DNA of 64,000 nt from Orbilia blumenaviensis. Taxonomy: Eukaryota; Ascomycota; Orbiliomycetes; Orbiliales; Orbiliaceae. The position numbers and the translations under genes were made by a program. Location of the stretch: assembly GCA_036872755.1 (NCBI GenBank), contig JAVHNS010000012.1, forward strand, positions 1,475,962 through 1,539,961. The letters run 5' to 3'. The notes under the pieces were generated by a model. It was given only the letters and a program-made list of their open reading frames with translations, made no database searches and had not been told where the DNA came from. Below, in pieces: positions 1-64,000 of the stretch (positions are counted from its first letter, which is position 1; each line of letters starts with the position of its first letter).

Positions 1-3000
1 GCAACTTCTTGGAGCATTTGATCTCCGGTAACCGTGTCGATAACTCGGATCGGGCGGTATCTGACGCCTTTCGCAGGTCCGACCTCGAGGCCCATCGGGT
101 CTCGTTCAGAGAACTCAATTGCTTTCTCCTGAACAAGGCCAAGCAGTTCTTGTATTATAGCCCACCTATCTCTACCCCCTTCCAAAGTTAATTGACTCCC
201 CATCGTATATAGTAACTGGTATTTGATATGAAGTATCTCGTCGCATTCATCCAGGATGTCTCGAGAATTTTTTGACAGCCACTCCTGGCATGCGACCAGC
301 GGCTCTGATATTTCCTGTTGTTCTTGTATTATCTTTTCAACTCCCATCAGTTTGAACGACAATATGTGCTCAGGAAGGGTTAGAATGATGGCTCCGGATT
401 TCATGCAATCTTCATAAAAATTCCTAATCGTCTCGATCCTCTCCTTTGAAAGATCCATATTTCGCCAAAATGGTAAGTAGTAGACCCGTCTGTCGCACAG
501 ACCACCGAGTCTCCGTACCAGAATCTCAAACATCTCATCAGATAGTGGCTTCGGCACAATGGATCTCACAAGCTTTTTTGTATCAGCAAGGGCAGCAGCT
601 ACCGCCGGTACGATTACCTTTCAACATCGGGGTTAGGCATGCATCCTGAATAGTTAGGGGAGCGTTGGTTGGCTTATTACTTACAGCAGACTTTCCTTCG
701 CCCATGTTTAGCTGCATTACCGCATTATTCGATTTGCTATCGTCCATCATAGAAAAGCCGATACTCGCTTGAACGGGTCGGATCAGCATTTCTGAGTCTA
801 GCTCCAACAAAAGCCAATCGATATATTCTTCCGAATTCCAGTTCTGCCGCCCTGCATTCCGTACCTCCCGCTCGAACTCTTGAACAAAACCTCTGCATGC
901 CAAGCCTACAAGGCGACTTGCTCTCTGCTCCCATGTTATAGCCTCGCCCAGAGCAATGATAGCTCTTACCCATTCACGAGGAAGCTCCCAGCGTTCCGCC
1001 AGCCGTAGTCTCCGGAGTAACTGCAACTTGGTGATGTCGGGCCAAAGCCCGCTCTTCTTTTGAAGCCATTGCACCTTTGTGTTGGGGGATAGGATACGGG
1101 ATATATCGGACATTAGTTTCTCGACGTTTGCAGCAGCCAGTCGCTGGTGTGTTTGCAACTCTACTAACGTAACTGGTATCTCTTTGAGACCTCGAGCCAG
1201 CCCAGAGTTCCTTAAAGCCTTTATGCTCTCCAGAAGGTCGTTGGCATACTGTTTCGTGAATTTTTGGTCTGAGTTTTCCAGATAGTTAGCCAGCGAAACA
1301 AGTCGCCGGATACTCAGGTTGTCGTCCATTTCTATCTCATCATGAATGAGAGAGTACGGTCTTGTAGTTTCTATCTCCAGACTCCCAGGAACCGATCTCT
1401 CTTTCAACAATTCTCTCAAAGTGGGGGTGTGCTCTCGTGGCTGTGACGACTGATCTGCGTGCTCTTGGAGGCAGGTCACAGCCGAATAACCAAATGGCCT
1501 CAGCACGGCTACATCGCCTTTTAAATGTTGCAGTCTTGCGGTTACCTCAGTTAGGTGGTTTGACAATTCCAAGTTCCGGAAACAAGTTTGAAATCTGCCC
1601 GTAATATTATCCATTGCCGATGATAGCTTGAGAAGAGGATAGTCGCCATAGGGCGGGTAGATAACGCTTTGGTTCGGCCACTGGTCGAGTATTTCCTGGG
1701 CAGCATGTTCGACTTGGTGCCGGAGGTCGTTCTCGTAGGCAGAATGCCGTCTCCTGCGCCACTCTGCTTCCGTTTCACATGATTGTCGTGACCAACTGTC
1801 GTATTGGGATTGCTCATATGACAGTGACGATGACTGAAGAAAATCTTTTATATCCGCTATGTCAGGTTTGGTCCCCATATTCGGCTCGAAAGATCGGTAT
1901 GGAGGAATTGGGAGGTCGCTAAAAACGGTATTGGTCGCTACCACTAGGAGGGACTTCAAGAATTGTCGGTTGGCCGGATTGTCGTACACGAAGAAACTGA
2001 ACACGAAGAGCAATCCGAATCGATTTCCCTTTGTTGCCTTCCGACAGAGCTCGTAAAGAGTGCACCATAAATCAGACGGCGCTCTCCCAGCCCACCCCGA
2101 AGAATACTCGAGAGCGAAATCTGATAGGCACCCGGTCAACATGGGTTTCTCCATAAGCGAATCGAAGTTTGCATCCAGGTCTTGTTTCTCCTGCCATTTA
2201 AACGACGCCCTTGCGATATCCTGGGTAGAAGCCTCCCTGTCACCCACTGTGTTTCTTAGACTCTGTGAAATCGCCATTGAGTTTCGGTTCGAGGCACGTG
2301 GGTCCCCCGGGGAGAAATTGCTACTGATGTTTCGTCCTCGCTCTAATAAGTCGTTTGATCCCATTTCCACAACATCATGCCCCTGTGATCTCTCGATTAG
2401 AAACTGACGACGGGTCCAATCGTCGAATATATCCCCGACGGCGGCATAGAACTCGTCGTGTTGTACCCACGTTGGTATGCATCCATTCCAACCGACGGTT
2501 TGTATCTTACGTGAACGGCTAGAATAGAAGTGCCGTGACGGTGTCAGGCTAGCGATCTGGTTTAGAATGCAGGCCTCATCATTGTGAAGCTCTCGGAAAC
2601 AGAACGAAGCCGCGTTCTTTAGCAGATCCAGGGACTCGCCAACTCCTGTGCGGCCGGTCAGAGGGTCCTCAATAATCCCGCTCGTCAAAGCGTGAAGGTA
2701 GATCCGGGTGTATCGTGCTCTAGGCGTCCCATCATCTCGAACTTGATTCAGGAACCTATCGATATGGTAGATTGTGTAATTCCGCTCGTCGTCGGTATGA
2801 TGTATTTCAATAACACAGTGATTGCCAGTCTCCGACAGTTTTGACTTGATGGAGCCAAACGGAACTAGGGCACATTCTTTATTCAAATGGTCGTTCCTGC
2901 TCCTAAGCTTTAGGAAGTTCTTCAGCCCGATGAAAGTCCCGAGATCCTGACAGCAATCGACAACCCAGCCTTTGAGGGTCTCACACTCGAAAAGGTTCGA

Positions 3001-6000
3001 TTTGTTCAGAAAGAACTTGAGCTTGTACCTGGGTAGGTCCACAAAGATCCTTGTGTCCTGGTTAGTCGTTGAGACGAGGTAGTCATGAGCTTCGATCGGC
3101 TGTAAAGTCCTATGTGCCATAGCATGAATGTTACCACCTATATCAAGGAGCTTATCGAAGCCTCTTTCCATAGCCCAAAAGCCATCATTCCTACTGAGAA
3201 CCCAGTCACCTGCTGACGGGCTTTCTATCCACCAGCGATCTGACTGGTAAAATATCACCTCTTCTCGGTTGAGATTTAACCACTGGCTCCCACCTCGGAC
3301 CAGTGGACTTGGAATCTCGCCCAGAAACTTTTCTGAGGGAATGAATTCATAATCCTCTCCATTTTGCTTCCGAATGACCATGTTACCGCCTTCCAGGTGA
3401 AAATGTAAGATTGCCCCGTAAAATTTGTTCTTCGTCTGATAAGACATATTCGGCATTTTAGATGGAAAGACATCAAATATTCGCTATAACGTGTTAGAAA
3501 TGTTGTTCGTGGTTGGCTACCAACCGAAACGATCTCAACTTACATTTCCGAATAATTTAACGTAGCTCCCGTGTGTGAAGTAGCCCTCGGGAAGCCTCCC
3601 GTTGGGTTTCCCGTTAACAAGCAATTTCCCCTGTAAGATGTTCAAGTGGACCACCATGGTCTCAGAGCCGTCACATCCATCTGAACTCAATTTCCACCAG
3701 CGATCAGCTGGTTGACTGAGCTGACGCCACGTCCCAAATAGTTTCTGAGCCGGAAAAACAGCCTTAAGAACGCTGAACAAAATTCTGGGGTCTTGACGGA
3801 TACATTCGTGGACGTAGCCTTCCGCAGTTATTGCAAACCGCCGGTTAGCTTCCAACAAAAAGCTGAGATCCTGTGGTAGTTTTGAAAAAATTCCAAAGCA
3901 GTTATCGTGAACAGTAATCTGACAAACAAGGAATTGAACAACATCTTCAGGGAGGCTAAACATGTGAGACAGAAGATCCTGGTCGACGTCGAAAGTGCTA
4001 CATTGTATTCCCGAGATCTTGAGCAGCCAATACCAGAGAGTTTTGACCAAATCGGGCTCAAACGCGGCTTCGAGTTTTGACTGGATGCTTTTGATCCAAG
4101 GGTCGCAAACCTTTCGCGCTTCCTTCAGGAAACCGACAACATCCAACTTCACGCTACAATGGCCTGCGGTCACTAAGCGACGCGCGAGCAAAATAAAGAG
4201 TTTGAGTCTGTTCGCCTGCTCCCAGTTGTCTTTGAGTACGCTCAACTCTTGACGTAGAGATTTCAGAAGTTCCCGTGAAAGCTCCTCCTCTGAGAGTGTG
4301 AGATGAGAGTCTCTCCTCCAGTCGGAACCGTCAGTGGCCACCCCAGCATGGCAAGCTGCGTGCAAAACGAGCGTAAATACGGATTCGTCTTTGAAAGCTA
4401 GATCATCTTTTTGGAGCTCAGTAAGAATGTTGTGCCACTGAATACGGTCACCTGATCGAAGAGAAGCGAACGCTTCGTACTCGTGAAGTGTCAAAGACGC
4501 TGGGCACTTGTGTTGCTCAGCAATCACCGTGTTGTGAGTGTGGCTAGTGTGATTTACCGCGTATGACAACGCCTCGTAAGGAGTCTTCGACAGGTCTGAT
4601 TCGCATAATGGGACAAGACTATGAGTTTTGTGGCGAGATTCAATCCATTCCTCCTTCTCAGCATCTAACGGTAGATAACGGCCAGCATGTTCCACCAGAA
4701 CCCTGCTTTCGTCGGCAGGAATTCTGATTTCGGAACAAATTGGATTTGCCTTAGATGCCCATGTAACTCGACCACAGGAGTGGGATTTGACGGAAGCGAG
4801 AATGTCCCAGTTATTGAAGCCGTAAAAATTGGCTGCAAGGGGCGACTCATTGTCAACGCTTTTGCAGACATCCAGCATAATGTAATATGTTACATCCCTC
4901 CAAGTGACAAAGTGCTCTGGTGGTTGTAGCTCAAAAACTACCACCTTGATTTCATTTTCGTCTATCGGAAGTGGCCACTCGTTGACTTTAATCCTCATAG
5001 ATGCTGCTTGGTTCTCCAGGTTACATTTGCGGCAAGGGCTCCAATGGTAAGAATCACCCTTCTGGTTTATCCTATAGTCGCAGGACAGCCCTTGAGCATC
5101 CCGCCGGAGTTGTTCATACTGCTCATTTAGTCGCTCCCGCTCTCTCTTCTTCTCTTCTCTAGCGGCCTCAGCTCTCCGGATAATTTCCGACCTCAAGGTT
5201 TGCAGATCAATCGATTGATTATAGTAGTGGACTGCAAAGTTGGTCGCGGATATCTGTCTACCAAAAACTGATGATCGATTCGATTCCTTCGCGGTTGAAT
5301 GACGGTATTGAAGATAGTCTTCAATCCTAAGAAGTCGTTCCATATCTTCTTTTTGAATAAATAGAACTGGTTCAAGCAACTCGCTTGGGAGCTCCGGTGA
5401 ATAGTGAAGTAGCAAAGGCTCCTTTCCACCAATAATTTTGTCAAGCCACACCCACATTTCCATTATTGTAAGAATCATCCTTGAAGTATCAAGAATGTTG
5501 TGATTAACATACGCCTGTGATGCTTTCATGTGATACTGCCTGATATTCGTGGATAGAAAACTGATGACGTCCGCTTGATCGTCCATAGACACAGAAGAAC
5601 ACCAGTTTTCTAGATTTTCCTTTATCCAGTTCTCGAAATCAATCAAACTGATTGCTGCCTCAGTCTCTGTCCCCTTTGGTAGTTTCGGAGGCGAGTCTAA
5701 AGCGATATGGCGTTGTTTCTCTCGGGGGTCGTTGACCACCGGTATGATGACACTAGGACTTCGGTACGCCTTTATTCGCTCCTCCACCCAAGCAGAAGTA
5801 TTTCGCAAGTGAAGACGGGTATTTTCTGTGATATTCGCAGCAGTGTTTAAATCAAATTCCCATTCGACCATCCGTTTCGAACCTGAAATTTCAACCTGCC
5901 AACGGCTTGAAAGTACGTCGAATGCTTTTCTTGCTGTGCTCGAAGTCCTCTCGAGCATAGTTAGAGGGAGTTTTGTCTCTCCAATTTTGGAAGCCCGGCA

Positions 6001-6919
6001 GGCGAGTTTGCGGCTGGTGCAAGATAGAGAATAACTATCAATTTCAAGCCGGCTAGCTTGGTCGAGGATGACACGAACTGTCTCCAACAAGAAGCATTTG
6101 TACTCGTCGTAACCTAAGGCGATTTGTAGAGCTACTCGGACGACCAACCATAACCCGCTTCGCCTCCACGGGTCCAGAGCAGATTTACAATTAGCCTCAT
6201 CCCGCAAGCTCTTCCATATGCTCTGTGCCGCAAACTCCTTCCCGATCCCACGCATCATTCCGGTAAAAAGCTCAATGATGTATCGCGGATCAGCGACATC
6301 TCTAGTCTCCGATAAGTCGTTCCCACCCTCTCGAGACTTGGAAAGAGTTTCGGTTTGCTGGACATTCATATGGTGTAGAAAACTACCAAGTTCTCTCAAG
6401 AAGGCGGGGTCCTTAGCTACTTCCCACGGTATTGCGGTCGCAGGGCCTGGGAATTTGCATTTTAGGCGCCCCTTACAACCCAAAATAGCCTCCGGAACGG
6501 GAGAAGCTTCGAAAACTTCTACTTGAAGAGAGTCTTCATGTCTTCGGAAAATAATTCCTGCATTTTGCTTGAAAACATGTAGCGCAAATATATCTACACC
6601 TCCTTGTCAATATCTATTTAGTTAATCTTCTAGGGTTTTAGGAGATCTCCATACCCCCTTCTTCTAAATGTAATATCGTATCTCTCAACCGTTGCGGGAA
6701 ATCTGCAGCAGGCTCATGGATTCTAGCTGTCAACTCCAAGATCTTCTTCGCTTTGATTGAGGCGGGTGAGTTCGAGCTGTAGGAAATGTACTCCCCAGCC
6801 ACCCCAGCTAGAAACTCTAGCAGCTCGAAGTTTTTTGACCTCAGATCATTTTCTTCTTGTTGCGGAACTCTTGGTGGTAGGATGACATGATTAATTATGA
6901 AACGAAGCGTGTCTTTGTT
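1..6919 (-). CDS. Giant DUF6606/DUF3638/DUF3645-family protein, 3' end outside the window
   Basis: Seen: four coding blocks join in frame: 6919(or earlier)-6655, 6602-3544, 3483-685 and 617-1. The introns between them are 6654-6603 (GTATGG...ACAAG), 3543-3484 (GTAAGT, branch-like TCTAAC, TATAG) and 684-618 (GTAAGT, CTAAC, AAAG). About 2,246 codons are visible. Landmarks in order: an N-terminal NHVILPPRVPQ; HVFKQNAGIIFRR and FPGPATAIP; a CRKC...NEWPLP segment (about 5050-4970); QLNMGEGKSA at about 720-685, continued after the intron by VIVPAVAAALAD; LPEHILSFKLMG; and LDECDEIL, a P-loop and DExD-like pair. Known: fungal members are about 3,000 residues; databases often label them ubiquitinyl hydrolase, but the biochemical role is unsettled. 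Inference: nucleotide-binding, probably intact, since no stop or frameshift interrupts the exons. The true start is unresolved. An in-frame TAA at 6922-6920 means a further upstream exon is needed; an ATG near 7052 opens a 38-codon candidate. Confidence 0.9.
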
Positions 6920-9900
6920 TAGGCCTGCGATCTGGACGTATTAGTCACATCCCTACAGGGAGACACAAGCCAATATATGAGGAAACTGACCCGGAAACGG
7001 AGGCACCGTTCTGAGGCCTGTCGTGCTGGGCAAAAGCCGGCTATGGTCGTGAAGTAGGTTGGGTATGGTCATGGTTGCGTGATAGTCATGTATGATCGTC
7101 CGCTATCCATATGTTTGGGCAAATGTAAAGGCGGTTCCGGAAAGCTTGATTCTACGATCAAATATGTATCGGAATCGGCTATATTTGTATTTCTTATCTA
7201 GCTGCTGCCAAATCTGTTGATTATCATCTGCAGATCTGCACCTTGTGCCTTAAGCCTTGAATGAACATATATTGATGGGTAGCTATCGATAGGCAACTAT
7301 ATCGTGCCTGAAACCAAAGTCTCAAGCATTGATTGGCCCAAAACTATAGTCAGAATCCTCGATGGAGCTCGCCGCTTTTAAGGCGCACACGGCAAGTAGC
7401 ATCTCTACACGATCATTAGTATAAACGACTGATTAGAGATAACTTGCCCTAGTGGAACGCTAAGGTCACGTCATGTCTTACCACCGTTTCGGCGACGACG
7501 TCAGGCCTTCGTGGAGATAGGCGACTTCATATATTGCCGCCATTAGTACGTGTTTCAATAGATGAGATCTCTGGTGGAAGGAACGATAGAAGCTAACATC
7601 CTCGCGATCTAATGCTATTCAAGCGACAATCCAGCTCCTGATTCATTTTAAGAATGAATAATTTTTGCCAAGGATTGGGATACGAGGCGGGCGTGTGGTA
7701 CAGCAAAAGTTGAACTCTCAGCTGTCTTGATACTTCTGTTAGGGTATTCGGAGAATGCCATAGATGCTTAGGCACCCGTCTACAAAATGTAAACTATTTA
7801 CCGCCTTTCGAATTTGTATCACCATACCTTTGGTCTGACAACGTAGCCTATTGATATTACCAAAAGAATACGTAGGTTATATGATTTCCGAACGCAGATG
7901 AAACGGCTGGCACCTCGTGAGAATTTTATAGACTACTAAGTCTAACCCAAAGCTCAAGACCAAAACGCCCGAACCTTGGGCCTCAGCCGCGATTTGACTA
8001 ACAGCCCGTTTATATGGCTTATCCAAACGTGAAAGGCGTATTTTCTTGCTTTTAAATTTTGCTGAAATCTTTTGACGTCTATGTATAAGGCTTATTGTAG
8101 CTTTAGGGAATAATTTGTTTTCAATGTGGGTGTTCTCTCTTTACAGGAATTGAATTTAAATTCTTGAGAAGGGAGAAAGTCTCAAGTTCGGAATTATTTC
8201 GGTAGAGTAATGTGTGATACTAAAGAATCCGGCAGTTTTCTAACAGCCTCGCCACGTTGGGATATTGGAGATGTTGCTAGGAGCAGCCAACTCTAAGTAT
8301 ATCTGTTAAAACCTGTGGTATTTGCTAGGTAGGTTTATACTAACAGGCTGGAACAATCCGATGTGATGCAATAAGTAGTGTTGATAAACTTGAGTCCAGA
8401 AACCTTTTTTTGTCATCTTCCACACAAGCATGCTTTGTTTCAATTCCCATTAGTAAAACTATTTTGTATAATAAATCGATGATACGAAGTAGAATCATTT
8501 TGTATACTTGAAAGGAAAATTGACCTACTTGGCAAATTTTTGGATAATTGGAAGCCAGAGAGCATTAACACGTAAGTTGGAATCGCCACGACAGATGCAG
8601 GTGGTGGGTAAAGCTTTAAGCAAACAGAGGTATAAGATCATATTGGTCAAGCGTAGACCCAATGAGGGGTACCCTATACTGCAGACAGATTTGTGTTGGG
8701 CCTGTTGGATATCGCAGCCCCGGAACCTGCCTGGTCGAAACAGTGTTAGGCATATAATGGAGATTAGTTCAGGTATAGATAACGCGGACAGCCTTTTGGC
8801 TTAACAAACAGAAGCAAAGCATATGCGAAAATACAACACCGATTTAATGGATATTACGGAGTTTCATTTTGCCTCGCCCATCATCGTAAGACCGAGAAAA
8901 CTCTTTTCATATAATGTATTCACGCAAATTACACGAAGACGTTCAAAGTAGAAGAATCTGGGCATGAAAAACAGTTCTGAGTATCACTCGACGAAGGCAA
9001 CATTCAGCAGGAAAGCTGCGGTTTCTTCCATAAATTTTCGATTTCGGAATTTTGAATTTTATGGTAGGTGTGGGAAGGCTTAAGGCCGGTAGTTTCCGAT
9101 CCAACTTAAGTGCTTACCTAGCCATTCTAAAAACGGTCAACTCCCCTGCAAGCACCTGGGACCTGCAGTATCTCGAATGAGATATTTTAGGCAGATCCAT
9201 AAAAACTGCCTGAAAACCTTCAACTCCAGGCACCGTTCAATAGAATTTGCTTTAGTATGCAAGGAATTACGAATTTCTTTTTCCGTAAACGAATCTCATT
9301 CGATACGCTAGGGGCACTACTTCCGACGCTGACCACTATAACGAATGTTAACCTTATGAAGGTCAAGCGTATGTATGCAGCAACGATATTTGCTTGAGTT
9401 ATCCCCCAAAGACTTTCTGCAAGGCATAAGGCCATTGCATTATGCCCGCCCATCCCCAAGTCTATTAGTATCAACATCTTTATCAGCAACATGTTAACAC
9501 TAAGCGAAAATAGGATTTATTCAAGACTGCAGATGTGGTCGCCAATTCCGTTATAATAAAGTAAATCCAGCCTATAGAATAGTCGCGGTCGTTCTAGATC
9601 TCCATTGACTCGCTAATTTGATTTTTTGAATGATATCCAAGATAAAAGTCACGAAAATCTTTGTTAAACAAAACTCTGCTAGGAAAGAATGGAGAATGGT
9701 AGGTAGAAACTGATGGTGGGTAGTAGTTATATTTTGGACTTGAGTCATGCGCTCTACGACAACACGCCAACCCGGTTTCAGCAACCCATACCCCGTAGGA
9801 ACGGGCGTAGACATCTACAACAACGTGGGATACAACCATGAAAGTTACTGCGAAGATAGCAAAATCAAAAATTACAGCATAACCCTAAGCATGGTACTTT

Positions 9901-12119
9901 GGTTAAATGCAAATGTATATGGCTGAAGTAATATCGGCCTAAGATATTTGAATAACTTAGCCGTTGCTTCCTTAACCCTACAAGCCTCCTCAACCAAAGG
10001 ATATGAGAAAACCAGTTCGCTGCCACTTTTCATTTTTTCCACGAACGAAAAAGTCATTCGAAGATATTAGTCTAAAAGTATTCTTCCATAAAATTTTTGT
10101 TACAGCAGACATTTCGGTAGAAAAAATCTCAGAGGATCTTAGACTCGATGCTGACGAGAGCGGAAAATTTCCTGTTGGAGCTCTACCCTCTTCATTCATT
10201 CCGACTCGCCCGCCGGGAAGAGCCAACTGAACCACCCCTCGGGGCACGGTGGGAAATATGGATTATCGAAACGAACCACTCCTGCATAAGGTAGATTTGG
10301 GCAGCAGCCAAGAATTCTCCGCGAGCTACGTGAAAGACTGGTCATAAACTTTCATGAATGTCCTCTAATAGCAACGGCTAGCTAGTCAGTATTTTAGCGA
10401 TATGCCCTGGATTGATATACGAGAGCAAGCCAAAAGAAATGCACTGTTACCACAACTTGTTCGATTTAGAAAGCTGAATTTGCCTAAGATAAATATCCTG
10501 TAACTTTCTAAACCTTACAAACAGGATATTGCCACCAGACCTCCAGCTGGAGATTACAATAGCATAAATTAAAATATAAGGACCGGGTACCTCGTACTGC
10601 TCGCTGTTGTCGTGCCGCCGGCAGCAATAACCACGCATAGCCCGTCTGGCATGCATGCATTCATCCACGCAGTTATTCAGGCAGAGTTGCCATTATTTGC
10701 CTCGCCCCATTCAAATTTCTTATTTATTCCCCCGTGAGGTCGAGTTGGCCGTATCCGGAATGCGTTGAAACTAGCACACAACACCAAGTATATGGTGTGA
10801 ATCACTCCAAAGTCTATATAGATAACTTTGCAATTTTACGAAACAAAGAAAAAAGTTTAAAAAAAAAAGTGGCGGAATAAACCCCGTATAGTCCCTCATT
10901 TGCAATCTCACGATGCTAGCATACGCTTATGACATCACACGGATCGATTACGTAGATGTGAACTATCAAATGTTTTTCTTGTAAGGAAATAGCGGAGTAG
11001 GCGTCTCCCGCAGCTAATTCGATTTAAAATCCTTAGCGGTTGGCCGTTCTAGCAACCTCAAAATCATCAAACGACTCCCCAATCAAATATAGCAATAGTA
11101 AACAATAACGGAGTTGACTCCCGACAGACGTTCAGCTCTTCATATCATCCAATTTGACTGCCTCTCAAAAAAATGGAAGATTGGGTATGCCCATTATTAA
11201 TATCTTAGAATCACTGTCGTATAACAGAAGACTAAAATAATGTCAATAGCTAAACGTACTTTCACCCCAACTTAGCCCAGCACAAATGATCATCTTCACG
11301 GAACGGAAGTTCACCAGTTACAACTGGGATCCTCCAAACATCTCTGCTATCCCGATAAACGACAGTACATCTGCGTTCGATTTAACAGATATGGCAAAAA
11401 TTGAAAACTACAAAAGAGAAACAGTAATACGCGCCATTACTGAACTTAACCAGAAGGAAATTCGGCAAGGGTATCGATGGGTCATTTCTGGGTTACGACG
11501 GACGGACGATGCGCTTTTATTGATTGCCAAAGTTGTTCAAAACAATTAATTTCCATAACATCCTCAAAATCACTTTCTATTTCTTTTTATTCTATGAACT
11601 ACAGCTGAATACTAGTATTGGAGAGATCGTTACTGCGCGAATAGACGGCTTTATAGGAGATCTATCGAAAGAATAACTAATTATATATATATGACTGATA
11701 TTTTACCCTGCAGTTAATAGGTTTTGGTAGTATTTGAATTTAGAGTTGTGGTTTATGTTATTACTGGGTTGGCAGCACTCCAATCTGTTCTGTGTTGTTG
11801 TTGCAAAATAATTTTGACACTGGAGACTGCCCGAAAGCGCGACCTTCATAGCTGCGGTATATATATAGACCGGAACAATCCGATGGGATACGATAGCCGG
11901 TATTATTGGAGCTCAACTTCAGGCACCCTTTGACTATTCGGTGTCAGTGTATTATCGCACATTATGAAATATAAGTCAATTTGACAAAACAGCTCTAATC
12001 CTATTATTTACATGAAAAATCAGATTTCTTCATTTTTACTTACTATTTCCTAATATTCATAAATATTTTTAATATTATAATAAATAAAAAAATTATATAT
12101 ATTAAATATTATACCTACC
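6920..12119. other. Gene-free, moderate-GC intergenic sequence
   Basis: I find no gene here. Open frames are short (under 100 codons), use no recognisable motif and lack fungal-type introns. The first few hundred bases must contain the promoter and 5' exon of the DUF3638-family gene. Scattered words recur elsewhere: GGAACAATCCGATG at 8350 and again at 11871, and a ~38-base stretch ending in TTTTGGCTTAA near 8806 that resembles one near 60226. This suggests old, unrecognisable repeats. An AT-rich stretch at about 12,010-12,115 precedes the satellites. Confidence 0.6.
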
Positions 12120-12164
12120 TACCAAGCATTGCACCCGCAACTTCGGTCCGGAGTTACTCCCAAA

Positions 12165-12285
12165 AAACCGTGGCCCGAGGTAGGCCACGCCGTCGATCCC
12201 CCCGTACAAAATCCATGGGGATCTGCGTGGCCCGAGATAACTTCGGTCCTCCCATACAAAATGAGCTACCTCGGGCCACGCATTT
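12165..12285. repeat. Cluster of inverted repeats built on GTGGCCCGAGGTAG
   Basis: GCGTGGCCCGAG (12225-12236) is matched by its exact reverse complement CTCGGGCCACGC (12270-12281), a 12-bp stem with a 33-nt loop. Just upstream, GTGGCC (12171-12176) and GGCCAC (12183-12188) form a second, smaller hairpin using the same word. So one motif occurs three times in two orientations within 115 bases. The loops contain ACAAAAT words that also repeat. No gene overlaps. Confidence 0.75.
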
Positions 12286-12330
12286 CCGCTGGAGTTTCCG
12301 GTTGTGTCCTTAGGACAAGCTATGAACATA

Positions 12331-12411
12331 CTATGAAGCCGGACACACTATGAAGCCGGACACACTATGAAGCCGGACACACTATGAAGCCGGACACACT
12401 ATGAAGCCGGA
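12331..12411. repeat. 17-bp tandem array (CTATGAAGCCGGACACA)
   Basis: Four perfect 17-bp copies start at 12331, 12348, 12365 and 12382, followed by a partial fifth from 12399. Degenerate relatives continue to about 12,870 (ATGAAGCCGGA recurs near 12465, 12590, 12630, 12780 and 12850). They are mixed with a second word, TGTGTCCTTAGGACAAGC, seen near 12305 and 12495. It is a satellite with no coding potential. Confidence 0.95.
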
Positions 12412-13144
12412 GTCGCTAGCCAGCCATATATGTATATATGTATGTGATGTATTCCGGACGGATCATGAAGCCGGACAAGCTGCGAATTCCCGTTTGTGTC
12501 CTTAGGACAAGCAGCAAAGCTGTGAAGCTGGGGTATATATGTACATGATGATGTATTTCGGACAGGCTGCGAAGCAGAACACATCATAGCTATGAAGCCG
12601 GACAGGCTATGATGATGGTAACAGGCTATTATGAAGCCGGACATACTACGAAGCCGGAGTCGCCAGCCATATGTGTCCATAGGCATATGATGTATTTCGA
12701 ACACACTATGAAGCTGGACAGACTGAGGCCGGACAGGCTATGATGATAATGATGATGATGATGAACACACCTGTGAAGCCGGATACACTATGAAGCCGGA
12801 CAAGACAGGAAAGGCTTGAAGCTAAAGTGCGGATGAGGAAGCTTAAGTACAATGAAGCCGGACTACAGTGGTGAAGGTGTATTCACGCTAGTATCTCCGC
12901 CAAGACCGCCGGTACGTGAAGAGTTTTCATGAGCCGAAGATTTTGTTGAGGTGGAAAAAAATCCGACGATATTCCCTCCTCCTTCCACCACCACCACTAT
13001 TCGTCGGTGAAGCCTGAAATGCCTTCATAATACCCCCGGAAGCCATCTCCAACAGCTAGAATGTGGTGTAGCAGTAAAACGATCTACCGAAGCCGGAAAA
13101 AAACACGCGATGCAATCCAACAATGAATCTCGAGATACTACCGG

Positions 13145-13185
13145 CGTACATCCACCACCACCACCACCACCACCCCACCACGACC
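13145..13185. repeat. CCA microsatellite
   Basis: A run of about nine consecutive CCA units around 13150-13177. It lies between two satellite regions, and the surrounding sequence (12,880-13,540) shows no gene. Confidence 0.8.
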
Positions 13186-13544
13186 GAACCACATTGTTTA
13201 ATCTTATTAAACCTTCATCGCTAGCACTACTTCCGATACTTACTAGCACGCCGACAATATCATTACGGAGTTCATAGTCTCATTTTACGCGACGAAGCTG
13301 CAGAGGTAGAGGACGTGCTAGCTCTTGATTCTGGGGAGCGAGGGAAAACTTTTGGGGGGAAAACTTTTGGTGGAGGGAAAACTTTCGGGTTGAGGTGTAA
13401 CATTTCCACTTCTGGCTGCATGCAGAACCGAGGTCGGTTAATTATCCAGAGAAGGAAATTTCTCTTTTCGGCGGTACAACACCAATCCTCATACCAAAAA
13501 ACGAAAAGTACCGCTCGAAACGCCTGTCACACTGTCTGGGAAGA

Positions 13545-15215
13545 TGGGAATCTATGCTATTGAATCAGAATATTCTCGGGTTTGACTATAAGCGCGGAAC
13601 TCGACGTTTCATACGGTCGGCTTTTTTTTTATGAAAGGTCAACTGAGCAGAGCCACAGCCCCAGTTATCACCGGTATATCAACAATAGCTGAGCTCAGAA
13701 CCTCCATGCCACTTCTTGAAATTAATTTTATCGGGAGAAATTGGTATTAACTAATGAAGCACTTAACTACCTAGATAATTAGTTAGCTATCGTCTCAGGA
13801 ATTATTCTGACTAGCTGCAGTCCGAAAGAGGAAAGTTCTCAGCGGTACACCGTTGGCCCGATACACTGTTAGATTCACGGTCGGGACCGGAAATCCGTCA
13901 CCAAAATGTCAATTACACCTCCGAAACATCTATTACACCACCCCGAAGCTTGAAATCCATAATAATGAATCAGAGTATCCTCGGGCTTAATTATGGATGC
14001 AGAACTCGACGTTTCATACGGTCGGCTTTTTGTGAAAGAACGTCTAGTCAGGGCTACAGCTCCAATTACCGCCGGTATATCTTACCAGAGCCGGGCTTTG
14101 GGTACCAAGCTCAGAACCACCCATCTTTTCCTTTATGAATAGAAATTGAGATTAATTACATAGGTAATCAAGTGCTTATTATTTAGAGGTCCCAGAAATT
14201 GCCCTTGCTGTAGCCCGAGGAGGGAAGCTTTTCTTTTCGATGCTATTTGCAACACAGCACCGTTACACCAGCAAACGAGTACACGCCAATACACCAATAC
14301 ATCATTTCACTACTGAAGCATCAATTCCACCACCTTGAAAGCTTGAAATCCATAGACATGAACTGGAGTATCCTCGGGCTCGATTACGAATGCGGAACTT
14401 GATGTTTAATACGGTCGGCTTGCTCGAATTACCTGCTGTTCGAGGTAAGGAGAGGTATCATCAACGATTTCCCCTTCGTATCCTAGAACCAGAAGTCGGG
14501 AGCACTTTGAGCACTATAGCTAGGGTTTAAAGAGTATTGACTGTGTGTAAATACGTACTATGACTGCCGTTCAAAGTAAAGAGAGGTACCCCATAACTAA
14601 TTAGTCCAAAGACTATCTTATCTTTTGTTCACAGACATTTCCCCAACTTCGACTAAATCATATCTAGTTATACCAACCCACCGATATGGATGCAGTTCAC
14701 CAATATTAATGCCGATACCGATACCGATACCGATACCGATACCGATACCGATACTGATACAGATACCGAAGCCGATACTGATACAGATACCGAAGCAGAT
14801 ACCGAAGCAGATACCGAAGCAGATACCGAAGCCGAAGCCGAAGCCGAAGCCGAAGCAGATGCCAATACACAGAGATAGCCTTACTTGGAAGAAAAATGGA
14901 AACGTTCTGGATCCGTTGGCGGTTTAACGTAACCTCCGATAATCGTACCAGTAACATACTTTACCAAGCAGTTAGCAGAGCTTTGGGTACTAAGTAAGTT
15001 CAGAATCTCCATATCATTATCCCTGCGGCCAAAGGGGGAAACTTCTCTTTTCAGTGGTGATACAACAAACACTGTTACACCAATTCATGGTCGGAACCAA
15101 AAATCCACCACCCCGGAAGCTTGAAATTCATATTAATAGAATAGAGTATTCTCAGGCTCGGTTATGAGTGCGAAACTTGACATTTAGTACGGTCGGATCT
15201 TTGGAAAACGTTAAG
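13545..15215. repeat. Diverged tandem units of about 400 bp
   Basis: An anchor of ~70 bases (GAATCAGAGTATCCTCGGGC ... ACGGTCGGCTT) occurs near 13,561, 13,964, 14,357 and 15,134. The spacings are about 400, 390 and 780 bases, as if one anchor were lost. Between anchors other words recur in the same order: a GCTTGAAATCCAT lead-in, an ACACCRTTACACCA-like stretch, and AGCTCAGAACC. Copies are roughly 70-80% alike by eye. No protein is supported. Confidence 0.75.
14711..14870. repeat. Hexamer array CCGATA grading into CCGAAGCAGATA and CCGAAG
   Basis: About 160 bases of 6-bp units begin as CCGATA, pass into a 12-bp compound unit CCGAAGCAGATA, and end as CCGAAG. All three forward frames are open by periodicity (Asp-Thr, Ile-Pro and Arg-Tyr type repeats), so open frames here do not indicate a gene. 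A short relic of the same array, with the same CCAATATTAATGCC lead-in, lies at about 15,303-15,350. Confidence 0.95.
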
Positions 15216-15498
15216 TACTTTCAGAAATATGAGATGTACACATCGACGACTTACCCAAAAGCCGGGAGCACTCACACTTAATTAGGCCCATCCACCGATC
15301 TACCAATATTAATGCCAATGCCGATGCTGATACCGATACCAATACTCATATACGGATATAGCACCGGCTTAGAATCATATTGGGCATAGCGATAGTGGAT
15401 CCGTGTAAAAGAAAGAAGTCCTGGATCTATTCAGCGATTTAATGGCATGCCGGCACCCGACAAATTGTGGCTAGCTACTCCTTAACAACAAATGAAGC

Positions 15499-15617
15499 GG
15501 GCCACTATGAAGGCCACTATGAAGGCCACTATGGAGGCCACTATGGAGGCCACTATGGGAGTCGGATTTTACAAGAGCGGGCCACTATGGGCCACTATGG
15601 TAAGTAGGCCACTATGG
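15499..15617. repeat. 13-bp tandem array GGCCACTATGRAG
   Basis: Five units with GGCCACTATG cores lie at 15499-15560; three more follow at 15579-15617. The core CACTATGAAG is shared with the 17-bp satellite 3 kb to the left, and GGCCAC matches the hairpin word at 12,171-12,281. The three satellites may therefore have a common origin. Confidence 0.9.
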
Positions 15618-16200
15618 TATAGATATATAAAATATTTTCACAAATTCACCCTCCGAGCCAGCTAATCCACTCTCTCTCCCAGCCAACCACACGACAAATG
15701 CCAAAGAATCAAATTTGTGGTATAGTTTCAAAACTATGGCATACAAATCATCTTATACGGACACGTGTATCACTGATTGATTCGGGGGTTCTCGGTTCGT
15801 ATACACTCTCATGACCAATTCCATATATATACTGCTGACAAAATACTGCGGTTCGCTATTACTACATCTACCGAGGCTTGACCTTCTATGAGTCTACGGA
15901 ATATTCTACGTGATATATCGAATGGATAGTCTACGGTCTATGAAATAAAGCTTGTTTTGACGCAGCGAACAGATATCAATTCACCCTGTGACAAAAACAA
16001 CGAGTCCACGTGAAAGCTAAGTGGTGCGAAAAAAAAGAAAATCGAAAACAAAGGAAACTAGTTAATTAAACAATCAAAAAATTTAGCTGCTCCAAGATCT
16101 GAAGAAGCCTCCAGGCGTTCGAATAATGGGCTTCTTCTTCTTTTGTAGATTTAGCCAGGAACTTACAATAATCATTTCAAGTATCAAGTAATTGGCCATA
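15618..16200. other. Gene-free transition to the AT-rich block
   Basis: Moderate-GC sequence with no recognisable gene, RNA or repeat. Base composition falls sharply after about 16,200. Confidence 0.5.
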
Positions 16201-19200
16201 CAACTCTAACTCCCCAAAGATCTAATAGTAGAAGTTATAATCTGCCCAAACTGTAATATAAATAATACTACAAATATCTAAGTATTTACAGGTAATACTA
16301 GATAATATTAATATGCAAATAAATTAGGGAATATTATAGTACTAACAAACTTCATTATCCTAGACTAAATAAAATAAAAATAAATTATAAATTGGGTAAA
16401 TAAATAGGGAATGATTTAAAAGGGAATTTAAAACTAAATAATAAAATACACAGTTATTATTTACTACTAAAATCCAATTAAAAATGTTGTTTATTTGCTT
16501 AGTATGGTCAAAATCCCTGCGAACACAAACAAAGATTTGTTTAGCAGCTTTAGTCTTAGCAGCTTTCTTAGTCTCAGAATTGTGGAATTTTTTGTAGTTG
16601 TTATAGAGGATATTATCAATTTTAGTGTAGTTTGTGGTTTTGTTTGTTCTGTTTATAAAATTAGAGATAATTTATTTATAGTAGTTAGTGATTTTAATGT
16701 AAAATTTTAAAATTTTATAGTATTTTTTTTTTTAGAATATTTTTTTAATATAATTAATTTTGTTTGTAATTAAAGTTTTAATTATCATTAAATTATTGGC
16801 CCTAAATCTGTTTTAATTAATTTTAATATTTTGTTAAATTATATTTATTAAATTATATGGGGTGTTAATATGAATTATAAAGAGAATATTTTTTGTATTA
16901 ATTTTTAGATTAAAATAAATGTTTGTATTTAAAGTTTTGTTTTTTTTATTTTATTTTTTTTTAATTAAATATTTTTTAGTTTTATTTATGTGTTTAATAT
17001 AGATATTATAATTTAATTTATTAATAATAGAAATAATTTGGTAAATAAAATAATAGAAAATCAGAATTTTATTTTTTTTAAAACTCTGCTTTCAAATTTT
17101 TAAATTATTTATAATATTGATAACATAAGTAACTACTTTATTAATCAAATTAATTTTAATAATTTTAATTTTATATTTAAGATTGTGGATGTTTGTGGTG
17201 TTGTGGATTTTTTAGAAAGTTAGTATATAAAAAAAGTTATAAATTGAAGAAATTATAAAAAAAAGTATAATAATTATTATACATATTAGTTATAAATTAA
17301 AATTAATTAATTTTGATATAGTAGTTATATTTTTATAATTTTGGTTTTGAATTTTCTAGTGGATTTTATTGATAATAATTTAGTTTAGACAATGGTTTTA
17401 ATATAGGCACATTATTTCTTCTAGAAAATATTTTTTTATAATAATTTTTGAATAGTATAAAATAATTTTTAGAATAGTTTTTAATATTATATTAATAAAT
17501 CTTTTTTTTTAATAAATAATTGTAATATTTATTTTTAGAATTTTTTCTTTTATATTCTAATATATTAATATAAATAGTTTAATTAAAATATTAATATTAT
17601 TATCAGTTTTAATAATTAGTAAAGTAGTAGTTGTTTTTTTGGTGGAATAGAATAAAGTTATAAAAAGAGGTGAGATATTACATTTGTACATAACTTCAAT
17701 CATATTTACTTATTCTAATAACTTCCAACTAATACAACTCATAATATTATTAAATTATTTACGGGAAAATTCATTGTAAAAAACATTATAAAGTTTTATT
17801 GGGAAGGGTTTTTTGATAGAAAAAAATATTGTAAAGGTAATAGAATGGGTGTACCAGTTTGAAATGGAAATAGTAGTAGTAGCAGCAACAGCATCAGTAA
17901 TAATAGTAGCAATAACAGTAGTATATAAATACCCAGATTGTACTACAAAAAGCATAACTTATTGTATAAGGATTTGTGCTTGATGATCTGGCTTGAATTC
18001 TGGGAGGAAACAAGGTTTTGGGTAGGCTAGGTGCTAAAAAAAAAGTTGTTCTAGATGTACAAATTAGTTACTACTCATATTTTGCATTATATTATAAAAT
18101 TTGGTCCAGTAACTAAAGATAAAAAATTGAATTACAATTTACAACCAAATACAAAATATATTTTCAACAGCTCTACAATCCAATTAAGTAAATTACAGTG
18201 GGCACCAATGAAAAATTAAAAATATGCTATACCCCATCAATACTTTTTAATAGATATCTCATCAATATTTTTAATTTATTTACTATCACCACCATATATT
18301 CTTCAATTAGTAACAACACTATAACCAAATTATTTTACTAAAACTCCTTTTAGAGTTGCTATATGTTATTTTATAATTTTTTGCATAAAACCAATATATT
18401 CCCTTATAATACCAGCCATAATTTATCTATAACTAGACAACTTAAGAAAGAATTTAGATATTATTTGGGCATTTATTTAAAGAAAATTGATAATAAGGTT
18501 AAAATCCCAAAACTTTCCATCTAAACCAATAAATAAGAATAGGTTAATTAGAATGTCATTACAATACCAAAAATAATTTATAAACAGATTTATAATCATC
18601 ATATATATAATAAAGAGCTTTAACGTATCAAAAGGGAGAAAATATATAATTATTTAGTAATCCATAATATTAATATTTTGAATTTATAATTAAATTTATA
18701 TATTATATATTTTATATTAAATTTATGAATACATATTATTATAAATTTAAAGTATAAGTTAGTATAAGATATGTATATATTTTTATAAGTTTAATATGAG
18801 ATTATATCTTAATATAATTACCTAATAGTATTACATCTTCCCCAATTATAAAAACATTACAAATATTAGGTTTAAAATTATATTTTTTGAGATTGAGGAG
18901 CTTTGTTCCATGAGACAGTTCCTTAGATGTTAGCAGAGCAAACAAATAGAATCATTTTAAAATATCTAAAGCAAAATTTAGGTAATTTTGGGAGGTGGTG
19001 TAAAATACAATATTAGTAAAAGGAAAAAATTTTGTTTTAAAATTTTTGCTAACTTCCACTTTTTTAAAAAACATTGTAAATTAATAAAAATTAATATTCT
19101 TGGAATTAGTAATAAAAGAATATTTTTGGGTTATTTTAGAATAATTATTAAAAATGGTATTTTGAATAAGTGGGATATTTTTGTTTTTTTTTAAAAATAT

Positions 19201-20900
19201 TATTTTTTGTATTTTTTTTTTTAGTTTAATTAATAAAATTTAGATTAATTTGTGGTGATTATTGATAATAAAATAATTGTTTTTGTATTATAAATTAGAT
19301 TAATTTTTGTGTTAGATTAATTTATTAGTTATATATATATTATTAATCAGAATTTAATTATAGGTATGTTATAAGAGTTATTTTGATATTGGATATATGA
19401 GCTCTTTTTTTTTTTTCATAATTAAAAGGTATTGGTCTATACAAGTCTTTAATGTTTATTTTAAATCACTATTTTTTTAAAACTTTTTTTTTGTTTTAGC
19501 CCAGCAATAACAAAGAATTACCAGTTTGGAAAAATAAGATATGATAGCAAAAAATATTATTGATAATTCAGTCAGACGTTATTTTTTATTTTTTAAATCA
19601 AAACCAAACATAGTTAGGAAATTTATAATAGGATGTTGAAATTTTGAATTTGTAGTTATTGGTAATTCTAAACATAGATAGTATATAATAAACTGAAGGA
19701 TAGTTATTGATAAATTATTAAAGTTTGATTTTGATTTTAGTTTTTTTGTAGTATGGGAAGCTATTTTTTTTTAAAGAACTTTAAAAACTCTATTTACAAT
19801 TATTTTCTACTTATATTCATTAATTTTAATTATAGTCTAAACTTAATATATAATATTTTTAAAAAAAATACTAAAATCCTATAGAAAAACTACCTAAAAT
19901 TTAATAATTAATTCAATATCATCAAATAACTACATCAAATAAACTACTATTCTAGTTATATAATTAAAATAAACTTCATATATTTCCCTTTTTTATTTTT
20001 GAGAAAAAAAATAATTATTTTTATTTTTTTTAGTGCTTTTTAATTTATAAAAATAAAAAATATTAATATAATCAATATAATTTAAATTATTGTTTAGTAA
20101 TAATTTGGTAACTTATAAAATAATTTTTATATAATTAACGGGATTTTTTAAAGATACTAGCTTATAAATTTTTATAATAGTGTTTTTATCACCACTACAG
20201 AATTTTAACTAGTCAATCCTCAGAAGTTAAAAAATCAGAACATCAAAATCAACTGGATTATTAAGATTTATTTTTTTGTTTAGAAGAGATTGTAGTAGTT
20301 TAACCTCACTATTAGTAATGGGGAAATTATTTAAAAGAGAGTAAACTTTAAAATAAAATCTATTTTTATTACTGAAAAAACTTTGATTATTTACATAGTT
20401 ATTATTTATGATAATAATATTAATTTTTTGATTAATTAGTTTAAAATTTTTTATATAATAATTTTTATAAATTATAAATAAATTTTTAATTATAAAAATA
20501 TTAAAATAAAATTAATAATAAAATTTAAATATAATTTTAAAATAAAATAATTTATAAATATTTTTAAATTTGAGATTATTTTATAAAATTAGAATAATAA
20601 TTTTCATAAATAAATTTATTTTGAAATTAGATATTATAAATTTTAAAATAATATTAATTATTTTTTTAATATGTTTATTTTATTTATGATGTTTAGTTAT
20701 ATAATTGATAATGGATTTAGATAGGATTATATAGTTGTATTGTTTATAATATATTATAATTTTAATTTTATTAAAAGAATAGATTTTAATGTTGAATTAG
20801 CTAATAGACACATATTTTTTTATTAAATTTTTTATAGTTTATGTATGAATAGTTAATTAGTTTTTAGATTAAATTTTTAATATCTATATATATTTGTGCT
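16200..20900. other. AT-rich, RIP-degraded block without a recognisable gene
   Basis: Composition is dominated by A and T with TpA-rich words. C is almost absent from the plus strand over long runs (for example about 16,600-17,650), while other parts are G-poor. The longest open frames are 60-70 codons and unlike any family I know. One (16495-16710) ends in VVSDFNVKF, faintly like the GDFN motif of LINE-type endonucleases, but this is too weak to call. Most likely remains of mobile elements. Confidence 0.6.
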
Positions 20901-21960
20901 GAACCTACAACAGTGTAAATCTGTACATCTGCTATTGTGATGGCTGATGGATGAACTGCTAGATAGATAAATGGATGGATTGTTGGATGGATGGATTCTT
21001 CACTAGGAGGATGGCTTAAACTGGCCCCAGATATACAAAAGGAAGGATTTCAGGATGAACTGCAGTATTGGCGAACGGATAGGATGAACTGGCGAACAAA
21101 CTTTTTGAATGAGTTTGCGAACGGCTTGATGGTTGGGTTGATGATGGATTGATCGGAATATATTGAAGATGAACTGAGCGATAGTAATGCTGCTCGATTT
21201 TAGGAGGTTTGAAATGAAGTCGGTTGGTTAGTCGGATGGGTAATGGTTGATGAGATAGAATGGGTTTGGCGATGATAGGGGGATCGGGACGCGAATATTT
21301 GGCCAATGAACAAGATTATATCGATTGACGCGGAATTGATGTATGTAATTGCTGTTATGAGGAGACAGGAATCAATCAGAATTTTTATTGACATTATGGA
21401 TATAGGTATTTAACTGCTTAAGCAATTAAAACTAACTAGGATTAAATTACTGTTGTACTAATTTAGTTTATATATTGTGAATTCTTATTGATATGATTAG
21501 TAATTATTTATCATTATGACTGTTTCAATTACCATTATAAATGTTGTTTATTTATCAAATTAGCATTTATCTACCCATCACCAAGTTAATATTGACTGTA
21601 TGTTATACGATAACACCTAGGCTAATTTACGCTTTGTAGTTCCCATTTCCTAATAAATTTAACTGTATAGATGTATATTTCTTAACACCGTTACGTAACC
21701 ACAATACCTCCAAGACGAACAAAGTGGGAATACACTATCTGTAAAGTTGTATTCCAGTCCGAAAGTGATAGGAAGAAGCATACTAGAGAGGTGTATAATA
21801 TCTAGATAATTGTAAAATTTAAGGATGGGATAAAGAAGATTTTCAGTTGTAAAAATAGGATTTTTATTTATTCTTACACTTATAAAAAAGTTAACTCCAA
21901 TATAATGTAAGTATATTGTAAACAACATCTCAGTTCACTAATACAAACTAGAGCTTGTTG
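20901..21960. other. Less AT-rich island with degenerate GGAT/GATGAACTG repetition
   Basis: From about 20,940 to 21,260 short GATGGATGGATT- and GATGAACTG-like words recur imperfectly. Composition is nearer that of the left flank than of the surrounding AT-rich block. No gene is supported in either strand. Confidence 0.5.
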
Positions 21961-21967
21961 TCCTGAA

Positions 21968-22566
21968 ATGAGCACTGAACATAAGCTAGCTCCCAGCACC
22001 CTTATTCCTTCTCTTCCTGTATTGGAAGGTAGTTTTGTCCCATCGGAACCAGTCGTCGGTGCCGCAGTTGCAGAAACTACTGGGGATATCATCTTTGGAG
22101 ATATTCTCGATGTCGAGACTTCTGTTGAGGCCGCAGATGCAGACACCCCCCCAACATGGACTATTCAATCTGTACATATAAGAGACCTCATTAGGAAATC
22201 AAGCGAACCACCAGACCTCGCAGGCTTAGTCCTTGCAGTTTTTTTTATAAGTCCTCCCAGACAGCTGTTACTACCATCATCAGAGCCTTTACGCCCTGCT
22301 AGCCCGCTCGAGTACAATTCTCCTGGTGTGGGAATTGCAATGACAACTTTCCTAAAGAGAAAACTCCCAAACATTCCAAAAGTCATAATTCCCGCCATAG
22401 TTGTTACTTATCCGGCTGTAACCCCCCTCGATACCGTAGAGTCATAAGCAAAACCCCTTGATACTGTAGAGCCAGAACCAAAGAAAAAAAAAAAAAAAAA
22501 CACCCTGGATGAAATAAATGTAGACCTACAGCACTTCTTAAATTCAGGCCCAAGCACTAAAGTTTA
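21968..22566 (+). pseudogene. Unrecognised Pro/Ser/Val-rich reading frame, broken by one stop
   Basis: An ATG at 21968 opens 159 codons ending in TAA at 22445-22447. The same frame then continues to a TAG at about 22566 and ends in a lysine run followed by TLDEINVDLQHFLNSG. The stop is read here as CAA to TAA, because the phrase PLDTVE occurs on both sides of it. Codon use and composition are far less AT-rich than the flanks. I do not recognise the protein; its place at the edge of a transposon-rich block suggests a gag-like or other element protein. It could also be a chance frame. Confidence 0.35.
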
Positions 22567-22579
22567 GTTGATAGTATTA

Positions 22580-24845
22580 TTGCATTTGTAGAGTTTAGGT
22601 ATTGAAGTACAAAGCCCCTCTGGTACACTTATCCCATTGTTAAACCCATTGAAACCAATTCAGCCACTACTCCTGAACCTCCTCCACATAACCTTAATCT
22701 AAACTATTTAAAAAAACTACAATAACCCTAAGTTTTTTATTAAAATAGCTAAATTAATATTACCAACCCTCCCAAATAATCCTAAAATATTAATTATTAT
22801 TTGTAAATATATCCCAAAACTTGTAAAATCAATAATAATTTTTTTTAAAACAATATTGGAAATTTTAAATTATTAATTTATAATATTAATTAGATATATT
22901 GTTAAATTATTATTAATTATTAAAAATATATTTGTTATAAAAATATTATTTTTATAATACATCCTATTTATTTTTTAAATAATAAAAAATTTAGTCAATA
23001 AATAAGATTTTAAAAATTGTTGTATTAATATTTTATTTATGTTTTAAAAGTTATATAATTAAATTGTTTAAAAAAAAGTTATTTTAAAAAATAAAATTAT
23101 GAAAATATTAATTACGTTAGGAGTACAAGTTTCTTTTAGATTTAGATAGTCAATTAAACTATACCAATAAGGTATTCTCCTTAATTTCATCAATTTAATA
23201 GTTTAAGATGGCAGTGATTTTATGGTTAAAGCAGAAATGTTGGAATTATTTTAATACACTGATATTATGGTTAGATTTTTTATTACAAAATTTATACTTT
23301 CAAAAGTTGGAAAATTAAATAATAATGAAAATAGAGTTATAATTTAATTTCTAGTAATTTTGGATAGACTATATAATTATAAATTGTTGTTATTTAATGG
23401 TCCTTTATCGTTTTCTGCTCTAACCCATTTTTTAAATTTCCTGCAGTTGGTTTTTGTTGGTATTGATCACAATAGCCCAAAAAAAGCTATAACTTTAATT
23501 AATATAAACAAATTATTTGTTTTATCACTATCAGAACTGGAACAAAAGCTTAATATCATAATATTTTGAATTAATAACAAATTAAATTTATCTAAAATTT
23601 ATAATAATTTTAATAACAATTATAAAAATTATAACTTTATTAACAATTATTATAATAATTTTAATCAATTATATTTCGTAAAAATTTTTAAAAAAAACAA
23701 AATAATTTATAATAAAATTTTCCTAGACAATAAATTTAATAAAATATTTTACAACCTCTATTTAAAATATTACAACCACTCTTTAAAACTAATTATAGTT
23801 TTGCTAACCATATACTATGCAGGAATAATGAATCCTGAAAATATAACAAAATTAATACCTTATAATGGTAGTATTCATAACTATGGTTTTTATATTTCTA
23901 AAAAAAATATATATGTTGTACACAAGCTCATAGGAACTAGACTTGTAAATACTGTCCGCAATAGCCATACCTTATATAGATATATATTAACAAAAGTACA
24001 GATATCAGTACTCATCCTTCCAAAAAATTTTGGGGTTCTACTCTGCAAAATTATGATTTATATACAGCTATTCATGCTGTAAATAAAAAAAAAGTTGGGA
24101 TAAAAACTGCACCAACTAAAGTGGCTAATAAAATTAATTCCAAAGAAATTTTTTATTATTTCTACTCACCATTTGCCTAAATTTTCGATTAAGAATATCC
24201 TTCAGACTGAAAATATAAGATTGATTAAGATTGATTTTAATTATAAATTATTATAAAATAATTGTATTTATTTTACTAAAAAAACAAAATTAACAATACA
24301 ACTTACTAATAAAAAGCTAAAGAATTTAAAATTTTTCCTAAAGCCAAAGTAAAAAAAATTTTCGGTTGTTATATTAAAAAAATTTGAAAAAATATAAACT
24401 ACTTAAACAAATATTTTAATATTAAAAAAAAAGAAGAAATATATTAATTAATTTTTAAATAATTTATAATATTTTAATTAATAATAAAATTAATTAATAA
24501 TTAAACCATAAATCTTAATAAAAAACATATTAAAAAATTAAAAATAAATTTTAAATAAAGCAAAAAAAATATCCAAAAAATTATTCTAAAACTTAAAACT
24601 CTAAATAGAAAATACCAAAACACCCAAACTAAAACTATTATATTCATTAAAACCACCCAAACCTTAAAAATAATTTTGGGTTTCACTAAGTCAAATTTTC
24701 AAATTTACAGAGTAATTGAGCTGCCAAAAACAACATTAAGGATAACAATTTAGGGAAACTATAAAAATAACCACATTCTTATAATCACATTCAGCTTAAA
24801 AAACAAAATTCTTTATTTATTTAAGAATACTAATATCAGAACAAT
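22580..24845. other. AT-rich degraded sequence left of the LTR elements
   Basis: Contains fragmentary plus-strand frames (23360-23569; 23801-24082, followed in another frame by IHAVNKKKVGIKTAPTKV) that read like pieces of a decayed element protein but cannot be assigned. It is interrupted at 24850 by the outer LTR retrotransposon, and its right-hand continuation is at 43258. Confidence 0.5.
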
Positions 24846-24850
24846 CATTT

Positions 24851-25407
24851 TGTTACACCTATCCCAGATATTTCCCAAATAAGAAATTCCTAAAATAGTT
24901 TAATGTTTTTTGGCTAATTGTATTTTTAATTTAAAGTATTTAGATTATTTTTTTAAAATAAGTTAAATTAAATATAAAAATATTAAATAATATAATTTTT
25001 AGTAAGGAAATATTAGGTTTAATAAGTAAAAGTAGTAAATAAAATATATTAAATATTAATAAATTAATTAATAAAATTTAAAAAAAAATTTTAAGATTAT
25101 TATTATTTAAAGATTTTTATATATATAAATATTATTTATATAAATATAAATTATTTATAGATTTTAAATATTATATATTTTAAAAGGCGTTATATATATA
25201 TAATATATTAAATTATATATAATGTTTTTTGTATAATTTATTTTAAGAGTTATATTATTAATATAATATAATTTAATTTGTTTTTTTTTAATATAATTTT
25301 TTTTATTAAATATTTATAATAAAAATTATTTTAATATAAAAAATAATTTGTAAAAATAAATTTATATTTAATATATTAAAATATATTTAATATAATTAAT
25401 TATAATA
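24851..25407 (-). repeat. Outer element 3' LTR (coding orientation minus)
   Basis: 557 bp. Begins TGTTACACCTATCCCAG. It is heavily C-depleted on the plus strand after the first ~100 bases, unlike the matching outer LTR at 42695, which keeps many C and G positions. Confidence 0.9.
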
Positions 25408-26849
25408 TTATTTTTTTTTTTAAAAAAAATTTTTAAAAGGAAAATTTTTATATAAAATTTTTTTATATATAAAAAATATAATAAAATTAAATAAAAAATT
25501 TTTATATAAAATTTGTTTATAAAATTTTATTGTATAAAAAAATTGTTTAAAAAAAATTTATATATAAGAATTTTTATATTTAAAAATTTAATTTTTATAA
25601 TTATATTATATAATTATGTAATTAAAATTAAATATAAATAATTGTAATTTATATTATAATTAAATTTTAAAATTTAAATTATAAAATATTTTTTTATATA
25701 TATAAAATAATATTAAATTTTTTATTTTGATTATGTAATAAAATGTTATTTAAAAATTTAAAAAAAAATTAAAAAATTGTGTTTAAGTAAAATAAAAAAG
25801 GGTTATTTTTTTTAAGTAATTTAAATTAGAAAGTTTAGAAATTATAATTTTATATTTATATTATATTATAAATAGTTATATTTATATTATATTAGAAAAA
25901 AATATTAAATATAAAATTTATTATAAATAGAATAGAATAAAAAAATATAATATAATTTTTTATAAATGATTTTTGTTTTTTTTTATTTTATAAAATATTT
26001 TTAATTTAAAATTTTTAATAAATTATATTATGGAAATTTGAGATAAAAAGTTTAAAAAATTAAAAGAAATTTTTGTTTAATATAAAATAATATATTAAAA
26101 AATTATTAAAAATTAAATAAAGTTTATAAAGTTTTTAATTAAGTTTAATATTATTATAATTAAATTAAAATATTAATTTATTAAAATTTTAATAATTATA
26201 TAAAAATATTAAGAATTTTTTTTTTATAAAAAATAAAAAATTATAAAAAATAATATAATATTTGAAAATAATTTAATTATTAAAAAAAAAATTAATAAAA
26301 ATTTATTAATATTTAATAAAATACTTAATTTTTTTTGTGATATTTTAATAAATATAATAAATTTTTTTGCTAAATAAAATGAGAGTTATTTTATATTTTT
26401 TATAAAAAATTTTTTTTAAAATATTATTTGAAATTTTTGGTTGGTTTTTTGTTATGTATTTGTAATTTTTTATTTTTAAATTAAATTATGTTTTATTATT
26501 TTGTTATAATTTATGTTGAATTGTTGATTTTAATAATTTGTAGTATTATTTTATTGATATAGTTTTTATATAATTATTTGTTAATATTATTAAAGTATAG
26601 GATTTTATTAATTAAAAAAATAAAATATTTAAAAAAAATTAAAAAATAGTTGGATAAATAATATTATAAATATTTGTTTAAATTATATGTTTGTGGAGGT
26701 GGATGTTTGTAAAGAAAATTTGTGAATGTAGAAATTGATTAGGTAGAAAAGTTATATTTTTGTAAATTAAAAATTTATAAAATATGTTAATTTTTATTTT
26801 TTTTAAATTTTTTTTGTTTTTATTTAAATGTAGAAATATTAGGTTAATA

Positions 26850-28588
26850 GGGTAAGTTTTTATTTCTAAAATAATTTTATATAATCTGTAACAAAATATT
26901 TTTTTTTGATTATTAAGAATTGTTTTTTGGTTTGTAAAGAGTAGTTTAATGAATAAAGTATTTATTGTTGTTGTTAAATTTGTTAAGAATTTTTTTAACT
27001 TTGTATTTTATGTAATTATTGTATTTAATTTTAATTTTATTTAGGTTTTTTTTGAGTTTTAAAAAAATTTTTTTTAAAATTAAAATATGAAATGTTTTAT
27101 ATATTTATGTTGGTTTAAATATATTAAATTTAAAATAATATTTTTTAAGTTTTTTTTTGATTATGTATGGGTTAAATTTTTAAAAATTAAGTTTTTTATT
27201 AAATTATTTGGTTTTTAAATTTTGTATAAATAAGTATATTTTATTTTTTTTTTTAAAATTTAAAATTTTTTTTTGTTGTTTATTATAATAATAGTTTATT
27301 TTTTTTTGTAAGAATTAAAAATTTTTCATAAGAATATTATAAGTATTTTTCATTAATTTCATATATTCTTCAATTTTAAAGATAATTTTTTTTAATATAA
27401 AAGAAAAAAGAATAATTTTAAGTATTTATCTTCTTAATACTTTATATAAAATATACTTAATAATTAAATATTAAAAAGTATTATAGGTAAATTTTATTAT
27501 AAATAAAAAAAATATTTAATTATTTTAAATATAATTAAAGAAGTTTTGAAGGTAGATTTTAAAAGTTTGGATGAGTTTTTTGAAAACTTCATTTGTTTGA
27601 GTGTAATTTTTGGTTATAATGTTTAATTTAATATTAATTTAGTTTATAATTGATTGTTAATATTTGTTTATGAAGAGAAGATTGTAATCAAAAATATATT
27701 TTTATTAGATTTTATATTTAAAAAAAACATAATTATAATAGATTTGTTGTAATTTTTTAATTTTTTATTAATTATCTCACAAAATAAAAATAGCAATTTT
27801 TGTTAATTTATCTATAATAATTAATATTTTGTTATATAGTTTATTAATAAAAAAATTTTGTACTAAAGGTATTTTTTGTATAAAGTTATAAGTAATAATT
27901 TTAAAAAATACATTTAATACATCATATAATTAAAAAGTTTTATAAAGTTTATATCAATTAAACTTATTTTTATAATAAAGATTGTAAATTTTAATATATT
28001 TTTTAATTTGCTTTCTCATTTAAAATCAAAAATAAATCTTTATAATAAACTCCTAAATACAATCAATTTTTAGATAACCATAAACTAAATAATCATAATA
28101 TAGAAAGATAAATTTTTTTTAAAACTTCTTAATCAAAATATAAAACAAATTTTAAAACATAATAATTCCATCAACTAATTCAAAATAAAATAAAATATTT
28201 TTTTTTTTTAAAATCCACTATACAACAAAATCTTATTCATAAACTTTAAAAACTTTCTATCAAAAATCATCTTTAATATTATATTTTGTTAAATTCAAAA
28301 ATTTATTTATAAAAATCTAATCCTTAATATCACCATATTTAAAAATTACTCCTTTATCAAATTCAACACCTTTAACAAAATCTAATCTTTTACTTATCAC
28401 ATCTACAAAAACATTCTCTTTTCCTTTAAAGTATATTATCTTCATACTATATTCACTAAAAAATTCCCACCATCAAACTTATCATCTACTAAATTCCTTT
28501 ATAATTAAAAAGTAAATAAAATTCTTATAATCAAATAAAACTATAAAAAATTCTTTATTTTAAAAATAAATATACCATTTTCAACAAA
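26850..28588 (-). pseudogene. Outer element, 3' part of pol (RNase H end, integrase, chromodomain), decayed
   Basis: Aligned by eye to the inner copy. The reverse strand near 28,430-28,480 retains the RNase H-terminal WWEFF...KIIHF segment, and near 26,850-27,010 the counterpart of the inner chromodomain. Many in-frame stops are present. The frame is severed at 28,588 by the inner element; its 5' part resumes at 37,807. Confidence 0.75.
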
Positions 28589-28593
28589 CTTTT

Positions 28594-29160
28594 TGTTACA
28601 CCTATCCCAGGTATTTCCCAAATAAAAAATTCCTAAAACAGCCTAACATTCTTTGGTTAATCATATTCTCAATCTAAAATATTCAAATTATTCTCTTAAA
28701 ATAAGTTAGATTAAATATAAAAATATTAAATAATATAATTCCTAATAAGGGTATACTAAGTTCAATAAATAAAGATAATAAACAAAATATATTAAATATT
28801 AATAAATTAACCAATGAAATCTAAAAAAAAATCCTAAAACTATTATTGTTTAAAAATCCTTATATATATAAACATCATTTATACAAATATAAATCATCTA
28901 TAAATTTTAAATATTATATACCCAAATAAGTGTTATATATACATAATATATTAAACCATATATAATATTTTATGTATAATTTATTTTAAAAATATATTAT
29001 TAATACAATATATTTACAAACAGTCCAATTTTAGTTTAATTTATTTCCAAATTTATAATCCAAATATTTATATTATAAATCTAATTTATAAACTGAATCC
29101 AAAATTAAACAAACTCATATTTAACATATCAAAACATATTTAATCTAATTAACCATAACA
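28594..29160 (-). repeat. Inner element 3' LTR
   Basis: 567 bp. Begins TGTTACACCTATCCCAGG and ends ACCATAACA, a decayed form of the GGCCRTGACA end seen in its partner. It is G-poor on the plus strand. Confidence 0.93.
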
Positions 29161-29783
29161 TTATCTTCTCCTTCAAAAAAAATTTCCAAAAGGAAAATTC
29201 CCATACAAAATTTTCTCACATATAAAAAATATAACAAAACTAAATAAAAAATCTTTATACAAAATTTATTTACAAAATTCTACCATATAAAAAAATTATT
29301 TAAAAAAAATTTATATATAAAAAATTATATATTTAAAAATATAATTTTTTATAATCACATTACATACTTATATAAACAAAATTAAATATAAATAATTATA
29401 ATTTACACCATAACTAAATCTTAAAATTTAAATTATAAAATATTTTTTTATATATATAAAATAATATTAAATTTTTCATCCTAATTATATAACAAAACAT
29501 AATTTAAAAATCTAAAAAAAAATCAGAAAATTATATTTAAATAAAACAAAAAAAAACCATTTTTCTTAAACAATTCAAATTAAAAAATTTAAAAACTACA
29601 GTTTTATATTTACACTACATCACAAACAATCATATTTACATTATATTAAAAAAAAATATTAAATATAAAATCTATTATAGACAAAGTAAAATAAGAAAAT
29701 GTAATATAATTTTTTATAAATGATTTTTATTTTTTTTCGCTCTGTAAAATATTTCTAATTTAAAATTTTTAATAAATCATATT

Positions 29784-30131
29784 ATGGAAATTCAAAACAA
29801 AAAATTTAAAAAATTAGAAGAAATTTTTACTCAATATAAAATAACACATCAAAAAATCATTAAAAATCAAATAAAACTCACAAAACTTCTAATTAAATTC
29901 AACACTATTACAACTAAATTAAAACATCAATCTACTAAAACTTCAATAATCACACAAAAATATCAAGAATTTTTTCTTCATAAAAAACAAAAAATCATAA
30001 AAAATAATATAATATTCAAAAATAATCCAATTATTAAAAAAAAAACTAATAAAAATTCATCAACACCTAATAAAATATTTAATTTTTTTTATAACATCCC
30101 AGCAAATACAATAGATTTTTCTACTAAATAA
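29784..30131 (+). CDS. Antisense ORF near the 3' end of the inner retrotransposon
   Basis: 115 codons with an ATG start, on the strand opposite to pol, in the ~1.4 kb between the chromodomain and the 3' LTR. The product is Lys/Ile/Gln-rich with regularly spaced hydrophobic residues (KKLEEIF, LTKLLIKFN), suggesting a coiled coil. Many AAA/AAT codons would be former GAA/GAT if the plus strand suffered G-to-A change, which would make the ancestor acidic. The homologous stretch in the outer copy (from about 26,025) is interrupted by TAA codons where this one has CAA. Inference: relic of an accessory antisense gene. Alternative: a frame left open by chance because this segment kept its plus-strand C residues. 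Confidence 0.4.
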   Translation: MEIQNKKFKKLEEIFTQYKITHQKIIKNQIKLTKLLIKFNTITTKLKHQSTKTSIITQKYQEFFLHKKQKIIKNNIIFKNNPIIKKKTNKNSSTPNKIFNFFYNIPANTIDFSTK

Positions 30132-30609
30132 AATAAGAATTATCTCATGTTTTCCATAAAAAATTTCCTTCAAAATATTATCTAAAACTTAACTAATTTC
30201 CTATCATATATTTATAATTTTTTATTTTTAAATCAAATCATACCTTATTATCTTACTATAATTTATATTAAATCATTAACTCCAATAATTCATAATATCA
30301 CTCTATCAATACAATTTCTACACAATCACTCATTAACACTACCAAAATACAAAATTCTATTAATTAAAAAAATAAAATATCTAAAAAAAATTAAAAAATA
30401 GTTAAATAGACAACACCATAAATATCTATTCAAACCATATATCTATAAAAATAGATATTTATAAAAAAAATTCATAAATATAAAAATTAATTAAATAAAA
30501 AAACCATATCCTTATAAATCAAAAATCTACAAAATATACTAATTTCTATTTTTCTTAAATCTTCCCCATCCTCATTTAAATACAAAAACATCAAATTAAT
30601 AAAATAAAT

Positions 30610-33310
30610 CCCTATTCCTAAAATAATCCTATATAATTTATAACAAAATATTTTCTTCTAATTACCAAAAATTATCTTCTAATTCATAAAAAACAACCCA
30701 ACAAATAAAATATTCATTATCACCATTAAATCCATTAAAAATTCTTTCAACTTCATATTCCATATAATCATTATATTCAATTTCAATCTTATTTAAATCC
30801 TTTTTAAATCCTAGAAAAACTTTTTTTAAAACTAAAACATAAAATATCTTATATATCTATATTAATCCAAATATATTAAATTTAAAATAATATTTTCCAA
30901 ATTTCTTCTTAATTACATATAAACCAAATTTTTGAAAATTAAATTTTTTATTAAATCACTTAATTTTCAAATTTCATGCAAGTAAATATGTTTTATCTCC
31001 TTTTTTAAAATCTAAAACTTCCTCCCATCATTTATCATAATAATAACTCATTTTTTTTTATAAGAATTGAAAATCTTTTACAAAAATATTATAAGTATTT
31101 TTTATTAATTTCATATATTCTTCAATTTTAAGAACAATTTTTTTTAATGTAAAAAAAAGAAGAATAACTTTAAACATCCATCCTCTCAATACTTCATACA
31201 AAATATACTTAATAATTAAATATTAAAAAATATTATAAGTAAATTTTACCATAAATAGAAAAAATATTTAATTATTTTAAACATAATTAAAAAAATTTCA
31301 AAAATAAATTTTAAGAATTTAAATAAATCTCTCAAAAACTCCATCCATTTAAACATAATCTTTAATTGTAATATTCAATTTAATACCAATTTAATTCATA
31401 ATTAATTACCAATATTTATTCATAAAAAAAAAATTACAATTAAAAATATATTTTCATTAAATTTTATATTTAAAAAAAATATAATTATAATAAATTTATT
31501 ATAATTTTTTAACTCCCCATTAACTATCCCACAAAATAAAAATAATAATTTTTATCAACTTATCCATAATAACCAATATTTTATTATACAACTTATTAAT
31601 AAAAAAGTCTCATACTAAAAACATTCCTTATACAAAATCATAAATAATAACTTCGAAAAATATACTCAATACATCATATAATTAAAAAATTCTATAAAAT
31701 TTATATCAATTAAACTTATTTCTACAACAAAAATCGCAAATTTTAATATACTCTTCAATCTACTTTCTCATCTAAAACTAAAAATAAGTTTTTATAATAA
31801 ACTCCTAAATACAATTAATTTTAAAATAACCATGAATTAGGTGATTATAATATAAAAAAATAATTTTTTTTTAAAATTTTTTAATTAAAATATAAAACAA
31901 ATTTTAAAACATAATAATTCCATCAATTAATTTAAAATAAAAAAATATATTTTTTTTTTTTAAAATCCACTATACAACAAAATCTTGTTTATAAACCTTA
32001 AAAATTTTTTGTTAAAAATTATTTTTAATATTATATTCTATCAAATTCAAAAATTTATTAATAAAAATCTAATCCTTAATATTATTATATTTAAAAATTA
32101 TTCTTTTATCAAATTTAACGCTTTTAACAAAATCTAATCTTCTACTTATCACATCTACAAAAACATTCTCTTTTTCTTTAAAGTGTATTATCTTCATACT
32201 ATATTTATTAAAAAATTCCCACCATCAAACTTGTTGTTTATTAAATTCTTTTATAATTAAAAAATAAATAAAATTTTTGTAATTGGATAAAACTATAAAA
32301 AGTTTTTTGTTTTAAAAATAAACGCACCATTTTCAACATACTTCTACAATAACCATCAATTTTTTATTATAAATAACATATTATAATTATATAACATTAA
32401 ATTTATGAAAAATATAAACAATAAAATATTATTATTTATCCTTATAAAATTGAAATAAATAAGTTTTTAGTATTACTATAAAGATGTTAGTTTTAATCTT
32501 AATAAAAAATTTTGGATTATAAAATTTGAAAATAAAAATAAAAATAAATAATTTCTTAAAAGTTTCAAAAATTTAAATTTTTTTAAATATTATCTCAAAT
32601 TTTAGTTATTTCTTAATAAATTTGAAAAATATTACTAACATAAAACTATATTTTTAAATAAATTATTAATAATAATTATAAAATTTAAAAAATAATTATA
32701 TTTTTTTGACATTTTTAAAAAAAAATTAATTTTAAATAATTTAAATTTTTTTAAAATCCATCTTAATTTTATTTGAGATAATTATAACTCCTAAGAATTT
32801 ATATTTAATAATAATAAATTTTAACTTATCTAGCACTATATATAGGTTGTAGTTTTAAAAAAATTTCAACACTACATTAACATTTTCCTTATATTTTCCC
32901 AGCATTTTGTTGAAAATTAAAATATTATTTAAATAAATAATATAAATAATATTTATATGTTTTTAAAGTATATGATTTATAAAAGCTTAAAATAAGGTTG
33001 GTGTATTGGTTAGTTTGAATGGCATAACTAAATATTTAAATAAACTATAGCAACATTGAAAAGCCATTTTTTATTTTTCTCTTAAATTTATTTTAATATT
33101 GTAATAGGTATTAATAATATTTAACTTGATAAAGTAATTCATATTTATTAAATAATTGAAAAATTCATTTATTAATAATAAAAATCCAATATCTTTAATC
33201 ATAATATTATTTAAATTTTTGTAATTGATATATATTCATAATTTTCCATTAAATTTTAATATAAATAATATAAAATATTCTATAAGTAAATTAAAAAATT
33301 AAATGAATCC
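30610..33310 (-). pseudogene. Inner element pol (reverse transcriptase, RNase H, integrase C-terminus, chromodomain), decayed
   Basis: Read on the minus strand. RT at about 33,250-32,900 contains FKYLVMPFKLTNTPTLF and AFINHIL, then IIYLNNILIF at about 32,945-32,911, where the catalytic YLDD is now YLNN. The RNase H end WWEFFNKYSMKIIHFKEKENV is near 32,235-32,170. The integrase C-terminal module KKGDKTYLLA...FGLYVIKKKFGKYYFKFNI is near 31,020-30,900. A chromodomain EYEVERI...YFICWVVFYELEDNFW lies at about 30,760-30,620. Known: this domain order defines Ty3/gypsy chromoviruses. Multiple in-frame stops show that it is inactive. Confidence 0.9.
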
Positions 33311-36300
33311 ATTACGAAAATTTTTATTAATATATTTTTATAAAACCATAATTTTTTCTTTTATATATGTGTATATAAGTAAAAATTTCAATTAAATTTT
33401 TTTCTTTAAAAGAATATAATATATAAATTAATTGATTTTTAATAAAAAATTTTTTTTATCTAAAAATTAAAAAATTAATTTATTATTTTTAAAAATTTAA
33501 TTTAAAATTTTTTTTTTTTTTTTGTTAATTTTTTGTATTTTGAGAAAAATATATTTTATGGAATGAGGTTTGTTTTAAAGATGGTTGTTAATTTTTTTTT
33601 ATAACATATGTTGGGTAAATTAATAATAAATTTCTTTTAAAAATCAATTATTTGATTGGATTTTAAAATAAATTTTTTTATAATTGTATTTTAAAAATTT
33701 AAGGTGATAGGTTTTTTAATTAATATTTAAATTATATTTTTCTAATTAAAAAAATTTAAAAATTAATTTATAAAAAATTTTTAGGATATTTATTGTAATT
33801 GTTTTTAAATATTTATTTATAAGAAGGGTGAAGATGGTTTTGTAAATAATTATTTTAAGAGGGTTATTATTAAAAGTAGTAATATATGTTTTTTAAAATT
33901 TTTGAATGTAAGGTAAATTAAATTGTTTAATAATTTTGGGGTAAATGAATAAATTTTTTGTTTTATAGTTTAATAGAGATGTGTTGGAGTTTTTATTAAT
34001 ATTAATTAATAAAAAGAAATGGTTTTTGGTTGATTATAAGAAAAGTTGTTTAAATAATCCATTTTTAATAATACATAATTTAGATTTTTTAGATGGTATT
34101 GAGTTCTGAAATTTTTTTAGTTTTTTTCTTCTATATTCATTCTTCTATAGATGTTGGTAAATTTAATTTTATTAATATAAAAAAATTTATTAAATTTCAA
34201 TTTAAAATAATCTTATTTAAAATCAATAATTTTGAGTTGGTAGTAAGGTAAGGTAAAATTATTTTGTTTATAATTGGGGTGATTATTTTGGAAATGATGT
34301 TTAAAGTTAAGTTAGGTGTTAAAGGTGAGGTCTTGGTAGTATATATATTATTATTTTATGTTTTGAGTATTTGGTTTGATTTTTAGGATATGAGGATTTT
34401 TAGTGAAGGTGATATATTTTTGGGTGTGGTTGATATAGAAATTATATTTTTTATAAAATAAATAAATAATTAATTTTTTGTAGAGTTGGTATTAGCGATT
34501 TTTTTTCTTAATTAAATTATATTTAATAATATATTTAATATTGGTTGTACAATAATATTTATTTTTTTTATAATATTTTATAATTTCTTCCTCATAATTA
34601 ATATTAAATTAAATAATATAAATATTTTGGTGAATTAAAAATTAAATAATAATTTAAAAAAAATATTAACAAAAATATTTCTTATAATTAAAAAAAATAT
34701 TAAGATTATAGGGAATAAATTAAATAAAATTAAAATATTCAATGTATAAACTCTATTTATTATAGCAAAAATCACAAAAATAAAAAACATAATTATAAAA
34801 TCTCACATCTAAGAATCAATTCTCACACAAATAACAATTGGGAGTAATTTCCCAATATTTTAAAACAATATATTCAATCTCATCAATTTATTTATAAGTA
34901 GAAGGAAAATCAACATTTTTAATTCCTTTATAATAAATTTTTTAATTTTTTACAAAGTTAACTCCATAAAAATTACTATTAATATAAAAGAGGGTATTTT
35001 AATATTTTTTAAAAAAAAACTATTTTTGGTTTTTAGCATATTTGTATCTGGTATATTTAACAATAAAAGTAGTATAGTAATCTAAATATTTACAATTTAA
35101 TCAACTTTAAATTATATAGTTGTAATTTTTACACCAATTATAAATTTTTTTCTAATAATCTATACATTAAACTTATTTTTCTTTAAATTTCATAAAAATT
35201 ATGTTGTTAATATAAATTTTAAGAACAAAAACTTTGTTATTATTTTAGTTTTTGTAAAATATAATTAAAAAGTTAGAAAGAATTTTTTTGTAAATTTTCT
35301 CTTTATTATTTGAGTGTTTTATAAAAAAATTTTCTTATTTATAAAAAATTTAATTGTAAGTAAATAATAAATTTATTTTGATAAAAAAATTTTTTATTAT
35401 ATTAATAAATTATAAATAAATTTTAAAATTTTATGGTATAAAATTAATATAAATTAGGTAAATATAATAAATTTCTTTAAATATATATTTTTGAAAGAGT
35501 TCTTTATTAAAATATTTTTTATAACTCAAATGAATTCCAAATATCAAATTATTCTAAAATTAATAATATTTTTAAAAAGTTGGATTATGAGTAACTAAAA
35601 CAATTTTAAGTTTGGTTTTTTTTTCTTAAGTAATAAATTTAAAAATATTTATAGATTGGTTAGAAATGATTAAGCAATTTAAAATTTGCTTAAAAATTTA
35701 TTATTAAAATTATTCAATTTTTTAAAAAATAAATTAATGTATTATTTAAACCTTTTTCATAATAAATAATAGTAAAAAATTAATGTTTATAAATTTAATA
35801 TTTTTATATTATTAAAATATATTATTTTATTATGGTTTTTTATAATTTCTAACAATATATTTTGATTTGTTGTAGTTGTAGTAAATAGGATTATTAGATT
35901 TTGGTTTTTTAAATTTTTTATTATATAAATAATTATATTAAATTATATTAAAATTTATAAAAGTTGGGTTAAAAATTTTATTTAAAATAAAACTTCTATT
36001 TTTATTTTTGTGCTAATTTTTATTTCCTTTATTATTTTGGTTTTAAAATGTTTTTTTTTTGTTCTTATCTTTTTTAAAACCATAATCATAAAAATTCTTT
36101 TTTTTTTGATTGTACTTATTTTATTAATAGATATTATCAATTTTGATGATTATTTTTTGTATTTTTATATATTTGAAGGGTTTTCTAAATTATTATTCTC
36201 TAAAAAAAATTTAAATTTTCAACTCTAATTTTAATTTTTTTTAAATTTAATAAATAATATTAAATTCATTTTATTCAATAAAAAAAACAATTTAGTTGAA

Positions 36301-37234
36301 TTTGTGGAAATATTTATAAACTAAATTAATTTATTTAAATCCTTCAAAATTTTTACAAATTTTATTAATTTTATCATTTTTTTTGTATTATTATTTAAAG
36401 AATATAATAAATTCCTTGAAATTTATTATAATTTTAAAAATATAAACATCAAAGACAATTTTATTTTTAATATAATAATTATTATAATTAATAAATGTTT
36501 GAAAAATTGGGTTTTTTAAATATATTTCTATAAAAATAATTTTGAGTTTGTTATTTAGAAATCTATTACCCTATACTTTAAAATAAATTAAAAATTAATG
36601 GAAAAAATAATCAATTTTTTTAAATTTATTAGAATACTTTATTAAATTTTTAATTTTAAATATTTTATTAATATTGGTTTTAATTTTTTTTTTATTATAA
36701 TTTATTTTAAAAATTTCATATTCCAATTATTTTTATAAAAATACTTCTTTCTTATCTGCAATAATTTACTTGTATTTTATTTTTAAAATAGTTATTTTTG
36801 TTATAAAATCTTCCACAATTAATAAAATTTATTTACTTAAAAATCTTTTTATACTAATTATTACATTAAATAAATTTAATATTATGTTAAATAATTATTT
36901 ATATTTTTAAAAATAATCTAATATTGATTATATCCTAATCGTAATATTGATGTATTTAATGTTTCTATATTATCCAGATAAATTATTGATTTATATTAAT
37001 TCTAAATTTTTACTATCAATAATTAATTTTAAAAAAAATAATTCAACTTATTCTACAAATGATTTTTTTATCTACATCTGTTAATTTTAAATTATAATTA
37101 ATAGATATATTATTTTATCAAAAAAATTATCTCCTATTTTGTAAGTAATATTATAAAAGTTATAATATTTAACATCACTACTATTACTTAATATACAATT
37201 TTTGTTTTATTATTAAAAATCAAATCAATTAAAA
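33311..37234 (-). pseudogene. Inner element 5' internal region (gag and 5' pol), unreadable in detail
   Basis: By position this holds gag, protease and the start of RT, read leftwards from the 5' LTR. In the matching outer region (42,694 leftwards) a minus-strand frame near 42,590-42,420 reads PVATQNQQMQTKELFAK, then a stop, then VKLFFLKLTINNKNLKLI, which I take as N-terminal gag. No zinc knuckle or protease motif can be distinguished. Plus-strand C-poor and G-poor patches alternate. Confidence 0.5.
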
Positions 37235-37801
37235 TATTACACCTATCTTAAATATTTCTTAAATAGAAAATTCTTAAAATAATTTAGTATTTTTTAATTA
37301 ATCATATTCTTAATTTAAAATATTTAAATTATTTTCTTAAAGTAAACTAAATTAAATATAAAAATATTAAATAATATAATTCCTAATAAAAATATACTAA
37401 ATTCAATAAATAAAAATAATAAACAAAATATATTAAATATTAATAAGTTAATTAATAAAATTTAAAAAAAAATTTTAAAACTATTATCATTCAAAAATCT
37501 TTATATACATAAACATTATTTATATAAATATAAATTATTTATAAATTTTGGATATTATATACTCAAATAAGTATTATATGCACATAATATGTTAAACCAC
37601 ACATAATACTTCATATATAATTTATTCTAAAAATATATTATTAATATAATATATTTGCAAATAATTCAATTTTAGTTTGGTTTATTTTTAAACTCATAAT
37701 CTAAATATTTATATCATAAATCTAATCTGTAAACTAAATTCAAAATCAAACAAGCTCATGTTTGACACGCCAAGACATACCTAATCTGGCTGGCCGTGAC
37801 A
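37235..37801 (-). repeat. Inner element 5' LTR
   Basis: 567 bp, the same length as the partner LTR. Starts TATTACACCTATC (TG decayed to TA) and ends CTGGCTGGCCGTGACA. The last ~80 bases are much less decayed than the rest. Confidence 0.93.
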
Positions 37802-37806
37802 CTTTT

Positions 37807-40800
37807 ATAATAATTATTAATTTTTTATTATGAATAATATATCACAATTATATAGTGTTAAATTTATAAAAAATATAAGTAATGGGGTATTATTATTTAT
37901 TTTTATAAAATTAAAGTAAGTAAATTTTTAATATTATTATAAAAATATTAATTTCAATTTTAATAAATAATTTTGGGTTGTAAAATTTAAAAATAAAAAT
38001 GGAAATAAATAATTTTTTAAAAATTTTAAAAACTTAAATTTTTTTAAATATCATCTTAAACTTTAATTATTTTTTAATAAATTTGAAAAATACTATTAAT
38101 ATAAAACTATACTTTTAAATAAATTATCAATAATAATTATAAAATCCAAAAAATAATTATATTTCTTTGATATTTTCAAATAAAAGCTAATTTTAAATAA
38201 CTTAAACCTTCTTAGGGTTTATTTTGATTTTATTTAAAATAATTATAGCTTCTAAAAATTTGTATTTAATAATAATAAATTTTGACTTATTTAATATTAT
38301 ATATAGATTGTAATCCCAAAAGGATTTTAATATTGTATTAACATTTTCTTTATATTTTTTTAGTATTTTGTTAAAAATTAAAATGTTATTTAAATAGATA
38401 ATATAAATAATATTTATATGTTTTTAAAATATATAATTTATAAAAGTTTAAAAAAAAGTTAATATATTAGTTAATTTAAATAATATAACTAAATATTTAA
38501 ATAAACCATAATAATATTAAAAAATTATTTTTTATTTTTTTTTTAAATTTATTTTAATATTATAATAAATATTAATAATATTTAATTTGATAAAATAATT
38601 TGTATTTATTAAATAATTAAAAAATTTATTTATTAATAATAGGGGTTTAATATTTTTAATTATAATATTATTTAAGTTTTTGTAATTAATATATATTTGT
38701 AATTTTTTATTAAGTTTTAATATGAATAGTATAAGGTGTTTTATAAATGAATTAAAAGGTTAGATAAATTTATTATAAAGGTTTTTGTTAATGTATTCAC
38801 GTAAAATTACAGTTTTCTTTTTTATATATGTGTATATAGGTAAAAATTTTGGTTAAATTCCTTCTTTCAAAAAAATATAATATGTAAATTAATTAATTTT
38901 CAGCAAAAAATCTTGTTTATTTAAAAATTGAAAAACCAATTTATTGTCTTTAAAAATCTAATCTAGAATTTTTTTTTTTTTTTTATTAATTTTTTATATT
39001 TTAAGAAAAACATATCTTATAAAATAAAATTTATTTTAAAAGCAATTATTAACTTTCTTTTGTGATATGTGTTAAATAAATTAGTGATAAACTTTTTTTA
39101 AAAATTGATTGTTTAATTAAATTTTAAAATAAATTTTTCTATAATTGTATTTTGAGAATTTAAAGTGATGGGTTTTTTAATTAATATTTAGATTATGTTT
39201 TTTTAATTAAGGGAATTTAAGAATTAATTTATAGAAAGTTTTTAGGATATTTATTATAATTATTTCTAAGTATTTATTTATAAAAAATATAAAAATAATT
39301 TTATAAATGATTGTTCTAAAAGGGTTATTATTAAAAATAGTAATATATATTTTTTAAAATTTTTAAATATAAAATAATTTAAATTGTTTAATAATTTTAA
39401 AATAAATAAATAAATTTTTTATTTTATAATTTAATAAAAATATATTAAAATTTTTATTAATATTAACTAATAAAAAAAAATGATTTTTAATTAATTATAA
39501 GGAAAATTATTTAGATAATTTATTTTTAATAATATATAATTTGGATTTTTTAGGTGGTATTAAATTTTAAAATTTTTTTAATTTTTTTTTTTTATATTCA
39601 TTTTTTTATAAATATTAATAAATTTAATTTTATTAATATAAAAAAATTTGTTAAATTTTGGTTTAAGGTGATTTTATTTAAGATTAATAATTTTAAATTA
39701 GTAATAAGGTGAGGTAAAATTATTTTATTTATAGTTAAAATAATTTTTTTAAAAATGGTGTTTGAAATTAAATTAGGTGTTAAAAGTAAAATTTTGGTAG
39801 TACATGTATTGTTATTTTATGTTTTAAGTGTTTAATTTAATTTTTAGGATATAAAAATTTTTGGTAAAAATAATATATTTTCAAATATAATTAATATAAA
39901 AATTATATTTTTTATAAAATAAATAAATAGTTGGTTTTTTATAAAATTAATATTAGTGATTTTTTTTTTTTATTAAATCATATTTGGTGATATATTTAAT
40001 ATTGGTTATATAATAATATTTATTTTTTTTGTGATATTTTATAATTTTTTTTTTATAATTAATATTAAATTAAATAATATAAATATTTTGGTGAGTTAAG
40101 AGTTAAATGATAATTCAAAAAAGATATTAATAAAAATATTTTTTGTAATTAAAAAAAATATTGGGATTGTAGAAAATAAGTTGGATGAAATTAAAATATT
40201 TAATATATAAACTTTATTTATTGTAATAAAAATTGCAAAGGTAGAGAGTGTGGTTATAGAGTTTTATATTTAAAGGTTAATTTTTATATAAATAGTAATT
40301 AAAAATAATTTTCTAATATTTTGAAATAATATATTTAATTTTATTAGTTTATTTATAAGTAAAAGGAGAATTGATGTTTTTAATTTTTTTATAGTAAATT
40401 TCCTAATTTTTTATAAAATTAACTCTATAAAAGTTGTTATTAATATAAAAAAAAATATCTTAATATTTTTTAAAAAAAAATTATTTTTAATTTTTAATAT
40501 ATTTGTATTTAACATATTTAGTAATGAAAGTAGTGTAATAATTTAAATATTTATGGTTTAATTAATTTTGAGTTGTATGGTTGTAATTTTTATACTAATT
40601 ATAAATTTTTTTTTAATAATCCATATATTAAATTTATTTTTTTTTAAATTTTATAAAAATTATGTTGTTAATGTAGGTTTTAGGAATAAAAACTTCATTA
40701 TTATTTTAATTTTTGTAAAATATAGTTAAAAAGTTAGAAGAAATTTTTTTGTAGGTTTTTTTTTTATTATTTAAATATTTTATAAAAAAATTTTTCTATT

Positions 40801-42694
40801 TGTGGGAGATTTGGTTGTAAGTAAGTGATAAATTTATTTTAATAAAAAAGTTTTTTACTATATTAATAAATTATAAATAAATTTTAAAATTTTGTAGTAT
40901 AAAATTAATATAAATTAGGTAGATATAATAAATTTTTTTAGATATGTATTTTTAAAAAAATTCTTTATTAAAATATTTTTTATAATTTAAATAAATTCTA
41001 AGTATTAAATTATTTTAAAGTTAATGGTATTTTTAAGGAGTTGGATTATGAATAATTGAGATAATTTTAAATTTAGTTTTTTTTTTTGAATAATAAACTT
41101 GAAGGTGTTTATAAGTTAATTAAAAATGGTTAAATAATTTAAAATTTATTTAAGAATTTATTATTAAAATTGTTTAATTTTTTGAAAAATAGATTGGTAT
41201 ATTATTTAAATTTTTTTTATAATAGATAGTAATAGAAAATTGGTATTTATAAATTTAATATTTTTATATTATTGAAATATATTATTTTATTATAATTTTT
41301 TATAATTTTTAATAATATGTTTTGATTTGTTGTAATTATAATAAATAAAATTATTAGATTTTGGTTTTTTGGGTTTTTTGTTGTGTGAATAATTATATTA
41401 AATTATATTGAGATTTATGGGGGTTGGTTTAAAAGTTTTATTTAAAGTAAAACTTTTATTTTTATTTTTGTGTTAGTTTTTGTTTTTTTTATTATTTTAA
41501 TTTTGGAGTGTTTTTTTTTTGTTTTTGTCTTTTTTAGGATTATGGTTGTGGAAGTTTTTTTTTTTTTGATTGTGTTTGTTGTGTTAGTAGATGTTGTTGA
41601 TTTTGATGATTATTTTTTATATTTTTATTTGTTTTAGAAATTTTTTAAGTTATTATTTTTTAAGAAAAATTTGAATTTTTAGTTTTGGTTTTAATTCTTT
41701 TTAAATTTGGTAGGTGATGTTGGATTTGTTTTATTTAATAAAAAAAGTAATTTGGTTAAATTTATAGAAGTATTTATGAGTTGAGTTAGTTTGTTTAAGT
41801 TTTTTAAGGTTTTTATGGGTTTTGTTAATTTTATTGTTTTTTTTATATTATTGTTTAAGGAATGTGATGAATTTTTTGAAATTTGTTATAATTTTGAGGA
41901 TGTGGGCATTAAAAGTGGTTTTATTTTTGATATAATGATTATTGTAGTTAATGAATGTTTGGAGGATTAGGTTTTTTAAATATATTTTTGTAAAAATAAT
42001 TTTAAATTTATTATTTGGAAATTTGTTATTTTGTATTTTAAAATAAATTAAAAATTGGTGGAGAAAGTGATTAATTTTTTTGGGTTTGTTAGAGTATTTT
42101 ATTAAATCTTTGATTTTAAATGTTTTGTTAGTATTGATTTTAACTTTTTTTTTATTGTAATTTATTTTAAAAATTTTATATTTTAATTGTTTTTGTAAGA
42201 GTATTTCTTCCTTATTTGCAATAATTTGCTTGTATTTTATTTTTAAAATAATTATTTTTATTATGAGATTTTTTATAATTGGTGGAATCTATCTACTTAA
42301 GGGTTCTTTTATGTTGGTTATTGCGTTGAGTAAGTTTAATATTGTGCTAAGTAGTCGTTTATATTTTTGAAAATAATTTAATATTAATTATATTTTAATT
42401 ATAACATTAATATATTCAATATTTTTATATTATCCAGACAAATTATTGATTTATATTAATTTTAAATTTTTATTGTTAATAGTTAATTTTAGAAAAAATA
42501 ATTTAACTTATTTTGCAAATAATTCTTTTGTTTGCATTTGTTGATTTTGAGTTGCAACTGGTAGACATATTACTCTATTAAAGAGATTATCTTTTATTTC
42601 GTAAGTAGCGTTATAAAAGTCGTAATATTCAATATTATTGTTATTATTTAATATACAATTTTTATTTTATTATTGAGAATTAAATTGATTAAAA
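37807..42694 (-). pseudogene. Outer element, gag and 5' part of pol, decayed
   Basis: Continuation of the outer element right of the inner insertion. The RT core is visible on the minus strand near 38,410-38,375 as YLNNILIF, with the same Asp-to-Asn changes as in the inner copy. Upstream gag-like sequence lies near 42,420-42,590. It is broken throughout by stops; C is very scarce on the plus strand from about 38,550 to 42,000. Confidence 0.75.
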
Positions 42695-43252
42695 TGTTAT
42701 ATTTATTTTAAATATTTCCTAAATAGAAAATTCTTAAAACAGTTTAGTGTTTTTTAATTAATCATATTCTCAATCTAAAATATTTAAATTATTTTTTTAA
42801 AATAAATTAAATTAAATATAGAAATATTAAATAATATAACTTCTAGTAAGGGAATATTAAATTTAATAAATAAAAATAATAAATAAAATATATTGAATAT
42901 TAATAAATTAATTAATGAAATTTAAAAAAGAATTTTAAAACTACTATTATTCAAAAATTTTTATATATATAAACATTATTTATATAAATATAAATCATTT
43001 ATAAACTTTAAATATTATATATTTTAAAAGATATTATATACACATAACATGCCAAACCACACATAACACTTTTTATATAATTTATTCTAGAAATTATGTT
43101 ATCAATACAACATAATCCAATCTGTTTTTTTCTAATATGGTTTTCTCCCACCAAATATTTATAATAAAAATTATCTCAGTATAAGAAATAGCTTGTGAAA
43201 ACAGATTCATGTTTGACACGCCAAGACATACCTAATATGGCTGGCCATGACA
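42695..43252 (-). repeat. Outer element 5' LTR
   Basis: 558 bp. Begins TGTTATATTTATTT and ends CTGGCCATGACA. It has kept many C and G residues in its last 200 bases. Confidence 0.92.
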
Positions 43253-43299
43253 CATTTATGTTAAAAACTGTTAAAGCATTAAAACCTTCATAAAACATT

Positions 43300-43925
43300 A
43301 TCTTTTTGCTAACAACATTTTTGCTGTTTTGGATAAACTATTTTCTATAGTCCAGCAGCTTAAAAAAGAAAAAACAGAATTTGAGAATTTTTTTAATACT
43401 AAATTTTATTGTAAAATTTTATTTTATAAAATAATAAGAATGGATAAAAAAATTTATATTAAAGAAAATTGTATTTAATACCTTTTTTACACCATTAATT
43501 CTGAAACCCAAATTTTGTAAAAATTTCTTTAAAATTTAATTAATTATAATGGGTATAAATATTACACCCTTTACAAATCATAATTAATTAATTATAACAA
43601 CTTTTATAAAGTCTTATACAGAATTAAACCATTTAACCAAATGATTGTTACCTTAAAACTCAAACTAACTTTCATTAAAAATTTATATCAAATCTATACT
43701 TTTTCTTTTAAATAATGCCCTGAAGATATTTATAAATACAACAATATTACCATTACTATTTCCTACTTTACTGTTTTTGATAAAGAACTCTGGGATAACT
43801 GTTTGAACCTTAATATCAAAAATAAAGTTGATTTTTTACTAAAGAATGAAGGATATACCAATATCACAGAGGTATTTAAGATCTTGATGGAGAATGGGTT
43901 TCTGCAGCTGAAGCTGAGTTGATTT
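43300..43925 (+). pseudogene. Relic coding sequence interrupted by the outer LTR element, family unknown
   Basis: Two coding-like pieces share normal-looking codon use: about 43,310-43,480 (IFAVLDKLFSIVQQLKKEKT) and about 43,745-43,920 (FDKELWDNCLNLNIKNKVDF ... EVFKILMENGFLQLKLS, then a stop). Intervening frames carry stops. Its 5' part would lie left of 24,850 before the insertion. I do not recognise it; it could be a gag-like protein of an older element. Confidence 0.35.
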
Positions 43926-44289
43926 GAGGGGAAAGCTACCTACCTTAGATACTTAAGTAGCTCCTGTACATTTTTACGTATACACATATCTATATATAGT
44001 TTCAATCAAGTTTGAATAAGTTAAATTTGTTACTGTACGGGTTTTTGGCAAATTTTAGAGGTCGGACGCGAATTAAAGCACCCGAAGCTGACTTGAGAAT
44101 CTATAATTTCTTTAGGTTAGTTACGAAATAGTGTAAGCCTTCGATTAAACCTACCATCCCCTGATGGTTGTATTTTAGGTATGCTGTGGTGTGATGTAAA
44201 TACGGAATTGAGGTTGTTGGCGTTGATTTATAATTAGTCTACCGTAACTCGAGTCTTGATGCATTGTTATATATCTAAGATCTGGTTAA

Positions 44290-45000
44290 AATTTAGAGTG
44301 GGTGGTGAGGTTTATGTGATATACATGACTTAAGTGGTTATACAGAGCTATCGTTTTAGCGTACGCATATCTACATGTACATATCTACCTACGCACCTAC
44401 GCACCAACGGCCTAGGCACATTTCCCATCGTGACTTACATATCGATTGCTCGGATAGAATCCAAACCGAGTGAGGGAGTTCATGTGATATATACCCAAGT
44501 GATTATATAAACCTATTTTTTCGTTGTAAGCAACATTTTCGGCTTACGAGTATCTACATGTACGTATCTACAAACATATCCTACGCATGTCTACATGCTA
44601 GACTGGGTGGTCGGATTTATGTGATACACATAGACTTACGTGGTGACACAGAGCTATCCTTTCGTCGTAAAAATTTGAAGCCTACGCATATCTACATGTA
44701 CATATCTACGTATACGTACACACCAGACGCGTAGACATATCTTCCATCGGGACCTACACATATATTGTCTAGATGGGGTCAGGACTGGGTGAGGGATTCA
44801 TGTGACACAAATATATATACTTATTTCGTTGTAAAGAATATGTACATATCCACGAACTAGTCTCGGTCCCAGACGCTGTTAAAAACAACTGTGTCCACGA
44901 ACATACCAATCGCCTACACGTATCTATATGTACATATCAATATCTACATACACACCAACCACCCACACATATCTTCCATCACAATATCTTCTATATACAC
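44290..45000. repeat. Diverged tandem repeat of about 165 bp
   Basis: Four units begin near 44,299, 44,466, 44,611 and 44,771 with GRSTGRGTGRKSRRRTTYATGTGAYA-like sequence. They continue through a TATCGTTTCGTYGTAA-like segment to TACGCATATCTACATGTACA. The TATCTACATGTACATATC motif and CATATCTTCCATC recur until about 45,030. No gene is seen. Confidence 0.75.
44857..44893 (+). repeat. 37-bp dispersed direct repeat, copy 1
   Basis: CTAGTCTCGGTCCCAGACGC and the following 17 bases recur at 49643-49679 in the same orientation with three mismatches. It sits inside the fourth 165-bp unit, so it may mark an insertion. Confidence 0.8.
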
Positions 45001-45029
45001 ACCAGCCACCTAAGCATATCTTCCATTAC

Positions 45030-48000
45030 GACATCAAAATACAGCCGAATCATCTTTCTTGTACATAGCTCAGCATCCCCAACATCCCCAACATCCCCAG
45101 TATTACAAACTGCCAAATTCATACTAACTATCTCCAGCTAACAAGCGAGAATGCGAAGAAAACCCTAGGTTCCTCTCAGACCTTGCACTAAAACACTTCA
45201 AAATAACCACACTTACACCACCCCTTATCACACCCCATACCTTTCAAACATACCAAACTATTATAAACCATCCAGCTAATACCTACAAAACCAGCCCCTT
45301 TACTTCTAATCATACAAAATACCATCTTAATCTCCTAAACTTTTCTTTCCTCCAGAAATATTCATCCTTCTTATCATTTCTATCGGAATTATTATTATTG
45401 ATTTAACCATCCTTCTAATTAACTACTTCTTCTATTTAATCAACTATCTTCTTCCCCACAATTTCAATTCCCATTTATACTACTAACAACATCTCCATTC
45501 CAACTGCCATTACTACAATCTGTCAATTCAAAAAAGAAAAAAATAGGTTTCACTACACCACTCCTTTCCACCCAATCGCTAAAACTATTTACCCTTTCAA
45601 AAATATAAATCGCATTAATTTTCTTTAATTTAGTAAAGAAATCCTATCACCAAATAATTTTATTAATATTATAAGTTTAAAAAATTTAATTAAATTTATA
45701 TAAGTTAGGACAGATATTTATATCATTTATCAACTAGTAGCTTTTAATTTTTTTTATTATTTAAAATCTTACTTTAAAACCTTAAATCTTAGAACTTTCA
45801 TTTAATTTATTTTTTTTAAAAAAAAGAATGTTACTACTTTAAACCAAACTATTTTTATAATAGTTTTTTTTATTTATTTACTTACACCATCAATCCTATT
45901 TTAAATCATCAAATATTTTAATAATATTATCTCCCAAAATTACACCAAATATAAAACCTAATGTTTGCAAAAATACAACTTATTTAACCTTTTTGTTGTC
46001 AATAAATATAAAATCATAAAGACACTTAGAACTTTTAAATGATCAATTAATTAAAAACTTAAATGCCAACACCGTAAATTTATTGCAGTAATTTATTTTT
46101 TTCTTTAAGTCCAGGTCCAAACCCGATATCCGATATAGCCCTTCATTCTTACGTGTACATGTGTAAGCCCAACCTATTTCTGTAATCCCGAAAAGAAAAT
46201 TTTTCTATTATATCCAAATAGATTACTCATTTAACTTGTTATTGTTTGTGGTGGAGATGAGGTTATAGTTTCCTGTTTCAGTAATTTGTTTAAGAACAAC
46301 CTCCTTTCCATTCATCATGTAAAAACCATTGTTCTCTTTCACCACACAACCTTTCCTTCTGTCATCAACAATCCTCCCCATCAACACCATCATACCTCGA
46401 AAGTATCTACAACCATTTACTTCCAAAGTTGAAAACACCTGAACCCATCTATGTATACTAAACCAAAAAGAATAAATAATGAAAGGACTATCATTAATTA
46501 AAGTGTTTGTAATCATTTACAAAAACAGTTAATTTCATTCACTTAAAACCATAAATCAATTTAAATATTTACAATCATTTACAAAAACAACCTAATTAAT
46601 TATTCACCAAAACCATCGTTATGTCTCTTAATAGTCTAAAATCACTTAATAAATATCTGGGTCTACTAAATTGACTAAAAAAAAATGGATTTTATAAATA
46701 TATTTTATGCTGGGCTTACCTTATTTTCAAAAATCGAATCTATCTTATCCCCCAATTCTCAAAAAATCAATTTGTATCAAAATTAGATGTTATTTTGAAA
46801 AATTATTTATTTATAATTTTGTTATACTTTGCTTTTAGCCATCTAGCTTTAAAGGCTATAAATAGTATCATATTTATTATAAATATATGGAAATTTTACT
46901 ATATTATACCCTTTAATGCCACTATTTTAAACATTATTCAAATTTTATAATTAACCAAAATCTATAAATTTTTAAGGATACCTAATATTATGAAATTTAA
47001 GAACTTAAATCTAAATGGTGTTTTAATTCTAGAAAAAATCCTACTATCCTTAGGTTTCTTAATTACTAATAGTGTAATTAATTATATTAACTATATTTTT
47101 AATATAATTTTAATCAATTTTTAGGTAATGTTGTATGTAGATTTAATAAAAGTTATAATAGCTATTAAAATTACTACAAAATTATAAATGATGTATAGAT
47201 TTTTTTCAAAAAAAGTTGAGGTTGCTGTTACTCCCATTTATGAGGTATTGGAAACATTTATTTTTAATTTAATGCATAAAATCATTTTTATATAAACAAA
47301 TTTAAATAATTTCTTCTATATTTTTCTGTAATAGCCTAATAATTTTATTATAGTTCCTTTAGGGTAATAATATTTTGTTAAAATATTAGAAAGTAACATT
47401 TTTTTAGGTATAAATATTTTTGTAGTTTAGAAGTTTAATCTTTAATAGAATATTATATATCTACAGGTTGAGTTCATTAATGTAATACCTCTACCTTAGG
47501 AAGATGGAGACTGTGTACCAATTGACATGAAAACTGCACAAGGTAATTTGGAAAATATTGTTGGATATTTGGAAAAGATGATCTGTTATATTTGTAAATT
47601 ATTTATATTGGATTAGCTTTTTTGGCTTTTTTTGATATTGGTAATTGGCTACTTGAAATATTTTTAAACCATGATTGTTGAGGTAGTTTGGATTTTTAAA
47701 CTATTATTTTTTTTGTATATTTTCCTTAAAATCCAATGTGGTAGGATGTCATCAATGTTATGAAGACTGGAAGATTTAATTAGAGATATGATAATTTGGG
47801 CTAGTAAGGTTATAAATCGTAGAAAAATTTGTGCTACTTTGAAGTGCTGTAAATAAAAATAATTAGATGTAGGGACTAATTTGCCCATATAATTTATGTT
47901 TAAACCAATATTTAAACCAATGTTTAAAACATCAGAGATTAGCTTAACCAAAGTATTTTATTTACGCAATTTGCCTAAAGGTGGAACCAGGAATTTAAGC
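45030..48000. other. AT-rich sequence, one small unsupported reading frame
   Basis: Decayed, moderately AT-rich DNA. A minus-strand ATG at 46516 opens 97 codons (to 46223) with a plausible composition (GCRYFRGMMVLMGRIVDDRR) but no family resemblance, so I leave it as a possible relic. Nothing else is recognisable. Confidence 0.45.
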
Positions 48001-51000
48001 AAGCTATTGACAGCTTAGATATTGCATTACTTGAATTCTAACCAGCACTTTTTGTTTGAATACTTGCTGGAGATTATTACTGAGGTCATAAAAACAAAAA
48101 AAATTCTGATGCGGGAGTGATTAGATAAAGGACAGAAGTAGACAATGAAAAGGCGTAGTACCGCGGCTGATGTATTAGATGATAATATTCGTAGAAGTAA
48201 ATGGTTCGCAGAGCGTGGGTGATTACCGTAACTAACCTTCATAGCTGTACAGATATCTTGTAGAGACTACCTACAACCCTCAAGATACCTAGTATTCTAA
48301 CACCAACAGCGCTAGGATTTATATCCATCGAAAGTTCCACGGTATACCGATATACTAGTCATCTTCATTTCAAAGAAACTTGAGAGGTGGTCTAGATTTA
48401 TGATACTCTCTTTTTGCGTCGGCCAAGACTGCCGTGGACCGAAAATCCCTGCAAGATAGTTCAACGTGAGTGTTTCTTGAAGGACAAGACTCGGCCCAGA
48501 ATAAGTAGCGGACAAGTCTTAACGGGGCTACTGCGTGAGTTTTCAGCTCAGTAGACATCAGGATTTCGATCGTTTGTCTGAACTTGGACAATCAGCCCCG
48601 GTTATCTCAACTATCATCGGGGTGTCGGGTGAGCATGATTATTTGTTTCCCGCCAGGCAGATCTTGTATTACGTACGGTAGCCGCATTTTCTCTGCGCTC
48701 TGATGGTGAATTTGTTACATTCAAATACGTAAATACGTATCGGCGGCTAGAAATTTCGCCAGAACGTCGTGTGCATGAATGAAGATTTATAACTGTCATA
48801 TGAGGGTTCCAGCGGTCTAACTCCGCAATGTTGCTGCAGGAGCACACGCTTAACAAAAAGTACTTCCGAAACCGCATGTCAGTATCAACAGAAGTAGAAC
48901 TGGCCACTGAGAATGCAGACATCTTCTCCGATGGCCGTATTCTATCCACAAACATATTGCAGGTAGCTCAAACACAGCTCTTGATATCCGTCAGCCCTCA
49001 TTCCAATCGTTGGAGGCTTGAGTACCGCGACAACCTACAACCAGATTCGAGATGAGTACTGTATAATCAGATAATATCTACAAGAATAATGCCTCACGTC
49101 TAAGTTACTATTACAACAAAACGGAAATTCTGCATATCGCATTGGCGGTCAGCACAGAGTACTCTCGAACTGAGTATTATCTGGTCTAATGAATAGTTAA
49201 CTCAATGAAAAAGACAAGATGTATTGAAGCATCCTTAGAAAACTGAATTTATAAATGGTTTCTCCCTTGACTGGAAGTTCACATTTACATATAACTATGA
49301 TATCTCGACCCCAAAGTGTATGCGGATCAATTTTGGGGTGTATACTGGTAGAATTTCGCCTGTATTCAATTGTTGGTGATACCGGGATTGCTCATCCGGG
49401 TGGAAATATCTACAGAACCTATCAAATCAATGCGTATTTAGGGGTCAAGTAACGGACGCATCCTTTTGGCATCACGACTTTTCGAAAAAAGAGCAAACAC
49501 CCTAATCAAAATTGAAACCTAGACGACACGCAGGGCGCCGGGCGTAAGAAAAATAACAACGATGTGGTTTACGCAGTTAGCTGATACCCACTCACTTTGC
49601 ATTGCACGATAAATCTTAAACAAGAGGCAACATAGTATATTCCTAGTCTCGGTCCCAGACGCTGTTGACCACAACTGTGGTATATTCCCAGCGCTAACTC
49701 AACAGCCGTGGAGAATGGAGCCATGAATTAATATATATGTGATAGGGAATACGCCATTCCGACAATCTGCTACTCGAAAGACGGTTGATGTACAGGCAGG
49801 TATAGTCATGTATTTTCTGAATATCTCGTGTGGTAAATTGCGTAAAATAAGGCCAATGGAGAAGACCAGATCGACAGTACGCATGCCATCATTAAGTAAA
49901 CCATTAGTGCTATAGCTGGGAGCGGGTTCATCAGGACGAAATACTGAGACGCTGAAATGTTGGAACCCAGACCGACTGACTGACTGGCTGGCTAGTATTA
50001 TGAAAAGGTTTTATGATGAATGGTATTCTTGTTCAGTGAACAGCCGGTTAGAGGTGTGTTGACGGGTGATCCCCTGGGCATCCATGGATGGGGCCCCAAT
50101 GGTTATTTCGGTAAATACGCTTCAGACCGTGCTCAAAATTCTGTAGCTCGAAAACTTAAACCTCGGTGCAGCTTTAAGTATGTTCAAAGTTCTTGGTTAT
50201 GCGTAGGTAGATAGATCATTATGGTGGTAAGCTGCTTGTTTGTTAGTCGTTGTAACAAATATTCTAACGAAAATACTTCCGAAGTGGCGAACGTAGGCCG
50301 ACTTTAGTTTCAACTTTCCGGTCGTTCACAGACGAGTTGGGCGTGTAGGTAGGAGCTGTTATACGCTGGCATTAGTATGCTGGGCGGCGTTTGCGAAGAG
50401 AGTTTTCAATTCAACGACTAAGACAATACAGGTGCGACGATTAATTCTACTCGATAATATAATATCTGAAAAAGCCACGGCCGTGCCACTAAGTTTGAGT
50501 TGGTCGATTTACGCCTGGGCTATGAGCTGCAGTTCGGGCCGTATGTCCCTAGGGACCGGGGTAACATCTAGATCCATGGGACCGATAAAGTGAGCGAGGA
50601 AAGTCTCTCTAAATCCTACTAACGCGAATATCTTAGACATGAGAAATATTATAGCGTGTTTCCACATGAGGGTATGGAAGAGACGAAGGTATTAGGGTGA
50701 GCTAATTCATCGCTGATGGATGGTTCAGTGGGTAACACCTTGACAAAAAATGCGGGTACGACAAATCCGTCATTTCGAATACATACTGAGATTGAAAATC
50801 CGAAATTTTCACCCCTACAGCATGTACACGGAGAGTATAAGCAGAGAAAATATCAACGATAATCAGTCTATGATGTGCCTAGCTACACCATTCCATTGTG
50901 CCGCTGAGTTGCGATCAAGTAATTCCGCCTTCGGGCTACGGATCTCGCTAACTCACCACCAACCACAGACAATTTCAATCAGCAAAATGGGTGTCACGAG

Positions 51001-52103
51001 GATGCATGCGCTTCACTTCCAGCCTCAACCTACTCTTCCCACCAATCGTATTGCCTAGCCACGATCTAACAGATCACTATCGGCCAAAATACAGAATTGA
51101 CAACATTCTTAATGTCGGATATAGGTGCGAATTTGGCTGAGACGCGGTCGGACATAAAAACGCAAGTTTCATACCGATCTGTTCCGGCCTCTGTGTATAC
51201 AGGTACACATCCGGCTGGCTGTGATCGGAATATCGATATACCCGTGAAAAAGGCATTAGGAATCCGAAAGTGCCATTTCTGAATATAATACGCCAATGAC
51301 AACCATATTTTGCTACCGGAATTAGCATTGAATGTACCAGATGTACAGATGTAGGTCTTTGACTATCGTGGTAGGTCTTTGACTGTCGTGGTAACAACAT
51401 TGCCTCTTCTAACCATGGTCCCGTGAAAACGGTCACTCAATAAGCACCATTAAATCAAGGTTTGTCAAACTGAGGCATTCATTCCTACGCACACAGAATC
51501 CTATAACACCCAAATGTTGAGGGTACGCGTATAGGCGCAAGTCGTCGGGTCCCTCGGCGGGATGAGCACGTGCCTTTTATCACCTGCGACCTAGGCTTAT
51601 TCTTAGGCCTCGCCCCATGACATATACTTCGTATACAAGAAATCAGTGGTGAACGGTCGTTCACCCAACATAGAATATATACGAAACACATAGACATAAC
51701 TTTCATAAGTGACAATTCTATTGCACAGGAACGCAAAATATGAACATGATGGATAAAAGTTGCGAAGATTGAAGATACGAAGTATTGTCCAAAAACCGGT
51801 ACAGCAGAATAAAGGTTATATACTGCTAGGAAGGTATGATTGGCGAGAGCGCTAACAATAAACGGATAGATCCGCTGCTTGGTTCTGGTAGAGCGATACC
51901 GTGATGCGAATAACTGACGACAGAAATAAGCTTGTATTGTCTAGAGCCTGCCTATTAAGTTGAAATATCACTCTTTTGAAACATTCATTGATATGTTAAT
52001 ATAGTCCCAGAGTTTGATTAAGAGTAGAAAGAGTAACTTGCGGCCAGGCACAGCGTATTATTGATGAAGATGCACAGAACAACTTCATCGGATAGTATCG
52101 AAT
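48000..52103. other. Gene-free moderate-GC sequence left of the TIR element
   Basis: Open frames up to about 119 codons exist, but they overlap in several frames and show no motif, intron or codon bias, so I treat them as chance. It includes a 20-bp tandem duplication (GTAGGTCTTTGACTRTCGTG, about 51,352-51,391) and the second copy of the 37-bp repeat. Confidence 0.5.
49643..49679 (+). repeat. 37-bp dispersed direct repeat, copy 2
   Basis: Differs from the copy at 44857 by three substitutions in the middle (GACC versus AAAA). It does not fold into a convincing tRNA and has no obvious element ends beside it. Confidence 0.8.
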
Positions 52104-52154
52104 AGTCTCGTAGTATAAGACGTTTCGTTAGCAAGGTGTTACGGCGAAGCGTCT
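52104..52154 (+). repeat. Left terminal inverted repeat
   Basis: Starts AGTCTCGTAGTATAAGACGT and ends GCGAAGCGTCT. It pairs with 59651-59701 in reverse complement. The five differences are at repeat positions 15, 20, 27, 38 and 47, all A/G or C/T; four of the five have the A/T state in this copy. Confidence 0.93.
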
Positions 52155-52442
52155 CGGCCAAAATATCTTTATTTGTATTAGAGCTTTTACCAGATGAATT
52201 TTATTGCTCGGCTTAGTAAATTCTATAACACTCTCGACATAATTGGCCCAGCACTCCGCCGTATTGGCTCTTTCTCCCTCATAAATCAAGCTCAGACCAG
52301 CAGCGGCTTTTGCATCTATCCACACCACTGGTCTCGTACGACTACACACCACCACGCGTTGGTTCGTCTACCTCGGAGATTAGGTAGCTACTAGATACTA
52401 AGTAGCAATTCCATCTCTTGTCCTTCCTCTTTAACAATCACC

Positions 52443-53898
52443 ATGGTCAAAAAAATAACCGCGGGGCCGCGAGGCTCGAGGTTCCAGAGCCGGAGTCAGT
52501 CCGCAAGGTCTCAAAATGACAGTCGTCTGGAAATCTTGAAGTCGAACAGATAAAAAAAAAAAAACAGGTCAAACTAGTCTCACTTGGTTGGATCCACCCG
52601 AAATTTAAGAGTGAATTCCAAGCTTGCCTAGTAAGTTATACATATTCTGATATATATAAACCTCGAAGTTAACGAATCAAATAGGGACAATAAAATGGTC
52701 TCACGAAGGGTCTCAGTTGCGTTCGATTCTTCCCTCGCTTAGGGAACCTCAAGGAGCGAAGAATTGATGGGTACAATGAGACACAGAACCGTCGTGCTCT
52801 CTCGAAGTACCTTTGTACCGGGGTCGACACCTCAATCCTCGGTATGAACACTTGTCCTGATTGGATCAATACCGAAAGGGGTGTTATCTATCGTGCCTTG
52901 GGTAAGCACACTCTTCTTCTCAACTTTTGGCTAGAAGACTCTGTCGGTCAAAAATTCCTCGCAAAAATGGAAGATGAAATCGAGGGCGGTTTTAACCTCA
53001 ACCCTCCATTCATTATGCCAGGACCTCTCCGGGACTGGGTTAAGCAAACTGGCCTTATTGGAGATCTCTATAGCGAAATCCTTGAAGTTGTCAAGGACGA
53101 TTTCTTCTCAACAGATGAAGGTATCAAGTGGATGAACGAGCTTGTTGACGGTACTTGTATTGTCTTACGCGAACTCGCCACTGCAACCTAATTGTTGATA
53201 AGAATGGTATCAGCAAACGAGACGGTGCAATCCCAGCTGTTATTGTTGCCGGCTGGTAAGTTTAGCCTTTTCGTAGTTGCATTGTTAATCATATTAATCA
53301 AATTTACAGTATCAAAGCCCCACCTATGAACGTCTCTGCTGAAAAGACAGTCAACTTGACCAAATTGGACGATTACTACAAAGAATTCTACTAAGTAGAC
53401 ATGGCCTAACTTCTTCGTCTCAAAGCTAAAGTTGTCGAGGAAATTGAGGAACTCAAGCCTCAAATGGGGGATACCGTTCGATACATGGCCTCTCGTAATC
53501 GCCTGGCTAACGAATTGGCACAACAATATGACATGCTTCGTACCGTTTCCAGTAAGGTCCGAACTTTCCGTATGAAATTTGATACGGCGGGACAAAATGG
53601 GATCACATATATGACGACAGGGAAAAAATAAGGTCCAACTCTTCACGATGTTGTCACCGAAGCTTTCGATTATCTCAAATCCGGCGTCGACGACGATATG
53701 GCGCAGCTGAGTGTCCAAAGTTTCGAAGGTACCGCTTCTACTGCTGACACACAGGGAATTGAGACTCAAGGTGGTGATGTCGAGTCTTTGGACACTCTCC
53801 TGGCTGACCTACGGGATACGGATGGTGCTAACGACCACGCTCTTAATGGTGGCATGAGCTTGGAAGAGACAGTCCCACTCGACACTGACTCTGATTAA
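52443..53898 (+). pseudogene. Unrecognised multi-exon gene in the TIR element, inactivated by CAA-to-TAA-like stops
   Basis: The ATG at 52443 lies in a good context (CACCATGG). Exons are joined by two clear introns: 52631-52684 (GTAAGT...AATAG) and 53256-53309 (GTAAGT...TACAG). The rebuilt frame has about 430 codons and contains RFFPRLGNLKERR, TSILGMNTCPDWI, GFNLNPPFIMPGPLRDWVKQ, then KVVEEIEELKPQMGDT and an acidic C-terminus ending DTDSD. Third positions are rich in C, as in real genes. Breaks: TAA at 52691, 53392, 53407 and 53629, all explicable as CAA to TAA; a frame slip beside the A-run near 52,551; and a one-base slip near 53,188. No domain is recognised. As first gene of the element it could be an accessory or DNA-binding protein, but that is only a guess. 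Confidence 0.7.
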
Positions 53899-54184
53899 AC
53901 GAACGCGGACAACCGCTTTTGTCTTTTTCTCATTACCTTCTCGATCCTGTATCTAACTCTGCAGCTTAATACAGACCATCGGCCGCGTTCGGGTCATATT
54001 CATTACGTTCGTTCGTAAGATTTCTTCGTAGGCGTGAATGTGCTCATGTGGGACTAATATCATATCCTTCTGGACTATTGAAGACCCATCTGGTCAGTTC
54101 TTAATCATCCAAACGTAACACCCTTCACCATCTACACTACAACTACATCCATCCGTACTCTTCCCCCAAGTACGAACCAAAATC

Positions 54185-56583
54185 ATGTCTAGCAGGCTCT
54201 CGTTCGAATCAGGGTCTAAATACGGAGCATTACGACTGCGGATCCGACGAGCAGTTCGTGCAAGGTGGGAGTTTGAGGCACATCCTTTCCAGATCAGATG
54301 GTCTGCAGCCATTCTAAGTGGTTGGGATGTCCTCGTGGTCGTCGGAACAGGTGGAGGCAAAACTGTCGGTTTCGAGGTGCCGTCTATCTGCTTTTCTGAT
54401 AAAAGGATCACGCTTGTTATTTCACCTCTATAGAACTTGATTCAGCAACAAGTTGATGATCTCAAGGATTGGAGCTTGTCTGCATTTGGGATATATCATG
54501 AATTCAATGATATCTTCTGGCACATATGACGAAATTGTACAAGGGAAATACCACTATATTTTCCTTACCCCGGAACAGCTTAGAGCCGAAAATCGCAATT
54601 TTTGGAGGCTTATGAAATGCGAGGAGTTCAAAGCTAAAGTCGGATTGATGGTTTTGATGATTTCCGACCTGCATATGAAAATGTCAATGTTCTACGGACT
54701 CATGTTCCCGAAATACGATTTGCAGCTTGCGCCGCAGCGTTAGCGCCGCAGAAGCTGCCAAGGTTGAGACACCTTCTAGAAATACGACCCAAGAAACTGT
54801 TAACTGTCGAGGAAACTTCGGACAGAGAGAACCTATTTTATGCATCAGCGCCGATTCGGAAAGGGGTGGTAAGTGTCGTCGCAAAGCGTTTATGTGTTGA
54901 GGTTACGTGGCCCAAAGCTAATTCTGAGGTTTAACTTCAAGGAGGATTTCACTTGGCTGATTCCCGCGGACATCTAAAATCCGGAACATATAATCAGAAT
55001 CCCTCAAACGATCATATACTATTTCGGCATCGCGGAAGCAATGCAAGTTGCAACTTATCTTCAATCTCTACTACCGAGAACGCCGGAATTCCGAAAGGCG
55101 CCAGAAGTGAAGGAACCTTTCGACGAGCATAGGCGTCCTGCCGAGCGGGTAGTCGGGATATACAACAGCACAGCCGTTGGGCCTGAGATGAGGGCGACCC
55201 AAGACGAGAATTTTGGGTCCGGCGAATGTCAAATTATGATCGTCCCCGAGGCTTGGGGCGTTGGGTTGCATAAGCTCTGCTAGAGACTCATAATTTTTAG
55301 GGCTGGGAAACTAGAGGACCCTGACCAGATTATTCAATGCTGTGGCAGATGTGCAAGAGATCCAGAAATACGGGGGCTTTGCATTGTATACCTGGAAACC
55401 TCTTTGACCCCTGATACTGATATGCAAAGGTCGACAAGAGAGAAAAGAGCAGAACTGATGCGTAAGAAGAAACAATTACTGAATACTGCACCGGACAAAG
55501 ATAAAGAAAATGAAAGTCCTGCTCCCAGCGACAACGACGCCAATAGCGAGTTATCTGTCAACGAATCCGAAACTAGACCAACGTTGAACAGCCTGGGAAA
55601 TCCAAAACAGCGGAAGCGAACAACCAACACCAAGGACCAAAGAATTGCTGATCTCCCTAAGGCCTGTTGGAGTGCATACTAGGGACGGCAAAACATAATG
55701 GTCAGGGGATTCCATGTATTCGCTTCGCACTATTGGCCGCTATGCAAGACCTCCGACGGCATACCTTTGCTCTTACGCATGGAACGAAGCAATATTGTTG
55801 CTGTCGCTATTCGCCCGACGCTGTCCACAAATACTTCTAAGGTGTCCTAAAAGGTATTTTCTTCTATTTACAACTTAAGACTAATGCACTTAACGATCAG
55901 AAGAAACGCCCTAGAAATCAGTGGAAACGCACCAAATCCGAAAGTTTGATTTCGAGAATAACGAATGATCTTAAGGCGTGGAAAAAACAGAAGATGGCAG
56001 AAATCAACCGCATATCTATTATCGAACAGTTCTTTCTTCTAGATTCATCTATAAGAGCACTTGCGGAACATGCAATTGGGATCGAGCAATCATTTACGCC
56101 GGACATGCTCAATTCGATTACGAAATTTAACATGCAACCCGGGCTCCTCACAGCACACGGACCGTCACTACTTGAATAGTTATTGAGAAGTCGCGACTCC
56201 AATATGACACAACTAAACCTGGTTTTCGACTCTAAAGGATACGATCATGCTGCTCAGGAAACGGTAGAAATTACCCAGCTTCGAGAATTGCCAAATACCC
56301 GGTATCACGAAAAAGAACCACTCCTACGTCGAAACTAGGGATATCTCGTCCTGCGGTCCGCCGCTCCGTTTCACTCGATCCCACCACTGGTAAAACAATC
56401 GCTCGCTCGAGACCAGCAACACCAACCGGACAAACACAGCCGCCGGCAACAAGACCACTAGACAACTCCGAACCAAACCCGCCTCCGAGCAGTCCTACAA
56501 ATCCAAGGAAGAGGGGCCCGGACAAAAAACCACGGGTAAGGAGGACTAGGGCACAGATTCTAGGAGATTCACAGAAGCAATGA
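54185..56583 (+). pseudogene. RecQ-like DNA helicase relic
   Basis: Helicase motifs appear in order across shifted frames. FEAHPFQIRWSAAILSGWDV and VGTGGGKT form Q-motif-like and Walker A (54,260-54,365). ISPL, a TAG at 54431, then NLIQQQVDDLK is motif Ia. FLTPEQLRAENR is at about 54,560. DFRPAYENVNVLRTHVPEIR is at about 54,660-54,715. FGIAEAMQVATYLQSLLP is at about 55,022-55,080. AWGVG (motif V) is at about 55,247, and QCCGRCARD (motif VI) at about 55,337. A cysteine-rich CCCRYSP (55,795-55,820) recalls the RecQ zinc module. An intron follows (about 55,854-55,900, GTATTT...ATCAG), then a Ser/Pro/Arg-rich tail with a basic RKRGPDKKPRVRR ending in TGA. The DEAH box expected before DFRPAY is missing, implying a deletion. 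Several stops and frameshifts make it non-functional. Known role of the family: 3'-5' unwinding. Confidence 0.85.
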
Positions 56584-56679
56584 GGATATATTCGTTAGAA
56601 TTTAATACATCAATCGCATAATTCGTCTATTTCATCGCCCCAGGCTTCAGCATTGCCAAATAAATTCTCCCTTTCCGTC

Positions 56680-59188
56680 TTAGGGAGTGAATTTCTCAGA
56701 ACCCTGTCCCATATCCAGAACCCTGTCCCATATCTTCCTGTCCGCCAGTTTCTCTAATCCTTTGTCGAAAATATTTGGCACTTTTCTGTTGTTCTTGCCC
56801 CGTCCAGAAATATGCCTATAAACACCATGCAGTTCCTTGGCAAAGCACATGACATCAGCATGGGCTGGGCCCGAAATATGGCCTTTACGTTTTAGTGAGC
56901 CCCCAGTGGCTTCGGTCATCCCGTCCTTGATTCGAGCTAGTGTCACCACACGACGGCTCACGACATAACGTCTATGTTTTTCGGTGCTGTCGGTGAGTGC
57001 AACACCGTATATATCTTTCATGGGCGCGCGATTTACTCCATCAACTCATCGATCGCCAAAAACTTCCGGGCTTTCCACTTGGATTGATTAACCAGCTACT
57101 CTTCAGAACGGACAGAAGTTCCTGCGAATATTCTATCGTAAACGCTGCTTTGAAGCTCAAAAACTCGTACATGTAGTTAGTCATTCCTGACCCCGCAAAA
57201 AATGGAATAAATAGTACTAGTTCTACTAATTTCATTAAGCGCCCAGTATCATCTAATCGCACGGACCGACAGAGATCACGAATTTTTAACCCGCGTAGAA
57301 TTAACAACAGTCCTCCTTCCTGGGTATAATCTCGTCGTGAATTGGACATAGATTGCAGGCATCGGGTATTCGCAATGAAGAAGACTTTCTCGGTAACTTG
57401 ATCGACCAGTTTCAGAATAGTCTGAAGTCTAGCCGGCCCTTCAGGGAAATCTATATCCGCGGGGTCTTTCTCTCTTGCTTCTGATGCAAGGAGGGCAAGC
57501 ACATGGGCGTCCAGGGCCATTTCAATAAATCGCTCTTGGTTATGAAGGTCCTTTCGAGGGCTAGCATGGCCTAGCTTGGCAGTAGCGAACGACAGTGACA
57601 CCGGGTCAGTAGGATCGTCGTCATCCTCTCCTTCGGGGTCCTCAACGGTCGCTTTTATGCCATTAACGCTAAGATACTTTTCGGTACAGTTTAGTCTCCA
57701 GTGGAACGGTGTAGGCCAAGCCAAGTAGTGGTCCAGCCCTCTTCCAGTGTAACCCACTCGGCCTGAATTCCGTTCGTCTGTGTACGTAGCAAGCCGAGCT
57801 GGTCCGCGGAAAACGGTATAGTCTTCCTAAACAGAGAGCCGGGAGGAAGGCTCATCTCCTTTTCCTGTGCATATTCCAGGAACGCCCGATTGACCTTCAT
57901 CTCGCCCTGGTTAAAAGGAAGGAGACCAAAGTTGCGAATAATTGGGGGGTCTGATGGGCATTGAAATGTGAACTGCGGCGCTATCTTGAACTTAAGCCGT
58001 TCTTCTTTGGTCAATTTGATGCCTAGTGTATATTCCATGATAGACAGAATATAGTATCGTATGGCTTGGCGGGCGTATTCCCAGGCCGCTTCAGAAGGAA
58101 CCATGTCTTCAACTGATAAACTAGCTCGACCGTTCCGATTCAGCCATTCTCCGGGTAGAAATGATCTATCGGAGACACTTTCTGACAGCCCACGCAGATC
58201 GAAAACAAAGCCAGTACATCTGTGCTCTAAGTATGATTTCAGAACGCTTGATTAGTCCCGTGATCTTTTGGCTACCGGAAAATCGACATTATCACAGCTG
58301 ACACCGCAAGGAATCGGGTTAACCATTAATTTGAGGTTCTTTTCCTCAGTCTGCGCAAGTTCACCTAGCAGATTAATGCGCTGTGACGAGGATACGACAA
58401 TTTCTATCAAATGCATTACTTCCATGGCCGGTTTCTGTGTCCCGCACGCACCCAGATATACGGATATTGAAGTTTGTAATGCATTCAGATGGCTATTCGA
58501 ACTGTATGCTAGGATTGCAAATGCAACTACGGCCGCCAAATACATTTCGTCCGAGTCCACCGTTTCGACCATGCTATCGAGAGCATCACTGGGCTTTCTG
58601 CTTGTACGGAAACTCAGAGAATGCAAGATGGCCCAAAGAAATGGGGTCTATCGAGGTCACACTTAGGTCATGAATAATAAAATCATGGTACGCACGTTAA
58701 AATAGCTTACCTTTTTCTTCATACCGGATGCGCAATCTTCCTACAAAACTAAAGACAGCCAGGGGCTTAAGGGAAGCAGTTGGCTGTTCGCGCCTCAATG
58801 GTGTACCCTCCTCGTATGCAAAAGATGTGGTTTCTTCTTGGACGTAATTCGTGCACCAATTCCGTAGCAGTCCAAATAGAGAATTATTATCGTCTGTCCT
58901 TTCATGAATTCTCGAGTCGTCGAGTGCATAAATTAGAAACCTCCGAAGTACACTGGCTGAAGAAATTAGACTGGGCTGTCGTAAAGGGTATGTTCTCAGC
59001 GGAATGGGTCGCGGGGGTAGCTAAGTCCTCTAAAGATGCACCAATGGAGGCGTAACCGCATTGATCGCAGAGATAGTAGCCATGACCTTGTTAGCCCGCC
59101 ACTGTTCGGCCGCACGCTGCCGGCCTGTAAGGGGCTTGACTCCCTGTGACCGCCGTCTCCCTGTGGTATTGCGATCACTATTGTTCAT
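56680..59188 (-). pseudogene. DUF6589-family gene relic, candidate transposase
   Basis: Read leftwards from an ATG at 59188 (MNNSDRNTTGRRRSQGVKPL). A charged N-terminal region runs through two frame changes to an intron near 58,700-58,640 (GTAAGC...). Then TPFLWAILHSLS; the hallmark IPCGVSCDNVDF with downstream arginines (about 58,310-58,260), where a TAG follows RSRD; FTFQCPSDPPIIRNFGLLPF (about 57,975-57,905); LKIRDLCRSVRLDDTGRLMK (about 57,290-57,230); FFAGSGMTNYMYEFL; and LINPSGKPGSF, ending with KDIYG and a basic C-terminal block near 56,700. Motif order and spacing match DUF6589 proteins of fungi, whose function is unproven. Breaks: at least one stop and three frameshifts. It is convergent with the helicase, 97 bases apart. 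Confidence 0.85.
56697..56734. repeat. Perfect 19-bp tandem duplication
   Basis: CAGAACCCTGTCCCATATC occurs twice back to back in the last codons of the DUF6589 relic. Nineteen is not a multiple of three, so the duplication shifts the reading frame at the C-terminus. Confidence 0.95.
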
Positions 59189-59650
59189 TTTGAATTACCG
59201 ACTATTTTTAATTCGAGATAGTAGAGGTAGTTCGGTGTAGAGAGAGGACTAATATGAGAGTATGAGAGCTCGGGTGTGCTATGAGATAGCTGCGGGACTA
59301 ACTGCGGAACCTTTTTGGTGAGGCTCAGCGAGGTGTTGTAGACGCAACCCATGTGGGCAATAAAAGTTCTAAGATCTTTTGGCCGAGACGTGCACACTTT
59401 TTCGCCCCCATCTGCCCTCGGTAACGAGCTTATATTTACGACACCACTCATTAGCTAGCTAAATACCCCACATCCTTCATGTATACTAATCTTAATTTAG
59501 TCACCTTCTTTAATAGACAATTAGTCACTCTTTGATTGAAATAACCTCCCATATTGAAGTCATGTCATATCCAACCAATATACAATATATTAGTCGGGTG
59601 AACCTTAAAAGTTTGTGTAGTTTGGTGCCATGAACAACTTTTGGTTCACA
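59189..59650. other. Non-coding right arm of the TIR element
   Basis: Between the DUF6589 start and the right TIR; presumably the promoter of that gene. An 88-codon minus-strand frame (59451-59185) overlaps the start region but has no recognisable feature. Confidence 0.5.
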
Positions 59651-59701
59651 AGACACTTCGCCGCAACACCTTGCCAACGAAGCGTCCTATACTACGAGAC
59701 T
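59651..59701 (-). repeat. Right terminal inverted repeat
   Basis: Begins AGACACTTCGCCGCAACACC and ends ACTACGAGACT. It is the reverse complement of the left TIR, with five transitions. Homology stops abruptly at both repeat borders, as expected for a true TIR. Confidence 0.93.
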
Positions 59702-59702
59702 A

Positions 59703-60900
59703 AGAATTGAAGGTATCATAACACGCGTAAAGCCCTCGATAGTACCGGCGTGGATTGCGCGCAAATAACCGAATTCCGAGGCAGTATCTAGAAACTCTGA
59801 TCGTGTAAAACAATCCGGATGACGCGTTAATGAGTCCATAGCCGCCTAGAACTTAGGCCACAGTGATACTAATAGTATTTCAAGATTGTAGGCTGGAAAC
59901 ACAATTGAATTTGGGAATTCTGAAAGGCTCTACTGGATTCGAAATAGCAACGGCTGCTTAATTATATTCTGCTATGTATAAATATTAGCCTTTACTTTAA
60001 TACACTATATACTCATAGCTTATGGCTATGGGTATACAGTAATCTTATTTTTCGATTGGGGAACTAACTCCGATAAAAGGACACTTAGCACAATCGATCG
60101 ATTCAGGTGTTAGCATATATATATACTCTAAATAGTCGATTGACTTAAACCCAAGCAATATCCTTATCAGGTGTATAGCGAAAGCCAGTTCAGATATAAT
60201 AAGATGGACAACCCTTTGGCTTAAACAGATGATGAGCCCGCGCTTTCTGGCCGCGTTATGGTCATAGGAGAACAACATTGCATGCGTATGTCTAAGATCA
60301 TCACTATAATAAAAAATACTTCTTTAAAATTTAAATGGTTTATAATTAAGATAATAAAAAATTAATGAATATATATACATAAAGTATGATAATTAATATG
60401 GTAGGGAAAAATAGTTGTGATAAATAGGACTAAGTTAGTATTGAACTTTTAATAAAATATAGAAAAGTTGAAAAAATCTAGCAGGATATAAAACAGTAGG
60501 ACCGGGAAGCATAGTACTTTGATGGAAGTAAGTCAAAGAAAAATAAATTTTAAAAATATATAATGTTTTCAATATGTTCTAGTTTAATTAACTACTGAAA
60601 ATGGGAATAACGAATTAAATAGTATGATTTTTGAGCTATATGATGGATTATAATGTTGTAAAATTGCTAAACCAATAATTTGTTCAGCCAGTTAGCTTAA
60701 GATCCAAAAAATAAAATATGCACTCAAAGTCAATGTGAAGTACAATAAGAAAAAGCGAGGGAATGCGGGATGGCAAATAATGGAAGCAAATAACTTAAGA
60801 AAACAAAATTTAAAATATAACTATTATAATGTAAAGATTTTAGAATCAAAAAATAAAATAATATAAAAATGACACAATTCCGATGTATATATTTTAATTT
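59703..60900. other. Subtelomeric sequence passing from moderate-GC to AT-rich
   Basis: No gene. A short stretch at about 60,189-60,226 (GTTCAGATATA ... CCCTTTGGCTTAA) resembles 8768-8806 in the same orientation. Composition turns AT-rich after about 60,290. Confidence 0.5.
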
Positions 60901-63852
60901 TATTAAAAGCTCGGCTTGATAATAAAGGAATGTAATGATAATAAGAATAAATATTTAATATTTTATATAATAGTATAAATTTACGGTAAGAATTAAATTG
61001 TAATGTGGAATATAAAAGAAAGTAAATATTAATTAAAAAAAATAAAATAGGTAATATGAAAGTAAATTTAATTAGAGAAGATGGGAGTTAATTAGAAAAG
61101 AAAAATAGGGGGCCCGGGGGAAATTAAAGTTAAAATAGATGATAATTGTTATAAGTTATTATGAGGAGTAATTAATAAGAAGTATATAGAAGTTAATAAA
61201 AAATAAGATATAGTTTAGAAAAGTAATTATGAATTAAAAGAAGTGTAATTGAAAGAAAAAGAAAAAAGGAAAGAGATAATGAATAGAATAAGTAAAAGAA
61301 TAATAAAATAGATTAATTAAAAGGGAAAAGAGTGAAATTTAATTAAAAAAAGAAATAAAAATGAATTAAAGTTTTATTGTTAAAAGAAAGAAGGTAAAAA
61401 TAGATTTAAAAAAAAAGTAAATTAAAATTAAGGAAATATGAAAATTGATTAAAAAGAGTGGGTTAATAAAGAAAGAGGGAATGAAAATTGATTAATAGCG
61501 AAAATATTAGTTTTGATGAAATGAAAAGAGTTTGAGGTTAATTAAAAAAGTAAAAATGAAATTTGATTAAGAAGAGATATTTGGAAGTTGATTAAAAATA
61601 AAATGTGGAAATGGATTAAGAAAAAGAAGTTAAAATTGAATTTTAAAAAAAAGTAAATTAATTTAAAAGAATGTGAACTTGAATTGATTGAAAAAGATAA
61701 TGAAGTTGATTGATAAAAGAAATAACGTTTGATTAAAAGAAAAATGTTAGGGTTTGGATAAAAAAGATTAATTATAAAAAAAATGAAAATAAAAATGAAA
61801 ATGGATGAATAAATTAAAAAAGATTAAATAAGAAGTAATAAAAAAAGGGGGAAAGGTTAATAAAAAAAAAGATTTAATTAAAAAACGAAGGTTGATAAAA
61901 GAGAAAGGGAAAGGAAGTTAATTAAAGAAGAAGAAGAAGTGAGAGTTGATTATGAAAGAGGAAATGAAAATTGATTGAAAAAGTGGAAAAAGTTAAATAA
62001 AAAAGAAAAAAGTGAAAATTAATAAAAAGAAAGAAAGAAAATGGAAATTAAAGTTGATAAAAAGGGAAAAGAAAAATTGATTGAAAAGAAAAAAAAGTGA
62101 GAATTGATTGATTAAAAAGAAGGAGATGTGGAAGTTGGTTAAAAAAAAGTGGATGTTAATAAAGGGAAAAAAAGGGAAATTAATTTAAGGATATAAAAAT
62201 TGATTAAAAAAAGAAGAAAAAAAGTTAATTAAGAAAGGAAAAAGTGAAAATTAATTATATAAAAAAGAAAGAAATATTAATTAAGAAAATAAAAATATGG
62301 TTAAAAGAATTAGTGAAGAGAAAGAAAAAGTGTAAGTTGATTTAAGAAAAAAAAAGAGAAAGTTGAATAAAAAGAGAAGAAGTGAGGGTTAATTGAAAAA
62401 GAGAAAATGGAGGGTAATTAAAAGAAGAAAGGTGGAAGTTGTTTAAAGAAATGGAAATGAATTGAAAAAAAATGAGATTTAATTAAAAGAAAGAGAATAG
62501 ATAAATATGAGAAAAAATGAAAGTTTATTAAAAAAAGAGAAATAGAGGTTAATTAAAAAAAAAAAAAAGTAAGATTTGATTAAAAAAAGTGGATGTTTAT
62601 TAAAAAAGAGAGTTGATAAAAAAAGAAAGGGAATGGAAGTTGGTTAAAAGAAAATGTGAAAGTTTATTTGAAAGGAAAGTAAAAATGGAAATTGATTAAA
62701 AAAGAAGAGGTGAGAGTTGATTAAAAAAAAAGTAAAAGTTGAGAGGAAAAATGAAAGTTGAGAGGAAAAAAAAAGAAAAAAAGAGTTGATTAAAATGAAA
62801 AGAGTTGGTTGATTAAAAAAGAAAAAATAAGAGTTGATGGAAAAGTAGAATTGAATTAAAAAAGAAATGAGATTTGATTTTAAAAAAAGAGAGTTGATAA
62901 AAAAGGAAAGAAATAGAAGTTGATTAAAAAAAAAAGAGGTGGAAGTTGATTAAAAGAAAATGTAGAAATTGATTTGGAAAAAGAAAGGAGAAGTTGATTA
63001 AGAATGAGAGTTGATTAAAAAAGCGGAAGTGAATTGAAAAAGAAAAAGTGAAAAAGAGAAAGAGAGAGAAAAGTTGATTAAAAAGAAAAAAAATGGAAGT
63101 TGATTAAAAAGAAAATAAAAATTAATTAAAAAAAAAAAGTTGATTAAAAGAAAAAGTAAAAATGGATTAAAAGTGAAAAAATTAGAGTAATAAAAAAAGA
63201 GATTGATAGAAAGGGAAAAAATTAGTAAAAATGTGGAAGTTGATTAAAAAGTGGAAGTTGATAAATAAAAAAAAAGTTAATAAAAAAAGGAGTAAAAGTT
63301 GATTAAAAGAAAAAATGTGGAAATTGATTAGAGGAAAGAGATTTTAATTAGAATAAGAAGAATTAGTTGATTAAAAGAAAAGAGTGAAAATTGATTTAAA
63401 AAAAAGAGTGGAAGTTGGTGGAGAAAAAAAGAGAATTAATAAAAAGGAAAGGGAATGGAAGTTGATGGGAAAAAGAGTGGAGATTGATTAAAAGAAAAAG
63501 AATGAAAGTTAAATAAAGAGAAGTAGAAGTTGATTAAAAGAAAAAGTGGAAGTTGGTTAAAAAAAAAGAAAAAAAAGAAGTGAAAGTTGATTAAAAGGGT
63601 GAGAGTTAATTAAAAGAGAAGAAGTGAAAGTTGATTAAAAGGGTGAGAGTTGATTAAAAGAGAAGAAGTGAAAGTTGATTAAAAGGGTGAGAGTTGATTA
63701 AAAGAAAAGAAGTGAATGTTAATTAAGAAAAAAGTAGTAAAGATTGATTAAAAAAAAAAAGAGAAAGGAAAAAAAGTGGAAGTTGATTAAGAGAAAAAAA
63801 AAAGGAAAAAGAAAAGAAATGGAAGTTGATTAAAAGGAAAAAAAAGTAGGAG
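60901..63852. repeat. Purine-rich, almost C-free subtelomeric degenerate repeat
   Basis: From about 61,140 the plus strand has only a handful of C residues in 2.7 kb and consists mainly of A and G runs punctuated by GTTGATTAAAA or GTTAATTAAAA about every 20-35 bases, often followed by GAAAAAGTGGAA. Order increases toward the telomere: near 63,590-63,700 a ~30-base pair of units (AGTTGATTAAAAGGGTGAG and AAGAGAAGAAGTGAA) repeats three times with few changes. No coding potential. Confidence 0.9.
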
Positions 63853-63901
63853 TTAGTTAGGGTTTAGGGTTAGGGTTAGGGTTAGGGTTAGGGTTTAGGG
63901 T

Positions 63902-63967
<66 letters not shown>

Positions 63968-64000
63968 GGTTAGGGTTAGGGTTAGGGTTAGGTTAGGGTT
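63853..64000 (+). repeat. Telomere, (TTAGGG)n with interspersed TTTAGGG
   Basis: From TTAGTTAGGG onward the sequence is an uninterrupted run of TTAGGG units with at least five TTTAGGG heptamers in the proximal two thirds and one five-base TTAGG unit near the end. The G-rich strand runs 5' to 3' toward the right edge, so the window reaches the true chromosome end (or its assembled tip). Confidence 0.99.

Follow-up and report, generated by a model that had tools for sequence, protein, structure and literature searches.

A dead DNA transposon with relics of DUF6589 and RecQ-like helicase genes near a telomere of Orbilia blumenaviensis, and dispersed solo repeat ends flanked by 9-bp duplications

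A dead DNA transposon bounded by terminal inverted repeats (TIRs) occupies positions 52103-59702 of the window, the 64,000-nucleotide stretch of DNA analysed here. The outer end of its repeats is dispersed alone throughout the genome, in many cases between two copies of a 9-bp duplication, and this latter observation is both new and strong. The window is the terminal 64 kb of a 1,539,961-bp contig of Orbilia blumenaviensis TWF730, a fungus of nematode-trapping habit, and the contig ends in TTAGGG repeats, with 4,298 bp between the right edge of the element and the contig end. With moderate confidence, we read the data jointly as the remains of an autonomous cut-and-paste transposon, now dead, with 67-bp TIRs, 9-bp target duplications, a DUF6589 transposase, an accessory helicase and imprecise excision that left scars. 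The features of the element and its borders are as follows.

52094..52102, no strand: presumed 9-bp target duplication, left copy AGTATCGAA, 7/9 against the right copy
52103..52169, plus strand: left TIR, 67 bp, starting TAGTCTCGTAGTATA, from the inverted-repeat alignment
52694..53898, plus strand: gene 1 relic, an orphan, annotated as TWF730_002655 (P0026)
54185..56173, plus strand: RecQ-like helicase relic, collinear with O. oligospora AOL_s00081g266 (P0002)
56716..59185, minus strand: DUF6589 gene relic, presumed transposase, collinear with O. oligospora AOL_s00081g267 (P0001)
59371..59390, minus strand: right TIR, inner part, from the inverted-repeat pair and the TIR alignment
59391..59650, no strand: solo LTR, 260 bp, within the right TIR, with TG...CA ends and AGACG/AGACA borders
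59651..59702, minus strand: right TIR, outer part, from the inverted-repeat alignment
59703..59711, no strand: presumed 9-bp target duplication, right copy AGAATTGAA, 7/9 against the left copy

The inverted repeats at 52103-52154 and 59651-59702 are 52 nt long, 90% complementary and separated by 7,496 nt. A second inverted pair at 52150-52169 and 59371-59390 (20 nt, 95%) represents the inner portion of these repeats, and when the 260-bp insert at 59391-59650 was omitted, the TIRs aligned over 67 nt with 62 of 67 identities. The preliminary description of this DNA had recognised TIRs around three gene relics, which was confirmed, and had given their length as 51 bp, which is corrected here to 67 bp; the greater length had escaped notice because the right TIR is interrupted by the insert. 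Parts of the insert were 69 to 82% identical to places on other contigs at six loci picked for matching it (L016-L021, with three such places in L017), and the insert was therefore read as a solo LTR. Matches of 59406-59654 elsewhere in the genome were considered as extra copies of the element and rejected, as they belong to this solo LTR in the right TIR.

The TA at each outer edge had initially been taken as the target duplication. This was rejected, since TA constitutes the first two bases of the TIR and is present in the solo ends, which start with TAG, and the duplication at the solo ends is 9 bp long. The element's own flanking 9-mers (AGTATCGAA and AGAATTGAA) agree at 7 of 9 positions, for which the chance at a fixed place is 0.0019. 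The interior holds three decayed genes, namely, the orphan gene 1, the RecQ-like helicase gene and the DUF6589 gene. Neither a second DNA match to the interior (52170-59390) nor a further full or coding copy was found in this genome, the element being single and dead, and no empty or filled alleles were seen in the one genome analysed. A further locus sharing both the ends and the gene content, for which the preliminary description had asked, was likewise not found here. Distal to the element, positions 60300-64000 of the window are very A+T-rich and subtelomeric in character, with loose A/G-rich repeat units leading into the TTAGGG repeats, and the G+C content of 59703-63800 is 0.245. Near the opposite end of the window, at 583-6606 on the minus strand, two neighbouring long open frames, read over 965 and 1022 codons, match DUF3638 and DUF6606.

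The DUF6589 gene is the largest of the element, and the sole DUF6589 match in this genome is the one between these TIRs. The relic matched the DUF6589 profile (PF20231) with 89 bits (E = 3.5e-25) and its O. oligospora relative AOL_s00081g267 matched with 163.2 bits, the curated cut-off being 27. The relic is collinear with residues 2 to 803 of the 842-aa AOL_s00081g267 in four blocks, which fall in two frames and of which two contain stops, and the stitched query exhibited 49% identity to this protein over 98% of the query. A Pfam search of AOL_s00081g267 at E values up to 10, with filters that drop most matches above about 0.1, returned DUF6589 alone. A PDB sequence search gave no significant match for DUF6589, and its predicted structure was unusable (pLDDT of 36.1), so that an RNase H-like core of the DDD/E kind is at most putative. 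No relatives of AOL_s00081g267 were confirmed in genome_contigs and viral_contigs, the best PHROGs match for this protein or the gene 1 protein was no better than E = 0.2, NCBIfam gave nothing for either, and no mention of DUF6589 was found in the library of literature searched.

Residues D281 and D284 (in a DNVD motif) and D445 of AOL_s00081g267 are among many acidic residues that it has in common with the relic and, on sequence grounds, may be regarded as candidate catalytic residues at most. A C/DxxH motif follows the second catalytic D in the group comprising hAT, P, MuDR, Kolobok and Dada (PMC9587614, in part). The one C/DxxH match in AOL_s00081g267 is DVLH at position 238, which is N-terminal to D281, and the relic reads EVMH. 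Linkage, size and the want of any stronger candidate make the DUF6589 protein the most likely transposase of the element.

The helicase relic matched AOL_s00081g266 at 36% over 85%, with four collinear blocks at 41 to 53% and stops in each. The best NCBIfam model for AOL_s00081g266, which was searched in place of the relic itself, was TIGR00614 at 110.3 bits, below the cut-off of 219.8, and its best PDB relatives were RecQ chains (E = 1e-19). A second helicase match in the genome, an open frame of 1,494 aa on contig C2, was taken as a host RecQ. The O. oligospora relatives of the helicase and of the DUF6589 protein bear consecutive locus tags (AOL_s00081g266 and AOL_s00081g267), suggesting that this pair lies side by side in a second species as well. 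Gene 1 matched only its own annotated protein, TWF730_002655, the domain search gave no Pfam family above cut-off for it, and no other genomic matches to gene 1 or DUF6589 were found. The RecQ-like helicase most likely acted as an accessory in processing or repairing excision sites.

It is rather unlikely, in our estimation, that the transposase was another protein, encoded by gene 1 or by a different element sharing the ends, and that DUF6589 and the helicase were passengers. Such a role for gene 1 would agree with its being as uncharacterised as DUF6589, which has neither an assigned function nor a usable fold, and a different element would agree with base 16 of the solo ends, which is mostly C, as against A and G in the window repeats; this difference led us to conclude that the source of the solo ends was a somewhat different copy. 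DUF6589, however, is conserved together with the helicase in O. oligospora in addition to being the largest gene, whereas gene 1 matches itself alone.

The abundance of the outer TIR end was determined genome-wide. Its first 12 bases were present in 165 exact copies compared with 7 for a reversed-pattern control, its first 14 bases in 95 exact copies compared with 0 for the control, and its first 15 bases in 52 exact copies, of which two belong to the window element. Allowing one mismatch in the first 15 bases gave 189 places compared with 5 for the control. Among the matches listed were 100 of these 189 places and 100 of the 165 12-base places. The solo ends begin exactly at TAG, while the inner stop varies.

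In the complete set of exact 15-base ends outside the window (n = 50), the 9-bp duplication was perfect in 18, agreed at 8 or more of the 9 positions in 24 and at 6 or fewer in 16. A larger set of 91 solo-end rows, which is not a random sample, contained 24 with a perfect duplication where 0.03 were expected (at most 1 in 1,000 permutations), 38 rows (37 loci) with at least 8/9 where 0.45 were expected, 18 with 7/9 where 3.77 were expected, and 35 with 6/9 or less; in the last batch of loci, at least 8/9 was observed in 7 of 20. The number of perfect matches dropped from 13 to 2 (n = 38) and from 20 to 6 (n = 70) when the length was raised from 9 to 10, and this sharp fall indicates that the duplication length is fixed at 9 bp. 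The 91 rows include 30 loci of a 33-base pattern, 30 exact 15-base loci taken in contig order, 12 other exact loci and 20 of the listed one-mismatch places, mostly picked because their mismatch fell at the final base, the remainder being further ends in loci already read. Places that bore two locus numbers entered the count a single time, and rows from both strands were included for L072 and L094.

The preliminary description had held that TIR-like sequences occurring singly throughout the genome would speak against a transposon. They do occur in this way, yet 24 of the 91 single ends have a perfect 9-bp duplication and therefore look like traces of such elements, so that the observation lends support instead. 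The location of the window element, 4.3 kb from a telomeric end, the plentiful solo ends and the presence of subtelomeric RecQ helicases in fungi (PMC4522978, in part) might together suggest that no transposon is involved, two chance or independent solo ends having come to lie around ordinary subtelomeric genes, among them a telomere-linked RecQ helicase. We consider this highly improbable, since the two ends match in inverted orientation over 67 bp, compared with 13 to 38 bases for the duplicated solo ends (about 46 in one, L015, read by eye), the flanking 9-mers are identical at 7 of 9 positions, and the helicase-DUF6589 pair recurs, as judged by locus tag, in O. oligospora.

The possibility that each solo end is one half of a short paired element (MITE) was also considered and rejected, no inward-facing pair being accepted among L001-L093. 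Besides the window element, L072 and L089, the inward-facing pairs in these loci were L043 (708 bp), L050 (1,162 bp) and L079 (122 bp). One member of the pair had its own 9-bp duplication in L043 (9/9) and in L050 (8/9), and L079 lacked a clear duplication at its outer edges. At about 1483-1536 of L029 (also L013), two solo ends read by eye as nested, one of 36 bp having inserted at another of 15 bp; both have separate 9-bp duplications, that of the older (15-bp) end being CCGTGGGCT. The longest solo end seen, of about 46 bases, is in L015 (G000:C12:1249201, minus strand), with a duplication that by eye is 8/9 (gcctttaac/gcctctaac). In L037 and L039, at about 1501-1544, inverted ends face outside-in about 9 to 11 bases apart with related short flanks, an arrangement that simple scars do not explain.

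The inner breakpoints of the solo ends bear on how they arose. In the 38 rows with at least 8/9, the end stopped after base 14 in 13 and after base 35 or 36 in 10, with a range of 13 to 38, and on going from 14 to 15 bases in the genome-wide count, 43 of the 95 places were lost. We infer that the solo ends are scars rather than insertions of short pieces, that DUF6589 was most likely the cutter, and that the strands were cut in the following geometry. Insertion would occur with a 9-bp stagger. On excision, a cut at the border between TAG and the target on one strand would be paired with a cut about 14 nt farther in on the other, and the donor would thereby retain a short 3' tail of the repeat end. 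Joining of this tail to the opposite side would then leave a solo end between the two copies of the 9-bp duplication, and a RecQ-like helicase borne by the element would suit a repair role at such sites.

One-ended places predominate in this genome, and both ends, in inverted order, were found at five places; among P-element scars, those holding both ends are common, and this difference counts against the proposed mechanism. Two of the five, L084 and L089 (the latter 30 bp), have a perfect duplication, and a third, L097, has one of 8/9. L094 reaches 9/9 only with two extra G permitted after the palindrome, and L072, of 26 bp, has no clear duplication. Both L072 and L094 are near-perfect 26-bp palindromes, a length which fits that expected of two 14-nt tails overlapping via the terminal AT. 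L063 terminates in a foldback (CTTCG TTG CGAAG), which fits what self-priming of a 3' tail would give.

The 35-36-base class, with a sharp inner end, recurs, for example, in L043, L044 and L058 at 1501; a 14-nt stagger does not predict this class. The window TIRs can fold into a hairpin, and the 35-36 breakpoint lies in or beside its loop. In hairpin folding, the right window TIR had a z score of -3.09 and the left one of -1.53, and the 36-nt solo end alone gave no signal (z score of 0.33).

The recurrence of this class, the preponderance of one-ended places and the existence of a single known full element would also be compatible with the solo ends being direct insertions of short end fragments of the same transposon, produced by aborted or one-ended transposition, instead of scars. 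This appears unlikely to us, as the inner stops range over 13 to 38 bases, mobilisation of a piece of only 14 bases is hard to envisage, both ends are present at five places, one foldback is as from a 3' tail, and the asymmetry of target sequence relative to the retained end that one-ended attack leads one to expect was not significant (P = 0.28, n = 30). Under the preferred reading as excision scars, the dispersed 14- to 36-base sequences would record past transposon activity and would probably be missed by repeat masking.

It is a tentative but serious possibility that DUF6589 proteins are transposases of an undescribed superfamily, with 9-bp duplications, TAG...CTA ends, a RecQ-like helicase of its own and excision that, through a stagger of about 14 nt, produces lasting scars of the ends. 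If so, the genome would be a fossil record of far more than 100 excisions by a family of which one dead coding copy is left. The analysis provides a testable function for DUF6589, a fungal family without a function in the library searched, and the natural junctions form a set from which one can predict how an unstudied transposase cuts.

The preliminary description had matched its TIR transposon with DUF6589 and a RecQ-like helicase to no superfamily, and this stands within the literature searched, where we recognised no described superfamily for this gene set; that literature lay outside Repbase and most subscription papers, and a name may already exist. Mutator, P, KolobokH and KDZ each fail at least one of the features tested. 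P elements are cut at the border on the 3' end and, on the opposite strand, 17 bp into a 31-bp repeat; their duplications are 8 bp, and the Drosophila homologue of the Bloom helicase is among the repair factors (PMC7776569, in part). The resemblance of the present element to P elements and THAP9 would lie in the proposed long excision stagger and the helicase; the differences are the 8-bp duplication as against 9 bp here and the lack of a match of AOL_s00081g267 to a P-element transposase family in Pfam. Mutator-like elements resemble it in their long inverted repeats and in the 9-bp duplication described for Mu (PMC2774946, in part), and differ in that the MULE transposase family was not found for AOL_s00081g267. 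The KDZ elements (Kyakuja, Dileera and Zisupton) are likewise fungal DNA transposons with passenger genes, but their duplications are 7 or 8 bp (PMC12730594, in part) rather than 9 bp, and the KDZ family was not found for AOL_s00081g267. KolobokH, as described in PMC9587614, resembles the present element in being a DNA transposon of fungi with a RecQ helicase among its coding sequences; Kolobok elements have 4-bp TTAA duplications and 5'-RR...YY-3' ends according to the same text, in contrast to the varied 9-bp duplications and TAG...CTA ends observed here, and the helicase of the present element is a separate gene on the strand opposite to DUF6589. Finally, the subtelomeric RecQ repeats of fungi also place a RecQ-like helicase near the telomere (PMC4522978, in part), whereas in O. 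blumenaviensis inverted repeats enclose the helicase along with two other gene relics.
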